From a bacterium (GTDB lineage Bacteria; Myxococcota_A; UBA9160; UBA6930), in assembly GCA_024228115.1 (NCBI GenBank), contig JAAETT010000249.1, positions 1-64,000 on the forward strand: a stretch of 64,000 nucleotides of DNA, given 5' to 3'. Under the pieces are notes generated by a model. That model had not been told where the DNA came from. It saw nothing but the letters and a program-made list of their open reading frames with translations, and did not search any database. The translations under genes were made by a program, and so were the position numbers. Below, piece by piece: positions 1 through 64,000 of this stretch (within the stretch, counting starts at the first letter, position 1; each line of letters begins with the position of its first letter).

Positions 1-61
1 ACCATTGCTGAAGCGTCGCCCGCTGGCTCTTGCTGAGGTGAATCTCGGCTGCGACCCGCAT
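1..61 (-). CDS. IS630-type transposase, N-terminal fragment (cut by window edge)
   Basis: Only the first 20 residues lie inside the window. From an ATG the frame reads MRVAAEIHLSKSQRATLQQW and stays open to base 1. IS630-family transposases start with just this kind of segment, a hydrophobic strand and then a Ser..Arg..Leu..Trp helix that leads into the helix-turn-helix. The DDE catalytic domain would lie outside the window. The call rests on a short stretch, so it is a recognition from family resemblance rather than a full-domain match. Transcription would run out of the window to the left. Confidence 0.55.
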   Translation of the reverse strand, partial: MRVAAEIHLSKSQRATLQQW

Positions 62-120
62 CGTGCCCCTCTGGCCGTTCGCCGCGAGGGTAACGTGGAT
101 AGTCCAATAGTGCCCTTTAT
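1..120 (-). mobile_element. Left end of an IS630-like insertion sequence
   Basis: Bases 62 to about 120 form the leader between the fragmentary transposase start and the peroxiredoxin stop codon at 136. IS630 elements insert at TA dinucleotides. TA steps occur at 118-119 and 122-123, next to the change from GC-rich to AT-rich sequence, so the element boundary is probably there. The matching right end, the inverted repeat partner and the TA duplication are outside the window. The insertion would sit some 13 to 18 bases after the upstream gene's stop. Confidence 0.45.
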
Positions 121-135
121 TTATGAATCATATCA

Positions 136-594
136 CTAGAGAGTAGCCAGGACTTCCAACGCCTCGCGCGCGTGTTGGGCGATGTCGAGTTCGGCCTCGA
201 TCACCTTGCGAACGATGCCCTCGCGATCGATGACCACCGTGGCGCGCTTGTTCGGCAACCAACCACCGGCCCGCGCGAGCCCGTAGGCCTTCGCGATCGC
301 ACCCTTCGGATCGCTGAGCAGCGGGTAGGGAAGCTCCAGGGTTTCGGCAAAGGACGCGTGCCGCTCCGCCGAATCGTTGCTGACGCCGACGACCTCGGCG
401 CCGAGCGCAGTGAATTCCGGGTAGTGCCCGCGGAAATCACGCGCCTCGAGGGTTCAACCCGGGGTGTAGTCTTTCATGTAGAAGAACAACACCAGATGTC
501 GACTCCCCTGGAAATCCTCCAGGGAGAGGCTCCCACCGGTCGAGGTGCGGCCCTCGAACGCAGGCGCTCGCGCTCCTTCGCTCACGGCAGCCAT
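136..594 (-). CDS. bcp: Selenocysteine-containing peroxiredoxin (BCP/PrxQ type), UGA read through as Sec
   Basis: This is a thioredoxin-fold peroxidase that would reduce hydroperoxides in the cytoplasm. The frame from ATG 594 gives MAAVSEGARAPAFEG, then FFYMKDYTPG followed by TGA at 456-454, and continues without a break as TLEARDFRGHY to TAG at 138-136. The whole is 152 residues, the normal BCP length. The TGA falls exactly at the peroxidatic cysteine of the family motif (TPGCT), so residue 47 is read as selenocysteine, giving TPGUT. Sequence after the TGA keeps the family pattern: GAEVVGVSNDS, LLSDPKG and a final DREGIVRKVI strand. The PrxQ resolving cysteine five residues on is an arginine here, so another thiol must resolve the selenenic acid. 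The gene starts two bases after the methyltransferase stop, so the two are probably co-transcribed. Terminating at UGA would leave a useless 46-residue peptide. Confidence 0.88.
429..443 (-). promoter_or_regulatory. Candidate bacterial SECIS hairpin downstream of the Sec UGA
   Basis: Ten bases after the UGA, the minus strand reads CGCG-TGATTTC-CGCG, a four-base-pair GC stem with a seven-base loop whose second base is G. Bacterial SECIS elements are short hairpins about 11 bases past the UGA with a G in the first two loop positions, recognised by SelB. The spacing, size and loop G all fit. The stem is short and GC-rich sequence makes chance hairpins common, so the support is mainly positional. 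Confidence 0.5.
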
Positions 595-596
595 GG

Positions 597-1214
597 CTAG
601 CTTGCCTCCCGTGTGCGCTCCCAGCGGTAGACCCGCATGGGGGGCACGTTGCGCAATTCGGTCTTGACGCGAGCGCGGCCAAAGACCCGGCGCCCGAGTT
701 CGTGAACCTTGTCGCGAACCTGGTAGGCCACGAATCGGCCCCCGGGCACCAGGCTCGCGTGAACTTCGTTGACGATCGCGGCACCGAGGGCTTCGGGCAT
801 GGTCGAGAAGGGAATGCCGGAGATGACGACGTCTGCCGCCTCGAAGCCGTACTTGGCCAGGGCGCCGCGCACATCCGCAGCGCTGCCTTCGTGGACGATC
901 AAACGCGGATCCGGCATGTGGCGCTTCAGCACCTTCACGAAATCCGGATTGATCTCGATCGCGATCAGGGTCGCTTCCTGCGGAAGCGCCTTCAGCAACG
1001 CGCGGGTGGAGCCACCGGTTCCGGGCCCGAGTTCTACGACGACGCGGGCGTCGGCGAGCTCCGCAGCTCCGACCACGCGCCGCTCGAGAAAGCGCGAACT
1101 CGGGATGACCGAGCCCACCTGCTTGGGGCGGTCGAGGAAGCCTCGGAAGAAATCGACAGGGCGGTCCTGACGAGCAGATTTCAATCGCTGCAGCACGGGG
1201 GGGCTCCTGGTCAT
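597..1214 (-). CDS. Class I SAM-dependent methyltransferase, phospholipid N-methyltransferase (PmtA)-like
   Basis: A 205-residue Rossmann methyltransferase. The N-terminal FFRGFLDRPKQVGSVIPSS is typical of PmtA-like and rRNA-dimethylase-like enzymes, which often carry a FL..P..VG...PSS lead. SAM motif I is VVELGPGTGGSTRALL (about residues 56-71), the acidic motif II strand is LIAIEIN, and SGIPFSTMP stands at the motif IV position, where the family has S-G-hydrophobic-P. The likely substrate is phosphatidylethanolamine or a related lipid, but this is inferred from family resemblance only. I chose the ATG at 1214 because the longer frame (from 1307) adds a low-complexity Arg/Pro/Gly lead. The gene lies two bases upstream of the peroxiredoxin and diverges from the ABA4-like gene with a 93-base gap. 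Confidence 0.72.
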   Translation of the reverse strand: MTRSPPVLQRLKSARQDRPVDFFRGFLDRPKQVGSVIPSSRFLERRVVGAAELADARVVVELGPGTGGSTRALLKALPQEATLIAIEINPDFVKVLKRHMPDPRLIVHEGSAADVRGALAKYGFEAADVVISGIPFSTMPEALGAAIVNEVHASLVPGGRFVAYQVRDKVHELGRRVFGRARVKTELRNVPPMRVYRWERTREAS

Positions 1215-1307
1215 TCGGCCGTGGCATCCTAGCAGCGCTCGCGGAGGCCGTCGGCGGGGGTGAATCCCAGCGCGTCGGCACCGCCCAGATGGGCTACGAA
1301 GGGGCAC

Positions 1308-1745
1308 ATGTCACCCGATCTCCTCTTCCTCCTCTGCAACAACGGCGTCCTGCCCGCCTGGCTGCTTCTCGTCTTCGCCCCGGGCTGGGCCTGGACGACC
1401 CGGTTGATCCACGCCGCATGGATCCCGGGCCTGCTCGCCATCGCCTACGGCTTCGCGATCAGCCAGGGCCTGGCCGAGGCGCCGGAAGGCGGCGGATTCG
1501 GGAGCCTCGCCGGCGTGATGGCCCTCTTCACGCAGCCATGGGCCGCCCTCGGCGGCTGGATCCACTACCTGGCATTCGATCTCTTCGTGGGAGCCTGGGA
1601 GGTGCGCGACGCCCGGCGACGTGGCATCGCTCACCTGTGGGTGGTTCCCTGCCTGGTCCTCACCCTGATGCTCGGGCCCCTGGGCCTGCTCGCCTACCTC
1701 GCCCTGCGCTTCGGACTCACCCGAGAACTCACGCTGGCCGAGTAG
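1308..1745 (+). CDS. ABA4-like (DUF4281) integral membrane protein
   Basis: A 145-residue protein with about four membrane segments: LLFLLCNNGVLPAWLLLVFA at the start, a second near residues 35-55, then WIHYLAFDLFVGAWEVRDA and a final PCLVLTLMLGPLGLLAYLAL segment. The pattern of a G-W-I-HY-AFDLF-G-WE-RDA-RRGI-H core and a GP-GLL-YL end is diagnostic of the ABA4-like family. The plant member is needed for neoxanthin formation; bacterial members have no assigned reaction. An ATG at 1260 is possible, but the start at 1308 follows a GAAGGGG ribosome site and begins right before the first membrane helix. It converges on smc. Confidence 0.82.
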   Translation: MSPDLLFLLCNNGVLPAWLLLVFAPGWAWTTRLIHAAWIPGLLAIAYGFAISQGLAEAPEGGGFGSLAGVMALFTQPWAALGGWIHYLAFDLFVGAWEVRDARRRGIAHLWVVPCLVLTLMLGPLGLLAYLALRFGLTRELTLAE

Positions 1746-1755
1746 AAGCAGCAGG

Positions 1756-1778
1756 GGGGCGCCTCGAGGAGCGTCCCC
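1756..1778. terminator. Stem-loop between convergent genes, candidate bidirectional terminator
   Basis: GGGGCGC (1756-1762) can pair with GCG-T-CCCC (1771-1778) leaving one bulged T, with CTCGAGGA as the loop. It fills the 42-base gap between the ABA4-like stop and the smc stop. No T-run follows on either strand, so it would be a weak or factor-assisted terminator, or only an mRNA 3' end protector. Confidence 0.35.
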
Positions 1779-1787
1779 TGGTTGCGT

Positions 1788-4700
1788 TCAGTGGACTTCG
1801 ACGGCAACGAGCTTGGAGACACCCTTTTCCTCCATGGTGACGCCGTAGAGGATGTCGGCGATCTCGATCGTGCGCTTGTTGTGCGTGATGAGCAGGAACT
1901 GGGAGCTGTCGGCCATCTCCTTCACGATCTCGTTGAAGCGGCCGACGTTGGCATCGTCGAGTGCCGCGTCGACTTCGTCGAGCAGGAAGAAGGGTGACGG
2001 CCGGACCTGGAAGACCGAGACCAGCAAGGCGATGGCGGTCATCGTCTTCTCGCCGCCACTCAGCAGGTTCACACTCTGCAACCGCTTGCCGGGGGGCTGG
2101 GCCATGATGTCGATTCCCGCTTCGAGCACATCCTCGCTCTCGGTCAGGGCCAGGCTTGCTTTGCCGCCCCGGAACATCCGCGGGAAGTTCTCCTCGAAGC
2201 GCTCCTTGACCGCATCGAAGGTCTCACGGAAGCGTTTGCGGCTGGTCCGGTTGATTCGCGAAATGGCATCCCGAAGCTGGGCAACGCTGGCTTCCAGATC
2301 GCCCTGTTGCTCTCCGAGGAATCGGAAGCGCTCGCGAAGCTCTTCATGCTCTTCGATCGCGCCGAGGTTCACTTCGCCGATGGCCTCGACCCGCTTTCGC
2401 ACATCGACCAGGCGCTCACGGCGCCCATCGACGTCGAGCGCCATCAGCTCTCCAATCTCCCGGGCCTCCTTGCGCGCGTCGCGGTCCTCGGAGGCCGCGC
2501 TTCGTGCAAGGGTCGGATCCTCGTCACCGCTCGGCAGTTCGAGAGTCTCTACGACTTCCGGCGCCTCCTCCGCATCCAGTGCGGGCGCCGGCGGTTTCCA
2601 GTGGACGATATCGACTTTCCACTTCTCGAGAATCGATTCGTCCAGGTGCTGGAGGCGCAACTCCTGCTCCCGCAGGCCAAGCTCCGCCTGTTGGGCCTCG
2701 TCGCGCCGTGCTTCCAGATCGATACGCACACTGCGGGCTTCTTCCTCGAGCTCGCGCACCACCTCCGCCCGCTGCTCGTAGGCATCGCGCTTCTCTTCGT
2801 TTCCGAGACGTGCGACCTCTTCCTCCTGAAGTCGCTCGGCGAGGTTCCGCTCCGCCTCGGCAATCCCCTCGGCCAACTCGTCGCGGCGGCTTTCCGCCGT
2901 CTGCATCTCCGCATCCCTGCGCTGGATCCAGCCACGGCTTTCGCGCACCGAGGCTTCCGCCCGTTCGAGAGCGCTCCGCAAGCGGGTCGCGGCGTCTTCG
3001 CGGCCTTCGTGAAGCACCCGCCGCTCGGTAGCCACCGCTTCGAGGCGCGAGACCTCACGACCCGCGGAACCGATCTGCAGACCCATCTGTTCGAGGGCCC
3101 TCTGGCGTCGGGCTCGATCCTCCCGCTCACCGACCAGGCGACGCTCCAAGCTCTCGCCCTCTTCCAGAATGGCCTCCACCTCGGCCAGCAGATCGGAGCG
3201 CTCGGCGACCCGGCCCTCCTGGGCCTCGCCGATCGCCTTCACCCGCTCACGGGTACGCTCCAGATCCTTCTCGTGATTGGCCACCGCCAGCGCCGCAGTG
3301 TGATGGCGATTGCGAAGGTTCTCGAGTTCGTCCGATGCGCTGGCCAGCCGCTCCTCCGAGGCCCGCTGGGAGGTTCCATGCTCCTCCACTTCTCGCTCGA
3401 GGCCGGCCACTTCGTCCTCGAGTTCGCGCACTTCGCGGACGCGCGTGAGGATTCCGGTCTGGGAGGCATCGCCACCGCCGTGGATGACGCCGTCGCGAGT
3501 CAACAGATCGCCGGCCGGAGTCACGAAAGTGCACGGAATGTTCGCGCCGCCATAGTGCTCGAGTGGCTCCCGTAGGCTCTCCACCAGGTTCACCCGGCCA
3601 AGCAGCGAACGCGCGACCGCTTCGGATCCGGGGCGCGGCGAGACGCGGCCCAGCAGGGGTTCACCCAGAGGCACGAAGCCCAGCGGCTGGTCGTCTCCCT
3701 GTTGCTGAAGCACCAATACGGCGCGCCCTGCCGAAGAGCTTCGCAGCGCGGCCAACGCGTCCAGAGCCTTGGCGCCGTTCTCGACGATCAACGCCTCGGC
3801 GCGCTCGGCGAGAACCGCCTCGACAGCCTTCTCGATGCCCGCGTCGGCATCGAAGGCATCGCGCACCAACCCTCGCAGTCCGAGCGAACGACGCTCGTCC
3901 TCATCCAGGCGAAGCAGATGCCGGGCGCCCTGGCCCACATCCTCCTGGCGGCTCAGCAGCTCCTGAAGCGACGTGAGACGGGCACGCCGGGTTTCGCGCA
4001 GCTCGCGCCGGGCCTGCAACTGCTCGCTCGTCGTGCGGGCGACCTCGACCGCTTCCGCGTGGCCGGCCAGTGCATCCCGCACCAGACCCATCAGCCGGTC
4101 GCGCTCGGCAAGCAGGTTGCGCAGGCCCTCTTCCAGCGCCTCTTGCTCCTGGTCGGCGCGAGAGGCCTCACCCTGCTGCACTTCGAGCTGCTCATCCGCG
4201 CTGCGCAGGCGACGATCGATCTCGGCGCGCCGATCGGCCAAAGCGGCTTGACGATCTTCGCCCCGGGCGACGCCCGTCAGCACCTCGACGAGGCCTTGGT
4301 TCTGGGTATCCCGCGCCTGTTCGAAACCGCGCAGGGCCTGTTCGGCCGTGCGGGCTTCAGAATCCGCCAGGCGCATGGCTTCGCCCGCTTCGCTGAGCGC
4401 CGTTTCGACGCCGCGCAACTCGTCGCCCACGCGGCCCGCTTCTTCGAGCGCCAAGGCGAGTTGACCCTGGAGCTGTTCCTTCTCGACCGCCCGGGCCTCA
4501 TTCGCCTCGGCAAGGGACGCGCGCTCGCGCCGCTCGTAGGCGATCTGGCTCTCGAACTCCTTGATCTGCCCGCGCAGTTGGAAGAGCACCTCGTTGCCCT
4601 GCCCCAGGGTGCGCTCCAGGTCGGTCAGATCGAGGCGCTTCTCCTCGAGACCGGCCTCACGCTCCTGCAGGCGTGTCTCGGCCTGGGTCGCTGCGTCCCG

Positions 4701-5462
4701 AAGGGACGTCAGATGACCTCGCCCCTGCTCGAGGGAGCGGGTCAGCTCGGCACGATCGTCGGCGGCAAGTGAGAGTTCGAGCAGGCGCTGCAGCTCTCGC
4801 AACCGTTTGAAGCGGGCGGCCTTCTTGGCCTGGCGCTCGATCGACGAGATCTGGCGCTTGATCTCGGCCAGGACATCGCGCACCCGGGTCAGGTTGGTAT
4901 CGGTGGCTTCGAGCTTGCGCTCGGCTTCCCGCCGCCGCGCCTTGTACTTGCTGATGCCCGCCGCTTCTTCGATCAGGCTGCGGCGTTCCTCGGCCTTGGC
5001 AGAGACGATCTCCGCGATCCGGCCCTGCTCGACGATCGTGTAGCCCTTGGTGCCGATCCCGGTATCGCGGAAGAAGTCCTGGACATCGCGCAACCGCACG
5101 GCGGTCTTGTTGATCAGGTACTCGCTCTCACCGGAGCGATACAACCGCCTGGCCACCGCGATCTCGGAGAACGACGCGAACTCGGCCGGGGCGAGGCCAT
5201 CGCTGTTGTCGAAGGTGAGCACCACCTCGGCCAGGCCGACCGGCGACCTCGCGTCGGAGCCCGCGAAGATGATGTCTTCCATCCCCTTGCCGCGCAGCCG
5301 GCGGGGCGATTGTTCGCCCATGGCCCAGCGGATGGCGTCGACGACATTCGACTTCCCGCAACCATTGGGACCGACGATTCCGGTGATCCCAGGCTGAAAG
5401 GAGAACGCCGTTTTATCGACGAAAGACTTGAACCCCGTGATCTGCAGCGACTTGACGCGCAA
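1788..5462 (-). CDS. smc: Chromosome segregation protein SMC
   Basis: A 1224-residue condensin ATPase that organises and helps segregate the nucleoid. It has the complete SMC plan: an N-terminal head with ITGFKSF and Walker A GPNGCGKSN (31-39), then GKGMEDIIFAGS. A long Glu/Arg-rich coiled coil is broken by a hinge at roughly 510-660 that ends with the Gly-rich DGVIHGGGDA. A second coil leads to the C-terminal head with signature LSGGEKT (about 1134-1140) and Walker B FFLLDEVDAALDD (aspartate near 1162), then the LLITHNKRT D/H-loop region. Length matches the family. The start is TTG at 5462, preceded by AGAGG at good spacing, and yields the standard SMC opening MRVKSLQITGFKSF. ScpA and ScpB are not in the window. 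Confidence 0.97.
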   Translation of the reverse strand: MRVKSLQITGFKSFVDKTAFSFQPGITGIVGPNGCGKSNVVDAIRWAMGEQSPRRLRGKGMEDIIFAGSDARSPVGLAEVVLTFDNSDGLAPAEFASFSEIAVARRLYRSGESEYLINKTAVRLRDVQDFFRDTGIGTKGYTIVEQGRIAEIVSAKAEERRSLIEEAAGISKYKARRREAERKLEATDTNLTRVRDVLAEIKRQISSIERQAKKAARFKRLRELQRLLELSLAADDRAELTRSLEQGRGHLTSLRDAATQAETRLQEREAGLEEKRLDLTDLERTLGQGNEVLFQLRGQIKEFESQIAYERRERASLAEANEARAVEKEQLQGQLALALEEAGRVGDELRGVETALSEAGEAMRLADSEARTAEQALRGFEQARDTQNQGLVEVLTGVARGEDRQAALADRRAEIDRRLRSADEQLEVQQGEASRADQEQEALEEGLRNLLAERDRLMGLVRDALAGHAEAVEVARTTSEQLQARRELRETRRARLTSLQELLSRQEDVGQGARHLLRLDEDERRSLGLRGLVRDAFDADAGIEKAVEAVLAERAEALIVENGAKALDALAALRSSSAGRAVLVLQQQGDDQPLGFVPLGEPLLGRVSPRPGSEAVARSLLGRVNLVESLREPLEHYGGANIPCTFVTPAGDLLTRDGVIHGGGDASQTGILTRVREVRELEDEVAGLEREVEEHGTSQRASEERLASASDELENLRNRHHTAALAVANHEKDLERTRERVKAIGEAQEGRVAERSDLLAEVEAILEEGESLERRLVGEREDRARRQRALEQMGLQIGSAGREVSRLEAVATERRVLHEGREDAATRLRSALERAEASVRESRGWIQRRDAEMQTAESRRDELAEGIAEAERNLAERLQEEEVARLGNEEKRDAYEQRAEVVRELEEEARSVRIDLEARRDEAQQAELGLREQELRLQHLDESILEKWKVDIVHWKPPAPALDAEEAPEVVETLELPSGDEDPTLARSAASEDRDARKEAREIGELMALDVDGRRERLVDVRKRVEAIGEVNLGAIEEHEELRERFRFLGEQQGDLEASVAQLRDAISRINRTSRKRFRETFDAVKERFEENFPRMFRGGKASLALTESEDVLEAGIDIMAQPPGKRLQSVNLLSGGEKTMTAIALLVSVFQVRPSPFFLLDEVDAALDDANVGRFNEIVKEMADSSQFLLITHNKRTIEIADILYGVTMEEKGVSKLVAVEVH

Positions 5463-5649
5463 CTGAACCTCTTTGCCCCTCGGGGTCCCACCAGTTGGAG
5501 AAGACCGGTGGATTCCCGGGGGGGCCTATGAATGCTGGCTCAGGCTCTTGGGGGTGCCCTCTAGTTAACAGCCCGGCCCCTCCGCGCGCAACCGAAAGAA
5601 GCCGTTCCCCGGGGGCTTCGAAACGGTACCCTGACCGGCCGGAGGATCC

Positions 5650-6417
5650 ATGTTCGAAACCCTGCTCGCCGAAACCCAAGGCCCGATCGGCCGCTTGACC
5701 CTGAACCGGGCTGACAAGCTGAATCCCCTCTCCACCCAGACGCTCGCAGAGATCGCCACGGCGGCTCGCTGGTTCGATGAGCAACGAGAAATCAAGGTCG
5801 TCATCGTGAGCGGTGCCGGCCGCGCCTTCTCGGCGGGCGCGGATCTCACCACCTTCTCGGGTCCGCCTCAAGGCTCGACCCGCGATGCGGCAGACGTCGG
5901 CCGGCAGATGGCGGATGCGCTCGAAGCCATGCGAGCCTTGAGCATCGCGGAGATCCGCGGCTGGTGTGTCGGCGGAGGTCTGGTCCTGGCAGCCGCCTGC
6001 GATCTCCGTCTCGCTGCGGACGACGCGCGCTTTTCGATACCCGAAATCGACCTGGGGATCCCACTCGCCTGGGGCGGCATTCCGCGGCTGGTCCGCGAGA
6101 TCGGCCCGGCCCTCACCAAGGAACTCGTCCTGACCTGCCGACCCTTCGACGCCGCTGAGGCCAAGGCCGCTGGCTTCCTGAATCGGGTGGTGCCCGCCGC
6201 CGAGCTGAAGAGCGAAGTCGAGGCCCTCGCCGAAAGCCTGGCCGAGAAGGCATCCCACGCGATCTTCGCGACCAAACGCCACGTCAACGCGGTGACCGAT
6301 CAGATGGTCGGCACCATGCGCAGCTGGAGCGACGCCGACGGCCTGGTCACGGCCATAGGCGACGAAGAATGCGACCAAGCCCGCAGAAACTATCTCCAGA
6401 AACGAGCAGCCCGATAG
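5650..6417 (+). CDS. Enoyl-CoA hydratase/isomerase family protein (crotonase fold)
   Basis: A 255-residue crotonase-superfamily enzyme acting on an acyl-CoA, presumably in fatty-acid or related CoA-thioester degradation. The first oxyanion-hole segment is GRAFSAGADLTTF (near 56-68) and the second is WCVGGGLVLAAACDLRLA (near 104-121). IPEIDLGIPLAWGG follows in the region that carries the catalytic acid, and FNRVV-type sequence (FLNRVV) occurs near 175. The specific substrate cannot be read from the sequence. GGAGG stands just before the ATG. It is divergent from smc and has no partner gene of beta-oxidation next to it. Confidence 0.85.
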   Translation: MFETLLAETQGPIGRLTLNRADKLNPLSTQTLAEIATAARWFDEQREIKVVIVSGAGRAFSAGADLTTFSGPPQGSTRDAADVGRQMADALEAMRALSIAEIRGWCVGGGLVLAAACDLRLAADDARFSIPEIDLGIPLAWGGIPRLVREIGPALTKELVLTCRPFDAAEAKAAGFLNRVVPAAELKSEVEALAESLAEKASHAIFATKRHVNAVTDQMVGTMRSWSDADGLVTAIGDEECDQARRNYLQKRAAR

Positions 6418-6418
6418 A

Positions 6419-6856
6419 CCTGTGCCGAGCCGCTTCGCTTCGCATGCGTGACATTCGAGTCGCCGAGGCTGGGCACAGGCCGGGCGGAATGGCTCGGCCG
6501 GGAGTCGGGTGGCCGCGTAAGGAGTTGGACGGGGTGTTGCCCTTTGCGGCTTCGCCACGGGCAACCGACGCGCACGCCGGACGGGACCTATGCCTGCGCT
6601 TTATTTCCGCCCGGCCTGCGCCCAGCCCCGGCGAAGCGGCCCCGGTTACATGCACGGCCGATCGCGGGGCGGGGGGCGGTCAGCGCGGAAATAAAGCGCA
6701 GGCATCTCGACTGATGAGCGTGTGCAAGTTCGCTAGCGGCGAAGCCGCGTAAGCGAACCCGCCTCCAAGTCGAAAGCGGCCTCCCAAGCCCCGGCCGAGC
6801 CATTCCGCGATGGCCGCCCCCCGCCCCGCGATCCACAATGAGAAGCGAAGCGGCTC
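6419..6856. repeat. Non-coding block of nested and interleaved perfect inverted repeats
   Basis: This stretch between two convergent genes has no credible coding frame and consists largely of paired arms. Perfect pairs are: 6427-6440 with 6843-6856 (14 bases), 6484-6502 with 6790-6808 (19 bases, GCGGAATGGCTCGGCCGGG), 6590-6610 with 6685-6705 (21 bases, containing GCGCTTTATTTCCGC), and 6660-6679 with 6814-6833 (20 bases, Gs and Cs with GATCGCGGGG). Local hairpins lie at 6536-6565 (GTTGCCC/GGGCAAC around GGC-TTC-GCC) and 6728-6758 (GTTCGCT/AGCGAAC around GCGGC-GAA-GCCGC). A further 8-base pair joins 6419-6426 and 6472-6479. The 6660/6814 pair crosses two others, so not all can form together. 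Confidence 0.85.
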
Positions 6857-6862
6857 ACGTGG

Positions 6863-9374
6863 CTAGTTGAACTGCGCGGGCACGGTCTCGGGAATCGTTT
6901 CCTGGATTTGGATCTGCTGGAATTCGGGATCCTGGCTGATTTCGCCCGGCGTGAAGGGCAGATCGTTCCAGCCCTCGTCCGAGAACAGCCGCGTCTGGTC
7001 GGCGAAATGCGGATTGTCCGGATCGGTCGATTCCGAGTAGGTCAGCACGGCACGCGCCTGGACGCGATGGGGCTGGAAATCGACGACCTGCAGGATGCTC
7101 GTCCCGGATGTGATCGGGGCGTAGCCCGCGCCATTCCGGGTACGCGTGCCGATGGCGTTGTAGACGCCGTGGCTTCCGGGTCCGCCGTGGATCGGAATTC
7201 GCTCGCCCTTGTGTTCTTCGAATTGCACCTCGCCTAGCGTCGCATCCAGGGGAACGCCCAGGCTTTGGACGGCCAAGGTTGCGTCTGCGAGTTCGTCGAG
7301 CAGCCGCTTGACGACGGTCGGAGCCGACAGATCGACATCGCGCGGAGTGTGAACCGGATCATTCGGATCGAAGGGGGTGGAGAACACACTGCTCGGGCCG
7401 CCAGAACCGACGAAGCCGGGCCAGAACTGCCGCCAGACATGCGCTCCCCTGCTATCCAGGTTCTGCCGCCCATCCCAACCGGCAAGTGCGGCGCAGATCG
7501 CCGTCAGATCGACCGGCTGTCCGTTTCGCACGACGATCGGCGCAGGGGCCGGGGTGCAGACGGAGAGGACAGCGGCCAGGGCCAGCTCCGCGCTCAGATT
7601 CCGATTGCCGTAGACGAGTTCCAGGACATCCTCTCGCTCGAACAAGGCCCCGCTTGCCAGGAACTCCTCGATCTGAATGTTCCCTAGCCGCGTGCGGAAG
7701 CCCTGCTCGTTGCGCTCCGCGCCGATGATGGACGGAAATCCTTCCAGCGGCTCTGCGGGGTTGGCCAGCCAATAGCTGTCGTTGGAGTTCTGGACGTAGT
7801 CCGAACGGTGGATCGAAGGCAAATGGGAGGGGCCGAAGATTCCGGGTTCAGGGGAGCCCGGGTCGGTGCCCGATCGACATGCGGAGGTGGAGCCATCCAG
7901 AAGATCGACACCGGCGATCACCTTCACCGCAGCGGTGAAGAACACGGCGCAATCCGTCAGCTGCGCATCCGTCACATGAGGCATGGCCCCGATATCCGCA
8001 TAGTAGGCGTCGCCGTGCCGATCGACCGCGATCGTATTCACCCAGGGCAGGCCGATGTTCTCCTCGAGGGCTCGCTCCAGGGATTCGACACCATTCGCCT
8101 GGTTCATGGCCAGGTACTGGTTGATGATCCGGAAGTTGTTCTTGTTCGCATCCTGGATCGCGAAGGCGGTCGTTGCGCTCCAGCTGAGGATGGGCGGAAG
8201 CGCGATGACGAAGCCGAACTCGGTGTCATAGAACGTGTGGTCCACCGTACGAACCGTCCCATTGGCATCGCGGACCGTGATCGAAACGGGCACCGGCTGC
8301 ATCGGGCGAGATACCCCATCGACCAGGTAGGCGGTCGGATCGGCGGGATCGAGCTTCAACTCGCGGAGCACGAAGCGGGCCGCGGTCGAGACCGTATGAC
8401 TCCATGCCACGTCGCGATTGAACGCGATGTTCGGAATCGGCGAACCGAAGATCGCCGCGCCCATCGAGTCGAGCACATCGGGAATCGTGACGTGCATCTG
8501 ATAGAAGCGGAGCGTTCCCCGCCAGGGGAAATGCGGGTTGACCAGCAGCAGCCCGCGACCGTCGTGGGTCGTGTCGCTCCCGAGGGCCACCGCGTTGCTG
8601 CCGATCGGCCCCTCCCGCTCGATTACGGCCATTGCGGTGCGGATCGCCTCGGGGCTGAACTTCGACGGATCGGGAGTCGGCTGGGGCGGCACGCCGGCGA
8701 TCACCGGCGCAGGGGGCACGGCGTGCGTCCCGGTCGAGAAATTCAGGGTACTCGCCAGGGAGATCAAGCGGATGAAGACACGGACCATGTCGTCCTCGTC
8801 GATCGGGCGTACCCATTCGCCATCCTTGCACCGGACGGGAAGGGAACTCACACCCGTATCCCGGACATAGCGATTCACACCGGCTGCGTAGCCCTGAACG
8901 GCGGCCCGCACGTCCGGCGACATCGCATCCTTGAAGCTCTCGACACGCGCGTCGCTCCCCCAGAAGCTGAAGAAGAGATCCGAGTTGATGTTGCTCGAAC
9001 TCGAATTGAAGAAGAAGGCGCGCTCGCCTCGCACGGTGACGATCAACTCGGCCAGCTCGCAGTAGTTGTCTTCGGCAAGCAAAGCCCACCCCGTAGCCCA
9101 GGCTCCCGAAATCCTCGGCGCGGACGTGAGGGATACCGAAACTGGTCCGGCTCACCTGCGCGTCGTAGGTCGGCGGGTCCTCGCATTGCAAGGCGACCAG
9201 GGAAAAGCTCGATAGACACAGGACGAGCGTCAGGGCATAGGTTCGGCTGGGCGAATCATCACGGGTCTCCAGCGTTGGGAGCGACTCACGGGCGCGAGGC
9301 CATGGCGTCCGGAGCCGAGGCGCAGAGCCGCTCAGACGTGGGGATGGTACCACGATCCAGAAGAAACGCGGCAC
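6863..9374 (-). pseudogene. Penicillin acylase / AHL acylase family protein, frameshifted near its N-terminus
   Basis: An Ntn-hydrolase of the S45 family, which cleaves amide bonds of beta-lactams or acyl-homoserine lactones after self-processing. The main frame (6863-9082) holds 739 residues, with the self-cleavage and nucleophile site GPIGSNAVALG (Ser near residue 162 of that frame) followed by NPHFPW and a large beta chain. The first part of the alpha chain is in another frame: a signal-like TYALTLVLCLSSFSLVAL, then RTSFGIPHVRAEDFGSLGYG and VGFA, after which that frame fails and the family sequence resumes as LAEDNYCELAE. The break is at about 9080-9085. No slippery heptamer is visible, so it is a disabled gene or an assembly error. 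The true start is unclear; only an ATG at 9374, or a GTG shortly after it, serves the first frame. It would be periplasmic. Confidence 0.78.
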
Positions 9375-9537
9375 GGATTGGAGTGCTCACCCACCGGCAG
9401 GTCATGCGCAGTCGAGCACTTACTCCCCGGTCAACCGGCGGCCTCGAGGAGGCCCCTCAGCCTTTGCCCCCTCGGACAAGGGGGCCAATCGACCTCCGCG
9501 TCGCTCGTCCACCCACGAATGGTGAGGCGGAAACGAG
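9236..9537. other. Gap with little recognisable content
   Basis: Between the signal-sequence region of the acylase and the HDOD stop codon I see no conserved coding frame. The only structures are a GCCCCC/GGGGGC hairpin at 9466-9485 (loop TCGGACAA, no T-run) and a GGCCTC-GA-GGAGGCC palindrome near 9440-9453. Either could end the HDOD transcript. Part of this gap may belong to the acylase leader, depending on where that gene begins. Confidence 0.4.
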
Positions 9538-10502
9538 CTAGGCGGACGCGCCCCCAAACGAGACCGCCTCGAGCAGAGCACTCGATTCTTCCAGCGTTTC
9601 GGAGATGATCTCGGCCAGATCCGACTCGGGGATTCCGAGTTTCTCGAAGACTGCGGGATCGGCCGGATAGGCGAAAGATCCCAGGCCGTCGTCTCCGCCC
9701 AACCTGGCGCACACCCCGTCCGCCACATGGACGATCTCGACCAGCCGACGATGTTCCGGCCCAGCCCCACTGGGAACATGGTAGTGCTCGATCACCGCGC
9801 GAAGCGCCGGCCCGAGGCCGAAGTGAACGGCCACACGGACTCCGAGCTCGCAATGGGTGACTCCGATCTGCTCTTTCTCTGCAGCCAGCCGAGCCGCGGC
9901 GGTTCCAGAGCCGGCGCCCAGGGCCGCGATTTGAGCACTCGGCTCGAAGAGCTCCGCCAGCACGGCTTTGCCGATGTCGTGGAGCAGGCCGCCGGTATAG
10001 GCCACCGCCACGAGTTCGTCGCTACCAACGCGGTCGCCACGAGCCGTGCAGCAACGGCCGTCTTCAACCCGATCTCGAAGAGCTTCGCATCGGGTCCGTA
10101 GCCCGAAAGCGGGGCCTGCATCCAATTGGCCCCGATCGAGAGAGCGGCGGAAACGACGGTCCGGTCACCCAGCAACGAGACCGCATGCGCCACGCTCTCG
10201 ATCGGAGCCACCGGAGCGATGACGGGAGAGTTGGCGATGCGCAGCAATCGGATCGTCAGGGAGGCATCCTGATCGACGACCCTCACGATGTCTTCGGCCG
10301 CGTGGTTGGGGTCACTCGTCAGCCTCACCAACGCGAGGGCGGATACAGAGAGCGGCGCAATCTCCCTTACCGCCCGTTCTATGCGTTCTTCCGAGACACC
10401 TCGTACCACCCCCACCTCGCCAGCGTACGCACCCGGGAAGGATGAGCAAATGCGATCCGCCTCTTCCATCGAACTCGTAGGCAGCGCACGCAGCCTTCTC
10501 AC
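9538..10502 (-). pseudogene. HDOD domain protein, split by a frameshift
   Basis: HDOD proteins are signalling or output modules related to HD hydrolases but usually lacking their metal site. The first frame (down from 10502, possibly starting at ATG 10469) carries RIERAVREIAPLSVSALAL, DIVRVVDQDASLTIRLLRIA and AVSLLGDRTVVSAALS, the classic N-terminal half, ending in KTAVAARLVA. The match then moves into the neighbouring frame, which continues RVGSDELVAVAYTGGLLHDI and GKAVLAEL to the stop at 9538. The switch is at 10035-10040 and would need one extra base. In the continuation GLLHDIGK resembles an intact HD dyad. It is the second frameshifted gene in a row, so either local decay or assembly error is likely. 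Confidence 0.78.
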
Positions 10503-10535
10503 CGAGTTCGAATGTGGGACGCTCGCCGGGAAGGT

Positions 10536-12440
10536 TCAGTGGTTGGCAGAGGCGTCGACGAACAGCCCGAGTTCGCGCGGAACGTCCCCTTCGACTTGCA
10601 GGCGGAGCAGGTTCGCGTAGAGGCCATCGAGCTCGAGTAGCTCGGCGTGGCTTCCACTCTCGGCCAGCTCACCGCGATCGAGCACGTAGATGCGATCGAC
10701 GTCTTCGATGGTGGAAAGGCGGTGGGCGATCACGAGCGAGGTCTTGCCTTCCATGAGGACATGAATGCCTCGTTGGACCATGGCTTCGGTCTCGGTATCG
10801 ATGGAGCTGGTGGCCTCGTCCAGGACCAGGACATCCCCTCCGTGGGCCAGGGCCCTGGCGAAGGAGAGCAGCTGGCGCTGGCCCGTGGAGAAGTTGGTTC
10901 CGCGCTCCCGAACCTCCGTCTCGTAGCCCTCGGGGAGCGCCGCGATGAAGCGATCGGCTTCGACAGCCGTGGCCGCCGTCTGGATGGCCGGGCGATCGAG
11001 GTCTTCCCGGCCGAGGGCCAGGTTGTCCGCCACGCTCCCGCTGAACAAGAAGACATCCTGCAGCACCATGCCCACCCGGCGCCGCAGCTCGGCCTGGGGG
11101 ATCTCACGCAGATCGACGCCATCGAGCAGGATTCGGCCCCGGCTCACTTCATAGAGACGGGTGAGCAGGTTGATCACAGTCGTCTTCCCTGCACCTGTCG
11201 CCCCGACGAACGCGACCTTTTCGCCCGGGGCCACCTTGAAGGAGACATCCCGAAGCACCCAGTCCTCCTCGCCATCTGCGTTGGAGTACGAGAACCAGAC
11301 GTGGTCGAACTCGATTTCACCCCGCACGGCCGGCGCGGCGCTGCCGGTGACGTGTCGCTCCCAGCCGGGCTCCGGGTCCCGGATCGCCGGCTCCGTATCG
11401 AGCAGCTGAAGGATGCGCTCGATGCTCGCCATCGAGGATTGCATCACCGAGTACTTGGCCGAAAGGTCGCGCAGAGGCATGAAGAAGCGACGCATGTAGT
11501 TGATGAAGAGGTAGATCACGCCGGCGGTAGCCCAACCGGTAGAAGCCCAGATCACCACAGCCACAGTGACGCCACTCGCAAGCTCGACCACCGAAAAGAG
11601 AGCCGAGTCGTACCAGATCGACTTATGCCAGGCGTCCCGATGCGCCCCATTCAAGTCCTCGAAGTCCCGGAGGTTCCGCTCTTCGCGGGTGAAGAGCTGC
11701 ACCACCTTCATCCCGGTCACGGTCTCCTGGATCGTGGCGTTGATGCGCGCCAAGAGCACCCGCGTGCTTCGGAACGCTTCACGCACCTTCAGCCGGAACA
11801 CCACCGCCGCAACGACGAGAAAGGGCACGACGGCGAACGTCCAGAGCGCCAACTTCGCGTTCACCGCGAAGAGCACGACGGCGAAGCCGATCATCTTGAG
11901 GATATCCGTGACCAGAGCCACGAGACCCTGACTGAACATCTCGGCAACGTGTTCGACATCGCTCGTTGCGCGGGTGACGAGCCTTCCCACCGGATAGGTA
12001 TCGAAGAAGCCCAGATGCAGGCCCTGGATGTGGTCGAAGACTTCACGTCGGAGATCGCGCATGGCCGCCTGGCCCGTCGCAACCATCAGCAACAAATGCG
12101 CGTAGGTCAGGACAGAGGACGAAACCGAAACGACGAGAAACAGGCCGGCGAGCCAGACCAGAGGCGGCCAGCCCTCGGGCGCCGTGAGCCATGCGTCGAG
12201 TGGGCCCGAACCGCCCGCTTCCTCGGCAAGCATCACGCGATCGATTCCGGTCTTGACGATCCAGGCCGGCGCCAGCTCCAACGGGAACATCGGCACGACC
12301 ATCAGGATGGTGAGGGCCACCCTCCCCTTGTAGGGCTCCACCCAGGCCCAGAGTCGGCCGAGCAGGACGCGATCGACGGCCTTCCCGAGCAATTCTTCCT
12401 CGAGAATCGCATTCAAACCCGTTCCGCGAGGTGCGCTCAT
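10536..12440 (-). CDS. ABC exporter half-transporter with canonical ATPase site motifs (MdlB-like)
   Basis: A 634-residue inner-membrane exporter half: six membrane helices in the first 340 residues, then a nucleotide-binding domain. Walker A is GATGAGKTT, the signature loop is the variant FSTGQRQLL, and Walker B VLVLDEATSSID keeps the catalytic glutamate. Its start overlaps the stop of the upstream half-transporter by four bases (ATGA), so the two are translationally coupled and almost surely form a heterodimer of the MdlAB/LmrCD/TM287-288 kind. Those exporters move lipids or drugs; the substrate here is unknown. The ICL and coupling regions look intact and there is no frameshift. Confidence 0.88.
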   Translation of the reverse strand: MSAPRGTGLNAILEEELLGKAVDRVLLGRLWAWVEPYKGRVALTILMVVPMFPLELAPAWIVKTGIDRVMLAEEAGGSGPLDAWLTAPEGWPPLVWLAGLFLVVSVSSSVLTYAHLLLMVATGQAAMRDLRREVFDHIQGLHLGFFDTYPVGRLVTRATSDVEHVAEMFSQGLVALVTDILKMIGFAVVLFAVNAKLALWTFAVVPFLVVAAVVFRLKVREAFRSTRVLLARINATIQETVTGMKVVQLFTREERNLRDFEDLNGAHRDAWHKSIWYDSALFSVVELASGVTVAVVIWASTGWATAGVIYLFINYMRRFFMPLRDLSAKYSVMQSSMASIERILQLLDTEPAIRDPEPGWERHVTGSAAPAVRGEIEFDHVWFSYSNADGEEDWVLRDVSFKVAPGEKVAFVGATGAGKTTVINLLTRLYEVSRGRILLDGVDLREIPQAELRRRVGMVLQDVFLFSGSVADNLALGREDLDRPAIQTAATAVEADRFIAALPEGYETEVRERGTNFSTGQRQLLSFARALAHGGDVLVLDEATSSIDTETEAMVQRGIHVLMEGKTSLVIAHRLSTIEDVDRIYVLDRGELAESGSHAELLELDGLYANLLRLQVEGDVPRELGLFVDASANH

Positions 12441-14260
12441 CCGCGGGCCTCGAGAGCCTGAACCTGAGCGGCGCGTTGTTCCATGGCCGCCTGGTCCTGG
12501 GCAAGCCGGGCGTAGAGACCGCCCTCGGCAAGCAGGCTCTCGTGCGTGCCCCGCTCGACGATGCGGCCTTCATCGAGCACGACGATCAAATCCGCATCGC
12601 GCACGGTCGTCACGCGGGAAGCAACGATCACGACAGTACGCCCCTCGAAGACCTCCGACAGGTTCTCCTGGATGGCGGCTTCCGTCTCTGCGTCGACGGC
12701 GGAGAGCGTGTCATCGAGGATCAGGATCGCGGGGTCCAACGCCAGGGCCCGCGCCAGGGCCGTCCGCTGCCGCTGACCGCCAGACAGCATCACACCGCGC
12801 TCGCCCACCACCGTCTCGTAGCGTTCGGGTAACTCGGCAACGTCTTTCGCCAACTGGGCCCGCTCGGCAGCTCGGAGCACTTCTGCCGGCTCGGTAGAAG
12901 CAAGGCCATAGGCGACGTTGTCGGCGAGGGTCATCGAGAACAGGAACGAATCCTGGGGCACGCTGGCGATGCTGCGACGCAACGGGCGCAGCCCGATGTG
13001 GTTCACATCGATGCCATCGACGAAGACGTGCCCGTCCTCGACTTCATAGAGCCGCGGGATGAGCGACGCCAACGTCGTCTTCCCGGCGCCTACCGGGCCC
13101 ACGATGCCCAGCACGCTGCCCGCGGGCACGTGGAGGTTCACATCTCGGAGTGCTGGCTCCCGTTCGCTTCCGGGGTAGCTGAACGTGAGATCGCGAAAAT
13201 CGATCTCTCCCCTTGGATCGACCAGATCGACCGGATCCGCTGGATCGGCGATCGCCGGCTCGGAGGAGAGCACTTCGTCGATGCGCTGAACCGATGCCGT
13301 GCCCCGCTGCACGAGGTTGAAGACCCAACCCATGATGAAGATGGGGAAGGTCAACTCGTAGTTGAACATCGAGAACGTGAAGAACTCGGCGATGGTCATC
13401 TCGTCCGCGGCTACGGCCGCACCGCCGACCAGGAAGATGATCCACATCCCCATCATCGGCAGGAGGCTCGTCACCGCCGGCATGGCACCGTTCACCCGGG
13501 CAACGCGGAGCTGTCGGTGGTAGAGGTCGTCGCAGAGATCGGCGAAGCGTCCGCGGGTGTGGTCTTCCATGGCGTAGGCCTTGACCACGGCGATCCCCGA
13601 GACCGTTTCCTGGAGATGGTTCGACATGTCGGCCAGACCGACCTGCACGGCCAGGTTGCTCGAATGCATGGCGCGCCCGAAAGCCCGCGAAATCAGGATG
13701 AAGAGCGGATACGGGATCAAGACCAACGCGGCGAGCTTCGCATCGAGATAGAACATCGCCGCAAGGGTGGCGCCCACCAGGACGGGCGTCTGAGCCACGG
13801 AGAGGAGCCCGGGCCCGAGCATCAGCCGCACGGACGTCAGATCGTTCACGCAACGGCTCATCAGATCCCCGGTGCGCCAACGGAAGTAGAACGATTGGGG
13901 GAGGCGTTGTAGATGCTCGAAGAGATCGTTGCGCATCTGGTATTCGATCTCTCGGGCCGCGTTGAAGATGCGCACGCGCGAGAAGAACCGGACGCCCGAA
14001 CGGGCAACGGCGACCACGAAGAGCACGGCACAGCGGCGGGCGACCTCCTCCGCAGGCATCCCTTCGGCCAGAGCCTGGACGCACCAGCCGACCGTGACCG
14101 GAAGTGCGACGAAGAAGCCCGCATAGGCGATCGTGGTGAGCACGCCGAGGAGGTAATCCGTCTTGTTGCGCGTCACGTAGTGACGAAGCCGCCGGAACAT
14201 CATGCGACGGTTCCTGGCGATCGTTTCCCTGTCTTGGGAGAAACCCTCGGCGGCGCTCAA
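12437..14260 (-). CDS. ABC exporter half-transporter with degenerate Walker B (MdlA-like)
   Basis: The partner of the following gene: six membrane helices and an ATPase domain with Walker A GPVGAGKTT, signature MLSGGQRQR and Walker B ILILDDTLSAVD. The catalytic Glu after Walker B is Asp here, the hallmark of the degenerate site in heterodimeric exporters, while the partner has the normal Glu. I place the start at the TTG at 14260, whose TTGA overlaps the stop of the glycosyltransferase upstream and gives MSAAEGFSQDRETIARNRR (607 residues). A longer start at 14308 would overlap that gene by 52 bases and add an Arg/Pro-rich lead unlike the family. Confidence 0.87.
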   Translation of the reverse strand: MSAAEGFSQDRETIARNRRMMFRRLRHYVTRNKTDYLLGVLTTIAYAGFFVALPVTVGWCVQALAEGMPAEEVARRCAVLFVVAVARSGVRFFSRVRIFNAAREIEYQMRNDLFEHLQRLPQSFYFRWRTGDLMSRCVNDLTSVRLMLGPGLLSVAQTPVLVGATLAAMFYLDAKLAALVLIPYPLFILISRAFGRAMHSSNLAVQVGLADMSNHLQETVSGIAVVKAYAMEDHTRGRFADLCDDLYHRQLRVARVNGAMPAVTSLLPMMGMWIIFLVGGAAVAADEMTIAEFFTFSMFNYELTFPIFIMGWVFNLVQRGTASVQRIDEVLSSEPAIADPADPVDLVDPRGEIDFRDLTFSYPGSEREPALRDVNLHVPAGSVLGIVGPVGAGKTTLASLIPRLYEVEDGHVFVDGIDVNHIGLRPLRRSIASVPQDSFLFSMTLADNVAYGLASTEPAEVLRAAERAQLAKDVAELPERYETVVGERGVMLSGGQRQRTALARALALDPAILILDDTLSAVDAETEAAIQENLSEVFEGRTVVIVASRVTTVRDADLIVVLDEGRIVERGTHESLLAEGGLYARLAQDQAAMEQRAAQVQALEARG

Positions 14261-14928
14261 CGGCGGTACCAGGCCGCAACCCGCTCGCGGTCGAGCCCGA
14301 CGCGCCACGCCACGAGCGCCATCAGGTTGCGGAGGACGGTACGGACGAAGCCCCGGCTCTCGTAGCGCCGGGCGGAGGTACGCACCGGCTCCTCGAGAAC
14401 GGCCAGCCGGCCGTGTCGTCGCAGGCCCCGCACCAGATCCAGGTCTTCCATGATGGGAACCTGAGGGACTCCCCCCATCGCTTCGAGCACGGGGCGTCGC
14501 AGGAAGAGCGCCTGGTCACCGTACGGAAGCCTGAAGAGCCGCACCCTCAAGGCGACCCATGCCTCGATGAAGCGGAGCTTTGCACCGCCCCCGGTGAAAC
14601 GGAACGTGAAGGCCCCACCGGCGACTTCAGGGTCGGCGAGAACCCGGCGGATCGCTTGGGACCAACCGGGCGGGAGCAGGGTATCGGCGTGCAGGAAACA
14701 GAACGCATCGACCGGGCCCGCAGCGGCGACACCCGCTGCCAATTGTCTGGCTCGGCCCGGCTCGCAGCGCACCACGATCGCCCCTTCTTCTTCTGCACGC
14801 TGCCCGGTCGCATCCACACTGCCCCCATCCGCGACGATCACGTCGACTTCCGGCTCATGGGCGCTCCGAACGGCGGCGCAGATCCGATCGGCTTCGTGGA
14901 GCGCGGGAATCACGACCGCAATCCGCAC
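14257..14928 (-). CDS. TIGR04283 family GT2-type glycosyltransferase
   Basis: A 223-residue GT-A transferase. It opens with IAVVIPALHEADRI, has the nucleotide-sugar motif VIVADGGSVDAT, the DxD-like FLHADTLLPPGW (about residues 96-107), GDQALFLRR and PIMEDLDLVRGL. It ends with the TSARRYESRG..RT segment and WR-G that mark the TIGR04283 group. That group was first described as an rSAM/selenodomain-associated transferase and later tied to arsenosugar-type clusters. Here no such partner adjoins; instead it heads the ABC exporter pair, with four-base overlap to the next gene. Acceptor and donor sugars are unknown. Confidence 0.8.
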   Translation of the reverse strand: MRIAVVIPALHEADRICAAVRSAHEPEVDVIVADGGSVDATGQRAEEEGAIVVRCEPGRARQLAAGVAAAGPVDAFCFLHADTLLPPGWSQAIRRVLADPEVAGGAFTFRFTGGGAKLRFIEAWVALRVRLFRLPYGDQALFLRRPVLEAMGGVPQVPIMEDLDLVRGLRRHGRLAVLEEPVRTSARRYESRGFVRTVLRNLMALVAWRVGLDRERVAAWYRR

Positions 14929-15147
14929 GGCGGCACTCTAGCACGCAGGCCATCGCCCGATGGAGCCACCGGTCCACGGGGCTGCAATTCGGGGGAGTCA
15001 GGAGGACAAGACTGTTTCTCCACCGGCTCATGGGCTCTCCCCGCAGGGATTTCATCCGCCCTGGGCCAAAAAGGTGCGGGGCCGTCGTTCGACCTTCGGG
15101 CCAGGGGCGCCAAGCGTGCTATCGAATCGTCTTCACGAGGAGACCCC

Positions 15148-16170
15148 ATGGCCAAAGATCTGAAGCTCGGCCTGCAACTTGGCTATTGGCCAGCGCAGCC
15201 ACCGCCCAATTTCGTCGAGACCACCCAGGAGGCCGAGCGGCTCGGCTACGACATCGTCTTCACCGCCGAATCCTGGGGTTCCGACGCGTTCACGCCGCTC
15301 ACCTGGATCGCTGCGCATACCGAGCGCATCCGGCTGGGGACGGCCGTCGTGCAGCTTTCGGCTCGCACGCCCACCGCCACCGCCATGCACACGCTCACCC
15401 TGGATCATCTGTCGAAGGGCCGAGTCGTCCTGGGTCTCGGCGTCTCCGGGCCCCAGGTCGTCGAGGGCTGGTATGGCCAACCCTTCTCGAAGCCGCTCTC
15501 GCGCACCCGCGAGTACGTGAACATCATCCAACAGGTGTTGCGGCGGGAGGCTCCGGTACAGAATCCTGGCCCCCACTACCCGCTGCCGTACACGGGCGAG
15601 GGAGCGTGGGGGATGGGAAAGGCGCTGAAGCCGATCACCCACCCACTGCGCGCGGACGTACCCATCTTCCTGGGTGCCGAGGGGCCCAAGAACGTCGCCC
15701 TGGCGGCAGAGCTATGTCAGGGCTGGCTGCCACTCTACTACTCGCCTTACCGGCCCGAGGTCTACTCCGACTCCCTGAAGGACGCACCGGAAGGGTTCGA
15801 GATCTGCGCCGGAGTGAGCGTCATTCTCACCGACGACGTGAAGGCCGGGCTCATGGCCCAGAAGACCATGCTCGGCTTCTACATCGGGGGCATGGGCTCG
15901 GCAAAGCGGAACTTCCACAAGGAACTCATGGCCCGCATGGGTTTCGAGGCGGAGGCCGCGAAGGTCCAGGAGCTCTTCATGGAAGGGAAACGCGAGGAAG
16001 CCGTGCACGCGGTCCCGGACGAGTTCTGCGATGAAATCTCGCTGGTGGGTCCGGCGGAACGCATCCGTGACCGGCTGGACGCCTGGAGGGACACGCCCGT
16101 CACACACCTCCTCATGATGTCCGGTGACCCGAACCAGATCCGAACGGCTGCCGAACTCGTGTTGGGATAG
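15148..16170 (+). CDS. LLM class F420-dependent oxidoreductase
   Basis: A 340-residue luciferase-like TIM-barrel enzyme that most likely uses coenzyme F420. Family features are LGLQLGYW at the start, AERLGYDIVFTAESWGSDAF (about 26-45), the RIRLGTAVVQLSARTP strand, LDHLSKGRVVLGLGVSGPQV and the C-terminal LVGPAERIRDRLD-W. Members reduce or oxidise diverse substrates (lipids, xenobiotics, tetrahydromethanopterin-like carriers), so the substrate is left open. The ATG at 15148 follows CGAGGAGA. The frame is open much further upstream, but that part is non-family sequence. No F420 biosynthesis gene lies nearby. The 219-base gap before it shows nothing I can name. Confidence 0.88.
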   Translation: MAKDLKLGLQLGYWPAQPPPNFVETTQEAERLGYDIVFTAESWGSDAFTPLTWIAAHTERIRLGTAVVQLSARTPTATAMHTLTLDHLSKGRVVLGLGVSGPQVVEGWYGQPFSKPLSRTREYVNIIQQVLRREAPVQNPGPHYPLPYTGEGAWGMGKALKPITHPLRADVPIFLGAEGPKNVALAAELCQGWLPLYYSPYRPEVYSDSLKDAPEGFEICAGVSVILTDDVKAGLMAQKTMLGFYIGGMGSAKRNFHKELMARMGFEAEAAKVQELFMEGKREEAVHAVPDEFCDEISLVGPAERIRDRLDAWRDTPVTHLLMMSGDPNQIRTAAELVLG

Positions 16171-16224
16171 TCGCCCGGCTGCCATATGGGCGCGCTGGGC
16201 CCATGGAATTGCTATCAAGGCCCC

Positions 16225-17313
16225 ATGTCGCCCCCCGACGAGAAGAGCGCTCCTGCCTACGCGCGTGCCGGTGTCGATCTCGACAAGGACGAGGGATTCG
16301 TCGACGAGATCAAGGAGATCTCCCGGAGCACCTTCAGGCCAGAGATCCTGTCCTCGATTGGCGGCTTTGCCGGCCTCTTCAAGGCACCCGAGCGCTACCG
16401 CTCCCCGATTTTCGTGGCGGGCGCCGACGGGGTCGGAACGAAGCTGAAATTGGCAGCTTTGATGGGCCGCTATGACACGATCGGGATCGATTGCGTCGCC
16501 ATGGTCGTCAACGATCTGGTCGTGCAGGGCGCCGAACCGCTCGTCTTCCTCGACTACCTCGCCATGGGCGAGTTGGATGAAGAGATTGCCGCGGAGGCCT
16601 TGCGCGGCGTAGCCGAAGGCTGCCGGCGCGCGGGTTGTGCGCTCCTCGGCGGTGAGACGGCGAGCATGCCCGGTTTCTACCCGAAGAGCGAGCTGGAGTT
16701 GGTGGGATTCGGAGTCGGTGTCGTCGAACGGGATCGGGTCATCGACGGTTCGAGCATCGGCGTCGGAGATGTGCTGATCGGCCTGGCTTCCAACGGAGTC
16801 CACTCGAACGGCTTCTCGCTGGTCCGCCGAATCATCGACGAAGGCATCGCCGCCGGAAAATTCGACCTGCGAGAAGCGCCGCCCGAGCTGAATACATCGC
16901 TCGCTGCTGCCCTGCTCACGCCGACGCGCATCTACGTCAAGTCGGTCCTCAACCTGCTGCGTGATTTCACCCTCAACGGCATCGTCCACGTCACCGGCGG
17001 CGGCTTCGACGGCAACGTTCCCCGGATCCTGCCCTCAGGCGTACGCGCCCGCATCGATCTCTCGGCCTGGCCGCGCCCCCCGATCTTCGATTTCCTGGCG
17101 AAGCACGGCGAGATCTCGCAGCAGGAGATGCGCCGCGTCTTCAATTGTGGCCTCGGAATGATCCTGATCGCTCGCCGCCAGGACGCGGACGACATGCTGG
17201 AACGTCTCGCCGGAATGGGCGAACGCGCCTATCGGATCGGCAGCGTCGAAGCCAAGCCGGAAGACGAGCCGCCGTTGCTCTTCGAGGGCGGCGAGAAGGG
17301 CCCGGCTGGATGA
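16225..17313 (+). CDS. purM: Phosphoribosylformylglycinamidine cyclo-ligase (AIR synthetase)
   Basis: This enzyme closes the imidazole ring in purine synthesis, using ATP to turn FGAM into AIR in the cytoplasm. The 362-residue frame has the PurM landmarks: YARAGVDLDKDE, GADGVGTKLKLAA (about 67-79), DCVAMVVNDLVVQGAEPLVF, LLGGETASMPGFY, LASNGVHSNGFSLVR and VHVTGGGFDGNVPRILP. I chose ATG 16225 because the stretch between 16186 and there is not family sequence. purN, its usual neighbour, is not adjacent. The next gene follows after 22 bases. Confidence 0.96.
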   Translation: MSPPDEKSAPAYARAGVDLDKDEGFVDEIKEISRSTFRPEILSSIGGFAGLFKAPERYRSPIFVAGADGVGTKLKLAALMGRYDTIGIDCVAMVVNDLVVQGAEPLVFLDYLAMGELDEEIAAEALRGVAEGCRRAGCALLGGETASMPGFYPKSELELVGFGVGVVERDRVIDGSSIGVGDVLIGLASNGVHSNGFSLVRRIIDEGIAAGKFDLREAPPELNTSLAAALLTPTRIYVKSVLNLLRDFTLNGIVHVTGGGFDGNVPRILPSGVRARIDLSAWPRPPIFDFLAKHGEISQQEMRRVFNCGLGMILIARRQDADDMLERLAGMGERAYRIGSVEAKPEDEPPLLFEGGEKGPAG

Positions 17314-17335
17314 AGCCCGGGCCCGCGGAGCGCTG

Positions 17336-18721
17336 ATGGCTCGAGCGCGCATCGACACCCGGAACAGCCTTCGTTCGCGCCGCTGGGACGTGCTGGTGCT
17401 GGGCAGCGCCCTGCCCGGCCTGGTCGTCGGAATCCGGCTCGCGATGGCGGGCCACAGGGTGTTGATCGCGGAAGAGGACGCGACCGCCCGCACGCCGTTG
17501 TTGCTGCGTGAGCCCTTCATCGTGCCTGGCGTGCTCGGAGGGGGCCTGGCCGATGGGGCCCTTCGCGCCCTCGGGATCCCCTTGATCGAGCGACGACGGT
17601 TCGCGCCGAGCGAGGTCGCCTATCAAGTGCTTCTTCCGGAAGCCCGCCTCGATGTCGGGGATCGGGACATGACGGCCGGGGAACTCGTCGCTTGGGGTCT
17701 GGCCAAACCCGAGCATGCCCGGGCCCTTGCCCACGAACTCGAACGCAGTGCCGCGGAACTCGGACAGGGATTGCTCGAGGCCCCCTTCGTGAAGCGAGGG
17801 GCACGTCTGCCCTCATTCTCCCGAGATGCCCCGACAGGGGTTGGGCTTCCGACCGGCGTCTCCACGGCGGATGGCGAACTCGCCGACTACTTCTCCCTCC
17901 AGAGCCGAGGACTCAGCGAGCTACCAGGGACCGACCCAGGGCCAGAACCGGCGACCCGCTTGCTAGGCGCGAACCTGGCCGGCGGTAGTGGCCACTCGAT
18001 TCGCGAAACAGGCCTGTTGGGTGCGCTGCGCGAACGGCTGGAATCCCTCCACGCAGAATTCCGAACCATCGGCTGCCCCTTCGAATTCGTCGAGTTGGGA
18101 CAACATCCGGGCATCCTCCGCGCCGGGCCGGGAGATGTATGGTTGGGGCGCGCCCTGGTCATCAACACGGTGGATGGATCCCTTACCCGGGCCCTCGAGG
18201 GCTGGGACAAGCCCGTCCCGGGCTTTCTGGGCGGGGAGGCGCCGGCCTTCAGGCGTTGCGCCGTCCACTTCCGCGCGCTCCGGGAAGTGGTGCCCGAGCC
18301 GCTGGCGCCCCGCGCCTTGCTTCCTGCTCCAGAAGGCTCTCCGTTCGTCAGCCCGATTCGTCTTTCGGTCCATCCCTCGGCGCGGGGCAGTCGCTTCGCC
18401 GAATTGGTGGCCAGTGCGACGATCCCGGCCGAGGCCGATCCGGCACCGGCAGCGGACGCCCTGGAGGCCGAGATCCGCGAGTTGATGCCCTTCTCCGAGA
18501 AGCGGCTGAAGGCGGGGCCCCTACCCCCCATCCCTGGTTGGGACGATCCCATGAGCCAACCCGCACACGCGAGCGGCTGGCCCAGCACGGTGAACATCCG
18601 CACCCGCAGCCGCGAACCCGTCTTCACCCTGCCCCGCGAGGAGGTGGCTTCGCTGGGTCTCGAAGGCGAACTCCTGCTCGGCTGGCGGGCGGGGGATGCC
18701 ATTCGCGAGGAGCTCGGGTAG
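17336..18721 (+). CDS. Uncharacterised FAD/NAD(P)-binding Rossmann protein
   Basis: A 461-residue protein of unknown function. The start has a dinucleotide-binding fold, DVLVLGSALPGLVVGIRLAM, with Gly-x-x-x-x-Gly spacing in place of the usual GxGxxG, followed by AGHRVLIAEE, where the acidic residue would bind the ribose. Later parts resemble the phytoene-desaturase/amine-oxidase outline only loosely: a C-terminal FTLPREEVASLGLEGELLLG and a GWRAG-AI end like the FAD-pyrophosphate return. It may be a flavoprotein or a degenerate relative that no longer binds FAD tightly. It lies between purM and an MsbA-like exporter, all on the same strand, probably one transcript. No substrate can be proposed. 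Confidence 0.55.
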   Translation: MARARIDTRNSLRSRRWDVLVLGSALPGLVVGIRLAMAGHRVLIAEEDATARTPLLLREPFIVPGVLGGGLADGALRALGIPLIERRRFAPSEVAYQVLLPEARLDVGDRDMTAGELVAWGLAKPEHARALAHELERSAAELGQGLLEAPFVKRGARLPSFSRDAPTGVGLPTGVSTADGELADYFSLQSRGLSELPGTDPGPEPATRLLGANLAGGSGHSIRETGLLGALRERLESLHAEFRTIGCPFEFVELGQHPGILRAGPGDVWLGRALVINTVDGSLTRALEGWDKPVPGFLGGEAPAFRRCAVHFRALREVVPEPLAPRALLPAPEGSPFVSPIRLSVHPSARGSRFAELVASATIPAEADPAPAADALEAEIRELMPFSEKRLKAGPLPPIPGWDDPMSQPAHASGWPSTVNIRTRSREPVFTLPREEVASLGLEGELLLGWRAGDAIREELG

Positions 18722-18751
18722 CCCCTACCCTCGGCGGTGCCCCCGGAGGAA

Positions 18752-20665
18752 ATGTTGACCGAACCTTCCCCCATGCCTGGGGAGGAACCCGGGGCTCTGG
18801 CTCCTGGGTCGTTCTCCTCATTCTGGCGCCTGCTCGCCTACGTGCGTCCGTACGTGGGGCTCATGCTGGTCGCCATCCTGGCAGCCCTTGTCTATTCCGG
18901 CGCCCGCACGGGCCGGGCCGTGCTCGTCCAACCGCTCTTCGATGATGTCATCCTGCCGCAGGCTTCGGCTGGCAGCGCACCGGCGCTCGGCGATTGGTTC
19001 GACTCCGCACTCGGCGGCGGAGACGCCAGCGCCCCGGATGCTCTCGCGGAGGCCGAAGCGCCTGGCGGCGATGCGGTCGTCAGCAAGGTCAAGGAGACCC
19101 TGCCACGCATCCTGCTGGCAGCCCTGCTGATCCTGACGCTTCTGCCGATCTCCCATTTCTTCCAGGTCTACCTTGCCGAGACCGTGCTCGGGCGTGTGTT
19201 GGTGGACGTTCAGCGGGATCTCTGTGCGAAGCTGCTCCGCCTTCCCTTGCGCTTCCACCACGGCGTGAGCCGTGGCGACACGCTCTCCCGGGTGATGAAC
19301 GACGCCCAGCGAGCACAGCAATCCCTCGACCTGCTCTTCTCCGATGTCGTCCAGAGCGTGCTCGCGCTGGGCGTAGGTGTCGCGACGTTGCTCTACCTCT
19401 CGTGGCCACTCACGCTCACCCTGGTCGTCGTCGCGCCCCCGGTCGCAGGCGCCATCGCGATCTTCGGCCGTCGCATCCGCAAGAGCGCGCGACGCCGGCA
19501 GCAGAGCCAGGCAGACGTCACCGGGCGGCTCGTCCAGATCCTTGCGGGAATCAAGGTCATCAAAGCCTTCCGTGCCGAGCCGGGCGAGGAACATGCCTTC
19601 GACGAGCACAACCTCCGCTACTACCGCCGAAACCTGAAGGTCGTCAAGAACCGGGCGCTCTCCCGCGCCGTCGTCGAGGCCATTACCAATGCGGCCGGCA
19701 TCGGCGTGCTATTGCTAGGCGTCGCCGTCGTCGCCGGGCAACTTTGGGGCCTCACGGTCGGCTCACTCATGGCTTTCATCGTCGTAATGCAGACGACCTA
19801 CCGGCCCATGAAGGAGATCACCAAGGGCTGGACCAAGCTGCAGGAGGCCATGCCTTCGGCTGAACGCTTCTTCCAACTCCTCGATACCGAGGGCGAGCCG
19901 GCCGACGCGCCGGATGCCGTCCACTTGCCCGCACTGCGCAATGGGATCTCGATCTCCAACCTCTCCTTCTCCTACGGCCGCGAGCCCGTGCTGACGGACC
20001 TCTCCCTGGAGGTCGTGCGCGGCGAGGTCGTTGCCATCGTCGGCCCGACCGGCAGCGGCAAGACCACCCTCGTCGATCTCATCCTGCGTTTCTACGATCC
20101 CGAAGAGGGCCGCATCGAGGTGGATGGCATCGATCTGCGAAACCTGGCGCGCCATTCCTGGCAGGATCGTTGCGCCGTGGTCAGCCAGGATCCATTCCTG
20201 TTCACGGGCAGCATCCGGGAGAACATCCGTTACGGCAGGCCGGACGCGAGTGAGGACGAAGTCCTGGCAGCGGCTCGTGCCGCCCACGTGGAAGAGTTCG
20301 CGAGCGAGCTTCCCGAGGGCTACGAAACGGATGTCGGCGACGCCGGCGTTCGTCTCTCGGGGGGCCAACGCCAGCGCATCACCATCGCCCGGGCCATTCT
20401 TTGCGACCCGGATGTCTTGATCTTCGACGAGGCCACGAGTTCCCTCGATGCCAAGAGCGAGCGCTATGTGCAGGACGCCATCGAAACGCTCCTGGGCGGG
20501 CGAACTGTCTTCATCATTGCACACCGGCTCTCGACCGTTCGACACGCCGACAAGATCCTCGTCCTCGACGGCGGCAAGGTGGCCGACGTAGGCAAGCATG
20601 ATGAGCTGATGGCTCGGGGCGGGCTGTATCGGGAACTGATGACGCTGCAGGGCAGCCCGGGCTAG
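18752..20665 (+). CDS. MsbA-like homodimeric lipid/drug ABC exporter
   Basis: About 637 residues. There are six membrane segments, with an unusual periplasmic Ala/Gly/Asp-rich insertion between the first two (about residues 70-105), and then the ATPase: Walker A GPTGSGKTT, Q-loop SQDPFLF, signature RLSGGQRQR, Walker B VLIFDEATSSLD and H-loop IAHRLST. All catalytic residues are intact, so it can work as a homodimer. The likely role is flipping lipid A-core or another lipid across the inner membrane, given the LPS genes elsewhere in the window. The start is uncertain: GTG 18737, ATG 18752 and TTG 18755 all surround a GGAGGA site at 18745. Its stop codon abuts the stop of the convergent next gene. 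Confidence 0.88.
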   Translation: MLTEPSPMPGEEPGALAPGSFSSFWRLLAYVRPYVGLMLVAILAALVYSGARTGRAVLVQPLFDDVILPQASAGSAPALGDWFDSALGGGDASAPDALAEAEAPGGDAVVSKVKETLPRILLAALLILTLLPISHFFQVYLAETVLGRVLVDVQRDLCAKLLRLPLRFHHGVSRGDTLSRVMNDAQRAQQSLDLLFSDVVQSVLALGVGVATLLYLSWPLTLTLVVVAPPVAGAIAIFGRRIRKSARRRQQSQADVTGRLVQILAGIKVIKAFRAEPGEEHAFDEHNLRYYRRNLKVVKNRALSRAVVEAITNAAGIGVLLLGVAVVAGQLWGLTVGSLMAFIVVMQTTYRPMKEITKGWTKLQEAMPSAERFFQLLDTEGEPADAPDAVHLPALRNGISISNLSFSYGREPVLTDLSLEVVRGEVVAIVGPTGSGKTTLVDLILRFYDPEEGRIEVDGIDLRNLARHSWQDRCAVVSQDPFLFTGSIRENIRYGRPDASEDEVLAAARAAHVEEFASELPEGYETDVGDAGVRLSGGQRQRITIARAILCDPDVLIFDEATSSLDAKSERYVQDAIETLLGGRTVFIIAHRLSTVRHADKILVLDGGKVADVGKHDELMARGGLYRELMTLQGSPG

Positions 20666-21931
20666 CTAGGCCGCCTGGGGGAGAGGCTCCCAGAGATCGA
20701 CGATCTTCCCTCCGCGCACGGCGGCAATCGGGCCGAACTGGAGCATCACGAACTCGCTCTGGGTGGGCCGGAAGAAGACCGTGTCGTCAACGCCGAGATC
20801 GACCTGCCGCGAACCGTTCAACATCTCCTGATTCGTGCTCCGGCCGTAGATGGGATGGGTGACGAGTCCGGGCGGAGATACGGGCTCGGCTTTCCAGTAG
20901 CCGCCGTACAAGAAGAATGTCCGCGCGCGATTCGGATCCCAGAGTTGGTGAAGCGGGCCCAGATCGATGGCGGGGAGCTCAAGGCCCTCCTTGACCTTGA
21001 GAACCGGCGTCCCGATGAAGAGCGCTGGAACATGCTCGGAGAGGGTATCGATATCGAAGTTCAGGGGCTTGACGAGGCCGGAGCCGATTGCGAGTTCGTT
21101 GGAGAGGCCGTCGACGTCGTCCCACAGACGATAGGTGGGGCTACCGGCGGCATTCAAGATCAGATCTTGCTCGCGCCAATCGCCGGCCTGGCTGCGCCAG
21201 GCCTCGAGGAAGCCTCGATAGCGCGCCTCGACGCGCTCGAACTCCCTGGCGCGCACACCCAGGGCTTCGGGAAGCGCCGCGTGCGCGTCGTAGCCCATCA
21301 AACCGCCGAAGCGCAGGTGAGGATCGTCCCGGATGACTGCCAACAGGCGTGCCAATTCCGCAGGACTCCCCATTCCCCCGCGCCGAAGACCCACATCGAT
21401 CTCGACATTGAGGATGAGTTCGAGATTTCGCGCCTCGGCGAGCTCGCGGTACTGCCGCAAGCGCTCCGGGCTATCGATCAGCCATTGGAGCTGGCGCGCG
21501 GGATCGAAGGCACCTGGCCGTAGCCGCTCGTAGAAGCGATTCGCGGCGATCGCCGGCATCGGCTTGCCGAGCAGCAGGTCGGCGCTTGGATGACTCGCAG
21601 CGACCGCGTTCAGGAACGGCTGGTGGAAGACCATGAGTCGCTGGCTTTCGGCTCGTGCCATCACGTAGTCGAGCATCGGCGCACTGGGAAGGGATTTCGC
21701 GACGATTCGGAATGCGCGAGGGCCAAGAGCCCGCCGAACCTCCTCGATATTGGAATCGAGCCGGTCCAGGTCGACAACCAACGTGGGCCGTGCGAGGCCC
21801 TCTCGCTGCAGAGCAGCCGAGAGTTCCAGGAAATAGACCTCGTGTCCGCCCCGCCCGCGGCTCTCCGGGCGAAGCCACCAGAGCCCGGCCGCCGCACCCG
21901 CCGCCGCCAACAAAAAGCTGCGCCGCTTCAT
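20666..21931 (-). CDS. Tat-exported PLP-fold protein of the alanine racemase N / D-threonine aldolase (DSD1) type
   Basis: A 421-residue protein with a twin-arginine signal, MKRRSFLLAAAGAAAGLWWL, so it is exported folded. The body is an alanine-racemase-type barrel: ARPTLVVDLDRLDSNI, then FRIVAKSLPSAPMLDYV with the probable PLP lysine, LILNVEIDVGLRRGG, and LILNAAGSPTYRLW. In DSD1/D-threonine aldolases the C-terminal domain carries a metal site with SEEH and HxC elements. Here the equivalent reads PTQSEFVMLQFG and ends LWEPLPQAA, with no such ligands, so metal-dependent aldolase or dehydratase chemistry is doubtful. ATG 21931 overlaps the flavoprotein's stop (ATGA) and follows GGAG. It closes a three-gene exported redox module. 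Confidence 0.72.
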   Translation of the reverse strand: MKRRSFLLAAAGAAAGLWWLRPESRGRGGHEVYFLELSAALQREGLARPTLVVDLDRLDSNIEEVRRALGPRAFRIVAKSLPSAPMLDYVMARAESQRLMVFHQPFLNAVAASHPSADLLLGKPMPAIAANRFYERLRPGAFDPARQLQWLIDSPERLRQYRELAEARNLELILNVEIDVGLRRGGMGSPAELARLLAVIRDDPHLRFGGLMGYDAHAALPEALGVRAREFERVEARYRGFLEAWRSQAGDWREQDLILNAAGSPTYRLWDDVDGLSNELAIGSGLVKPLNFDIDTLSEHVPALFIGTPVLKVKEGLELPAIDLGPLHQLWDPNRARTFFLYGGYWKAEPVSPPGLVTHPIYGRSTNQEMLNGSRQVDLGVDDTVFFRPTQSEFVMLQFGPIAAVRGGKIVDLWEPLPQAA

Positions 21932-23367
21932 GAAGTCTCCTCCCATGCCGGGCTCCGGGTCACGCCGAAGACGGACCGGAGGTGTTCATTGAGCATCCGG
22001 CCCTTCGGATCGAGGCTCTCTCGCACGGCCAGGAAATCCTTCCAGCGGGGGTAGAGCTGAGCCAGGCTCTCGGAGGTCTGGGTATGCAGCTTGCCCCAAT
22101 GAGGCCGGCCTTCGTACTTCCGGAACACGCGCTCCATCGCATTGAAGTAGGGGCGATACTCCTCGTCCGCGAACTGGTGGATCGAGATCGTGCAGCCATC
22201 CCGCTCATGGAACATGCTGAGCCAACTATCATCCCGTTGGACGTACCGATACTCGATCGGGAAAATCACGGGGATTCCCTTGCGCCGAATCGTGTCGAGG
22301 ATTTCCCGAAGACAATCGGGCCCCGCGTCGGACGGCACGGTGTACTCCATCTCGCGAAAGCGAGAGATGCGCACGTGGGTCAAGACCTGGAAGGATGGCC
22401 CGCTGCGGACGATGGACTCGGCGCCCCCGAGGTCGGAGACGATGCTCTCGTAGAGCCGGCTTCCCAGCAGAGGCACGCCACCGACCTTGCGATAAGCGTC
22501 GCGGAGGGCCTGGATCGGGTCCTCCTCGACAGGAAACTCCGGCGTGGGCTCATGGCGTCCCTCGTCCGTCGCAATGACCATCGCCGCGCCGGTATGCGGA
22601 AAGGCGTAGAATTCGAAGTGGCGATGCCGCTTGCGTCGATCCTCGATCTCATCCAACACATCCTCCAGGATCTCGAACGAGGTGGTCTCGGTGAGATCGA
22701 AGGGTCGTTGGTTCTGCAGTGTCATTCGGCTCACGACACCAAGCGCGCCCAACGAGCAGCGAGCGGCCTGAAAGATCTCCGGGTTCTGATCGAAGCTGCA
22801 TTCGATGAGATCGCCAGCGGGCGTCGCCAGCGTCAACGCCTGCAGCGTGCTCGAAAGCGAGCCGAAGGCCGGGCCCGTCCCATGGGTCGATGTCGCGACG
22901 GCTCCACCCAGGGCCTGGTACGCGATATCGGGAAGGTTCGGCATGGCCTGCCCCACGGCCTGGAGGGCGGGGCCGAGCTGATGAAGCCGGGTGCCCGCCC
23001 AGACCTCGGCCTGGAGGCGCTCCGTATCCGCGCTCACGACCCCACTCATCAGATCGCAGGCGACCAGCGTGCCGTCGCTGGGAACCAATGGGCTGAAGGA
23101 ATGCCCCGCGCCGACCGGACGAATCACACCGGGTGCCGTTCGAAGAAGATCAGCCAAGGCCGCCTCGTTCGTGGGGGCACCGCGCAGGGCGGACCGGCAG
23201 CCCTGGTTGGCAGCCCAATTTCGCCAGGGCAGGGCTTCACCGGAATGGTAGGCGGGAAGGTTTTCCGAGGCCGGCCCCAAGCTCGTCCTGCGGCAAGCCG
23301 GAAGCAGACCGGTTCCCGCCGCAACGAGTGCCGCGTGGAGAAGCTCCCGTCGCGTGGTCGCTCTCAT
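21928..23367 (-). CDS. FAD-binding oxidoreductase, D-arabinono/L-gulono-1,4-lactone oxidase family, Tat lipoprotein
   Basis: A 479-residue aldonolactone-oxidoreductase-type flavoprotein. After a Tat-like signal (MRATTRRELLHAALVAAG) with a lipobox-like LLPAC comes WRNWAANQGCRS and the FAD-binding PVGAGHSFSPL (about 70-80), then GGAVATSTHGTG. The C-terminal ALO domain ends with PHWGKLHTQ, where the HWGK motif holds conserved active-site residues, and DPKGRMLNEHLRSVFG. It probably sits on the outer face of the inner membrane or in the periplasm and oxidises a sugar lactone or alcohol. The cytochrome c5 gene directly upstream (four-base overlap) suggests electrons go to that cytochrome rather than to oxygen. 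ATG 23367 is used; the longer frame from 23706 is antisense-like sequence of the cytochrome gene. Confidence 0.83.
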   Translation of the reverse strand: MRATTRRELLHAALVAAGTGLLPACRRTSLGPASENLPAYHSGEALPWRNWAANQGCRSALRGAPTNEAALADLLRTAPGVIRPVGAGHSFSPLVPSDGTLVACDLMSGVVSADTERLQAEVWAGTRLHQLGPALQAVGQAMPNLPDIAYQALGGAVATSTHGTGPAFGSLSSTLQALTLATPAGDLIECSFDQNPEIFQAARCSLGALGVVSRMTLQNQRPFDLTETTSFEILEDVLDEIEDRRKRHRHFEFYAFPHTGAAMVIATDEGRHEPTPEFPVEEDPIQALRDAYRKVGGVPLLGSRLYESIVSDLGGAESIVRSGPSFQVLTHVRISRFREMEYTVPSDAGPDCLREILDTIRRKGIPVIFPIEYRYVQRDDSWLSMFHERDGCTISIHQFADEEYRPYFNAMERVFRKYEGRPHWGKLHTQTSESLAQLYPRWKDFLAVRESLDPKGRMLNEHLRSVFGVTRSPAWEETS

Positions 23368-23726
23368 TCTTCGCGGGCCGGGGGAATTCCGGCCAGGAAG
23401 GCCACGAGATGCCGAAGCTCCTCTTCCGTACAAAAGCTGCAGGTACCGAGAGGAGGCATCCCAAACCAGCCGTCCACGGTGTTGGCGAGGAGTTGGTCGA
23501 GCCCCTTGGCCCGACGCGCTTGCCATTCGGTCTCGCCCCCGACCACCGGAACCCCGATGCCCGGCTGGGTATGACATTCGGCGCAGATCTGTTGGAAGAC
23601 CTGAGCCTCTCGAGCCGTCAGGGCGCTCGCAACCGAAGCTCCTCCCCATCCGGAGGAACTGACTCCGACAAGCATCAGGCCTGCGAGCATCCAGCCCCGC
23701 GACCATGCATTCGACATCGCGTCCAT
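23364..23726 (-). CDS. Exported c-type cytochrome, cytochrome c5-like
   Basis: A 120-residue precursor with an N-terminal signal (SRGWMLAGLMLVGVSSSGWG) and one heme site CAECH near residue 48. The distal methionine is in GWFGMPPLG, followed by CSFC, the extra cysteine pair that marks the cytochrome c5 group. It would be a periplasmic one-electron carrier. It overlaps the lactone-oxidoreductase-like gene and starts one base after the GHMP kinase stop, so it is the natural electron acceptor of that flavoprotein. Confidence 0.87.
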   Translation of the reverse strand: MDAMSNAWSRGWMLAGLMLVGVSSSGWGGASVASALTAREAQVFQQICAECHTQPGIGVPVVGGETEWQARRAKGLDQLLANTVDGWFGMPPLGTCSFCTEEELRHLVAFLAGIPPAREE

Positions 23727-23727
23727 G

Positions 23728-24795
23728 CTAACCCACAGCCTCGTCCGAGGGACGTTCGCTACCGAGATTCAACGGCAGGCAGGTCACGCCCTCTTCTTCC
23801 TCCAGTCTGCGAGCCAGCTCCTCGCGTGCCCGATCATCACGGGCCAACACCTGGGCCGAGCCGTCCCCTTGAGAACCGATCCCCTTGGCACCAAGGCCGA
23901 GTTCGGCAACGGCGGGATGGGCCAGGATTTCGTGCAAGCGCGGAGAGCGGAGCTCTTCGCTGGCGGGTGCCACGGCCTCGTCGAAGCACGCCTGGGCTTC
24001 AGTGAGACAAGCGCCCAGGCCAACCGGGTCGCCGACTTCGATCGCGCGGCGCCCTTCCGCCACCAGCTGGGCGTTCGCCTCCCCGAGACCCTCCCGAACC
24101 CGACGCGCCAAGGCTCCCTCCGTGTCCGGAAAACAAGCGTTGAGGTCGGAGAGGATTCGACGCGTGTCCTTGCCCCGACGGAGGTCGACGATCAAGAAGT
24201 GGAATGCGGCACCGGGTTCCACGACTTCGGCCTCCAGATCAGCGCCATCGAAAACGAGGGAAGTGATCTGGCGACCATAGGCGCAGATCTGATCCATGCG
24301 TCCGCATTCCGAACCCGTGCGGCGTTCCCCGGCGTAGGCGAGATCCATCTCGGCATCCAGATCGAGGCCGAGCTCATAGGCTTCCGAATACGCCCGAGCC
24401 AACAAGACGCAGACGGCGGCCGACGAAGACAAACCCTTGCGAACAGGGAGATCGGATTGGACTCGTAGGCGAAGGCCGCCGACCTGGAACCGCTCGATCG
24501 CCTCTGCCGCAACGCCAGCCGCGTAGCTGAAGAAATCGGCACCGGCAGCGGCGGCAGCCAACGCCGAGGCCGTGGCCTGGATTCGTGCCGGCCCCATCTC
24601 TTCGCCGTGGGGCAGGATGCTCTCGATCTCGAGGGCACCCGCGATCGGCCGGGCTTCTGCGCGAAGGCCCTGGTCGGTGCCCGCAACAAGACAATGACCG
24701 CGCGAGATCCCCGGATCGGTGGATCGGTAGCCTGCCGCCCAATCGGAATGCTCTCCCATGAGACACAGCCGCCCGGGCACGAATAGCGAGTTCAA
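23728..24795 (-). CDS. GHMP-family sugar kinase (galactokinase-like)
   Basis: A 355-residue small-molecule kinase. It begins LFVPGRLCLMGEHSDW, matching the galactokinase GR-NLIGEHTDY signature, and continues with GLSSSAAVCVLLARAY, the GHMP phosphate-binding loop (about 135-150). GSECGRMDQICAYG resembles the galactokinase substrate helix with its catalytic Asp, and GLGAKGIGSQGDGSAQVLA is the third glycine-rich motif. The phosphorylated sugar is unknown. Lying between a GT4 glycosyltransferase and the redox module, it could serve LPS sugar activation. Start and stop overlap the neighbours closely (four and one-base arrangement). Confidence 0.78.
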   Translation of the reverse strand: MNSLFVPGRLCLMGEHSDWAAGYRSTDPGISRGHCLVAGTDQGLRAEARPIAGALEIESILPHGEEMGPARIQATASALAAAAAGADFFSYAAGVAAEAIERFQVGGLRLRVQSDLPVRKGLSSSAAVCVLLARAYSEAYELGLDLDAEMDLAYAGERRTGSECGRMDQICAYGRQITSLVFDGADLEAEVVEPGAAFHFLIVDLRRGKDTRRILSDLNACFPDTEGALARRVREGLGEANAQLVAEGRRAIEVGDPVGLGACLTEAQACFDEAVAPASEELRSPRLHEILAHPAVAELGLGAKGIGSQGDGSAQVLARDDRAREELARRLEEEEGVTCLPLNLGSERPSDEAVG

Positions 24796-25931
24796 GCAAG
24801 CGCCTCGCGGTAGAGCACCTCGACCTCGTCGGCCAATCGTTCCGGCGTGAAACAGGCTTCGGCCCGCTTTCGCGCCTCGGCGCCGAAAGCCCGCCGTTTC
24901 TCGTCATCATCGAGGAGCGCTTGCCAGCCGTCCGCCAAGGCCACCGGATCGTCGGGCACGAGCAGGCCCGTCTTCCTGTCCACCACGATTTCGGGCAACG
25001 CTCCGCGGCGTAGCGTGACAGCGGGAATGCCCGCGGCCGCAGCTTCCAGGAGCGCACGACAGGTACCGTCGCTCCCCGGCACGAGGAAGGTGAAGACATC
25101 CATGCTGCGCAGAACGTCCGCGTAGTCCTCGCGGCGGTAGCCTGCGAACACGACCCGATCCTCCAATCCCATCCGCCGAGCCGGTTCCTCGGCCAGTTCG
25201 GAGCGCCGGGTCCCTCGACCGATCACGAGCAGGCGGAATGCGGGATCGCGATCGGCTTGAAGCCGCGCTGCCTCGAGAAGCAGATCGAAGCGACGATGGG
25301 GCTGCACGCGGGCGACGATCCCCACGACGTGGTGCTCGGGGGCCAGCCCGAGCGCGCGTCGCAGATCTGCATCCGGGGCGACAGGGCGAAAGCGATCCAC
25401 GTCGACCGCCCCGAACACCCCACGGATCGCGCGACCGCGGCGCAAGGCGCGATTGCTTCGTGCTGTTTCAGGAGAAACGCACAGCAGCCCATCCGTCCGC
25501 GCGCCATACAACCAACGATTCCACGGGCGATCCGCGATCTGCTCAGCGATGCGGTAGGAGCGAACCACGGCCGGGCGCCCCGAAATGGAGCGCCGCCCCG
25601 CGGCGCGCAACGCAAGAACGTGATCCCGGGTATGCCAGGTATGGACGAGTTCGATTCCGTGCTCGTCGATCAAGCCCCGCAACGCGCGAATCGTGGGAAG
25701 ATCCGAGAGGGGCCTCACACCGCGGCCGCGTGGCAACTCCAGAGAAGGGATCCATCCGAGCTTTCGCGCTTCGCTGCCGACCGAACGATCGGCGCTCTCC
25801 GGCGCCGACGGACATGCCAGCCACACCTGATGACCACGTGCCCGCTGACCTTCCGCCAGACGAAGCATCGGTTCCGCCGGCCCGGTCCATTTCCAATCGC
25901 TCGTCAGCTGAAGCACCCGGAGCGGGGACAC
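24792..25931 (-). CDS. Glycosyltransferase family 4
   Basis: A 379-residue GT-B transferase. The N-terminal domain starts RVLQLTSDWKWTGPAEPMLR with ELVHTWHTRDHVLAL. The C-terminal GT4 domain shows HHVVGIVARVQPHRRFDLLL, FRLLVIGRGTRR, DRVVFAGYRREDYADVL and the donor-binding EAAAAGIPAVTLRRGALPEI. It probably adds a sugar from an NDP donor to an LPS or glycolipid acceptor at the inner membrane. Coupled by one base to the GT2 gene upstream and four bases to the kinase downstream, it belongs to the same envelope-sugar transcript. Confidence 0.85.
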   Translation of the reverse strand: MSPLRVLQLTSDWKWTGPAEPMLRLAEGQRARGHQVWLACPSAPESADRSVGSEARKLGWIPSLELPRGRGVRPLSDLPTIRALRGLIDEHGIELVHTWHTRDHVLALRAAGRRSISGRPAVVRSYRIAEQIADRPWNRWLYGARTDGLLCVSPETARSNRALRRGRAIRGVFGAVDVDRFRPVAPDADLRRALGLAPEHHVVGIVARVQPHRRFDLLLEAARLQADRDPAFRLLVIGRGTRRSELAEEPARRMGLEDRVVFAGYRREDYADVLRSMDVFTFLVPGSDGTCRALLEAAAAGIPAVTLRRGALPEIVVDRKTGLLVPDDPVALADGWQALLDDDEKRRAFGAEARKRAEACFTPERLADEVEVLYREALA

Positions 25932-26752
25932 TATTCCGACCGCCTCGCTTTGCCAGCATCTTGCGCTTCTTCATCGGCCCCGAGATGGTCGAATTCCCAT
26001 TGCTTGGCGTACTTCAGGAAGACGTGAAAGGCCGTGGCCGCGGCGATGATGAAGCCGGGCACTCCGTCCCGGAAACCCTGCTTGAGAATGAAGGCACGCA
26101 GGAAGCGTGTCGGTGGCCGAAGGATCATGTCGCGGAGGGCATGGCGGCGGCCGCGTCCCAGATTGGCCCTGGCCTGGATGCTGCTGAAATCCTGGATGCG
26201 ATCGACCTGATCCGCCAGATCCCGATAGCTCCAATGATAGGCCTCGCCGCTGAACCGTCCCTGGCTTCCGATCCCAGCCGTGAGCTCGACCCGACCATGC
26301 GGATTCGTGCCGACCCAGCGGCCGGCCCCGTTTCGGAAGACACGGAGCTGCCAATCCGGAAAAAACTCGCCGTGCCGGATCCAGCGACCCAGATGCCAAG
26401 TCACCCGGTTGATCTCCATGCCCACGACGCCTTCTGCGCCGCCTGCGAGAAACGCCTTCAGCTCTGCCGCCAGCGGATCGCTGAGTGCCTCGTCGGCATC
26501 GAGAGCCAGCACCCACTCCGCCTGGACCTGACCCAGTGCAAAGTTCTTCTGCTCGATATTCCCATCATACGCGCGCAGAATCGTCTTCGCGCCGGCCTCG
26601 CTTGCCAGTTTTTCGGTGGCGTCCCGGCTGCGATCGTCCACGACTACGACGATCTCATCCGCGAACGCAACGGAGGCGAGACAACGGGGGAGATCCCGCT
26701 CCTCGTTGCAGGCGATGATGCAAACACTGAGCTTCGGACGAGGGACGTTCAC
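25931..26752 (-). CDS. Glycosyltransferase family 2, WaaE/KdtX-like
   Basis: A 273-residue GT-A enzyme: LSVCIIACNEERDLPRCLAS at the start, DEIVVVVDDRSRDAT, the DxD motif VLALDADEALS near 80-90, and W..G...GEFFPDWQLRVFR in the middle. This layout matches the LPS beta-glucosyl/heptosyl transferases of the WaaE/KdtX group. The C-terminal part has an amphipathic or membrane-associating PGFIIAAATAFHVFLKYAK segment. It starts within the rel stop codon region (four-base overlap), tying LPS sugar transfer to the stringent-response gene. Confidence 0.85.
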   Translation of the reverse strand: MNVPRPKLSVCIIACNEERDLPRCLASVAFADEIVVVVDDRSRDATEKLASEAGAKTILRAYDGNIEQKNFALGQVQAEWVLALDADEALSDPLAAELKAFLAGGAEGVVGMEINRVTWHLGRWIRHGEFFPDWQLRVFRNGAGRWVGTNPHGRVELTAGIGSQGRFSGEAYHWSYRDLADQVDRIQDFSSIQARANLGRGRRHALRDMILRPPTRFLRAFILKQGFRDGVPGFIIAAATAFHVFLKYAKQWEFDHLGADEEAQDAGKARRSE

Positions 26753-28902
26753 GAGCGCACACGCTCGACGGCCAGAACACCCTTTACCTTCTGGATATCC
26801 TTCATCATCTGACGCAGCGTCGTCACATCACCGACCCAGAGATCGAAAGTCTGGGTCGCCGTCGTATCGTCATGCGTATCGATGCGCGCCGAGCCGATGT
26901 TGATTCCGGCCGCAGAAATCGTCTTGGTCACCTTGGCCAGAAGTCCCGGCGCATCCCGCGAGGTGACCTTGATGCGAATGCGCCGCTTGATATCCGAGGC
27001 TTCTTCCCACTCGACATCGATACAACGCTCCTTGTCGAGCTCGAAGGCAACCCGGCACTCTCGGGCGTGGATGGTGACGCCGCGACCGCGGGTCACGAAA
27101 CCGATGATCTCATCGCCGGGGAGCGGCGAGCAACACTGACCAAAGCGCACCAACACGTCGCCATGGCCGTCGACCCTGATTCCGGAACCACTGGTTTTGG
27201 GCTCCCTGCGGAAGAGATCGCGGAGCTTTCTCCCCTTGGTCACCTCCTCCGTCGGCGTTGTCTCCAGCTCTGGCCGAAGCATCTCGAGCACGGCCCGGGG
27301 AGAGACGCGTCCGTAGCCGACCGCAGCAAACAGATCCTCCACGCCGCCCTTGACAAAACGAACGACCACCGGCTCGAGTTCCCCACTCTCCAGCACGCGA
27401 GCCAGGGAGACTCCGGCCTTGCGCAGCTCTCGCTCGAGGATTCCGCGGCCGAGCTCGCGACTGCGTTCGTTCTCGGCCAGGCGTACGGCGTGGCGGATGC
27501 GGCTCTTCGCCTTGCCCGAGACGACGAATTCGAGCCAATCCTTCTTGGGTGCCTGGTTCGGGTTGGTCATCACCTCGACCGTGTCACCACTCTCGAGCTC
27601 ACGGGAGAGAGGCCGCATGGTTCCGCTCACCTTCGCGCCGGAGCAATGGTCGCCGACCTCGCTATGGATGGCGTAGGCAAAATCCAGGGCCGTCGAACCG
27701 CGGGGCAGGTTGATCACATCGCCGTTCGGCGTGAAGATGAAGACCTCGTCCGCGAACAGATCCACCTTGACCGTATCCAGGAACTCGTGCGGATCGTCGA
27801 GCTCCTGCTGACGCTCCAGGAGTTGCCGCAGCCAGTTGAAGTTCTCGTCGTCCTGTTCGCGCCCGCCGTGACCCTTGTAGCGCCAATGAGCGGCGATCCC
27901 GAACTCGGCGTGGAGATGCATGTCTTCGGTTCGAAGCTGAACCTCGATGCGCTCGCCGTAGGGCCCGATCACCGTGGTATGCAGGGATTTGTATCCATTG
28001 GCTTTCGGGAGGGCGACGTAGTCCTTGAAACGACCCGGAACCGGAGGCCAGGTCGAATGCACGAGACCGAGCGCGGCATAGACCTGCTCGGTGCCGCCTT
28101 CCAAGACGATCCGAAAAGCGATCACGTCATAGATCTGGTCGAGGCTCAAACCCTGGTCGGCCATCTTCCCATGGATCGAAGCCATGTCCTTGAGACGACC
28201 CGAGACCACGCCGGAGAGGTCGGCCTCCTCGAGCGCCTTGGCCATGATGCCCTTGACCTCTTCGATGTAGCGCTCGCGCTCGTCGCTTCTTCCCCGAAGC
28301 ATGCGCTCGAACTCGATGACGACATCCGGGTGCAGGGTTCGAAAGGACAGATCCGCGAGCTCGCGCTTCATCCAATCGATGCCAAGCCGATGGGCCAGGG
28401 GCACGTAGATGTCGAGAGTCTCCTGGGCGATGACCTGTGCCTTCGCCTGCGGCATGAAATGAAGTGTCCGCATGTTGTGGATGCGATCAGCGAGCTTGAT
28501 CAGCAAGATACGGATGTCCTTCGACATCGCGACGAGCATCTTGCGAAAATTCTCTGCCTGACGCGCGCGAGCCGAACGAAACTGGACCTTCGAGATCTTC
28601 GTCAGGCCCTCTACCAGGAACGCCACCTCCTCCCCGAAGAGCCGCCTGATCTCCTCGAGACTTGCGAGCGTATCCTCCACCGTGTCATGCAGGAGGCCGG
28701 CGACGATCGTCACCTCGTCGAGCCGCATGTCGACCAGGATGCCCGCCACCTCGAGTGGGTGGATCAGATAGGGCTCGCCCGATAGGCGCTCCTGTCCCTC
28801 GTGAACCTTTGCCGTGAAGACATAGGCCCGCTGCAAGAGTTCGAGATCGCACTCCGAGTCATACTCGAGCACGCGATCGGCGATGTCGTTGAAGCGCAGC
28901 AT
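26749..28902 (-). CDS. rel: Bifunctional (p)ppGpp synthetase/hydrolase
   Basis: A 717-residue stringent-response enzyme. The HD hydrolase domain is intact, with HPLEVAGIL and GLLHDTVEDT (His-Asp at 72-73) and NMRTLHFMPQAK. The synthetase domain has RFKDYVALPKANGYKSLH, the RxKD form found in bifunctional Rel/SpoT rather than the ExDD of dedicated RelA, and AEFGIAAHWRYKGHG. A TGS domain (VFIFTPNGDVINLPRGSTAL) and a C-terminal ACT domain (about 640-717) complete it. It should both make and degrade (p)ppGpp. 164 bases separate it from gmk upstream, where rpoZ often lies; none is seen here. Confidence 0.95.
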   Translation of the reverse strand: MLRFNDIADRVLEYDSECDLELLQRAYVFTAKVHEGQERLSGEPYLIHPLEVAGILVDMRLDEVTIVAGLLHDTVEDTLASLEEIRRLFGEEVAFLVEGLTKISKVQFRSARARQAENFRKMLVAMSKDIRILLIKLADRIHNMRTLHFMPQAKAQVIAQETLDIYVPLAHRLGIDWMKRELADLSFRTLHPDVVIEFERMLRGRSDERERYIEEVKGIMAKALEEADLSGVVSGRLKDMASIHGKMADQGLSLDQIYDVIAFRIVLEGGTEQVYAALGLVHSTWPPVPGRFKDYVALPKANGYKSLHTTVIGPYGERIEVQLRTEDMHLHAEFGIAAHWRYKGHGGREQDDENFNWLRQLLERQQELDDPHEFLDTVKVDLFADEVFIFTPNGDVINLPRGSTALDFAYAIHSEVGDHCSGAKVSGTMRPLSRELESGDTVEVMTNPNQAPKKDWLEFVVSGKAKSRIRHAVRLAENERSRELGRGILERELRKAGVSLARVLESGELEPVVVRFVKGGVEDLFAAVGYGRVSPRAVLEMLRPELETTPTEEVTKGRKLRDLFRREPKTSGSGIRVDGHGDVLVRFGQCCSPLPGDEIIGFVTRGRGVTIHARECRVAFELDKERCIDVEWEEASDIKRRIRIKVTSRDAPGLLAKVTKTISAAGINIGSARIDTHDDTTATQTFDLWVGDVTTLRQMMKDIQKVKGVLAVERVRS

Positions 28903-29066
28903 GCTGGAAAAACGCTTTCAAAACGAGGCGTTGCCGAAGAATACCGGAGTGGGGACGCAGCGACCAATGCGGGCGTGGGGCGCCTTGGCCTCGACCTCTC
29001 GTCAGCGATCGCCTCGCGGGTCGGATTTCGGGGCCCCTAACGGAGATGGAACCTCCGCTGTCCCCA

Positions 29067-29720
29067 TCAAGTCCTCCCAGGAATGGGCAGAACACCCTTC
29101 AAGCCTTCGACGACCCGCGCCCGCCCAAAGCGCTCGCGGACTTCTCCTGTGGTGCCGCCCCGTTCGGCATGGATGATGGCGAGCATGGCGTCCGTTGCTT
29201 TGGCGGCCTCGTCGTTGACGATCGCGTAGTCGAACTGGTGGACCGCCGCGAGCTCCACATGGGCAGTCTCCAGGCGCTTGTCGATCGCCTCCTCCGAGTC
29301 CGTCCCCCGGCCTCGCAACCGCGATTCGAGTGCTTGCCAGGACGGCGGAAGCAGGAAGACGAGGCGCGCATCGTCTCGCCTGGCTCGCAGCTGGCGGGCA
29401 CCCTGTACTTCGACCTCAAGCAGGAGATCGCGGCCTGCGGCCAGGGGCGCATCAATCGAAGCCCAGCTCGTGCCGTATTGGTTGCCCGCGTACTCCGCGT
29501 GCTCGACGAAACCTCCGGCCGCGATCATCTCCGCAAAGGCCTCAGCACTGACGAAGTGGTAGTGCACACCGTCTGCCTCACCTTGACGGCGCGGGCGGGT
29601 GGTATGAGAGATCGAGAACTCCACCTGATCGTCTCTCTCGACCACGGCTCGACAGACCGTCGTCTTGCCCGTTCCCGACGGGGCCGAGACCACGAACGGA
29701 ATGCCGCGCGGCCCGCTCAA
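29067..29720 (-). CDS. gmk: Guanylate kinase
   Basis: A 217-residue kinase that makes GDP from GMP with ATP. The P-loop is [10 protein letters not shown] (12-21), followed by [20 protein letters not shown] for GMP binding, [14 protein letters not shown], and [30 protein letters not shown] is the lid and Arg-rich segment. Length and order are standard. Its start overlaps the remA stop by four bases. gmk next to remA, yicC and rel is a common arrangement in related bacteria. Confidence 0.96.
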
Positions 29721-29983
29721 CCCGTTTCCCCATCCGCAACGAGGCGCGACGCGATCGTCTCCGGATTGATGGCCGAGAGGATCACGAGATCGCTATCCGT
29801 CAGGAGGATCGAACGGGTCCGCCGTCCTTGGGTCGCGTCGAGTAGTTTTCCACGTCCTGCCGCCTCTTCTCGGAGCCGACGCATGGGAGCGGACTGGGGG
29901 GAAACGATCGCGACGACTCGTGAGGCCATGACCAGGTTGCCGTAGCCGATGTTCAAGAGGCGCGGGCCAGCGTCGTCATTCAT
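29717..29983 (-). CDS. remA: RemA/DUF370 family regulatory protein
   Basis: An 88-residue protein with the complete RemA pattern: [50 protein letters not shown] and [15 protein letters not shown]. The Bacillus member is a DNA-binding oligomer that activates matrix genes. In proteobacteria its role is not settled, but the gene is regularly placed between yicC and gmk as here. It follows yicC by 24 bases and overlaps gmk. Confidence 0.92.
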
Positions 29984-30007
29984 CGCGTCGCCCTCATCAC
30001 TGCCAGC

Positions 30008-30892
30008 CTATTCGACATTCTGCACCTGCTCGCGGATGCGTTCGACCTCCGTTTTCAGATCGACGACGAAATGGGCCAGTGGCGCGTCGTTGGCCTTCGA
30101 CCCCACGGTATTCGCTTCGCGCATCATTTCCTGCAACAGGAAATCGAGCCGGCGCCCGCAGGGCGTCGCTGCATCGGCGGAATCGAGAACATCACCGAAT
30201 TGCTCGACGTGGCTGCGCAGGCGCACCAACTCTTCCGTCACGTCGAGCCGGTCGGCGGCGATCGCGACTTCCTGGTAGAGGCGCGCCTCGTCGAGGTTCC
30301 CGATCTCTTCGCGGAGTTGATCGGCACGCTTGCGGATTCGCTGCTTTGCGGCCGACACGACATCACCGGAGCGAGCCTCGAGCGATGCGACCAGGCCAAG
30401 CACGGCCGACAGCCGCCCGCGCAGCTCGCGCTCCAAGGCCTCACCCTCTCGAAGGCGCATGGCCAGGGCTTCCTCGGCTGCCCGGCCGAGAGCTTCTTCG
30501 AGAACCCCTTTGGCGCCCTCCACGGAAAGCTCCTGCTCGACCAGTCGTGCAACACCCGGCAGGGCTACGAGCTGTGAAGCAGGAAGTCGGGTTGCCTCGC
30601 CCCCCGCGAGTTCGGTCGCGAAGCTGCGATATTGCTCCGCCACCTCCGCATCCAGGACCAGCTGTGCGCGCGGCGACGAGTTCTGCGGGAAGGCGACGGA
30701 TGCATCGACCTTTCCGCGCTGGAAACGATCCCGCAGGAGTTTCTTCAGCCCGGCTTCGAGTGCCGAGAACACACGGGGTACCCGAAGCGAGACATCGAGA
30801 TGCCGGTGATTGACGCTGCGAACCTCGACATAGATGGGCAGCCCCTCCACCTCGAGATCCACCCTTCCAAAGCCGGTCATCGAATGGATCAC
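30008..30892 (-). CDS. yicC: YicC family endoribonuclease
   Basis: A 294-residue protein with the YicC start IHSMTGFGRVDLEVEGLPIY, the SVNHRHLDVSLRVPR segment, a central helical region, and the DUF1732 C-terminal end containing GRRLDFLLQEMMREANTVGS and DLKTEVERIREQVQNVE. E. coli YicC is an RNase that acts on small RNAs. The ATG overlaps the stop of the heptose kinase gene (ATGA), so it is translated with the LPS operon. Confidence 0.94.
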   Translation of the reverse strand: MIHSMTGFGRVDLEVEGLPIYVEVRSVNHRHLDVSLRVPRVFSALEAGLKKLLRDRFQRGKVDASVAFPQNSSPRAQLVLDAEVAEQYRSFATELAGGEATRLPASQLVALPGVARLVEQELSVEGAKGVLEEALGRAAEEALAMRLREGEALERELRGRLSAVLGLVASLEARSGDVVSAAKQRIRKRADQLREEIGNLDEARLYQEVAIAADRLDVTEELVRLRSHVEQFGDVLDSADAATPCGRRLDFLLQEMMREANTVGSKANDAPLAHFVVDLKTEVERIREQVQNVE

Positions 30893-31908
30893 GAAGCGCG
30901 CCCACCCGCCCGTGCAGCATCCGCCGCAGCCGGGAGGAATGCGCGAATCTCCTCCGGGGTTGCCGTCGCCGTACCGAGCTTGCCGACCACGACACCAGCA
31001 GCGGCATTGGCGATCACCGCAGCTTCGAGCAGGGATGCGCCCGCCAGGCGCGCCAAGGTGAGGGCGGAAATCGACGTATCGCCGGCGCCCTGCACGTCGT
31101 ACACTTCGCTATGGGCGATCGGGACGTCGACGGGCGAGGCGTCGCCTTCGAAGATCGTCATGCCATCGGCGCCGCGGGTCACGATCACGTCCGAACCACC
31201 GAGACTCCGCCGTAGTTTCGCGACGGCACGCTGCAGATCGTCTCGATTGCGGATGCGGATACCGGTGAGCTGCTCGACTTCACGTTGATTCGGCTTCACC
31301 AGGTTCGCACCCCGAAAGCTCGCCACGTGGTCCTTCGGGTCGACCGTAACCGGCAGGCCAGCGGCCCCCGCGCGCGCCATCAGCCCCTTCAAGACGCGCT
31401 TGTGCAACAGGCCTTTCCCGTAGTCCTCGAGTACGAGCCCATCGCTGCCAGGCAGGGCAGCTTCTACTGCAGCCAACAAGGCCCGGGAAGCGCCTCCGGA
31501 AATCGGCTCCTCGGTCTCCCGATCGAAGCGCAGCATCTGCTGGGAGCGGGCCTCGACCCTCGTCTTGCGCGTGGTCGGCCTGCCTTCCTCCCGCACCATT
31601 CCCTGAACGTCGACACCCAGATCCTTCAGCAGATCGATGACCCGGTCGCCGGCCCCATCGTCTCCCACCACACCACAGAAGCGGCAGACGGCACTCATCG
31701 CGACCGCGTTTCGCACGACGTTGCCCGCGCCACCGAGGGCGATCGATTCGCGGGTGACATGGACGACCGGAACCGGTGCCTCCGGACTCACCCGATCGAC
31801 ATCGCCCCACAGATACTCGTCGAGCATCACATCACCCACGACGAGCAGACGCACCCGGGCGAAACCCGAAACGAGCTTGTCGAGTCTGCGTCGATCGAGG
31901 CGGGCCAT
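30889..31908 (-). CDS. rfaE1: D-glycero-beta-D-manno-heptose-7-phosphate kinase (HldE domain I)
   Basis: A 339-residue PfkB-family kinase that phosphorylates heptose 7-phosphate at C1 for ADP-heptose, the LPS inner-core donor. It shows VVGDVMLDEYLWGDVDRVSPEAP compressed at the start (VGDVMLDEYLWG at 25-36), the ALGGAGNVVRN substrate motif, and the C-terminal DVQGAGDTSISALTLA with the catalytic Asp. It corresponds to the first domain of E. coli HldE only; the adenylyltransferase half is absent and must be encoded elsewhere, as are gmhA and gmhB. Two heptosyltransferases lie upstream in the same array. Confidence 0.93.
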   Translation of the reverse strand: MARLDRRRLDKLVSGFARVRLLVVGDVMLDEYLWGDVDRVSPEAPVPVVHVTRESIALGGAGNVVRNAVAMSAVCRFCGVVGDDGAGDRVIDLLKDLGVDVQGMVREEGRPTTRKTRVEARSQQMLRFDRETEEPISGGASRALLAAVEAALPGSDGLVLEDYGKGLLHKRVLKGLMARAGAAGLPVTVDPKDHVASFRGANLVKPNQREVEQLTGIRIRNRDDLQRAVAKLRRSLGGSDVIVTRGADGMTIFEGDASPVDVPIAHSEVYDVQGAGDTSISALTLARLAGASLLEAAVIANAAAGVVVGKLGTATATPEEIRAFLPAAADAARAGGRAS

Positions 31909-33023
31909 CAGCGCGTGAGCCCCCGGTCCTCGAGCTCCCGAGCTGCTTGATCGACTCGATCATCTGCTTTCTGGGTTCGGATCCATTCGAGCAGATTCCG
32001 CATGCCATCCTCCAGCGTCATCGTCGCTGAATACCCGAGTTCCTTCTCGATGCGGCTCGTATCGGCGAAGCAATGGCGGATGTCACCAGCCCGGTACTTC
32101 CCGACCACATCCGGCGGGTCGGGAAAATCGAGTTGTTCTCCGAGAATCTCTGCGATCCGCAGCACGGAGGTCGAACGACCCGTACCCACGTTGAAGACCT
32201 GCCCGTTCGCCTCGTCCCTCCCCATCGCAAGCAGATTCGCCTGGACGATGTCGGAAACGTGCACGAAATCCCGACTCTGGAGACCATCCTCGAAGATCAT
32301 GGGCCGGTGCCGGTTCATGATGCGCGAAGAGAAGATGGCCATCACGCCGGTATAGGGATTGGAGAGCGATTGGCGCGGGCCGTAGATGTTGAAATAGCGC
32401 AACGCGACCGCGGGGATGCCGTAGGCCGCGCCCACCGCAAGAAACATCTCTTCGTGATCCCGCTTGGTGATCGCGTAGATCGACGTCGGGAGGAGAGGTT
32501 TCTCCTCGGGCGTCAGAATCGGCTTCAGCTCTCGCCCCTCGTCGTCATGCATCTCGAAGCGCTGCGCCGCCAGAGCCGATTCCGGGCGCAGCCCCGGAAA
32601 TACGGCCGTACCCTCGGGCGATTGATAGGCGCCCTCGCCATAGATCGACATCGATGAAGCCACGACCATCTTCTGGATGCGATCCCGGCGGGCCACGATC
32701 TCCTCCAGCAGTACCGCAGCCCCAACGCTGTTGACCGAGACGTATTGCTCCATCTCGTACATGGATTGGCCGACCCCGACCGCTGCCGCCTGGTGGAAGA
32801 CCTGATCCACGCCGTCCAGTGCCCGTGCCACGGCCGCCCGGTCGCGAACGTCGCCCACCTGCAACTCGGCATCCGGATGCAGGTGCGCGGGACGCTCGGC
32901 GCCCTCCCCATGTACCTGAGCATCCAGGTTGTCCAGCACGCGAACACGATGGCCCGCCGCGACCAGGGCATCGACAAGATGAGACCCTACGAAACCGGCG
33001 CCTCCCGTCACGAGCACATTCAT
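31908..33023 (-). CDS. NAD-dependent epimerase/dehydratase (extended SDR, nucleotide-sugar)
   Basis: A 371-residue extended short-chain dehydrogenase. The NAD motif is VLVTGGAGFVGSHLVDAL (3-20), followed by HQAAAVGVGQSMYEM, the catalytic Ser in VASSMSIYGEGAY and the catalytic Tyr-Lys in YAITKRDHE (YxxxK). LRYFNIYGPRQSLSNPYTGV matches the substrate loop of UDP-glucose 4-epimerase-like enzymes. Between catalytic Ser and Tyr it carries a longer insert than GalE. The product is probably a nucleotide sugar for LPS. The ATG overlaps the GT2 stop, and the frame above 33023 is not family sequence. Confidence 0.88.
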   Translation of the reverse strand: MNVLVTGGAGFVGSHLVDALVAAGHRVRVLDNLDAQVHGEGAERPAHLHPDAELQVGDVRDRAAVARALDGVDQVFHQAAAVGVGQSMYEMEQYVSVNSVGAAVLLEEIVARRDRIQKMVVASSMSIYGEGAYQSPEGTAVFPGLRPESALAAQRFEMHDDEGRELKPILTPEEKPLLPTSIYAITKRDHEEMFLAVGAAYGIPAVALRYFNIYGPRQSLSNPYTGVMAIFSSRIMNRHRPMIFEDGLQSRDFVHVSDIVQANLLAMGRDEANGQVFNVGTGRSTSVLRIAEILGEQLDFPDPPDVVGKYRAGDIRHCFADTSRIEKELGYSATMTLEDGMRNLLEWIRTQKADDRVDQAARELEDRGLTR

Positions 33024-34003
33024 GCTGTTTCCCCTTCTTGCTTGGCTGCGCGCGGCGCACGAAGCCCTTCGTTGTCCGGGCAGCCCCGAAGATGCCAGCG
33101 CAATACCCGCCAATCCTGTTGCCAACGCTCTCGAGTCGAGGACGAGAGAAGTGCAAGGGGGCCACGCATCGCCACGTAGAGCAACGCCTTCGTGATCCGC
33201 AGGGCCTTGATGCCGGCAGCTCGTGCAGCGCCGCGATTCTTGCGGAAGAAATGATACAGGGAGCGGTGATATTCGATCCGGGTCTCCGCCGGGATCTTCT
33301 TCTTCGTGCTCGCGCCAAAGATGTGGATCACATGAGCATCGGGGATGTGCATGATCTCCCAGCCAGCCGCCGCGATGCCGTAGCACCAATCCGTTTCTTC
33401 GAGGAAGAAGAAGTAGTCCTCGGGCATCGGACCGACCTGGTCGAGCACCTCCCGACGCACGAAGAGACAAGCCCCGAGCACCGCTTCCACGGGAATCGGC
33501 TCCGCGTGCTCGTAGCGTTTGGATGGGAATCGGCGCGGAAAGAACTTCTCGAGCACTCCCTTCGGGATCAACTCCGTCGCCAAGCTCGGATAGTTGTGAA
33601 TGCAGTTCTGCTTGGAGAGGTCGGGATTCAGGAGTTGGGGCCCGACGACGCCGACCTTCGGATGGGCGTCGAGATATCGCACACATTTCTCGAGAGCGTC
33701 GGGAAGGACGACGGTGTCGCTATTCAAGAGAACGGAGTAGCGCCCCTTCGCCCGTGCCAGGCCGACGTTGTTCCCGGCAGCGAATCCGATGTTCTCCGGC
33801 AGGGCAAGAACGCAGGCCCAGCCGAACCTCCCGCGCGCAGCCTCGACGCTGCCGTCCTCGGAACCGTTGTCGACGACGAGCGTTTCGACCTCGATTCGAC
33901 CCTCATCCTGCCGACCCAGGATCTCGCGCTCGATGGATTCGAGCGCGTCGAGCAGGACATCTCGAGCATTCCAGGTGACGATGACAATGGAAAGATCCGT
34001 CAT
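33020..34003 (-). CDS. Glycosyltransferase family 2, rhamnosyl/WbbL-like
   Basis: A 327-residue GT-A transferase: LSIVIVTWNARDVLLDALES, TLVVDNGSEDGSVEA, NIGFAAGNNVGLARAKG and the metal motif LLNSDTVVLPDALE. The later YFFFLEETDWCYGIAAAGW matches the GT2 acceptor-side ED motif of WbbL-like rhamnosyltransferases. A basic hydrophobic C-terminus may hold it on the membrane. The start is ATG 34003, which overlaps the waaF stop by four bases; the ATG at 34042 adds a Gly/Arg lead. Confidence 0.86.
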   Translation of the reverse strand: MTDLSIVIVTWNARDVLLDALESIEREILGRQDEGRIEVETLVVDNGSEDGSVEAARGRFGWACVLALPENIGFAAGNNVGLARAKGRYSVLLNSDTVVLPDALEKCVRYLDAHPKVGVVGPQLLNPDLSKQNCIHNYPSLATELIPKGVLEKFFPRRFPSKRYEHAEPIPVEAVLGACLFVRREVLDQVGPMPEDYFFFLEETDWCYGIAAAGWEIMHIPDAHVIHIFGASTKKKIPAETRIEYHRSLYHFFRKNRGAARAAGIKALRITKALLYVAMRGPLALLSSSTRERWQQDWRVLRWHLRGCPDNEGLRAPRAAKQEGETA

Positions 34004-35097
34004 GCAGCTGCTTCCAGGCCGCCGCCCTCGCGCACCACCCATTGGGCCCCGCGCCAGCTTTCAGCAGCGTCGGCAGCCAGGGCGGGAAGCGCTCTCGCGG
34101 TGACATGTTCGGGTGAAATTCGTGTCATGCAGCGGTGGTCGATCGGACACTCGCGCTTGTAGCAAGGCCGACACGCGACATCAGCCGTCAGGATCTGGAC
34201 CCGATCGAGATTCAGGTCCGTCTTCTCGAGGGAGGTCGAGCCCATCATCACCACGCACGGTACGGCAAAGGCGACCGCAAGGTGCCGTGCGCCTGCGTCA
34301 TTGCAGACCAGCAGCTTGGACTCGCGCAGAACCGCCTTCAAGCCACCCAGGGAAAGCTCCCCGGCAAGTGCGACGGATCTCTCGGTCATCGCGCTCACCA
34401 CCTCGCCGACGAGCGTTCGTTCTGCGGGAGTGCCCACCACGATGACCCGGGCGCCAGCTCGGGCCAGCGCATCGCCGACAGCCGCGAAGGATTCAGCGGG
34501 CCAGCACTTCGAAGATCCATAGGAAGCGCCGGGAGCCAACACGACATAGGGCTGCTCGGGATCGATTCCGTCCTTGTCGAGGCGGTCATGGGCTTCTCGT
34601 TCCTCGGCGCCCGTGACGAAGAGTTCCAGGTGGGTGCCCAGGCGCGGGCAGCCCAGGGCCTCGATGAGCCCGAGTACGTGAAGCTCGCGGGCGAGCATCA
34701 GCCGGCGCCCACCATCCGCCGGCAGCGGCACAGAGCGATGCAAGAGCGCCCTGCGCCAGCCCCGCCGGTACCCGATGATTTCGCGAACCCCGGCCAGGCG
34801 CATCAACAGAGCAGCAGAGAACGAATCGGGCAGGCACACACCCAGGTCGAAAGAGGTGCCGCGTAGCTGTTTCGCCTCGCGAACGAGCGCCAGTGATCCG
34901 TGTCCGTAGGAGGACACGGGAACGACGGCGTCGAACCAGGGAGCGCCCGTTGCGAGCGGCTCGAGACCGGATCGGACTGCAAGCGTGATGCGCGCCTTGG
35001 GAAAGCCAGCGCGCAGGGCCCGGAAACCCGGGGTCGCCATGATCCAATCACCGGTCCAGTTCGGCCCCCGAATGAGAATTTCCTGAGGCTTGGTCAT
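34000..35097 (-). CDS. waaF: Lipopolysaccharide heptosyltransferase II-like (GT9)
   Basis: A 365-residue GT9 transferase that adds heptose from ADP-heptose to the LPS inner core. It opens ILIRGPNWTGDWIMATPGFR, a WaaF hallmark, with the GD acid in the first loop. VVLAPGASYGSSKCWPAESF is the donor-site motif and VCNDAGARHLAVAFAVPCVV the C-terminal one, where DAG replaces the usual DSG; CRPCYKRECPIDHRCM is the cysteine-rich WaaF tail. It lies 19 bases downstream of the second GT9 gene. Confidence 0.9.
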   Translation of the reverse strand: MTKPQEILIRGPNWTGDWIMATPGFRALRAGFPKARITLAVRSGLEPLATGAPWFDAVVPVSSYGHGSLALVREAKQLRGTSFDLGVCLPDSFSAALLMRLAGVREIIGYRRGWRRALLHRSVPLPADGGRRLMLARELHVLGLIEALGCPRLGTHLELFVTGAEEREAHDRLDKDGIDPEQPYVVLAPGASYGSSKCWPAESFAAVGDALARAGARVIVVGTPAERTLVGEVVSAMTERSVALAGELSLGGLKAVLRESKLLVCNDAGARHLAVAFAVPCVVMMGSTSLEKTDLNLDRVQILTADVACRPCYKRECPIDHRCMTRISPEHVTARALPALAADAAESWRGAQWVVREGGGLEAAA

Positions 35098-35116
35098 GGG
35101 TTACGGCGCGCGGAAC

Positions 35117-36190
35117 CTACCACTGGGCCCCCTCCCCCGCCAGAAGTTCGCGGGCCGCCTCAATGACCAAATTGGGTGGTATTGCCCTCATGCAAGACGC
35201 TGCTGCGCAGCCACGACGGCATGGGTTGCAGCCGATCTGAACCCGTACCGTGCGCGATGGCGTGGCCGGCGAAGGCTGGTTCTCGACGGGGTCGGTCGGG
35301 CCGATCAGTTGGACGACGGGTGTGCCCACGAGAGAGGCCACGTGAAGAGGCCCCGTATCCCCCCCGAGATACAAGCGGCAAGCTTGAAAAAGGGCCGCCA
35401 GATCGAGCAACGTCGGGGTTTCCGGAGCCCGACGGGCCACGCCGCCAGCCGCTGCGACCACGGCATCGGCAAACTCCCGATCGTCCCGGGCGGGACCCGC
35501 GGTCACGACCGCGGGAACACCTTCGCCTGCCAGCGCCCGGGCAACTTCGGCGTAGCCCTGGACGGTCCAACGCTTGTGGGCGGTCGCGTCGCTGGTACCA
35601 GGGTGGATCGCGATGGGCACGGGACCCGGGCCCAGGCCCTTGGCGGCCTGCTCCACCCTTTCGGGGCTGAGGACCAGGGGGCGCCTCAGCGCGGCTTCGG
35701 AGACACCCAGGTAGCGAACCAGCGCCTCGTTGCGCTGAAAGCGGCTTTGCCGGGGCGGCGCCAGATGTGCGTGCTCCGTCGCAAACCAATCCGCGCCCTC
35801 CCGGGCAAAGGGCCGTGCATAGGCGACCCGACGACCGGCCCCCGAAAGCCATGCCAGCGCGCCACTCTTCAAGATCGAGTGAAAATCCACGACCAGATCG
35901 AAGCGCTCCGCACGAAGCGCCCGGAGCCAGCTGCCGCCGGCCGACCAGAGACGATCCGGCCGCGCCCGGCGCAGGGCGGCCCGCAGCTCTGGCCGAGGGA
36001 AGACGAGGACTTCATCGAGCCACGGAACACCGCCAAGCAATGAGGCAGAGGCCGGCTCGACCAGCCAAGCCAGATGAGCATCGGGATAGCCCTGGCGGAG
36101 CGCGGAGGCAGCCGGCAGGGTGCGGACGACATCCCCGAGCGCTCCCAGGCGTAGGATCAGGATCCGCTCCGCCGACGCGGGGGCCCCCAG
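35117..36190 (-). CDS. waaC: GT9 heptosyltransferase (WaaC-like) with no standard start codon
   Basis: About 357 residues of a heptosyltransferase, probably the one acting on Kdo. Motifs are ILILRLGALGDVVRTLPA at the start, VDFHSILKSGALAWLSG, PIAIHPGTSDATAHKRW and LGGDTGPLHVASLVGTPVVQ. The tail IGCNPCRRGCAAASCM is a cysteine cluster. No ATG, GTG or TTG in this frame lies near the expected beginning; the open frame runs on into unrelated sequence opposite lptF. The nearest usable codon is CTG at 36190, giving LGAPASAERILILRLG. A sequence error upstream of the first motif is the alternative. It diverges from lptF. Confidence 0.82.
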   Translation of the reverse strand: MGAPASAERILILRLGALGDVVRTLPAASALRQGYPDAHLAWLVEPASASLLGGVPWLDEVLVFPRPELRAALRRARPDRLWSAGGSWLRALRAERFDLVVDFHSILKSGALAWLSGAGRRVAYARPFAREGADWFATEHAHLAPPRQSRFQRNEALVRYLGVSEAALRRPLVLSPERVEQAAKGLGPGPVPIAIHPGTSDATAHKRWTVQGYAEVARALAGEGVPAVVTAGPARDDREFADAVVAAAGGVARRAPETPTLLDLAALFQACRLYLGGDTGPLHVASLVGTPVVQLIGPTDPVENQPSPATPSRTVRVQIGCNPCRRGCAAASCMRAIPPNLVIEAARELLAGEGAQW

Positions 36191-36256
36191 GGCATTCGTA
36201 CAAGTGTGGATGGCGAGCCTCGCGGGGGGAAACGGCGACCGGTAGGATACCCGCCC

Positions 36257-37396
36257 ATGCGAGTCCCGCGTACCCTTTCGCTCTATGTCCTGCGCGAGCT
36301 TGGGCAGTATGCGGGCATCGGCCTGCTCGCCGTGGGCTCCGTGATGCTCTCCCAGCGAATCCTCCGCGAGCTGAACGATATGGCCGGAATTGGCATCGGG
36401 TTCGGGGACATGCTGAACCTGATGGCCTACCTGCTGGGCATGCTGGCGGCCTATTCGATCCCGGTCGCCTTCTTGTTTGGAATCCTGGTCGCCGTCGGAC
36501 GGCTCTCGTCGGACGCGGAAGTGAACGCCATGCGGGCTCTGGGGGTGAGCCTCGGGCAGCTCGTCGCGCCAGTAGCGGCCGTCGGCTTGATCGTCGCCCT
36601 CTGCACGGGATGGCTTCTGAGCTCGGTCGAGCCCGGCGCACGGCGGGATCTTCGCGGTTTCCTGGGGGAGGTCGCTTCCCGCGGTGGGATCATCGAGGCA
36701 GGCGCGTTCAACGAACTCGACACCACCGGTCAACGGCTGCTCTTCGTCGACGGGCGCAACGAAGAGAACGAGTTGAAGGGCGTGTTGATCTCCGACCGAA
36801 CCGACCCGGTCAAGCCGTTCACGGTCGTCGCCAACCGGGGCAAATTCGATTTCCAGCGCGATACCGGCATCGGACTCATCCGCCTCTTCGAAGGCGATAT
36901 CCACTTCGAGCGGGAAGATGCCGGCGATGATCGGTACCAGCGGATTTCGTTCAAGGAGTTCGAATACGCATTCGATCTTTCGAAACTGGCCACCCCAGGC
37001 CTGGATCGAATCCGACCACGCGAAATGGACAATAGTCTGATCCAGCAGGTCCTCAGTGAATGGGGGCCGAACGACAAGGCGCCGGGCTGGGTTCGGGTGA
37101 AGGATCGCAATCGATACGAGATTCAACTCCATCGTCGCCTCGCCCTGCCTGTCGCGCCCCTGCTCTTCGCTTTGATCGGTGTTCCCCTCGGCCTGCAGCG
37201 ATCCCGCGGCGCGCGTTCCTGGGGTGTCTTGCTATGCGTCTTGCTCGTCTTCAGCTACTACACCCTGCTCTCGGCCGGCGAGTACCTCGCTCAAGAGGGC
37301 CTGGCTCCAGCCGCCGTCTCGCTCTGGCTTCCCAACCTCGTCTTCGCCGCTGTCGCCGTTTTCCTGCTCTACCGCGCGCGGCACGCGGAGAGTTGA
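36257..37396 (+). CDS. lptF: LptF/LptG family LPS export permease
   Basis: A 379-residue inner-membrane subunit of the LptB2FG transporter, which extracts LPS from the inner membrane. It starts RVPRTLSLYVLRELGQYAGI, has three early membrane segments (about 15-35, 52-75, 95-115), a periplasmic jellyroll (about 130-270) and three C-terminal helices near 290-375. The coupling-helix segment SSDAEVNAMRALGVS is diagnostic. Only one permease is present here; its LptG partner and LptB are not in the window, so naming it F rather than G is tentative. ATG 36257 is preferred over 36206 because it begins at the family's conserved start. Confidence 0.88.
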   Translation: MRVPRTLSLYVLRELGQYAGIGLLAVGSVMLSQRILRELNDMAGIGIGFGDMLNLMAYLLGMLAAYSIPVAFLFGILVAVGRLSSDAEVNAMRALGVSLGQLVAPVAAVGLIVALCTGWLLSSVEPGARRDLRGFLGEVASRGGIIEAGAFNELDTTGQRLLFVDGRNEENELKGVLISDRTDPVKPFTVVANRGKFDFQRDTGIGLIRLFEGDIHFEREDAGDDRYQRISFKEFEYAFDLSKLATPGLDRIRPREMDNSLIQQVLSEWGPNDKAPGWVRVKDRNRYEIQLHRRLALPVAPLLFALIGVPLGLQRSRGARSWGVLLCVLLVFSYYTLLSAGEYLAQEGLAPAAVSLWLPNLVFAAVAVFLLYRARHAES

Positions 37397-37418
37397 TCCC
37401 CCCGAAGGCGTGACGGCC

Positions 37419-38243
37419 GTGCCGGAATTCCGTGTCCTCTCGGCAGGTCGGGTCCGCCTGAGCGTGCATGAGAGCTTCGTGCAGGACATCCAGCGTCTGG
37501 GCTGGGCAGAGCCGGGCGCACTCGAGAATGTGCTGCTCGCAGACCCGGGTGCGGCATCAGGTCGTTTGCCCCTGGCAGTCGCCACGTTACCCGGACGCAG
37601 CGAACGAATCGCCCTGCGACGTCTCGTGCATGGCGGCCTGCTCGGGCCCCTGCTCGGCCGTGCCTATCTGGGTACGGGGCGAGCCACACGGGAGATCCAG
37701 GTCACTGCGGAGCTGCGCGCTGCCGGGGCCCCCGTTCCCCTGCCGGTTCTGGCCGGCGGAGAACGCATCTTCGGTGCGTTCTGGGCCCTGACGGTAGGAA
37801 CCGTGTTCGAGGAAGACACGCGGGATGGTCTGGCCTGGCTAGCAGAGTCGCCTGAACCCGATGCGTTGTTGCGCGTCGCGCGTGCCGCCGGCCGTTCCGT
37901 TCGCGCTTTTCATGACGCGGGCGGGCGTCACGCCGACCTCCACATCAAGAACCTCCTCGTCCGCGACACCGTTCCACCGGAAGTCATGCTGATCGACCTG
38001 GACCGTGCTCGGATGACTCCCGGCCTCACGCCCGGCGAGCGCATGGCCCAGATCATGCGGCTCTTTCGCTCGCTCCTGAAGCGGGAAGTCCTCCCCAGCA
38101 TCGGTACCCGCGGCATCGCGGCCTTCTTCGGCGCCTACTGTGGCGAGGACCGCGCGCTTCGACGCGCCCTCTTGCGCAGGGTGGACCGGGAGTTGCGCAA
38201 GGTCGCGCTGCACGCGCTTCGCTATCGGAAGAGCCCGACCTAG
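37419..38243 (+). CDS. LPS core kinase, KdkA/InaA-like
   Basis: A 274-residue member of the Kdo-kinase/InaA protein-kinase-like fold, phosphorylating an LPS inner-core sugar. The catalytic loop is FHDAGGRHADLHIKNLLV (near 165), with the HxD-L-H-x-K-N pattern, and the metal motif is MLIDLDRARM, matching LIDLDR of KdkA. The Lys-type ATP site region reads RIALRRLVHGGLLG. The frame continues from inside lptF, so the start must be one of two GTGs (37410 or 37419); 37419 has better spacing to GAAGG. It follows lptF by 22 bases, and converges on lpxK 25 bases away. Confidence 0.83.
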   Translation: MPEFRVLSAGRVRLSVHESFVQDIQRLGWAEPGALENVLLADPGAASGRLPLAVATLPGRSERIALRRLVHGGLLGPLLGRAYLGTGRATREIQVTAELRAAGAPVPLPVLAGGERIFGAFWALTVGTVFEEDTRDGLAWLAESPEPDALLRVARAAGRSVRAFHDAGGRHADLHIKNLLVRDTVPPEVMLIDLDRARMTPGLTPGERMAQIMRLFRSLLKREVLPSIGTRGIAAFFGAYCGEDRALRRALLRRVDRELRKVALHALRYRKSPT

Positions 38244-38268
38244 CGATCGCAGGACTCGCTGCCGCGAA

Positions 38269-39405
38269 TCATCCCAGGGCGGAGCGATCGCGAGCGGCCC
38301 GCGGTGCGTGAGCGAACCCGGGGACCGCTGCATTCCGACCGGCGGCCTTGGCGCGCAACCGATCCTCCAACCAATCGAGGAAGGCTTCCGGCTCGCGAAC
38401 CCGCGTCTCCAAAGACAGCACGAGAAGCTCCACCCCTTGCGCCCAGCGCGGCAACAGCTTCCCGGAATCCTTCTCGGTCGTGAGCCAAAGCGGCGCATCA
38501 TCCGCCAGTCCCTTCAGATCCGCTGCCCGATAGACATGATGGTCGGCAAAGCTCCGCTCGGCTGCGACCCGGACGCCCATGGCCTCCACCGTCTCCCGGA
38601 ACGATGCAGGGCGAGCGATGCCGCAGAGCAGACCGACCGAGCGCCCGGCCAGGGTCTCCACCGGAGCGGGCTCACCTCCCGCGAGGGGACGCGTATGTGT
38701 TGCGACGCGCTCGACCTCGAAACGTCGGGCCTCTGGTGCGAACTCGTCGAGGAGCGCGGAATCGGCTTCGCATAGCGGCCCATCCACGACGCCGATCGCA
38801 TCAGCGCAGCGGAGTGCCTCGAATCGTTCGCGGAGTGGACCGCGCGGGAGAAGGCGACGATTTCCGAAGCCCGCACTCCCGTGGACGGTCACCAGATCGA
38901 CATCTCGCGCCAGCCGATGGTGCTGGAAGCCATCGTCCAGCACGAGGATATGAGCGTCGAAGGCAGCAACCGCGCGTTGACCGACGAGATCCCGCCTGGC
39001 TCCGACGAGCACGGGCACACCGGGCGCGAGCGCCGCAAGGAGCATGGCCTCGTCCCCCACGCCTTCGGTGCGAGCCCTCACGTAGCGACCATCGGAGACG
39101 ACCTGAACCGCGTCACGTCCGCCTCCACCATAGCCACGGCTGGCAAGAGCCACACGATGGCCACGGATGCGCAGGGCCGCCGCAACCCACGCAGCCGTGG
39201 GTGTCTTGCCTGCACCGCCCGAAACCAGGTTGCCTACGCTGATGACCTTGCAGGCGAGTGCGCGACGGCTCGACCAGCCGCGTTGGTAGGCGAGGCGATG
39301 CAGCCGTGCCACGAGGCCGTAGAGCATCGCTACGGCAGAGACTGGAATCAATGCAAACCGGCCCACGCCCTCGGGCTCTGCGTCGAACCAACCCGGGCGC
39401 TTCAA
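38269..39405 (-). CDS. lpxK: Tetraacyldisaccharide 4'-kinase
   Basis: A 378-residue membrane-associated kinase that phosphorylates the 4' position of the lipid A precursor with ATP. After a hydrophobic N-terminus comes ISVGNLVSGGAGKTPTAAWV (about 54-73) with the P-loop, LASRGYGGGGR, VGDEAMLLAAL, and the catalytic DDGFQHHRLARDVDLV. LLCGIARPASF and FADHHVY are the family C-terminal motifs. It ends the lpxA to lpxK transcript and overlaps waaA by four bases. Confidence 0.95.
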   Translation of the reverse strand: MKRPGWFDAEPEGVGRFALIPVSAVAMLYGLVARLHRLAYQRGWSSRRALACKVISVGNLVSGGAGKTPTAAWVAAALRIRGHRVALASRGYGGGGRDAVQVVSDGRYVRARTEGVGDEAMLLAALAPGVPVLVGARRDLVGQRAVAAFDAHILVLDDGFQHHRLARDVDLVTVHGSAGFGNRRLLPRGPLRERFEALRCADAIGVVDGPLCEADSALLDEFAPEARRFEVERVATHTRPLAGGEPAPVETLAGRSVGLLCGIARPASFRETVEAMGVRVAAERSFADHHVYRAADLKGLADDAPLWLTTEKDSGKLLPRWAQGVELLVLSLETRVREPEAFLDWLEDRLRAKAAGRNAAVPGFAHAPRAARDRSALG

Positions 39406-40658
39406 CCCGCGTCCCCCCTGCGCACCCGGTCGATGAGTGCGAGCGTTTCAGCCACCGCGGCGCGATGGGGCCCGAGAGCAAGTTGCCCAGCGGAAACCGC
39501 ACGACCCTGATCCTCCGCCAGGAGACGGGCCAGGGCCCCTGCCAATGCGTTCCCATCGGATACCTGTGTGCCCGCCCCTGCCTCGAGCAGTAGCCGCGAA
39601 CTCTCCCGTGCATTGGCGACGTGCGGGCCGAATAGCACCGGGCAGCCCGCTTGAAGCGGCTCGAGGAGGTTGTGCCCGCCGACCGGAACCAGGCTTCCGC
39701 CGACGAACGCTGCCTTTGCCACGCCGTACAGGCTGGCCAGTTCGCCGAGGGTGTCCAACAGCAGGACGTCTCCGTCTTCGAGCAAGGCACCAGCAAGCGC
39801 CGAGCGCCGATGCAGCTTCGCACCGGCTCCGCGAAGCGCCGCCTCAGCGGCGTCCAGCTTCTCTGGATGACGAGGCGCAACGACAAGAGCGAGTTTCTCA
39901 CCCCGTGCTCGCACCTCCTGGGTGGCTCGCAGTGCTGCGAGCTCTTCTCCCGGGTGGGTACTTCCGGCCACCCAGCAAGGTGTTGCGGAGAGTGCCCGCG
40001 CAAGCTCGCCATCGAGGTGCGGAGGCGCCGAGGGCGGCGCGAGCTTCAGATCACCCGTCACTTCTACCTTCTTGCTGTCCACACCTAGCGCGACGAAACG
40101 CTCGGCGTCTACGTCCGTCCGAGATCCAATCGCAGCCAGCCTTCCGAACGTCGAGGCGAGCAGCGGCTGCATCCGACGGTAGCGGGGAAAGCTCCGGTCG
40201 GAGATGCGTCCCGAAACCACCAGGACGGGAATCCCGAGCCGTGAAGCCGACGAGATCCAGCTCGGCCAGAGCTCGGTCTCGATCAAGACCAGAACCAAAG
40301 GCGCGGTCCGGCGCAGGGCGCTCATGGTCGACCAGGGGTGATCGATCGGCGCCAGCCCCGACGGCAGATCGGGTCGCACGCGCCGCGCCAGCGCTCGCCC
40401 GGTCGCGGTCGTCGTCGTGGCGACGACCTCCTCACCGCGAGCCAGGAGCGGATCGATCAGGCGGAGTGCCGCCTGGAACTCGCCCACGCTAGCCCCGTGA
40501 ATCCAGATGGGTGCCGAGCCCTTGCTCTGGGGTGGTCGCAACCCGAGGCGTTCGGACAGACCCGTGCGCCACCCGGGTCGCAACGCGACACCCAGCAAAC
40601 CGAGCGGAATGCCGATCATGGCAGCGACTGCCGCCAGGCTATGCCTGCGAAGCCCCAT
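39402..40658 (-). CDS. waaA: 3-deoxy-D-manno-octulosonic acid (Kdo) transferase
   Basis: A 418-residue GT30 enzyme that attaches Kdo to lipid IVA on the inner face of the inner membrane. It has an N-terminal membrane anchor (AAVAAMIGIPLGLLGVAL), IWIHGASVGEFQAALRLIDP with the catalytic Glu, VLVLIETELWPSWI, and the C-terminal AFVGGSLVPVGGHNLLEPL for CMP-Kdo binding. The start at ATG 40658 overlaps the 3' end of lpxB by 20 bases. A longer frame (to 40808) would lie inside lpxB and is not family sequence. Confidence 0.94.
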   Translation of the reverse strand: MGLRRHSLAAVAAMIGIPLGLLGVALRPGWRTGLSERLGLRPPQSKGSAPIWIHGASVGEFQAALRLIDPLLARGEEVVATTTTATGRALARRVRPDLPSGLAPIDHPWSTMSALRRTAPLVLVLIETELWPSWISSASRLGIPVLVVSGRISDRSFPRYRRMQPLLASTFGRLAAIGSRTDVDAERFVALGVDSKKVEVTGDLKLAPPSAPPHLDGELARALSATPCWVAGSTHPGEELAALRATQEVRARGEKLALVVAPRHPEKLDAAEAALRGAGAKLHRRSALAGALLEDGDVLLLDTLGELASLYGVAKAAFVGGSLVPVGGHNLLEPLQAGCPVLFGPHVANARESSRLLLEAGAGTQVSDGNALAGALARLLAEDQGRAVSAGQLALGPHRAAVAETLALIDRVRRGDAG

Positions 40659-41814
40659 CCATCGCCTCCACCCCCAGCATCTCCTGAACGAGATCGGCGG
40701 TTCTCTCCGCGGCACCTCCCTGGCCGAGCCGGGCACGAACCCCGCCCAGAGCCTCCTTCTGGGCACCTCGCTCCGGGCCAGCGATCCGTGCCAGGAGCGC
40801 TTCCGCAATCGGCTCCGGCTCCGCCTCTTCCTGGAGGAATTCCGGGATGACCGTTTCGCCGGCGATCAGGTTCGGCATCGTGAAGGAAGGCACCTTGACG
40901 AGGCGACGCATCAAGAACGCGGTCAGCGGATGCGCCCGTGCGGCGACGACCGCCGGGGTCCCGAGGACGGCGATCTCCACCGTTACCGTTCCCGGCTTCG
41001 AGAGCGCCACATCCGCCGCACGAATGACCTCATGGGTACGCCCCTCGAAAACGCGGAGATCGACGAGGGAAGGCAATGCGGCTTCGCGCAGGCGGCTATC
41101 GATCGTCTCACGCGGAATGCTCGGCGCAACCCCGATCACGAATCGCACCCGAGGATCCCGGGCGTGCACGGCCTTCACCACCTCCAACTGGAGGGGCAAG
41201 GTATCGCGCACCTCGTTGCGACGGCTGCCAGGAAGCAGGGCGATCCAGGGCCCCTCCCCCTCCAGGCCAAGCGCAGCACGACAGCTCGCGGCATCCCTTC
41301 CCTCCAGGAAGGGTCGCAGGCGATCGACCACCGGGTGCCCAACAAACGTGACGGGCAGACCGGTGCCCGAATAGACATCCACTTCGAACGGAAAGATCAC
41401 AGCCATGCGATCGACCCGGCGGGCGATTTTTTGGATGCGTCGCGTTCGCCACGCCCAGACCTGTGGGCTCACATAGTAGAGCACGGGGATGCCGGCCTTG
41501 CGTGCTGTTCGGGCCAACGGGATGTTGAAGTCTGGCGCGTCGACCAGGACCACGAGATCCGGTCGGGCCTTCAACGTCTTTCGCAGCCTCCGCCAGGCAT
41601 TCACGATTCGGCCGGCATCGCCAAGCACTTCGACCAACCCGCCCACGGCGATTTCGTGCTGATGCACGACGAGTTCCACGCCGGCTTTTTCCATGGCCGG
41701 GCCGCCGAGGCCGATGAAGCGCAGATCCGGTAAGCGTCGGTTCAATGCTTCCACGAGGGCCGCCGCGTGCTGTTCCCCCGAAACGTCGCCGGCCGAGACG
41801 AACACCGTACTCAT
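40639..41814 (-). CDS. lpxB: Lipid-A-disaccharide synthase
   Basis: A 391-residue GT19 enzyme joining UDP-diacylglucosamine and lipid X. It shows VFVSAGDVSGEQHAAALVEA at the start, FIGLGGPAMEKAGVEL, LVDAPDFNIPLARTARKAGI, VLYYVSPQVWAWRTRRI and the donor-binding LLPGSRRNEV, then SKPGTVTVEIAVLGTPAVV. These are the full set of LpxB landmarks. It overlaps the oxidoreductase upstream by four bases. Its substrate lipid X can be supplied by the LpxI encoded two genes before. Confidence 0.96.
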   Translation of the reverse strand: MSTVFVSAGDVSGEQHAAALVEALNRRLPDLRFIGLGGPAMEKAGVELVVHQHEIAVGGLVEVLGDAGRIVNAWRRLRKTLKARPDLVVLVDAPDFNIPLARTARKAGIPVLYYVSPQVWAWRTRRIQKIARRVDRMAVIFPFEVDVYSGTGLPVTFVGHPVVDRLRPFLEGRDAASCRAALGLEGEGPWIALLPGSRRNEVRDTLPLQLEVVKAVHARDPRVRFVIGVAPSIPRETIDSRLREAALPSLVDLRVFEGRTHEVIRAADVALSKPGTVTVEIAVLGTPAVVAARAHPLTAFLMRRLVKVPSFTMPNLIAGETVIPEFLQEEAEPEPIAEALLARIAGPERGAQKEALGGVRARLGQGGAAERTADLVQEMLGVEAMDGASQA

Positions 41815-42761
41815 GCGAGTGCATCCAGGGCCGGCATGGCTTCGATCACTCGCAAGGCCGAACGCAGTGCTGCCAGCCCGTGGTCGGCGATTCCTTCGCT
41901 CTCGCTGCGGTCACGCACCGCGTCGCGGAAGGCGCGAAGCTGGGCCTCGAGCGCGTCCGCCCGATCGATCGCGACGCGATCCAGCGAAATCTCCCGGCGG
42001 CCCTCGGCGTCCGGTGCTCCGCGCTCCGCAAGCACCAACTCGCGCTCGAGCAGATCGATCGAGAGGTAACCATCGGCCTGGAAGAAACGGATCTTGCGCA
42101 AGGGTTGAGGCGAAACACGGCTTGCGGTGACGTTCGCAACGCAGCCACTGCGAAACGTGAGACGCGCGTTGGCAATATCGACCCGCTCGGTAATGACGGG
42201 CACACCGATGGCCTCGATGCGTTCCGGCTCGTCTCCCACCACGCGTTGGATCAGGTCCAGATCGTGAATCATCAGGTCGCGCACGACATCGACGTCCGTT
42301 GCCCGATCTGGAAATGGACCAAGGCGATGGGATTCGATGAACAGGGGCCGGCGAATCCGCTCGGCGGCCTTCCGCATGGCGGCGTTGAACCACTCGAGGT
42401 GGCCCACGTGGACGATACGCCCCAGCTTCCGTGCCTGGTCGAGGAGTTGCTCGGCTTCCGCCAGGGTCGCCGCGATGGGCTTTTCGACCAGTACGTCCAG
42501 CCCCGCCTGCAACGCTTCTCCGACGACCACCGCGTGGTTCACCGTCGGCACGGCCACGATGACGGCATCGAGACCCTTCGAAGCCTGGCTCAGATTGGCG
42601 AAGGCCACGACGCCGAGTTCGTTGGCCACGCTTCGCGCGCGCTCGAGCTCAGCATCGACCACGCCGACGAGCTCGACGCCTTCCTCTTCCAGGGCCTTCA
42701 CCTTCTGGGCGTGAAAGCGACCCATATGCCCGACACCGACGACCGCGAGACGTAGGGTCAT
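41811..42761 (-). CDS. Gfo/Idh/MocA family oxidoreductase, possible GnnA
   Basis: A 316-residue NAD(P)-dependent sugar oxidoreductase: VVGVGHMGRFHAQKVKAL is the Rossmann loop (6-23), DVLVEKPIAATLAEAEQLLD holds the catalytic EKP, and VRDLMIHDLDLIQRVVG has the active-site His-Asp. It sits between lpxI and lpxB in the lipid A operon. In Acidithiobacillus a Gfo/Idh enzyme called GnnA is encoded between lpxA and lpxB and, with the aminotransferase GnnB, makes UDP-GlcNAc3N for amide-linked lipid A. The position argues for GnnA, yet no GnnB gene lies here. A different UDP-sugar role is possible. Start at ATG 42761, overlapping the lpxI stop. Confidence 0.8.
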   Translation of the reverse strand: MTLRLAVVGVGHMGRFHAQKVKALEEEGVELVGVVDAELERARSVANELGVVAFANLSQASKGLDAVIVAVPTVNHAVVVGEALQAGLDVLVEKPIAATLAEAEQLLDQARKLGRIVHVGHLEWFNAAMRKAAERIRRPLFIESHRLGPFPDRATDVDVVRDLMIHDLDLIQRVVGDEPERIEAIGVPVITERVDIANARLTFRSGCVANVTASRVSPQPLRKIRFFQADGYLSIDLLERELVLAERGAPDAEGRREISLDRVAIDRADALEAQLRAFRDAVRDRSESEGIADHGLAALRSALRVIEAMPALDALA

Positions 42762-43603
42762 CGGTCTCCCTCCCCCACATCGAGTCTTCCGCTCCTCGAT
42801 CCGACGACGGCGATCCCATGTCGATCGGCCTCGGCAAGGAGCGCCTCGCGCTCGAGCACGACGGTCTTGCCTGCCTCGACCGCCAGGGCTCGTGCTCCAC
42901 CCCTGGCGAGTGCCTGCACGGTGGCCAAGCCGATCGTGGGGACATCGAAGCGCATGTCCTGGGCAGGCTTCGCGACCTTGACGACGGTTGCACCCGGCTC
43001 GCCCAGGGCGCAACCGCGCTCGACGGCGGCGTCCGTGCCCTCGACAGCTTCCAGCGCGAGAACGGCCTTCCCCCGCACGACCACCGTCTGGCCCACATCG
43101 AGTTCACCGATCGCCTTGGCGATCGGCCAACCGAATTCGATATCGGCGAGCTCTTCCGGCCCGGGTTCAACGGAACCGAGAATGCCCACTTCGGCCAACA
43201 ACGCCGGTGCGAGCTCGGCCTGGCCCAGCAAGGAGAACCCCTCCTCGACCAGAAGGCCTGCGAAGGCGCCGAGCAGGGAATCGTCCTTGCGATCCTTCAA
43301 TCCCGCAAGCGCCTGCAATGCGCGGGCATCGGGTTTCACGAGGTCCGGGCGCTCCCACAGGAAGGTCTTGGGCACCTTGCCAGCCATGACCAATGTCTTG
43401 GCTCCCGCCTCCCGGAAGTGAGCCATCATCGGCGCCACCTCACCCACATGCACCCAGGCGAAGCTCTCGACTTCGTCAGCCAGGGAAGCCTCGGTCAAGC
43501 CGTGCAAGCCGATGGCGACGACTCGCGTGCCTCCCTCGCGGGCGGCCAGGGCCACCTCGATCGGGAGGCGGCCGAGGCCGGCGATGAGCCCGACCACATC
43601 CAT
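42758..43603 (-). CDS. lpxI: UDP-2,3-diacylglucosamine diphosphatase LpxI (DUF1009)
   Basis: A 281-residue protein that hydrolyses UDP-diacylglucosamine to lipid X, doing the job LpxH does in E. coli. It opens VGLIAGLGRLPIEVALAARE with a nucleotide-binding Gly-rich loop and has VMAGKVPKTFL (about 85), KDRKDDSLLGAFAGLLVEEG, GQTVVVRGKAVLALEAVEGTD and the final RFDVPTIGLATVQAL. These are the DUF1009 signature segments. The ATG at 43603 lies eight bases after the lpxA stop. Confidence 0.93.
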   Translation of the reverse strand: MDVVGLIAGLGRLPIEVALAAREGGTRVVAIGLHGLTEASLADEVESFAWVHVGEVAPMMAHFREAGAKTLVMAGKVPKTFLWERPDLVKPDARALQALAGLKDRKDDSLLGAFAGLLVEEGFSLLGQAELAPALLAEVGILGSVEPGPEELADIEFGWPIAKAIGELDVGQTVVVRGKAVLALEAVEGTDAAVERGCALGEPGATVVKVAKPAQDMRFDVPTIGLATVQALARGGARALAVEAGKTVVLEREALLAEADRHGIAVVGSRSGRLDVGEGDR

Positions 43604-43610
43604 GGGAGGA

Positions 43611-44387
43611 CTACCGGGAGACTCCGCGCTCCGAGGTCTCGACGAACGCCAGCAGTCGCTGAACCTCGTCGCACACGAGACCCTGGTCGCGAACCTCGGC
43701 AAGCGCCACCTCGAAGCGAAGCTTCGAACTGAACAGGATGTGAAAGGCGCGCTTGATCTGGCTCCGCACATCCGCGGAGAATCCGCGGCGGCGCAGGCCG
43801 ATGACGTTCACGCCGCGGGTGGTCGCCCGCTCTCCGGCTACGATCGAGAACGGCGGCGCATCCTTGGTAACGCCCGCCAGCCCTCCAACCATTGCCGATT
43901 CACCGATGCGCGCGAACTGGTGGACGCCTGAGAGTCCGCCGATCACCGCATAGTCTCCCACCTCCACGTGGCCGGCGATCGCGCAATGGCTCGCGATGAT
44001 GCAGTGGGAGCCAACTTGCGTGTCGTGGCCCAGATGGACACCGTTCATGATCAGGTTGTCGTCGCCGAGTCGCGTGGCGCCGCCTCCCTTGGCTGTCCCT
44101 ACGTGGATGCTGGCATGCTCCCGGATCACGTTCTCGCTGCCGATCACCAACTCCGTCGTCTCACCGGAGAAGTCCTTGTCTTGAGGATCCTCCCCGATGA
44201 CGGCGAACGAGAAGATCCGCGTGCCCTCGCCAATCCGGGTGCGCCCCCAGACGTAGGCGTGAGGACGCAGCTCGACCCGCGGACCGAGCTCGACCTCGGG
44301 GCCCACGATGGAGTAGGCCCCGACGACGACGTCGTCGGCCAGCTTCGCGCCGGGATCGACGACCGCGGTGGGATGAACCTGGGGCAT
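43611..44387 (-). CDS. lpxA: UDP-N-acetylglucosamine (or GlcNAc3N) acyltransferase
   Basis: A 258-residue left-handed beta-helix enzyme that puts the first acyl chain on the lipid A sugar. Hexapeptide repeats run from PQVHPTAVVDPGAKLADDVV through about residue 185; the catalytic histidine lies in NGVHLGHDTQVG. The C-terminal helical part contains GVNVIGLRRRGFS and the acyl-binding region. Normally lpxD and fabZ stand just upstream, but here skp ends nine bases before the start. Whether it prefers O- or N-linked acylation cannot be told by eye. Confidence 0.95.
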   Translation of the reverse strand: MPQVHPTAVVDPGAKLADDVVVGAYSIVGPEVELGPRVELRPHAYVWGRTRIGEGTRIFSFAVIGEDPQDKDFSGETTELVIGSENVIREHASIHVGTAKGGGATRLGDDNLIMNGVHLGHDTQVGSHCIIASHCAIAGHVEVGDYAVIGGLSGVHQFARIGESAMVGGLAGVTKDAPPFSIVAGERATTRGVNVIGLRRRGFSADVRSQIKRAFHILFSSKLRFEVALAEVRDQGLVCDEVQRLLAFVETSERGVSR

Positions 44388-44395
44388 CTTCAGCT

Positions 44396-44920
44396 TCAGC
44401 TCTGCTTGTTGAAGCGACCCACGACCACATCCGTGATATCGAGAGCCTCCCGGGCGTAGATCAGCCCGGGAGCGTCGCGCTGCAGGATGACCGTGAAGCC
44501 CTGCTCCTTTCCGATCTCCTCGATGATCTCCATCATCTTGGCCGAGATCGGCGCGAGGATTCGACCCTGGTCGATCTTGAACTGACCTTCGAGCTCCTTG
44601 TACTTGCTCTCGATCTGGTTGGTGAGCTCGGCCATCTCCACCTGCTTGTCGAAGAGTGCGCTCTCGGAGAGCACATACTTCTTGCCGCGGATCTCTTCCT
44701 GCAGCGAATTGCGCCGCTCGATCATCGGCTGGAGTTCGCTCTGGGCCTCACGTTCCTTCCGAGTGAGTTCATCGCGCGCGGATTTACCCTGATCCGTCGA
44801 GGTGAGGGCCTCTTGCATGTCGACCACACCGATCTTCAGCCCATCATCGGCCCCGGTCTGGGCGACGGCGAGCAAGGCGATTGCGATCACTGCGAGCCAT
44901 TGGATTCTTCGCGTCATCAT
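44396..44920 (-). CDS. skp: OmpH/Skp family outer membrane protein chaperone
   Basis: A 174-residue periplasmic chaperone with a signal peptide (WLAVIAIALLAVAQTGA). The mature part starts LKIGVVDMQEALTSTDQGK, the OmpH signature, then a long charged helical hairpin (about 45-130) that forms the tentacles, and ends with ILQRDAPGLIYAREALDITD. It holds unfolded outer-membrane proteins for the BamA made by the gene 27 bases upstream. It is followed immediately by lpxA. Confidence 0.93.
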   Translation of the reverse strand: MMTRRIQWLAVIAIALLAVAQTGADDGLKIGVVDMQEALTSTDQGKSARDELTRKEREAQSELQPMIERRNSLQEEIRGKKYVLSESALFDKQVEMAELTNQIESKYKELEGQFKIDQGRILAPISAKMMEIIEEIGKEQGFTVILQRDAPGLIYAREALDITDVVVGRFNKQS

Positions 44921-44947
44921 CTTCTTTACCTCGTGATGGCGGCCGAC

Positions 44948-47900
44948 CTAGAAGGTCGCGCCGCCGACGGAGAACTCGAAGACCTGGCCGTCTTCGACCT
45001 CCAGTTTGTTGATGGGAAAGCCAACGAACGCCTGGAGAGGCCCGAAGGGTGAGAACCACTGCACCCCGAAGCCCGTACCAAAACGCCAATCGGCAAGGTC
45101 AATGAACGACTGGGTCTCATCGAATGCGTTGCCCATGTCGAGGAAGAGAATCCCGACCAGGCCGAGGGATTCGGAAATCGGGAAGCGGTACTCCACCGTC
45201 GCGGAAAGGAATTTGTTGCCGCCGATCACGTCGGTCTCATCGAGATCGTCGAAGTCGTCGATATCCGTGTCGAAGATGCTGTTGCACTTCTCGTCGCCAT
45301 CTCCCTGCTCGGAGATGAAGGAGTCTTCGAAATCGGTGCAGACCGAGTCGAGCCCGGTCGCCGTGGGAACGATCGTTCGGCCGACCGGCGTGAACGCGTC
45401 CCCGGTTCCGAACAGGCCTCCTCGCTTCAACACGGCTCTACGCGGGCCCACCGAGCGGGCCTTGTATCCCCGCAGCTGGAAGGTACCGATGCCACCGAGG
45501 AAGTACCGCTCGGTCAGCGGCAGCTTCACGTCCTCGTCGACGTTCTGGAGCGATTGCACCTCGCTATCCGAAGCCGTTGGGAAATCCGCCGTATCGAAGG
45601 TGAAATCACCAATCGAGTTGAACGGCACGACCCAACCACCGCGCAGGCCAAGCACCCAGGCGGATTCGTCACGGAGCGGGAACCAGCCGGGCATCCAATC
45701 CGGTGTCTTGCGGAACCAGGTGCTGCGGCCTTCGAGGCGGATGTATTTCGCGAAGCCCCCCAGACCAGCGAGGTCAGCCGAAACTCCCCAGGCACTTCCC
45801 GATGTCGGGGAGATGCGGTCGTTCCGGGTATCCCGTTGCAGGGTGACACCCATCAGACTGGTGCTCTCGGTATCCCCCAGAAGCTCTCGGAAGATCACGC
45901 CGGCCGCGTTGAAGCCTCCTCGCTCGGTGATGTCCCGGGCCGAGTAGCTGTAACGAACGGAGCCGCGCATGGTGTGCGCCTCGTCGAGAAAATGCGAAAG
46001 CGTGAGGTCGAGTCCGGTCTGTTCCTGCTCGAAGTCCGTGAACTCCAGATCGGTTTGAGAGAGAGAAGCGGCGAACCCGAAGGTCGACCCCATGAAGTAG
46101 GGATCCGTAAAGGAGAGGAAGAAGCGCGTACTGCGTCCACCGATATCCGCCGACAGCGCCAACCCATACCCGCGCCCGAAGAGATTCGACTGGGAGACCG
46201 AACCGGAGATGACGAATTTGTCGAGTGACGAAAAGCCCGCACCGAAGGAGAGGGAGCCCGTAGGCCTCTCGATCACACGTACCTCGAGATCGAGTTGGTC
46301 TTCGAAGTCCGTGAGCTTGGCATCCAGCGAGATGTCTTCGAAATAGCCGAGGCCCCGAATGCGTCGGTTGGCGAGGCGCATTCTACGCACAGAATAGAGC
46401 TCGCCTTCGACCGTCGGCACCTCGCGTCGGATCACCGTATCCACGGTGGTGGTGTTGCCCGCGATGTCGATCTCACGAATGAAGTAGAGCGGACCCTTCA
46501 CCACTTCGAACGTCACGTCGACGACTTCGTCCGTCTCGTTCACCCGGGTCAGCGGTGCGACTTCGGCCTGGTAGAACCCGCGATTCGTGTAGAAATCCTC
46601 GAGCGCCTTCAGATCCGCGTTCAAGAAGGATCGACTGAAGGGTTCGTCGACCTTCAGACTGAGGCGTTCGCGAAGAGCATCGATATCGACCGAGTCGTCG
46701 CCAGCGACATCCACGGTACCCGTGTTGAACTGGCGTCCCTCCTTGATTTCGACGACGACCTCCAGGCCCTCCTCGACGGGCGTCACTTCCGGATCTCCGA
46801 TCTCGACCTGGATATAGCCCGCGTCCAGGTACTTCGATTGGAGGGTCTGAAGATCCTGCATGAAGACAGGCTCGGAGTAGGTGCCGGAACGGTCCAGGTA
46901 CTTGGTGACGTAGGAGTACCAGTGCCAGGATTTCGTCTTGAGTCGGAGCGTCAGCTCATCATCCGTGAATTCCTCGTTGCCATCGAAGGAAATCTTGGTG
47001 AGCGTGAGCTTGTCGTTCTCGGAGACTTCGAAATTCACGGCGACCGCGTCGGGCCCGGTCTCCTCGACCTCGTAGCGGACCTGCGCCAGGTAGTAGCCTT
47101 CGGCCCGGTAGAGCGCTTCTATCCGCTCCCGATTCTCGAAGAGCAGGGGGATGTCCAACGTAGAGCCAGTCGTCAGGGTGAGATTGTCGCGGATCTTCTC
47201 ACCATCCACGCTGTCGTTGCCGGTGATCGAAACCTGGCGAATGACCGGGTTCTCCTCGACCTCGAACGTGATCACGCGGCCGCCGATGCTCTCATCGGAA
47301 AGCACGCGGACATTTTTGAAGAAACCGAGGCCGTGGATCTCGCGTACATCCTCGGAGATGCGGCGGGCGTCGTAGGGATCCCCGGCGCGGGTTGTGATCC
47401 GAGCCCGGATGGCGCCGGACTCGATGCGCTTGTTCCCCTCGATGCGAACCTCGGCAATCGGATCACCGACCTCCTGGATGTCGCCCATAGGCAGAATGCG
47501 CTCGGTCGGCACCAGCCGGTAGACGACGTGCACGCCCTCCCGACCACGCTCCGTCTGGACACTGGCGGAAGCGATTCCGGGCATGCCCCTCAAGGTCGCG
47601 AGGTCATCCCGAACCGCCGCACTATCGTAGGCCGCGCCTGGTTGCATGCGCAGGCGGCCCGTTGTCTCCTCGGGCATGTCGGGCACGCCCGTCACCTCGA
47701 CCGCGACGACCCGCGCCCGGAGCGTGCCTTCACCCACGATCGAGAGCACGCGACTCGCGAGTTCGTTGATGCGATCGAGGAGGGCGTCATCGTCCTGGGC
47801 CGTGAACACCATCGTCGACGTAGCAACCAGGCTATCGACCGGCGTGACGCGAACGTCGAGGCTGTAGTGGCCGGCCAGCTCCGTCAGGCTGCCGAGAACC

Positions 47901-48256
47901 ACGAAATCTGCTCCCACCTCGCGAGCCAATCGTCGCACGACGGCCTCTGTGCGCTCGCCCGGGTACGCGACCAGCGTCTCGCGAACCGTCAGTGCCTCGA
48001 CCACCTCGACCCGCTCGCTGGCTTCGAGTCGTGTGGCGAGGAGATCCGCAAGGGAGTCTTCGAGATAGTCGAGCGGCTCGGCGCTATGCACCTCGAACGG
48101 CAAGACCGCGACGACGACGCGCACGGCATCCTGTGCCGCCGCGCTCCGAGGGGTGAGTCCTGCAAGCAGCAGCCCTGTGAGCAGAGCAAGGGCCATGATT
48201 CGCTGGAAGCGCAACGTGTGGGTCCCCACCTCGTGAATTCGGTGCACGACGCCCAT
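44948..48256 (-). CDS. bamA: Outer membrane protein assembly factor BamA with N-terminal TolB/FlgO-like domain
   Basis: An 1102-residue Omp85 protein, about 300 longer than E. coli BamA. A signal peptide (cleavage near 42) is followed by a domain at 45-180 that reads VVVAVLPFEV..LEDSLADLL, then VGADFVVLGSLTE, the outline of TolB-N/FlgO/GNA1162-type domains. A POTRA-like unit (182-252) precedes five clear POTRAs that start near 268 (IAEVRIEGNKRIESGAIR), 338 (RQVSITGNDSVDG), 417, 505 and 585. The barrel fills the remainder, with loop-6 motif QLRGYKARSVGPR and a C-terminal beta-signal ending VGGATF. ATG 48196 (before the hydrophobic signal core) is an alternative start. It folds beta-barrel proteins into the outer membrane. 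Confidence 0.94.
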   Translation of the reverse strand: MGVVHRIHEVGTHTLRFQRIMALALLTGLLLAGLTPRSAAAQDAVRVVVAVLPFEVHSAEPLDYLEDSLADLLATRLEASERVEVVEALTVRETLVAYPGERTEAVVRRLAREVGADFVVLGSLTELAGHYSLDVRVTPVDSLVATSTMVFTAQDDDALLDRINELASRVLSIVGEGTLRARVVAVEVTGVPDMPEETTGRLRMQPGAAYDSAAVRDDLATLRGMPGIASASVQTERGREGVHVVYRLVPTERILPMGDIQEVGDPIAEVRIEGNKRIESGAIRARITTRAGDPYDARRISEDVREIHGLGFFKNVRVLSDESIGGRVITFEVEENPVIRQVSITGNDSVDGEKIRDNLTLTTGSTLDIPLLFENRERIEALYRAEGYYLAQVRYEVEETGPDAVAVNFEVSENDKLTLTKISFDGNEEFTDDELTLRLKTKSWHWYSYVTKYLDRSGTYSEPVFMQDLQTLQSKYLDAGYIQVEIGDPEVTPVEEGLEVVVEIKEGRQFNTGTVDVAGDDSVDIDALRERLSLKVDEPFSRSFLNADLKALEDFYTNRGFYQAEVAPLTRVNETDEVVDVTFEVVKGPLYFIREIDIAGNTTTVDTVIRREVPTVEGELYSVRRMRLANRRIRGLGYFEDISLDAKLTDFEDQLDLEVRVIERPTGSLSFGAGFSSLDKFVISGSVSQSNLFGRGYGLALSADIGGRSTRFFLSFTDPYFMGSTFGFAASLSQTDLEFTDFEQEQTGLDLTLSHFLDEAHTMRGSVRYSYSARDITERGGFNAAGVIFRELLGDTESTSLMGVTLQRDTRNDRISPTSGSAWGVSADLAGLGGFAKYIRLEGRSTWFRKTPDWMPGWFPLRDESAWVLGLRGGWVVPFNSIGDFTFDTADFPTASDSEVQSLQNVDEDVKLPLTERYFLGGIGTFQLRGYKARSVGPRRAVLKRGGLFGTGDAFTPVGRTIVPTATGLDSVCTDFEDSFISEQGDGDEKCNSIFDTDIDDFDDLDETDVIGGNKFLSATVEYRFPISESLGLVGILFLDMGNAFDETQSFIDLADWRFGTGFGVQWFSPFGPLQAFVGFPINKLEVEDGQVFEFSVGGATF

Positions 48257-48328
48257 GGGGGTGAGCCGTCACAGCGGATACGAATCCGGGGCGGCGGGAT
48301 CCGTTCCCCGCCCCCCAGCGCGCCCCCC

Positions 48329-48355
48329 AAAAAAACCGTGGCAGTCCTGCCTCGG
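48329..48355 (-). terminator. Intrinsic terminator between lolD and bamA
   Basis: On the minus strand CCG-A-GGCA-GGAC-TGCC-A-CGG forms a seven-pair stem with one A/A mismatch and a four-base loop, directly followed by seven Ts. It is the only hairpin with a real T-run I found in the window. It lies 134 bases after the lolD stop and 73 bases before the bamA start, so it probably ends the lnt-to-lolD transcript. Confidence 0.65.
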
Positions 48356-48364
48356 CGGCACCGA

Positions 48365-48393
48365 AGTCTACTCGTGGCGGAGATTCGAAGCAA
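48365..48393 (-). promoter_or_regulatory. Candidate sigma-70 promoter upstream of bamA
   Basis: TTGCTT (48393-48388) and TAGACT (48370-48365) are separated by exactly 17 bases on the minus strand. Predicted transcription would start near 48358, just before the terminator hairpin, which is an odd arrangement. Either the terminator acts as a leader attenuator, or the true bamA promoter lies further down in the GC-rich 48257-48328 segment, where a GGAAC element suggests an alternative sigma factor. Confidence 0.35.
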
Positions 48394-48488
48394 GCCGGCA
48401 GGATGGAGTTTTCTCCTTCAAAAACCGACACTTAGGTTGCAATTCACAGGTCGGTGTGCCGGAGGCCGGAAATCAACCAGCGGGGCCC

Positions 48489-49175
48489 TTACAGCCCGGC
48501 CCGCTCGAGTTTCCCGCCCTTCAACGTGACGGCTCGGCCGAGACGGCGGGCGAGGGAGTCGTTGTGGGTGACGACCACCAGGGCCGTTTGGCGTCTCTCG
48601 TTCAGGTCGAAGAGCATGTCCGCAACCCGATCCCCGGTATACGGGTCGAGGTTGCCCGTCGGCTCGTCGGCCAGGACGAGCGGCGGGTCGAGCACCAGGG
48701 CTCTGGCCACGGCCACGCGCTGGCGTTCGCCACCGGAGAGCTTCCCGACGGGATGTCGGATGCGATGGCCCATTTCGACTTCATCGAGAATCGTCGCCGC
48801 GCGCTCCCCCATCTCACGCTTGGACAGGCCGCGCAACAGGCCCGGCATCATCACGTTCTCCTGGGCCGTGAACTCGGGCAGGAGATGATGGAACTGGAAG
48901 ACGAACCCGAGCGATTCGTTCCTGAACGCGGCCAGTTCCTCCGGATCCTTCGCAAACACATCCTCGCCCTCGAACAGCACTTCGCCTGAGGTCGGATGAT
49001 CGAGCGTTCCGAGGATGTGCAGCAATGTCGACTTTCCGATTCCGGATTGGCCGAGAATCGCCAGGCGTTCACCACGGCCGACGGAAACTTCGAGCTCCTC
49101 GAGCACCGTGATTTCGCCTTCGCCCGTGTGGAAGCTCTTCGAAACGGAGCGGGCCTGGAGGAGAGGGTGCTCCAT
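48489..49175 (-). CDS. lolD: Lipoprotein-releasing ABC transporter ATP-binding protein
   Basis: A 228-residue ATPase that powers release of lipoproteins from the inner membrane. Walker A is GQSGIGKSTL, the Q-loop region FVFQFHHLLPEFTAQENVMM has the LolD motif HHLLPEFTA.EN, the signature is KLSGGERQR, and Walker B is VLADEPTGNLD. The ATG overlaps the stop of the permease gene by three bases. A Ser-Ile-Gly replaces the more usual Ser-Gly-Ser-Gly in the P-loop, still compatible with ATP binding. Confidence 0.94.
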   Translation of the reverse strand: MEHPLLQARSVSKSFHTGEGEITVLEELEVSVGRGERLAILGQSGIGKSTLLHILGTLDHPTSGEVLFEGEDVFAKDPEELAAFRNESLGFVFQFHHLLPEFTAQENVMMPGLLRGLSKREMGERAATILDEVEMGHRIRHPVGKLSGGERQRVAVARALVLDPPLVLADEPTGNLDPYTGDRVADMLFDLNERRQTALVVVTHNDSLARRLGRAVTLKGGKLERAGL

Positions 49176-51205
49176 CACTCGTACCGAAGCGCTTCGGCGG
49201 GATCGAGCCTTGCGCCGTGACGGGAGGGCAGAAGCGTCGCCCCGAGCGAGAGAACCATGGCGATCGCGACGACGACCGCGACCTGACCCACGTCGATTTC
49301 CGAAGGCAGCGTCGAGAACTGGTAGATCGCAGCGGGCAGGGTATCGATGCCCGTGAGCGCCTCGATCTGACGCTGGACCCATGGCAACTGGGTCGTCACC
49401 GCGATTCCCGCAAGCACCCCCACGAAGGTTCCGATCAGCCCGATCAGGGTGCCTTCGATGGCGAAGATGCGCTCGATCGAAGCATCACTCGCCCCCATGG
49501 CCTTCAGGATCGCGATGTCGCTCGATTTCTCCATGATCATCATGACGAGCGTCACGACGATGGCGAAGGTGGCAACGACCATGATCATGGCGAGCAGCAG
49601 GAACATCATCACCCGCTCGTTCTTCAACGCCTGGAAGAACGTCGGAAAGAACTCCTTCCAATCTCGCGTGAAGAACGGGAACCCGAGCACGCCTTCGATC
49701 TCCCGACCGACACGGCTCGAACGGTAGTAGTCAGTGGTGCGAACCTCGATCCCGTGGACGACATCCTCGACCCGCCGGAAATCCTGCGCTGCAGCGAGGT
49801 TCACGTAGGTGAAGACCTCGTCGTATTGGAAGAAACTCGATTGGAAGACGCCCGCCACTCGAAATCGCTTGAGGCGAGGGCTCGGCCCGAGCGGGGTCGG
49901 TGGCCCCCCGAATGGAGAGATCACGAGCAGATCGTCGCCGACGCCCACGCCCAGGTGTTGAGCCAACTGACTGCCGATCACGATCCCTGGATCCGGGGCC
50001 GGGGCCCCGTCAGCCGGATCGGAAGGTGGCTCACCATTCTGGGACGCAGGAGCAGCCAGGTTGTCCAAGGCATATTCAGAGCCAGGCAGCAGATCTTCTC
50101 GCAGGTCGGTCACCTGGACGATGCGCTCCGGATCGATGCCACGCACCCGCACACCGACGATTTCACCGTCTCGGCCGCGTACCATTCCTTCGCCATCCAG
50201 ATACGGTGAGGCGCCCGTCACATCGTTCAAACCGTCGAGCGTCTCGAGGACCTCGCGGTAGTTCTCGATCGGGCCGAGCGGGCTATGAACCGTCAGGTGT
50301 GCGCGATTGCCAATGATCTCGTCGCGCCAGGTCCGCTCGAAGCCATTCATGACCGAGAGCACGGTGATGATGAGCCACACGCCGGCCGCTACGCCCACGA
50401 TGCAGATGCCGGTCACCAGGGAGATGAAGGTCTGACGCCGTTTGGCGAAGAGGTACCGGCGGGCGATGAACCACTCGGCCGTGCCGCGGGTATCGAGGAG
50501 CCCTGCGGCCGCGAGCGGAAGGAGCCCCAACAGCACGAAGGAGAAGAAGCCCGAGAGCAGAGACTGACCCAGCACGAAGAGCTCGGCCTGGGGCCCCGAG
50601 AGAACGAGCGGCAACGCGATGCCCGCCGAGAGGACGAGCGCCAGGACGAGCGTCAAGCGTTCGTCATTCCCCGGGGCGGATGGCCCGTGTGCATTCGCCT
50701 TGCGCCGCCGCCAACCGAAGAACACGAACAACAGCCATGCCACCCCGGCGGGAGCAATCGCGTAGTCGAGCTGATCGAGCCCTCCGACCATGAACACGTA
50801 ACCCGCGGCCAGGACGACGATGCTGCCGATCCCGAGAAATCTCGGAGGGATGAAGCGCAGTAGCGCAGCCACCAGGAGCTGCGCACCGATCAGGAGCACG
50901 AAGGAAAGGGCTGAGACGGCCAGCCAGGCCCGAAAGGGTCCGGGCCAATCGAATCCCAGCGCCTCGAACCATTCCCTGTCCAGGCCCTGGCTACCGAGCA
51001 GCGCGGCCCAGATGACGGTCACGAGCGCGATGCTGCCGAGACGATGGGTCGCCCGGGCGAAGCGCTCGAGCACCACGACCGCAGAGCCCATGAAGAGCAG
51101 GGTGACGGCGACGATGCCGAGAGCCAGCGCCACGATGAACGCAAGGGCGACGGAGCCCCCTGCGGTGCTCAGGAACGACCAGAGATCGGCGGCAAGCGGG
51201 CCCAT
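49175..51205 (-). CDS. LolC/LolE-type lipoprotein-releasing permease with N-terminal membrane extension
   Basis: A 676-residue permease. From about 243 on it is a normal LolC/E: EWFIARRYLFAKRRQTFISL, a first helix with VAAGVWLIITVLSVMNGFER, a periplasmic domain (about 300-545), and three C-terminal helices including EKSSDIAILKAMGAS and a final ARLDPAEALRYE. The first 240 residues are extra: roughly seven hydrophobic segments near 18-40, 56-72, 93-118, 124-142, 148-165, 184-203 and 213-236. With only one permease gene next to lolD, it probably acts as a homodimer (LolF-like). The extension's role is unknown. A Pro/Asp-rich insert (GEPPSDPADGAPAPDPG) lies in the periplasmic domain. Confidence 0.88.
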   Translation of the reverse strand: MGPLAADLWSFLSTAGGSVALAFIVALALGIVAVTLLFMGSAVVVLERFARATHRLGSIALVTVIWAALLGSQGLDREWFEALGFDWPGPFRAWLAVSALSFVLLIGAQLLVAALLRFIPPRFLGIGSIVVLAAGYVFMVGGLDQLDYAIAPAGVAWLLFVFFGWRRRKANAHGPSAPGNDERLTLVLALVLSAGIALPLVLSGPQAELFVLGQSLLSGFFSFVLLGLLPLAAAGLLDTRGTAEWFIARRYLFAKRRQTFISLVTGICIVGVAAGVWLIITVLSVMNGFERTWRDEIIGNRAHLTVHSPLGPIENYREVLETLDGLNDVTGASPYLDGEGMVRGRDGEIVGVRVRGIDPERIVQVTDLREDLLPGSEYALDNLAAPASQNGEPPSDPADGAPAPDPGIVIGSQLAQHLGVGVGDDLLVISPFGGPPTPLGPSPRLKRFRVAGVFQSSFFQYDEVFTYVNLAAAQDFRRVEDVVHGIEVRTTDYYRSSRVGREIEGVLGFPFFTRDWKEFFPTFFQALKNERVMMFLLLAMIMVVATFAIVVTLVMMIMEKSSDIAILKAMGASDASIERIFAIEGTLIGLIGTFVGVLAGIAVTTQLPWVQRQIEALTGIDTLPAAIYQFSTLPSEIDVGQVAVVVAIAMVLSLGATLLPSRHGARLDPAEALRYE

Positions 51206-51213
51206 CTGTCTCC

Positions 51214-52692
51214 CTAGTCTCCCTCGGGCCGCAGGTGGGGGAAGAGGATCACTTCCCGCAGGTTCGGCGCGTCGGCCAGAATCATCACCAGGCGATCCAC
51301 TCCAATACCCAGGCCCCCGGTAGGAGGCATCCCGTGCTCGAGGGCCAACAGGAACGCCTCATCCATTGGATGCGCCTCTTCATCTCCTTGTTCCCGGGCC
51401 CGCCCCATGGATTCGAAGCGCTCTCTCTGATCGTCCGGATCGTTGAGCTCGCTGAAGGCGTTTCCGATCTCCATTCCCGCAATGAACGGTTCGAAGCGCT
51501 CCACCAACCTCGGGTCTTCTGCGGATCGTTTGGCGAGTGGAGAAAGCTCCACCGGATGGTTCGTGATGAAGGTCGGCTGGATCAGCGTGGGTTCGACGAA
51601 ATCCGAGAAGAGATCGTCGACCAGGACAGCCCAGGTCGGCGCATCGCCCGGATCCTTGCCCTCCGCCCGTACCGCGTCTTGCAGAGCCGGTAGATCGCCG
51701 GCAGCCAGGATGTCGACACCGGTCTTCTCGAGGATCGCGTCTCGAATCGTGACTCGCGGCCATGGCTTGCCGAGTTCGAGGGTCGTGCCCTGGAACGGGA
51801 TCGAAGTGGTTCCGAGAACATGCTCGGCAACGAATCCCACCATGTCTTCCGTGAGATCCATCATGTCACGGTAGTCCGCGAAGGCCTCGTAGCACTCGAG
51901 CATGGTGAACTCGGGATTGTGCTTCTTCGAGATCCCCTCGTTGCGGAAGTTGTGGCCGATCTCGTAGACACGATCGAGGCCCCCGATCACCAGACGCTTC
52001 AAATAGAGCTCGTCGGAGATGCGCAGGTAGAGCTGCTGATCGAGCAGGTTGTGATGCGTGGTGAAGGGCCTCGCCGCAGCGCCTCCATAGATCTGCTGAA
52101 GGACGGGCGTCTCCACTTCGAGGAAACCGCGCTGGCCGAGGAACTGGCGCAGAGCAGTCGTCACACGGCTGCGAAGGAGCGCGGTCGCCCTCGCCTCCTC
52201 GTTCGACAACAGGTCGAGGTAGCGCTGGCGATAGCGCGTCTCGACATCCGCCAGGCCGTGCCACTTCTCGGGCAGGGGTTGGAGACATTTCGCGAGCATC
52301 GTCATCCCCCTGGCATCCAGGGTGAGCTCGCCCTTCTTCGTGCGCCACACGAAGCCCTCGGCTCGCACGAAATCCCCCACATCGAGGTTCTTCGCGAAGT
52401 CGAAGACCTCAGGGGAAACCTCCTGCTTGCGCAGGCAGACCTGCATGCCCACGCCGTCGTCCACCAGCGTCATGAAGAGCAGTTTGCCGAAAGAGCGAAG
52501 GGCCTTGATCCGCCCGGCGATCGCCGCGGGCGGCTTTTCGGTCTCCAGCACCTCGGCGCTCGTTTCTTCCCAGGGCGCACGCAAGACGGCGATCGGCGTC
52601 CGCTCCGCGACCCGCGCGGGAAACGGCTCCACCCCATCTTTGCGCAAGGCCTCGAGCCGGGCTCGGCGAGCGTCCTGTTCGTTCTCGCTCAT
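51214..52692 (-). CDS. lysS: Lysyl-tRNA synthetase (class II)
   Basis: A 492-residue enzyme charging tRNA-Lys. The OB-fold anticodon-binding domain has AGRIKALRSFGKLLFMTLVD (about 60-80); class II motif 1 is FLEVETPVLQQIYGGAAARP, motif 2 RVYEIGHNFRNEGISKKHNP and motif 3 GGLGIGVDRLVMILAD. Family length is about 500. Its ATG overlaps the prfB stop by four bases, the same prfB-lysS order as in E. coli. Confidence 0.97.
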   Translation of the reverse strand: MSENEQDARRARLEALRKDGVEPFPARVAERTPIAVLRAPWEETSAEVLETEKPPAAIAGRIKALRSFGKLLFMTLVDDGVGMQVCLRKQEVSPEVFDFAKNLDVGDFVRAEGFVWRTKKGELTLDARGMTMLAKCLQPLPEKWHGLADVETRYRQRYLDLLSNEEARATALLRSRVTTALRQFLGQRGFLEVETPVLQQIYGGAAARPFTTHHNLLDQQLYLRISDELYLKRLVIGGLDRVYEIGHNFRNEGISKKHNPEFTMLECYEAFADYRDMMDLTEDMVGFVAEHVLGTTSIPFQGTTLELGKPWPRVTIRDAILEKTGVDILAAGDLPALQDAVRAEGKDPGDAPTWAVLVDDLFSDFVEPTLIQPTFITNHPVELSPLAKRSAEDPRLVERFEPFIAGMEIGNAFSELNDPDDQRERFESMGRAREQGDEEAHPMDEAFLLALEHGMPPTGGLGIGVDRLVMILADAPNLREVILFPHLRPEGD

Positions 52693-53838
52693 GCACCACT
52701 CCCAGCGCTCTTGGTGCTCTTCCAGAGCAGCGTCGCGCGAATGAACTTCTCGAGCTGACCATCGAGGACGGCCTGGGCGTTGCCAGCCTCGACCCCCGTG
52801 CGGTGATCCTTCACGCGTTGGGTGGGATGCAGAGTGTAGGAGCGGATCTGGCTTCCGAAGCCGATCTCCTGCTTCTCACCGCGCATCGCCGCCACCTTCT
52901 TTTCCTGCTCCCTCCGATAGTGCTCGTAGAGACGCGCTTTCAACACCTTCAGAGCTTGCGCGCGATTCTTGTGTTGCGAGCGCTCGTTCTGACATTGCAC
53001 GACGATTCCGGTCGGCTCGTGGGTGAGCCGAACCGCGGAATCGGTCTTGTTCACATGCTGACCACCCGCGCCGCCAGCCCGGTAGGTATCGACGCGCAGA
53101 TCCTTCTCGTCCACTTCGACGTCGATCGAATCGTCGAGCTCGGGAATGACACTGACGCTGGCGAACGCCGTGTGGCGGCGATGCTGGGCATCGAAGGGTG
53201 AGATGCGCACGAGCCGATGCACGCCCTCCTCCGCCTTCAGGTAGCCGAATGCGTAGTCACCCGAAACCGTCACGGTGGTGCTGCGCAGGCCCGCCTCATC
53301 GCCGGGCTGCGCATCGAGGATCTCGGCCTTCATCTCCCGATCCTCGGCCCAGCGGAGATACATGCGAAGCAGCATCTCCGCCCAATCCGCCGCATCCGTA
53401 CCACCTGCGCCGGCATTGATCTCGACGATCGCGCCCGCGCCGTCGTGCTCACCGCCAAGCATCGCGTGCAGCTCGGCGTCTTCGAGACGGCCTTCGCCCT
53501 CGCCGAGTTTGTCCACGACTTCAGCGAGGGTATCGGCGTCGTCGGCTTCCTGAGCCAGTTCGAGCAGGACTTCCGCATCGGAGAAGGCCAACTCGATGGA
53601 ATCGACCAGCTCGAGCTCGCGTTCGACGCGACGCTTCTCCCGCAGCAACTGCTCGGCCTTCTCCCGGTCGTCCCAGAGATCCGGGCGGGCAGACGCTTCT
53701 TCGAGCTCCTGCTGCTTCTTCCTCAGCCCCGCTTCGTCAAAGACGCCCCCGGAACTCGGCGAAGCGGGTTCGAAGGGTTTCGAGGCGCTCGGCGAGCTCC
53801 CCGGAAGCAAGAGAAGCAGATTCGACGTTCTCGCTCAT
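52689..53838 (-). CDS. prfB: Peptide chain release factor 2, programmed +1 frameshift
   Basis: RF2 terminates at UGA and UAA. The zero frame starts at ATG 53838 and gives 33 codons (MSENVESASLASGELAERLE and on to FAEFRGRL), then TGA at 53739-53737. The site reads GGGGG-CGT-CTT-TGA-C, the autoregulatory signal of bacterial prfB: an SD-like G-run, the slippery CTT and a UGA with C after it. Shifting +1 at CTT continues DEAGLRKKQQELEE, for a 382-residue product. The SPF stop-recognition motif (ISPFDAQH) and the catalytic GGQ (AGGAGGQHVNKTDSAV) are both present. It overlaps lnt and lysS by four bases each. Confidence 0.96.
53737..53750 (-). promoter_or_regulatory. prfB programmed frameshift site
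   Basis: The minus strand has a G-run, a CGT codon, then CTT TGA C. Ribosomes pausing at the poorly recognised UGA slip by one base when RF2 is scarce; the G-rich SD-like element upstream assists. This is the established RF2 feedback switch, and all its parts are visible here. Confidence 0.93.
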
Positions 53839-55415
53839 CGTGAGTCCTCGAAGGAAAGGCGCCGCGCCCGGATCAGCCAGCCGAACACGGCGGCCCAACA
53901 AATCCAAGCGAACACATTTCCGTGTCGCACGTAGAAGGTCATTCCCCTTTCCGGGCGACGCAGGGGAACCGCACCCACCAGGAGATCCGTCTCGAAGATG
54001 GCGGTTCGATCGCGAACGCGCCCGCGTTCATCGATCGTGGCCGACACCCCCGTGTTGGCCGCCCGCGCTACCCAAAGGCCCGTCTCCGCCGCGCGAAGCG
54101 CGGTGATCGCGAGAAACTGGTAGGGAGCGCCGGTGCGCCCGTACCAGGCGTCGTTCGTGATCGCGAGCAGGACCCGGGCTCCGCCGGCCGCAAACTGACG
54201 CACCAGATCCGGGAAGAGCAGTTCATAGCAGATGGGAATGCCGACGGGGATCGCCTCGCCATCGGGGCCGAGCGCGATCAGAACCCGAGGACCCGGCCCG
54301 GCGGTCACGTCTCGACCGGCACTACCGGTGGCGACGGCGCGAATGAACCGACCGAGCAGACTGCGAAGCGGAAGGTACTCGCCGAACGGAACCAGGTGCG
54401 CCTTGTCGTAGCGCTCCGACTCCATTCCGCCGCTGAGGAGGTAGGCACTATCGAAGAGGCGTGGCGCCTCCTCACCGACCCTCCATTCGACACCAACGGC
54501 CCCAACGATGAGCGTGGTCCCAGTCTCCTCGGCCAGGGCCTGGAGCCGTTCCATCAGCTCGGGGTCGCCATCCGGCGAGCCAGGCACCGCGGTCTCCGGC
54601 CAGACCACCAGCGCCGCGCCCTGCTCGGCGGCCTGCCGGGTGAGCCCGTCGTAGATCGCCAACGTTCGTTCGGCCCAATCCGGCGACCACTTCACACCCT
54701 GCTCGATGTTGCCCTGCAGAACGGCGACCGACACCGTCTCTTCCTCGGGAGGGTTGGGCCAGACCGCCCACGCCGCTACCGCCCCGAGCAGAACCGCCCC
54801 GAGCACCGTCGCCCCCGAGCGCCGACCGCCCAGGCCGAACTCGCCGGCCCTTGCCGGTGCGAGGCAAGCGAAGAGCCCCAGGCTCGCTACGACCGTAACG
54901 AAGGACAGACCGAAGACACCGGTCCAGGGTGCCAGGGCCAGCAGCGGGCTCCCGTGTTGGGCGTAGCCAAGGGTCCCCCACGTAAACCCGCCGAGAAAGA
55001 ACGAGCGACCATGATCGAGGGCGGCCCAGAGCGCGGCGAGAACCCAGATCGAAACCGCACCGCGTCGCGCCAGGAAGGCGAAACCGCCCGCCCAGACGGC
55101 CTGGAAGAGCCCGCCGTAGGCCGCTCCGGCGAGCGGTGCAAGGAGACCGATGACGAACGGCGCGTGCCCGTAGTGGTGGGTCACGACGAAGAACCAATGA
55201 ATCACAGCGGCCAGGGCCAGGTTGCCTTGCACGAAGCCGAGCATGGCCGCGTGGCGAACGGAAAGACCCCGCAGAGCGAGAAGTGCCGTCAGCGGAACGG
55301 CGTAGGCAAGCACGGGCCCCAGATCGATGGAGCCGTCGCCCCATGGCTGGGGGAAGGCGAGAAAGGTCACGCCCACGTGCAGCAATACCCAAGCCAGGCG
55401 TGCGCGTCGGCTCAT
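53835..55415 (-). CDS. lnt: Apolipoprotein N-acyltransferase
   Basis: A 526-residue inner-membrane enzyme adding the third acyl chain to lipoproteins. Eight hydrophobic segments, counting the last C-terminal one, surround a periplasmic nitrilase domain (about 240-480) that keeps the triad: Glu in LVVWPETAVPGSP, Lys in YDKAHLVPFGEYLPLRSLLG and Cys in IPICYELLFPDLVR. WYGRTGAPYQFLAITALRAA is the following family motif. ATG 55415 is used; above it the frame is ybeY antisense material. It works upstream of the Lol system encoded in the same array. Confidence 0.94.
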   Translation of the reverse strand: MSRRARLAWVLLHVGVTFLAFPQPWGDGSIDLGPVLAYAVPLTALLALRGLSVRHAAMLGFVQGNLALAAVIHWFFVVTHHYGHAPFVIGLLAPLAGAAYGGLFQAVWAGGFAFLARRGAVSIWVLAALWAALDHGRSFFLGGFTWGTLGYAQHGSPLLALAPWTGVFGLSFVTVVASLGLFACLAPARAGEFGLGGRRSGATVLGAVLLGAVAAWAVWPNPPEEETVSVAVLQGNIEQGVKWSPDWAERTLAIYDGLTRQAAEQGAALVVWPETAVPGSPDGDPELMERLQALAEETGTTLIVGAVGVEWRVGEEAPRLFDSAYLLSGGMESERYDKAHLVPFGEYLPLRSLLGRFIRAVATGSAGRDVTAGPGPRVLIALGPDGEAIPVGIPICYELLFPDLVRQFAAGGARVLLAITNDAWYGRTGAPYQFLAITALRAAETGLWVARAANTGVSATIDERGRVRDRTAIFETDLLVGAVPLRRPERGMTFYVRHGNVFAWICWAAVFGWLIRARRLSFEDSR

Positions 55416-55464
55416 CGGGTCGCTGCTTCCGGCCTCTGGAATTTCAACTTCCGATCCTTGGAGC

Positions 55465-55908
55465 TCACCGGCTGAGATACACCCGGAGTTCGCGCTCTCG
55501 CGCCTCCATGACGGTGGCGTCTTCCTCGAGCTCGTGGTCGAAACCCAGCAGGTGGAGGGCACCGTGGATCAGCAGGCGCAGCAGCTCCTCGTCGAGGCTA
55601 TGTCCCAAGGAGTCTGCCTGGCGACCTGCGACATCGACGTCGAGTACCACGTCGCCCAACATTCCACCGCGATGCTCGGCATGCTCCCCCTCCAGTAGGG
55701 AGAAAGAGAGCACGTCGGTGGGGCCGTCGCGCCCGCGAAAGCGCTGGTTCATCTCGGCCATGGCCTGATCACCAACCAACGAGATCGACAGCTCCGCGTC
55801 CGGAACTTCGAGCGCTCCGAGCAATCGTTCGGCCCGCCGAATGAAGCCCTCCGTATCGAATGCCTGTGCATCCACCTCGGGAGGCGGCCCGGATACGTGG
55901 ACCGGCAC
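55465..55908 (-). CDS. ybeY: Endoribonuclease YbeY (rRNA maturation)
   Basis: A 147-residue metal-dependent RNase for 16S rRNA 3' processing and ribosome quality control. The zinc motif HGALHLLGFDH (HxxxHxxxxxH) is intact near 117-127, and the preceding GRDGPTDVLSFSLLEG and MLGDVVLDVDVA strands match. No ATG fits; the start is GTG 55908, four bases after the phoH stop, giving VPVHVSGPPPEVDAQAF. It lies directly downstream of phoH, the usual ybeZ-ybeY-lnt order. Confidence 0.93.
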   Translation of the reverse strand: MPVHVSGPPPEVDAQAFDTEGFIRRAERLLGALEVPDAELSISLVGDQAMAEMNQRFRGRDGPTDVLSFSLLEGEHAEHRGGMLGDVVLDVDVAGRQADSLGHSLDEELLRLLIHGALHLLGFDHELEEDATVMEARERELRVYLSR

Positions 55909-55912
55909 CCTG

Positions 55913-56986
55913 TCACTCTCCGGTGTCGGAATTCGACTCACGAGAGGCATCGGACGCCGAATCACCGGAGGCGCCGGACGCCGAATCACCAGAGTTGTTG
56001 TCCCGCGCTTCCTTGGCAGCACGGTCCTTGCGGTCGTAGGCGCGAACGATCGACTGAACCAGCCGATGCCGCACGACATCTGCCTCCGTGAACTGATGGA
56101 AGCCGATGCCGCTGGTCCCGTGCAGCACCCGCATCGCATCCACCAACCCGCTCGGCCGGTCGGAGGGAAGATCGATCTGGGTGGTGTCCCCGGTGATCAC
56201 GGCCTTCGATTCGAAGCCCAGCCGGGTGAGGAACATCTTCATCTGCTCCGGCGTGGTGTTCTGGGCTTCGTCGAGGATCACGAAGGAATCGTTCAGGGTG
56301 CGGCCGCGCATGAACGCCAGAGGCGCGACCTCGATCACGTCGCGCTCGATCAAGCGTCCCGCCTTGTCGAAATCCATCATGTCGTGGAGCGCGTCATAGA
56401 GAGGGCGTAGGTAGGGATGCACCTTCTCCGCCATCGAGCCCGGCAGGAATCCGAGCTTCTCACCTGCCTCGACGGCAGGACGTGTGAGCACGACACGCGC
56501 CACCTCGTGACGATTGAGCGCAGCGATCGCCATCGCCATCGCCAGATAGGTCTTGCCGGTCCCGGCCGGCCCCGTCGAGAACACCACGTCGTGCTTGCCC
56601 ATCAGCTCGACGTAGCGGCGTTGCGAAAGGTTCTTGGCCGCGATGCGCCGGCGTCCGCCGACACTCGCGAGCACATCCTGGTAGACGTCCTGGAGCCGCA
56701 CGCCGGGCTCCTTGGCCAACATCTGGACGGCACTTCGCACATCGCGCGGCTTCACGGGCTGGCCCTCGCGCAGGAGCGCGTAGAGTTCCTCGAGCACCTG
56801 ACGGCCAATGCGCACTTCGGCTTCCGCGCCGATCAGCTTCACCTGATTGCCACGGGCACGGGCCTGGATGCCAAGATCCTGTTCCAGGATGCGCAGGGTA
56901 CGTTCGCGCTCTCCGTAGAGGGCAGCGGCCAGGTGGTTGTCGTCGAAGACCAGGGTCTGGCGGCTGCTGGCGTCCTGATCGTTCAG
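55913..56986 (-). CDS. ybeZ: PhoH-like ATPase (YbeZ)
   Basis: A P-loop NTPase associated with YbeY and RNA metabolism. Walker A is STGPAGTGKTYLAMAMAI and Walker B FVILDEAQNTTPEQM, then TGDTTQIDLP. The ATG/GTG-based frame begins at 56842 (KLIGAEAEV) in the middle of the N-terminal fold. Upstream, family sequence continues: LVFDDNHLAAALYGERERTL, RILEQDLGIQARARGNQVK. The only start that covers it is CTG at 56986, seven bases after GGAGG, giving 357 residues, close to E. coli YbeZ. The C-terminus has a Ser/Asp/Gly-rich repeat, GDSASGASGDSASDAS. Confidence 0.88.
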   Translation of the reverse strand: MNDQDASSRQTLVFDDNHLAAALYGERERTLRILEQDLGIQARARGNQVKLIGAEAEVRIGRQVLEELYALLREGQPVKPRDVRSAVQMLAKEPGVRLQDVYQDVLASVGGRRRIAAKNLSQRRYVELMGKHDVVFSTGPAGTGKTYLAMAMAIAALNRHEVARVVLTRPAVEAGEKLGFLPGSMAEKVHPYLRPLYDALHDMMDFDKAGRLIERDVIEVAPLAFMRGRTLNDSFVILDEAQNTTPEQMKMFLTRLGFESKAVITGDTTQIDLPSDRPSGLVDAMRVLHGTSGIGFHQFTEADVVRHRLVQSIVRAYDRKDRAAKEARDNNSGDSASGASGDSASDASRESNSDTGE

Positions 56987-57015
56987 GGGCTTCCTCCGTG
57001 GAACGACGAGCGGGC

Positions 57016-58134
57016 TCAGCGCTCGGGTGCGAGCGCCACGACGCCGTCGTCGCGTCGTCGGAAATAATACGAATCGGCTTCGATCCCCGCCATCCTGGTC
57101 GCCCCTCGAAGCTCTTCGAGGTCGGATACCTGACTCGGCCAGCGGCCGCGGGCATACCTGAAGGCCAGGGCAGATTGCCGCAGCCGCAGCGCCTCATGGG
57201 CCGCGTCGGCCTGTGCCACCGGATCGCCGCCCAGGTAGCTCCCAGCAGGCGGCGCCGGCCGGGCCGCCTGCCAGACGACCAGCGCCAGGGCGGCATAGGC
57301 GAGAATGGCGAGCAGGCGCCCAGCATCGAACCGAAATGCCCCCGAACGGGGCCGGACCTGGGTGCGACCGCGTGCCCGCACCAGCTCTTCCTCGGAGAGC
57401 GGCTCGATCGCTCCCAGCTTTCGAAGCCGGGAAAGCAGGCGCGCCCCCTCGAACTCGCCGAGCCGAGACAGATCGATCGCCCTGCGAACCTGCAGCCGCC
57501 CGTCGATCAGCAGGAAGAGCCGCTCGGCCGCTGCCAGCCGCTCCGGAGCTTCACCAGAATAGGCTTCGCGATACGGTTCGAAACTGCCCGTACGCCTGAA
57601 AACGCCGTCGGCGCCCGTGGCGACAGGATCCAGCGTGCGCCACTCGTCCACCATGCGCAGGCCGTCCATCAAGATCTGCTCCGCTGGAAGCAGATCCGCG
57701 GGGACGCGGTCATGGAAGACCGGTTGAGACGTGAAGTGGAACGAGCCGCTTCGCCAGCGCAACAGTGCAAAGATCGTGTCGGCGGTGACGAGATCGGTGA
57801 TCTCCTGGATGACTTCTGCGGACACCTCACCACCCTCGATCACGAGATCGCCGAGACTCCTTTCCGAGCCTGCAACCTCGCCCTCGAGCACGGCCCGACG
57901 CTCCGGACGGATCAGCCCGACCCGAACCAGCATGTCGCCGAGGGCCGCCCCTTCATAGGCGCCTGCGCTCTCTGCCCACACGACACTGCCACCGTCGAAT
58001 GCGATTCGCAGCCCGCCGGCGTCGCCGTCCACTGCCAACATCCCGGTCTTCTGTTGTTGACCGATCAGCTGGAAGACCTCGCCGATCCCGAAATCGCGCA
58101 GGTTGCCGTGTAGAGCAACGGACATATCAGACAC
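57016..58134 (-). CDS. PATAN (DUF4388) domain protein with C-terminal membrane segment
   Basis: A 372-residue protein. The PATAN domain (about 6-190) shows LHGNLRDFGIGEVFQLIGQQ, KTGMLAVDGDAGGLRIAFDG and FALLRWRSGSFHF, the family outline. A winged-helix-like or linker part follows (LFLLIDGRLQVRRAIDL, FEGARLLSRLRKLGAIEPLS). One membrane helix (LLAILAYAALALVVWQAA, about 285-302) leads to a short tail with RGRWPSQVSDLEELRGA that recalls pseudopilin-like tails. PATAN proteins are often signalling adaptors in deltaproteobacteria and cyanobacteria. It overlaps the TPR-like gene upstream by eight bases. Confidence 0.75.
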   Translation of the reverse strand: MSDMSVALHGNLRDFGIGEVFQLIGQQQKTGMLAVDGDAGGLRIAFDGGSVVWAESAGAYEGAALGDMLVRVGLIRPERRAVLEGEVAGSERSLGDLVIEGGEVSAEVIQEITDLVTADTIFALLRWRSGSFHFTSQPVFHDRVPADLLPAEQILMDGLRMVDEWRTLDPVATGADGVFRRTGSFEPYREAYSGEAPERLAAAERLFLLIDGRLQVRRAIDLSRLGEFEGARLLSRLRKLGAIEPLSEEELVRARGRTQVRPRSGAFRFDAGRLLAILAYAALALVVWQAARPAPPAGSYLGGDPVAQADAAHEALRLRQSALAFRYARGRWPSQVSDLEELRGATRMAGIEADSYYFRRRDDGVVALAPER

Positions 58135-60010
58135 GCTCCTGAAGCCGGACGGCGAGATGGATCAAGCCGAGATGCCCGACGAAGCCCACGATGAGAAGGA
58201 ACGGCAACACGAGCTCCGGCCAGCAGCCGAGTGCCAGGGGTTGCGCCGGGAGGCTTCCTCCGATGAACGCAAGGCTCAGGAAGATCGCCGCCCACAGGAA
58301 TCCCGCCCAGGCCAGCATCGGCCGCCCGCCCAGCAGCCCGGCCGCACCGGGCACGAGGAATTGGAAGAAGCTCTCGGCCCGAGCCTGGAAGGCCTCTCTT
58401 CGACGCAGCTCGGCGAGGTGCTGAAGTCGCTCCGTGGCATCCCCCCGGCGATTCTCGATCAGTTCGGCGATCCGCGTGCGGAGATCCGCCTCACCCTGGC
58501 CCGCTCGCTCGAGGAGTCCGCCAGCCAACGATCCCAGCACGAGGGCCGCCAACAATGCGACGGCTGCGGTCGCCGGTCTGTGACCCAGATGGCCCGGGGC
58601 GATCCTGCGGCGGAGGCTGGCGGCCACCCCCTGCGACGAAACACCTTCGCCCGCTTCGAGTGAGGCGAAAGCCACCGGACCCGGGGCCCGCGGTCGCAGC
58701 GGCCGGTCCACCATCTGACCGGGTCCGAAGCGGGCCACGAGTTGGTGGGTACGGTCGGCATCCAACGCCTGGGCCTTGGAGAGCGCTGTATTCTGGCGCT
58801 CGATTGCCACGATACCGCCGTAGGCCTGGGACAGGTTGAACCAGATGATTGGGTCGCCGGCGCCTTTCGCAGCTCGTTCGAGCAGGCTGACGGCCTCCTT
58901 CCGATCTCCCAACGCAAAGCTCGCTGTCGCTGCGTTGGCAAGAGCCTCGGGGCCGGCACCTTCCATCCATTTGGCGAAGCGCGCATCCGCCGTCGCGTGG
59001 GCCCCAGCGCGACGTTCCGCGAGGGCGCGTGCGCGGCCTGCCGCCGCATCGACCCAAGCCAGTTCGGCGACCCGTGCCCGTTCGACGGGAGAAGCCACTC
59101 CGCGTTCGACTTGCTGGGATGCAGACAGCGTCGCCTGCCGCGAGAGATCGACCCGGGCGCCTGCCGCGACATCGAGCAAAGGGAAGACCGCCGCAAGTGT
59201 GAGGAGACCCGCCGCCGCAAGTGCCAACCGTTGGGTACCGCCTCCCTTCACCGCCGCAAGCGCAGCGGCCGCCAGGAACACGCCGAGCAGACCTTCGCCA
59301 AAGGCGGCCGGCAACAGGAGCAAGCTGCCGAGTATTGCCAGGCGCGCTGCAGCGGGCAGGCCCGGTGCGACAGCTCCGAGCCGCCGTGTCACCGATGGCA
59401 GAGCGACGGCGAGGGCGAGCAGTAGAAAGCCGGCGCCCGCAGTCAAGGCCGCCCACCAGACCGCGTGCCAGGCAAACAGGCCGAGCCAGCTGCGGGATTC
59501 GACGTGTCGGCCAATCGCGCCAGTCGCCTGGAGAAGCGCCCGCCAGGCCGTTCCGGGCTCGCCTTCCGCCCAGGCTGCGCGGGCCATCGCAGCCTGCGCC
59601 GCCGGTAACTCTGGAGCCAACGCCCTGGCCGCCTGGGCTCGTTCATAGTCGGTGCCTACGTCATCGAAGAGCAGGGCCTGGGCTGGGCCCTCGAGATTCC
59701 CGAGGCCGAGCGCGGCCCCGGCTTTTTGGAGACGCTCGACCCGCTCGCCGAGCCCTGCCGCCGGGATCGCCCACGCCGCGCTGAGCTTCTGCAGAATCGG
59801 ATCGGCAGGCATGTCCCCCGGGGGAGGTGCACTTGTCGTGGATTCCGAGACAGCGGTCTCCGGGCGTACGTCCCCCACCTCCGGAGTGGCAGAGAACGCC
59901 ACTCCGGGAAGCACCAGCATCCCGAGCCAACAGCCGACGACGATCGCGCCGCGTATCCAAACCAACGAAAGGCACCTCGGCGGGTTCGCCTTTGGGTATC
60001 GGCCGATCAC
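58127..60010 (-). CDS. TPR-like multi-pass membrane protein of unknown function
   Basis: A 627-residue protein with a signal peptide (VVGCWLGMLVLPGVAFSA). It has helical, TPR-like sequence at about 70-160 (AQAARALAPELPAAQAAMAR), several membrane helices near 175-275 (GLFAWHAVWWAALTAGAGFL), and a second TPR-like part near 300-440 (ALANAATASFALGDRKEAVS). A C-terminal set of helices near 480 and 550-620 ends FVGHLGLIHLAVRL. I do not recognise a named family. Its close coupling to the PATAN gene suggests a joint signalling or envelope-sensing role, but that is inference. Confidence 0.6.
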   Translation of the reverse strand: MIGRYPKANPPRCLSLVWIRGAIVVGCWLGMLVLPGVAFSATPEVGDVRPETAVSESTTSAPPPGDMPADPILQKLSAAWAIPAAGLGERVERLQKAGAALGLGNLEGPAQALLFDDVGTDYERAQAARALAPELPAAQAAMARAAWAEGEPGTAWRALLQATGAIGRHVESRSWLGLFAWHAVWWAALTAGAGFLLLALAVALPSVTRRLGAVAPGLPAAARLAILGSLLLLPAAFGEGLLGVFLAAAALAAVKGGGTQRLALAAAGLLTLAAVFPLLDVAAGARVDLSRQATLSASQQVERGVASPVERARVAELAWVDAAAGRARALAERRAGAHATADARFAKWMEGAGPEALANAATASFALGDRKEAVSLLERAAKGAGDPIIWFNLSQAYGGIVAIERQNTALSKAQALDADRTHQLVARFGPGQMVDRPLRPRAPGPVAFASLEAGEGVSSQGVAASLRRRIAPGHLGHRPATAAVALLAALVLGSLAGGLLERAGQGEADLRTRIAELIENRRGDATERLQHLAELRRREAFQARAESFFQFLVPGAAGLLGGRPMLAWAGFLWAAIFLSLAFIGGSLPAQPLALGCWPELVLPFLLIVGFVGHLGLIHLAVRLQERV

Positions 60011-60095
60011 GGGACGACCCTGAAGGCCTTGAGCAGCCCCCCGGGCGGTGCCTGTGGGATTTGCCTATGCTGCGCGCCCTCCCAGGGAGTACCCG

Positions 60096-60359
60096 TTGGC
60101 GAATCACAAGTCCGCAGAGAAACGTGTCCGACAATCGCTCAAGCGCCGCGATCGCAATCGCGGGGTACGTAGCGAGGTCCGCACTTCCGTGAAGGCGTTG
60201 CGAAGCGCGATCAGCGATGGCAACGCGACCGATGCCAAGACCCGGCTCCGCGACGCCGAGAAGACCCTCCGCAAGGCGGCCAGCAAGGGCGTCATCAAGC
60301 GCGAGACCGCCAGCCGCAACGTATCGCGGTTGGCAAAGGCAGTCGGCAAACTCGCCTGA
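60096..60359 (+). CDS. rpsT: 30S ribosomal protein S20
   Basis: An 87-residue basic protein that binds 16S rRNA early in 30S assembly. It begins ANHKSAEKRVRQSLKRRDRN and has the helical Ala/Lys/Arg-rich body SVKALRSAISDGNATDA to NVSRLAKAVGKLA. The start is TTG 60096 after a GGGAG site. An in-frame ATG at 60048 adds 16 residues unlike S20. A UUG start is also what E. coli rpsT uses, where it takes part in autoregulation. It diverges from the TPR-like gene and converges on holA. Confidence 0.96.
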   Translation: MANHKSAEKRVRQSLKRRDRNRGVRSEVRTSVKALRSAISDGNATDAKTRLRDAEKTLRKAASKGVIKRETASRNVSRLAKAVGKLA

Positions 60360-60393
60360 GGCGACGCCCTCGGATCTTCCGCCGATCCTGCGC

Positions 60394-60410
60394 GGGCCAT
60401 GGCCGGGCCC
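60394..60410. terminator. GC-rich hairpin between rpsT and holA
   Basis: GGGCC (60394-60398) and GGCCC (60406-60410) can pair around ATGGCCG, and CCC then TTT follow on the plus strand. It fills the short gap between convergent genes, so a terminator role for rpsT is plausible, though the T-run is only three bases. Confidence 0.3.
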
Positions 60411-60426
60411 CCCTTTGCTGGAGCGC

Positions 60427-61392
60427 CTAGGCCGAAAGGCCGAGAACGAGGCGCTGCATCGCGAGGGTGGGGTCGAGATTGCCCTGCCCCTTCAAGATCT
60501 CGTCGACGTCGTGGATGGCGTCGAGACAGGCGCGCAGACGCGGGGCGGTGTAGCGGGAGGCTTGCCGCTGGATCTTCTTCACCGCGAAGGGATGGCCCCG
60601 CGGCGCCTCGCCAGCGCGCGCCCGTACGAGCTTGCGGAAGTGTCCGGCGAGTGAAGCCAAGAGCACCGGCGGCGGCGCACCAGCCCCGCCCAACCGGTGG
60701 AGCACGACCATCGCATCGGCGGTCCGGCCTTCTCCGATCGCATCCGTGAGGTCCCAGATCGGATCCTCAGCCACATCACTCGCGGTGCCGAGCACATGAG
60801 AGCGGGTCACCTTCTCACCCGGCCCAGCGTAGAGAGCGGCCTTCTCGACCTCGTGGCGCAGCAGCAACAGCTGGGGGCCCGTGACCTCGGCCAGAGCCTG
60901 GGCTGCGTCCCCGTCGAGGGAAACACCCTGGCTCTTCGCCTCCTCACGAATCCAGGCAACCAGCCCCTTCCCTGCCGGAGGCGGCTGACAATCGACAAGG
61001 ACAGCTGGATCCTTGAAGGCCTTGACCCAGCGGGAACGCCGGTCGAGCTGGCTTGCGGTCACCACCAACACCACGTCTTCCCGCTCGGCGAGCGCCGGGA
61101 GGAGATCGACCAGTGTGTCGCCCAGCCCCTTGCCGCGTTTGCCTTCCGGCTCTCGCAGCCAGACGAGCCGGCGCGGAGCCATGACCGGAAGAGAATGCAC
61201 CGCGTCGATCAGATCCGCGGGCTTGGCCGACTCGCCATCGAGGCGATCGAAATTGAAATCGCCAGCCCCTCCCTCGAGAGCAGCCTCGCGAAGCGCGGCC
61301 AGCGCGTCGTCGCGCAGCAGGGCTTCGCTTCCGCCCAACAGATAGGCCGAGCGCAGCCGCCCATCCGAAATCTCCTTCCGCAAGGTCTGCAC
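60427..61392 (-). CDS. holA: DNA polymerase III delta subunit
   Basis: A 321-residue clamp-loader subunit that opens the sliding clamp. Family features are SAYLLGGSEALLRDDALAAL near the start, FNFDRLDGE, PVMAPRRLVWLRE, VVLVVTASQLDRRSRWVKAF, LLLLRHEVEKAALYAGPGE, DVAEDPIWDLTDAI and the C-terminal DVDEILKGQGNLDPTLAMQR. GTG 61392 gives a family-like lead of about 15 residues; TTG 61437, overlapping the lptE stop, is an alternative. Confidence 0.92.
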   Translation of the reverse strand: MQTLRKEISDGRLRSAYLLGGSEALLRDDALAALREAALEGGAGDFNFDRLDGESAKPADLIDAVHSLPVMAPRRLVWLREPEGKRGKGLGDTLVDLLPALAEREDVVLVVTASQLDRRSRWVKAFKDPAVLVDCQPPPAGKGLVAWIREEAKSQGVSLDGDAAQALAEVTGPQLLLLRHEVEKAALYAGPGEKVTRSHVLGTASDVAEDPIWDLTDAIGEGRTADAMVVLHRLGGAGAPPPVLLASLAGHFRKLVRARAGEAPRGHPFAVKKIQRQASRYTAPRLRACLDAIHDVDEILKGQGNLDPTLAMQRLVLGLSA

Positions 61393-61433
61393 CGAAAGCT
61401 CGCCGCCACGCTGGCTCGCCCGTGCAGGCGGGC

Positions 61434-61961
61434 TCAAGGTCGGATGCGCTCGTAGAGAGCGTCGTGGAGACGAGTCGCAAACACCCCGGCGAGACGTCGT
61501 AGCGCCTCCTCCCGGTTCGTGCGCGTGACCTCGAGATCGGCGCTGGAGAGGTAGATCTCGGACTCGTTGAAAGCCCGCCCATCGAGCGGAACCGGAGTTC
61601 CATCCGGGCGGGTCACCACGAGCTCGAGCCGAAGCCGCAGTTGGTATTCCAGAGCGAACTGGATGGATGAGAAACTCCGCCCACCGGAGTCGAGGCTCTC
61701 GATCACCCCGCCGACGATCAGATCCGCGGTCTCGGGATCCTCGACGATGCGGAGGCCACCTCGCCGCAGGAACTCCCGGTGGAAGGCATCCAGGAGGAGC
61801 GTGTCGATCCCCGGCTCCAGCGAATCGTTGAGAAGCGGCTGCAATGCGATCCGCCGCGCGTCTCCCGGCGGCTCCGCGTAGCGCACGAGCTCGTACCCGC
61901 ACCCCCAGAAGAGTGTTGCGAGGAGCACCAGCCCCAGGATCCGCGACGAGACGCCCGCCAT
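61434..61961 (-). CDS. lptE: LPS assembly lipoprotein LptE
   Basis: A 175-residue outer-membrane lipoprotein that plugs the LptD pore. The signal peptide ends in LFWGC with cysteine at the lipidation position. The mature protein has GYELVRYAEPPGDARRIALQ, the early LptE strand, a helix TLLLDAFHREFLRRGGLRIV and the strand EYQLRLRLELVV. The gene order lptE-holA-rpsT region is typical, though leuS, the usual neighbour before lptE, is missing. Confidence 0.83.
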   Translation of the reverse strand: MAGVSSRILGLVLLATLFWGCGYELVRYAEPPGDARRIALQPLLNDSLEPGIDTLLLDAFHREFLRRGGLRIVEDPETADLIVGGVIESLDSGGRSFSSIQFALEYQLRLRLELVVTRPDGTPVPLDGRAFNESEIYLSSADLEVTRTNREEALRRLAGVFATRLHDALYERIRP

Positions 61962-62146
61962 CGCGCTTGGTATAGCCAGCCCAGCCCAGATCCGCCCGCC
62001 GCCAGCGGAGTTCCGGCCCGCCGAGCCTTGCCCTTCGCGGCTGGATCAGGGCACCGCAGGATCGGAGGACGGCCTGCGTCTCGCCCAACTCCCCTCATCA
62101 GGTCGCTACCGGGGAGCCAGCCAACCACTCGGCCCGCCTGCGGCGA

Positions 62147-62173
62147 GAGCCCTGTCGATCCTGTCAGGGACTC
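62147..62173. terminator. Weak stem-loop upstream of lptE, downstream of the response regulator
   Basis: GAG-CCCTG (62147-62154) pairs with CAGGG-A-CTC (62165-62173) around TCGATCCTGT. It stands just after the stop of the minus-strand response regulator. There is no T-run. The remaining 180 bases of this intergenic gap show nothing I can assign. Confidence 0.28.
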
Positions 62174-62182
62174 GATGAAGAA

Positions 62183-62575
62183 CTAGCTGGACGAAGGTTC
62201 CGTCTTCAACAATCCCCGCGCGACCTGGAGGACCTTGTTCGCCTGGATCGGCTTCGTGAGGTACTCGTTGGCACCCAGGGCGAGGGCTCGTTCGCGATCC
62301 TCGTCAGCACCCTCGGTGGTGATCACGACGATCGGCATGTCCTTGAGGCTCTCCTCGTCGCGGATCAAGCTGATCAGCTTCAGCCCATCCATCACCGGCA
62401 TGTTGATATCGACGAGAGCCAGATCGTAGTCGTCCGCCGTGACCTTGCGCAGGCCATCCATCCCGTCTTGAGCTTCGGTGATGTCGGTATTGCGCAATCG
62501 CTTCAACGCAAACACCAGTAGCTGACGCATGGTCGGGCTGTCTTCGACGATCAAGATCCTATTTCGACGTTCCAT
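62183..62575 (-). CDS. CheY-like single-domain response regulator
   Basis: A 130-residue receiver. It starts RNRILIVEDSPTMRQLLVFA with the acidic ED pair, the phospho-acceptor is the Asp in YDLALVDINMPVMDGL, the Thr switch is in IVVITTEGADED, and the Lys is in NEYLTKPIQANKVLQVARGL. Nothing follows the receiver. ATG 62575 is preceded by GGAGG, so the nine-residue extension to 62602 is unlikely. It ends the GAF and cheB cluster. Confidence 0.92.
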   Translation of the reverse strand: MERRNRILIVEDSPTMRQLLVFALKRLRNTDITEAQDGMDGLRKVTADDYDLALVDINMPVMDGLKLISLIRDEESLKDMPIVVITTEGADEDRERALALGANEYLTKPIQANKVLQVARGLLKTEPSSS

Positions 62576-62607
62576 GGCTTCCTCCCGCTCCGGCATGCGC
62601 AAGCGAG

Positions 62608-63417
62608 CTACTTCGTGAGCAGGTCGATGAACCCTTGAATGGTGTTGAGCTTGCGCTCGGAGTCGGAGAACAGCTGAGCCGCGAAGATCGCGGTGGCCGC
62701 ATGTCCAGCCAACAAGGTGAACAACTCGTGGTCCAGCGGGGTGAACTCCGTCTTCTGGGAAAGCAATCTGAAGATCGCGATGGCTCCGATGGCCCGATCA
62801 TCCACGCGCAGGGGGATCGATACGAGCGGCCGCGACCAATCGCTCGAATCGTCCGATTCTCCGAAGGCGGTCTCGCCTTCCGCAACAGAGCAACCGACCA
62901 GGCCTTGTCCAAGGTGCACGGCGGGCACATCCCCGAGCTCTGCTCCCTCCGACGCTACCGGCTCCAGTGCCCCGCTCTTCTCGTCGAGGACGTAGACCGC
63001 AAAAACCTCAGCACCAATCAGGTTGATCACGATCTCGATCACGATCCTGAAGACTTCGGATAGATCCAATGTCGAGTGGAGTTGGAAGCTCGCCACGTAG
63101 AGGTTCGCGAGAGAGTTGTTCTCCTCTTCGATCTCAAGATGTCGATTGGCGAATTGCTGGTTCTCGTCCTCGAGCGCAGCCACACGCTCGATGACGTCAT
63201 GGTTTTCAGTCTCCAAGCCCTCGATTCGTTCCAGCAACTGGGAGCGCAACTTGTCCCATTCGCCGTTGTCCTTGGCGGCGTCCTGCTGATGCGACTGGAC
63301 GTTGGCCAGACGTTCGCGAAGCGATTTGTTCTGCTCCAGGATCTCACGGGTGAATTCAGCACCCCGGCGAAACAGGCCAAGCACTTCGTCGGCTCGATCG
63401 AACACGTCATTGCTCAT
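62608..63417 (-). CDS. Coiled-coil GAF domain protein
   Basis: A 269-residue protein. Residues 15-115 are a heptad-rich coil (ILEQNKSLRERLANVQSHQQ, ENQQFANRHLEIEEENNSLA). A GAF domain follows (LDLSEVFRIVIEIVINLIGA, AVYVLDEKSGALEPVASEGA, SIPLRVDDRAIGAIAIFRLL). It probably senses or binds a ligand and scaffolds signalling partners. Located between cheB and a CheY-like receiver, it may feed that pathway. ATG 63417 is used. Confidence 0.82.
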   Translation of the reverse strand: MSNDVFDRADEVLGLFRRGAEFTREILEQNKSLRERLANVQSHQQDAAKDNGEWDKLRSQLLERIEGLETENHDVIERVAALEDENQQFANRHLEIEEENNSLANLYVASFQLHSTLDLSEVFRIVIEIVINLIGAEVFAVYVLDEKSGALEPVASEGAELGDVPAVHLGQGLVGCSVAEGETAFGESDDSSDWSRPLVSIPLRVDDRAIGAIAIFRLLSQKTEFTPLDHELFTLLAGHAATAIFAAQLFSDSERKLNTIQGFIDLLTK

Positions 63418-63430
63418 GGTCGGACCTTCT

Positions 63431-64000
63431 CTAATCCCTTCCACCGGATTGGATCAAGGCGGGGATCTCTCCCAGCGGCGCCACGAGGTCGGCGGCCCCT
63501 GCGCGAATCACCTGCTGCGGCATTCCAAAGATCACTGCCGTCTCCTCGGATTCGGCGAAGACGCACCCGCCGGCCTCGCGGATCTCGAGGGCACCCCGAC
63601 GACCGTCGTCGCCCATGCCGGTGAGAACGACGCCCAGGAGGTCCGATCCGAAATGCTTGGCGGCCGAAGAGAACATGCGATCGACTGCCGGAGCGTATTT
63701 GTCGCCGGGCGCAGAAGGCACGACGACCGCCTGCGGAATTCCGGCATGGTTTTCGAACTCGAGATGGCTTCCACCGGGTGCAACCAAGATCGTACCCTCC
63801 TCGATGCTGCTGCCCGTCTCGGCTTCCTGGGCCCGAAAGGCGGTCAGGCGGTCGATGCGGGCCGCGAAGCTCTGGGTAAAGCCTTTCGGCATGTGCTGGG
63901 AAACGATGAAGCCACAAGCAGGGGGGACGGTGAATGCGCTGAACAGCTGCATCAACGCCGCCGGACCACCGGTCGAGGCACCAATCGCCACGACCCGCGG
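63431..64000 (-). CDS. cheB: CheB-type protein-glutamate methylesterase, C-terminal part (cut by window edge)
   Basis: 190 codons of the CheB catalytic domain; the N-terminus (probably a receiver domain) lies beyond the right edge. From the edge it reads PRVVAIGASTGGPAALMQLF with the catalytic Ser in GASTGG, IVSQHMPKGFTQSFAARIDR with the His, and LGVVLTGMGDDGRRGALEIR with the Asp. It demethylates chemoreceptors or, in chemosensory-like systems, other substrates. The GAF protein starts 13 bases downstream. Confidence 0.93.
   Translation of the reverse strand, partial: PRVVAIGASTGGPAALMQLFSAFTVPPACGFIVSQHMPKGFTQSFAARIDRLTAFRAQEAETGSSIEEGTILVAPGGSHLEFENHAGIPQAVVVPSAPGDKYAPAVDRMFSSAAKHFGSDLLGVVLTGMGDDGRRGALEIREAGGCVFAESEETAVIFGMPQQVIRAGAADLVAPLGEIPALIQSGGRD

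Follow-up and report, generated by a model that had tools for sequence, protein, structure and literature searches.

The window analysed here, a stretch of 64,000 nucleotides from the draft genome of a bacterium for which only environmental DNA is available, holds near its start a peroxiredoxin (Prx) frame interrupted by one TGA, and a first-pass annotation had claimed that this codon sits exactly at the peroxidatic Cys position, that conserved sequence continues on both sides of it and that it encodes selenocysteine (Sec). The locus thus raises two questions: whether the TGA is an error, a genuine stop or a Sec codon and, if it is read as Sec, how an enzyme of this composition may work. The features concerned are listed below (G, C and L numbers are our handles for genomes, contigs and loci).

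136..594, minus strand: predicted Sec-containing PrxQ/BCP-type peroxiredoxin gene (152 residues plus a TAG stop; AhpC-TSA match of 127 bits)
454..456, minus strand: in-frame TGA, codon 47, at the peroxidatic position, predicted to be read as selenocysteine (TGA there in 9/9 orthologues)
407..444, minus strand: putative bacterial SECIS hairpin (from folding, recoding and pairing tests)
605..610, minus strand: Shine-Dalgarno-like GGGAGG, ten bases 5' of the Prx ATG
597..1307, minus strand: upstream gene for a SAM-dependent methyltransferase, with its stop codon two bases 5' of the Prx start
1260-1742, plus strand: ABA4-like membrane protein (PF14108 match of 139 bits), encoded on the opposite strand and flanked by smc and the methyltransferase gene

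The reading frame and its conserved TGA

Without its stop, the Prx coding part spans 139-594 on the minus strand, with an ATG at 594-592 and a TAG at 138-136, and its frame is broken only once, by the TGA at codon 47 (456-454; DYTPG-U-TLEARDF), no other in-frame stop being present. The PF00578 match covers residues 7-130 and hence both sides of the TGA (127 bits for a cut-off of 26), as the annotation had it, and the part 3' of the TGA keeps the composition of coding DNA, with a GC content of 0.72/0.45/0.82 by codon position. Searches of 79 genomes of the same order returned matches at E <= 0.001 in all of them. The nine best places, corresponding to the window and eight others, each contain one single TGA, which is located at the peroxidatic codon, bearing out the position claimed for it; the eight other proteins show 51-93% identity. 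A pattern scan of named genomes, covering close relatives only, also found a 93% identical gene in the metagenome assembly "Deltaproteobacteria bacterium isolate Meg19_02_Bin_150", which we did not count separately since its surroundings resemble those in G064. When the searches were widened to 90 genomes of the class (E <= 1e-25) and to 377 from the phylum (E <= 1e-27, with at most 10 candidates scored per genome), no further genome had, among its best candidates, a TGA-bearing match of at least 51% identity: the next best matches were Cys forms, and some weaker matches carried a TGA (41-45%, including G320).

Aligned to peroxiredoxin families, the 152-residue protein belongs to AhpC/TSA, PrxQ/BCP type. 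The two best NCBIfam models are both PrxQ-type, but neither reaches its cut-off (83 bits where 260 are needed, and 79 where 140 are needed). Among proteins of solved structure, Bcp1 of Sulfolobus (3drn) and an alkyl hydroperoxide reductase of Burkholderia (5enu) come closest in sequence. In three alignments, the TGA falls on the Cys of 5enu and 5epf (TPGCT) and on a Ser of 3drn, which we take to be an active-site mutant. A structure model built from the nine sequences, with Cys substituted for Sec, reached a mean pLDDT of 87.9 and placed residue 47 near the start of a helix (45-56); compared with the PDB, it gave 706 matches at E <= 0.001, the best of which were peroxiredoxins, with a TM score of 0.91 to Bcp1 (3drn). 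The motif (D/A)xTxGC, with a Gly before the peroxidatic residue, is the one described for PrxQ/BCP in a passage of PMC5302317, and it is present here as DYTPGU, Sec replacing Cys.

Sec machinery and the RNA downstream of the codon

The annotation had predicted that the organism would have selA, selB, selC and selD, and a genome devoid of them would have spoken against Sec; the machinery turned out to be in place. In the source genome (6.41 Mb in 700 contigs, a draft assembly estimated to be 97% complete), we found, all above cut-off, a tRNA-Sec gene (71.3 bits, with ARAGORN in agreement and an anticodon tca), selA (509 bits), selB (285.5 bits) and selD (353.3 bits; L018, G000:C360), the latter with its own in-frame TGA in TCGUAAK, which corresponds to the Sec form of this protein. 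Among 14 control genomes, the cut-offs were exceeded in 5 for tRNA-Sec, 1 for selA, 2 for selB and 2 for selD, so that the tRNA-Sec cut-off is not strict when taken by itself. With E <= 1e-10 as the limit, tRNA-Sec was detected in 63 of the 79 genomes of the order and, among the 14 controls, only in E. coli and M. jannaschii, showing that Sec decoding is common in the order. Seven of the nine genomes that carry the Prx gene have a tRNA-Sec; it was not found in the two others, G016 and G063, which are 84% and 82% complete. Two genomes have two tRNA-Sec genes each, G003 (C140, 1.2 kb apart and with equal scores) and G032 (C29 and C192), and the source genome contains a second selD-like place (C99, L019; 249.8 bits), whose frame of 750 codons holds no TGA and may represent a fusion.

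A reassignment of TGA to Trp or Cys throughout the genome was considered and rejected: since smc ends at a TGA in the same window, seven residues past the end of its Pfam match, the genetic code is not reassigned, and the genome has a tRNA-Sec. A composition scan of the window for other genes interrupted by UGA returned 12 places, one of them the smc stop, and only the Prx gene was convincing by eye; a stricter scan of the window yielded nothing and missed the Prx gene as well.

The annotation had also described a short hairpin with a loop G after the UGA, and such a structure is present. Its outer stem starts 9 nt 3' of the UGA and its apical loop (427-422) has 6 nt with the G first, 26 nt after the UGA. 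For the 48 nt that follow the UGA, the folding energy is -19.1 kcal/mol (z -2.52), a value that 5 of 200 dinucleotide shuffles attained. We also compared each gene with 300 synonymous recodings that leave the protein unchanged, using the 48 rows of our alignment without L077 and L084, which lack a matching motif: the mean z was -2.02 for the nine genes of the window group, which encode no Cys (see below), -0.27 for 28 Cys homologues and +0.50 for nine Sec genes of another lineage, these values not being independent tests since the rows are related. For the nine genes, p ranged from 0.003 to 0.26 and was at most 0.02 in five of them, the window's own value being 0.083. Given its mean z of +0.50, the SECIS of the other lineage may be weaker, lie elsewhere or be of another type.

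In the alignment of the nine genes, 92.3% of the cells of the hairpin are paired, compared to 27-59% in slid controls, and RNAalifold alone draws nearly the same hairpin. Changes on both sides affect 3 of the 13 pairs (4 cells), and 15 of 500 shuffles reach three, while slides of -1, +1 and +2 give 2, 2 and 3; L031 contributes three of these four cells, and the fourth is a U-G in L029, located among three broken pairs.

According to a passage of a 2026 review (PMC13188914), a bacterial SECIS has a loop of 3-9 nt with a G in the first two positions, located 16-37 nt from the UGA, and an MFE of at most -7.5 kcal/mol. The window hairpin agrees with each of these rules (a loop of 6 nt that starts with G, a distance of 26 nt and -16.4 kcal/mol), but the rules do not separate Sec from Cys genes: as coded, with -7.5 kcal/mol, they accept 16 of the 28 Cys rows, 6/9 of the other Sec lineage and 6/9 Cys-free rows (L026 at a different place), three of the latter failing. 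Agreement with them thus proves little, as Cys genes pass as well, and we abandoned the rule-based scan as a discriminator in favor of the synonymous-recoding test, which was more useful, most Cys genes passing the scan too. Rfam showed no known SECIS family in the window at gathering cut-off, and nothing relevant appeared in ten loci at E <= 1. Separately, a stretch lying over the end of the Prx gene in L026 (1940-2004) matched RF01021, a model of an animal microRNA, on either strand, with 43 and 38 bits for a cut-off of 90; it is probably a palindrome and perhaps a terminator.

These observations bear directly on what the TGA is. A single wrong base in a draft assembly of 700 contigs would be enough to turn a TGC or TGT at 456-454 into a TGA, in which case the enzyme would simply be a Cys PrxQ, but this codon is also TGA in eight other genomes, whose proteins are as little as 51% identical, the source genome contains the Sec machinery and the RNA 3' of the TGA exceeds its recodings in stability, so that we consider an error of sequencing or assembly to have a negligible chance of being the explanation. 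It is also very improbable, if not quite to the same degree, that the UGA is a real stop and that only the first 46 residues are made, from a pseudogene or a truncated gene: TGA does serve as a normal stop elsewhere in the window, but most of the length of the aligned proteins lies 3' of the TGA, with 51-93% identity in the eight relatives and 34 invariant columns listed after residue 47 in the alignment of the nine orthologues, and that part has kept its coding composition. A reading of the internal UGA as selenocysteine is strongly supported by comparison, and its frame, the conserved TGA, the Sec machinery genes, the RNA signal and the predicted Prx fold confirm the gene as a selenoprotein gene as far as sequence can tell.

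A Cys-free protein and a second Sec lineage

Between the ends chosen by our script, which for L030 include no usual start codon near the expected start, none of the nine orthologues contains a single Cys, leaving Sec as the sole residue of that kind. The absence of the resolving Cys of PrxQ, as annotated, was confirmed: position +5, where this Cys usually stands, is an Arg in eight of the nine orthologues, including the window protein, and a Lys in the ninth. In the Cys group, 25 of 30 rows have a Cys at +5, as do 8/9 rows of the other Sec lineage; a resolving Cys at this position is not universal within the PrxQ/BCP subfamily. The signature Pro of the PxxxTxxC motif, seven residues before the peroxidatic one, is replaced by Met in the window protein and in G064 and by Val in G016, and it is kept in 45 of the 48 rows (six of the orthologues and all 39 other rows). 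Thr44, which is the motif Thr three residues before the peroxidatic one, Gly46, Thr48, Glu50 and Arg117 are invariant in all nine.

The second Sec-PrxQ lineage belongs to the same order (L036-L040, L042, L048, L049 and L052) and has TPGUT or TAGUT motifs with the Sec in the same place; unlike the Cys-free group, it has kept the +5 Cys in eight of its nine members. A midpoint-rooted tree of the 48 rows puts the 18 Sec rows together on one side, with a single Cys row, L041, among them (branch support 84/85). Eight of the nine Cys-free rows group together at 97/89, with L031 just outside, weakly supported (82/84), and the nine form one clade in 12% of 200 bootstrap trees. Since all Sec rows fall on one side of the tree, Cys may have changed to Sec once, with the two lineages splitting afterwards.

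L041 (G061) is a Cys gene (TSGCTAESC) inside the second Sec lineage and its genome has a tRNA-Sec; its place in the tree suggests a reversion from Sec to Cys. Another PrxQ homologue, L077 (G233:C42:6832-7284), carries Phe in place of the peroxidatic residue (TPGFT), lacks Cys altogether and is likely a non-catalytic peroxiredoxin. In the source genome itself, 4 of 14 AhpC/TSA places hold an in-frame TGA: apart from the window gene, these are a second AhpC/TSA gene with the TGA at the peroxidatic place (L055, G000:C646:6602-6994; TPTUSEEV) and places on C57 (L060, DWUPYTKA) and C675 (L057).

A possible one-Sec cycle and its relation to known peroxiredoxins

We infer that Sec is actually inserted, that the protein works as a peroxidase and what might reduce it, and we put the probability of the following reading as a whole at roughly 0.88. 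SelB, tRNA-Sec and the hairpin located just downstream would insert Sec at the UGA, as residue 47; its selenolate would attack hydrogen peroxide or an organic hydroperoxide, yielding a selenenic acid that glutathione, thioredoxin or glutaredoxin would then reduce from outside through a mixed selenosulfide. Such an outside thiol would be needed since the chain lacks a resolving Cys as well as any other Cys, and the cycle would be as in glutathione peroxidase or in a 1-Cys peroxiredoxin. The reduction of the peroxide by a selenolate and the subsequent reduction of the selenenic acid by a thiol are described, in part, in a passage of PMC8533274. As the genome encodes both a glutathione synthetase (355.8 bits) and thioredoxins (six places of the thioredoxin family, of which three exceed 80 bits), either donor is possible. 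A one-Sec cycle with an outside thiol is the mechanism that we favor on these grounds.

The UGA may also encode Sec in a protein that mainly acts as a peroxide sensor or in selenium handling, rather than as a bulk peroxidase. A changed role could be indicated by the missing resolving Cys, the lack of any further Cys and, for three of the nine proteins, the replaced signature Pro, but Thr44, Arg117 and the Gly before the Sec are invariant in all nine. The conserved Arg has a role in peroxiredoxins, and a role of the active-site Thr is stated in a passage of PMC8533274. We regard a sensor or selenium-handling protein as unlikely and keep to the peroxidase. More tentatively, and at a little less than even odds, this group may represent a strictly Cys-free PrxQ lineage with Sec as its only redox residue, in one order of environmental Deltaproteobacteria-like bacteria: an easily reduced selenenic acid would have made the resolving Cys dispensable, after which the motif Pro would have drifted, turning a two-Cys thioredoxin peroxidase into a one-Sec enzyme resembling glutathione peroxidase.

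Compared to the Cys forms of PrxQ/BCP (Sulfolobus Bcp1, 3drn; Mycobacterium BcpB, 5epf; Xanthomonas PrxQ), the window protein has the same predicted fold and the (D/A)xTxGC motif, but it has Sec for the peroxidatic Cys, no resolving Cys and a Met for the signature Pro. The need for an outside thiol would be shared with 1-Cys peroxiredoxins (Prx6 type, AhpE) and with Sec glutathione peroxidases, which are different subfamilies. For AhpE, the motif PxAF(T/S)xxC given in a passage of PMC5302317 is absent from the window protein.

With TxxU peroxiredoxins (COG1225/Bcp), the window protein shares the superfamily, the Sec position, the TxxU motif and a bacterial Sec machinery. TxxU peroxiredoxin is a listed selenoprotein family in passages of PMC1088965, PMC1794560 and PMC13188914, and it also appears in a 2022 review (PMC9312934). 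Passages of these and other sources report 43 such sequences in Sargasso Sea data (PMC1088965), 12 known in 2006 with five Cys-to-Sec changes inferred, several Deltaproteobacteria among the carriers and three copies in Anaeromyxobacter (PMC1794560), an annotated member in Desulfococcus (PMC5109826) and a Sec-Prx of Eubacterium acidaminophilum (Soehling 2001, as cited in PMC8533274). The first-pass view that the gene adds a member to an existing group, and no new family, thus stands as far as membership of the established TxxU family is concerned, but a group with 43 Sargasso sequences is not very rare. The NCBIfam PrxU model gives the window protein 47.3 of the 270 bits needed, and so the protein belongs to another branch than PrxU.

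The enzyme type is therefore known, and the lack of every Cys is its unusual part. In the literature passages that we covered, including those on the resolving Cys, PrxU and 1-Cys enzymes, we recognized no description of a Cys-free Sec-Prx; the part of PMC10778597 that we covered holds nothing bearing on one, and the resolving Cys of TxxU peroxiredoxins is not discussed in the passages seen. The locus adds, from a little-studied group of bacteria, a well-supported selenoprotein of the sort that is prone to being split or cut short in routine annotation, and the occurrence of a Cys-free lineage beside a Sec lineage with a resolving Cys offers a natural experiment on what selenium contributes to peroxiredoxin chemistry.

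The methyltransferase and Prx genes are probably co-transcribed. Inspection of the other orthologue loci by eye revealed no shared neighbor beyond an open reading frame with a similar peptide that also precedes the Prx gene in G064, G066 and perhaps G063, and no functional partner emerges from them. In G066, an SRP54/FtsY-like gene lies downstream of the Prx gene.

Follow-up and report, generated by a model that had tools for sequence, protein, structure and literature searches.

A cytochrome c5, flavoprotein and PLP-protein unit in Myxococcota related to the sphBCD operon of Pseudomonas aeruginosa

Three overlapping genes on the minus strand of a Myxococcota genome (positions 20666-23726 of the 64,000-nucleotide stretch analysed here, henceforth the window) encode a cytochrome c5, a flavoprotein of the aldonolactone-oxidase family and a PLP-fold protein. 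Do they form an undescribed pathway, as the initial annotation proposed, and on which substrate might they act? Our findings confirm the observation itself and place the unit in an operon type already described as sphBCD in Pseudomonas aeruginosa, what is new here being its Myxococcota members. We consider it probable that the window trio is a Myxococcota version of the SphBCD unit with a sphingoid base as its substrate, and we name its products after their Pseudomonas counterparts. A seemingly unknown oxidation unit is thus tied to a published operon, the range of which now extends to Myxococcota.

Gene arrangement and predicted export

The three genes match the Pfam domains Cytochrome_CBB3 (SphB), FAD_binding_4 plus ALO (SphC) and Ala_racemase_N (SphD), and carry the following features, with counts referring to aligned family members.

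23364..23726, minus strand: SphB-like cytochrome c5, 120 aa, with a Sec-type signal, one CxxCH haem site and no lipobox
23571..23585, minus strand: CAECH, haem-binding, residues 48-52; CxxCH invariant in 8 relatives
23430..23441, minus strand: CSFC, residues 96-99, cytochrome c5-type Cys pair; both Cys invariant in 8 relatives
23364..23367, minus strand: 4-bp overlap of cytochrome stop and flavoprotein start, from gene coordinates
21928..23367, minus strand: SphC-like flavoprotein, 479 aa, FAD_binding_4 plus ALO, TIGR01679 family, by Pfam, NCBIfam and fold
23293..23367, minus strand: MRATTRRELLHAALVAAGTGLLPAC, residues 1-25, a leader of the Tat-lipoprotein type; all 8 relatives keep RR and Cys25
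23101..23103, minus strand: His89 of GHSF, predicted to bind FAD covalently; 89/89
22930..22932, minus strand: Pro146, at the oxygen-gatekeeper position of L-galactonolactone dehydrogenase (GLDH Ala113), as placed by alignment with the GLDH variant A113G (8qnc)
22246..22254, minus strand: Glu372-x-Arg374 (ExR), predicted catalytic pair; 90/90, also in the alditol oxidase alignment
22090..22092, minus strand: Lys426 of PHWGK, predicted catalytic Lys; 90/90
21928..21931, minus strand: 4-bp overlap of flavoprotein stop and PLP-protein start, from gene coordinates
20666..21931, minus strand: SphD-like protein, 421 aa, alanine-racemase / D-threonine-aldolase fold (fold type III), by Pfam, alignment and model
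21866..21931, minus strand: Tat-type leader MKRRSFLLAAAGAAAGLWWLRP, residues 1-22; RR leader in 76/80 relatives
21695..21697, minus strand: Lys79, predicted PLP Schiff-base lysine; 90/90
21380..21382, minus strand: Arg184, by alignment the counterpart of Arg157 in D-threonine aldolase, which binds the substrate carboxylate; 90/90
20753..20770, minus strand: RPTQSE, residues 388-393, in place of BhcC PGHCD and D-threonine aldolase His347/Asp349, by alignments

With its single CxxCH and the c5-type Cys pair, the cytochrome has the hallmarks of a cytochrome c5, and its best PDB match is indeed a cytochrome c5. The flavoprotein combines the two domains that define VAO-family aldonolactone oxidoreductases and scores 447 bits against NCBIfam TIGR01679 (bact_FAD_ox; cut-off 292); its model is nearest in fold to an ancestral L-galactonolactone dehydrogenase and to alditol oxidases.

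Where would these proteins act? Our export calls are based on motifs, with a simple rule for RR leaders and lipoboxes. As expected from its leader pattern (TRRELL...LLPAC), the window SphC is predicted to be a Tat lipoprotein, and the SphD leader (MKRRSFLL followed by a hydrophobic stretch) is possibly an uncleaved anchor. To place these leaders in a wider family, we used an alignment of the PLP protein to scan 84,980 species genomes; 393 relatives were confirmed, and the analysis covers the best 80 of them. By the simple rule, the RR leader with its hydrophobic stretch recurs in 76 of these 80 SphD proteins, and an RR leader in 69 of the 75 flavoprotein relatives encoded at the same loci. TatC is encoded in the genome. 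The initial view of a redox unit that is directed outside the cytoplasm by a Sec-type signal and two Tat leaders, and that brings its own cytochrome, is thus upheld at the level of motifs.

The AlphaFold model of SphD (mean pLDDT 92) most closely resembles the 3-hydroxy-D-aspartate aldolase BhcC and D-threonine aldolase. Lys79 and Arg184 match Lys59 and Arg157 of D-threonine aldolase, the latter of which binds the substrate carboxylate (PMC4401734). The metal site was said to be missing from the window protein, and the alignment refines this statement: the aldolase motif PGHCD reads PTQSE, so that the metal His is replaced by Gln391 and the metal Asp by Glu393, and among 87 non-actinobacterial family members each of these positions holds the same residue in 86 (Q and E, respectively). 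The aldolase base His193 faces a gap in the SphD profile alignment; His217 of SphD lies three residues past the stacking Tyr, compared with six for His193, and is present in most SphD lineages, with Phe in all 27 Pseudomonas sequences. The genome holds three further Ala_racemase_N genes.

Kinship with Pseudomonas sphBCD and distribution of the unit

In the P. aeruginosa record, a cytochrome c5, a D-arabinono-1,4-lactone oxidase and a DSD1-family enzyme are encoded in this order between pyrE and sphR. Identity between the window proteins and their P. aeruginosa counterparts is 31.9% for SphB (113 columns), 43.1% for SphC (457 columns) and 48.9% for SphD (415 columns). Since the three families, their order and their sequence kinship all match, the cluster has already been described: PA5328-PA5326 were named sphBCD in 2014, when their induction by sphingosine via SphR was reported (PMC3900636), and genetic work in 2025 showed that growth in the presence of sphingosine, sphinganine and phytosphingosine depends on sphB and sphC (PMC11893366), a phenotype known from Pseudomonas only. 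The claim of an undescribed pathway is therefore not supported. According to the same genetic study, the disappearance of sphingosine requires sphB and sphC, direct action of SphC being left open by the authors; sphB is required together with sphC for complementation; sphD is dispensable in P. aeruginosa; the sphBC genes of C. crescentus gave no significant complementation; and P. fluorescens WCS365 showed no phenotype when its sphBC genes were deleted (PMC11893366). Because Pseudomonas has Phe in place of His217, the dispensability of sphD there may not extend to other lineages.

Tat export of P. aeruginosa SphC has been proven experimentally, and its annotated start was found to be wrong (PMC6085387). 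The main text of that paper on Tat substrates makes no mention of SphD (PA5326). In the P. aeruginosa record, an in-frame VNRRKFMFAGLGAGALLAGAAAW leader precedes the annotated SphD start, and by our reading this late start would hide a Tat leader in much the same way as for SphC. We thus predict from the sequences that SphD is exported like SphC.

How widespread is the unit? At 75 of the best 80 loci (of 393), the flavoprotein gene lies in the flank of the SphD gene, and at 53 of the 80 the cytochrome gene is present too, on the same strand and in identical order wherever the order was read, so that the co-occurrence which the initial annotation wished to see surveyed is borne out. Conservation of this degree extends to no other gene in the neighbourhood. 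Gene order kept across many phylogenetically spread loci argues that the trio is not a chance assembly, and the idea that it might be unique to the window is ruled out likewise. Carriers comprise Gammaproteobacteria (Pseudomonas, Nevskiaceae, Halieaceae, Dyella), Alphaproteobacteria, Myxococcota MAGs and one "Verrucomicrobia" MAG, the label of which is doubtful because its proteins group with Nevskia in the SphC and SphD trees. Alcanivorax and its relatives keep the flavoprotein and the PLP protein with no adjoining cytochrome gene. The trees of SphC and SphD recover broadly the same lineage groupings, and we take this as a sign of long shared inheritance and of an old unit.

Within the order to which the window belongs, the trio is by no means universal: SphD was found in 7 of 80 genomes, and the contiguous trio is confined to the window's own genus (3 of 5 genomes). 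Five other genomes of the order have the cytochrome-flavoprotein pair with no adjoining SphD gene, and the PLP gene also stands alone elsewhere in the order. A functional partnership with the kinase and glycosyltransferase genes upstream of the trio is unsupported, as a relative of the same genus (L009) has different neighbours. A genomic ceramidase was likewise set aside, the candidate being one weak domain match (37 bits) in a protein with no evident signal.

The sugar-lactone substrate proposed initially deserves to be weighed against this distribution. SphC might be an aldonolactone or alditol dehydrogenase that acts on extracytoplasmic sugars with cytochrome c5 as acceptor, the PLP protein serving some other substrate. 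Its placement in Pfam ALO and TIGR01679, its nearest folds and the M. tuberculosis enzyme, for which the use of gulonolactone and cytochrome c is reported (PMC11505616), all speak for such an enzyme. Family names of this kind, however, reflect similarity at the level of the fold; the window protein shares 43% identity with P. aeruginosa SphC as against 34% with the mycobacterial type; and at the best 80 of 393 loci it is SphD that co-localises (75/80), whereas no sugar-pathway gene recurs. We consider a sugar dehydrogenase unlikely, and by analogy the Pseudomonas work would point to sphingosine instead (PMC3900636, PMC11893366).

A candidate route for sphingoid bases and its electron acceptor

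How might SphBCD act on a sphingoid base? We envision a scenario whereby SphC, lipid-anchored outside the inner membrane, oxidizes an alcohol group of a sphingosine-like 2-amino-1,3-diol, such that a hydride would pass from the sphingoid base to the covalent FAD of SphC and the electrons would then travel from SphC via SphB to the respiratory chain. SphC might carry C1 (CH2OH) via the aldehyde to the carboxylate. Starting from the (2S,3R) configuration of natural sphingoid bases, formation of the C1 acid would swap the priorities of C1 and C3 at C2 while keeping the geometry, giving a (2R,3R) product by our own derivation from the CIP rules, that is, a D-configured, allo-type beta-hydroxy-alpha-amino acid of the enantiomer that enzymes of the D-threonine-aldolase fold handle. 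With such a product, a D-type aldolase of fold type III would be the expected partner, and both the fold of SphD and its invariant carboxylate-binding Arg would be explained. The purpose of this activity might be to detoxify, or to feed on, lipids that eukaryotes or other bacteria release. The idea of an oxidation followed by an aldolase step originates in earlier work (PMC3900636); what we would add is the stereochemical argument, oxidation to the level of the acid and the exported location of SphD.

The invariance of the alditol oxidase-type catalytic residues in the SphC family (ExR, HWGK and the GHSF His) counts for this proposal. The aldolase step is weakened because SphD has no canonical metal site, because its base His193 is unmatched and because sphD is dispensable in P. 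aeruginosa. Docking to AxDTA also counts against it, having favoured the (2R,3S) rather than the expected (2R,3R) form (PMC4401734). A sphingoid-base route common to Pseudomonadota and Myxococcota, and distinct from the eukaryotic kinase/S1P-lyase route, is a tentative extension that we rate as rather doubtful.

Alternatively, the unit may break down some other compound of the periplasm, either an amino alcohol or a beta-hydroxy D-amino acid, for instance one from cell-wall or peptide turnover, and the removal of sphingosine by Pseudomonas would then be a side effect or indirect. In favour of this reading, SphC and SphD come from families whose members act on small alcohols and D-amino acids; a direct product was not found in the Pseudomonas study (PMC11893366); and the carriers of the trio include uncultured environmental bacteria that are not known to meet sphingolipids. 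Against this, the Pseudomonas operon belongs to the sphingosine/SphR regulon (PMC3900636), and its loss renders sphingosine, sphinganine and phytosphingosine inhibitory (PMC11893366), so that another principal substrate seems hardly probable to us and a sphingoid base remains the preferred reading.

Does SphC deliver its electrons to SphB? The gatekeeper position controls oxygen reactivity in GLDH, Gly or Pro at this place being typical of oxidases (PMC11505616). In the window and in all Myxococcota relatives this position is Pro, an oxidase-associated residue type that weakens the case for exclusive use of the cytochrome. Conceivably, SphC might be mainly an O2-using oxidase that makes hydrogen peroxide, with the cytochrome in a secondary role, and 18 Pro-type loci, nearly all from Alcanivoracaceae, do lack a cytochrome gene. 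Within the order, every close relative examined for which the upstream region is present nevertheless has a cytochrome gene tightly linked to SphC, and in P. aeruginosa, which has Ala, sphB is needed alongside sphC; we regard a predominant oxidase as very improbable. Across the family alignment the gatekeeper is P in 47, A in 28, G in 9 and S in 5 sequences; the cytochrome gene is present in 32 of 32 cases in the Pseudomonas-Nevskia clade, which has Ala or Ser, and in none of the nine cases with Gly. The gatekeeper residue may thus track the cytochrome partner, a suggestive pattern which, with 3 independent contrasts (p ~0.25), is not significant. Electron transfer from SphC to SphB would stay part of the route that we favour.

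Comparison with known systems

Among enzymes of known activity, D-threonine aldolase and BhcC share with SphD the fold (Foldseek E ~6e-21), the PLP Lys, the carboxylate-binding Arg and the stacking Tyr. They differ in that SphD has Gln and Glu for the metal His and Asp, does not conserve the base His in place and is, by prediction, exported. L-galactonolactone dehydrogenase and the alditol oxidase AldO likewise share with SphC the VAO-type fold and the conserved ExR and Lys, at an identity of 24-28%, whereas the window SphC is a predicted Tat lipoprotein with a dedicated cytochrome gene; its GHSF His is absent from the GLDH compared.

The initial annotation had also drawn a parallel to Rv1769 and Rv1771 of M. 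tuberculosis. This parallel holds in so far as a plasmid of Mycobacterium riyadhense encodes a PLP protein, an M28 peptidase and a lactone oxidase in the order Rv1769-Rv1770-Rv1771, and Arthrobacter and Tsukamurella have overlapping PLP-flavoprotein gene pairs, so that a PLP protein and a lactone-oxidase-family flavoprotein are encoded together in these units as well. It fails in that the actinobacterial units are more distant and have no cytochrome, no Tat leaders and Gly as gatekeeper; their PLP proteins carry an RHTKAGE-type motif instead of RPTQSE and are 27% identical to that of the window.

The closest match is sphBCD of P. aeruginosa, from which the window differs in several details. 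The lipobox is found on SphC and not on SphB in the window, whereas SphB is the predicted lipoprotein in P. aeruginosa; a general swap of the lipid anchor is contradicted by the counts across trios (29 SphB-only, 5 SphC-only, 3 both and 16 neither, by the simple rule), and it is clear for this pair only. The gatekeeper is Pro in the window SphC and Ala in that of P. aeruginosa, and position 217 of SphD is His in the former and Phe in the latter. The P. aeruginosa trio lies beside sphR, whereas neither sphR nor sphA adjoins the window trio, and a genome search for SphA, run with no positive control, did not find it; since control by SphR and the SphA porin are known from Pseudomonas only, we treat them as a trait of that lineage rather than as defining the unit. 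What the two units have in common is the same three families in the same order and at tight spacing, with Tat leaders on SphC and, by upstream reading, on SphD.

Flanks of the window trio

Directly upstream of the trio, and on the same strand, lie one GHMP-kinase-like, one RelA/SpoT-like and two glycosyltransferase-like genes; the longest open reading frame of the kinase-like gene begins with TTG. Because the stop of this gene stands one base from the cytochrome start, these genes may share a transcript with the trio. In a relative from the same genus (L009), this neighbourhood of the trio is not conserved. Downstream, three MsbA-like ABC exporter genes are packed into a 10 kb stretch, the last of them convergent to the trio and directly abutting its 3' end.

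Window 23728-28902 (-): GHMP-kinase-like, two glycosyltransferase-like and RelA/SpoT-like genes
Window 10536-14203 (-): MsbA-like ABC exporter genes
Window 18752-20665 (+): MsbA-like ABC exporter gene, last of three

Related loci and possible transporter partners

Alcanivoracaceae loci (within L034-L099) carry SphC-SphD without an adjoining cytochrome gene, and 17 of them have in common a conserved upstream gene of about 490 amino acids, which we take to be probably of UbiD type. A trio from a metagenome-assembled genome labelled Verrucomicrobia (L036) clusters with Nevskia in both the SphC and the SphD tree; the assembly is mislabelled or contaminated, or the trio was recently transferred.

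Ruegeria pomeroyi has a gene for a DUF819 family protein adjoining sphD, and in Yoonia such a gene neighbours sphC; the product is a possible transporter partner. In Tsukamurella and Arthrobacter, SLC23/NCS2-family permease genes adjoin or stand near the cytochrome-free actinobacterial pair of PLP protein and lactone oxidase, and may point to the substrate of that version.

L111 7204-8349; L114 11621-12787: DUF819 family protein genes
L110 6362-7612; L109 8035-9489: SLC23/NCS2-family permease genes

The SphD start in the published operon

In the Pseudomonas aeruginosa sphBCD record (L112), which matches the window trio, the annotated SphD start leaves out an in-frame twin-arginine leader and is probably misannotated.

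L112 5914-6000: skipped in-frame twin-arginine leader of SphD
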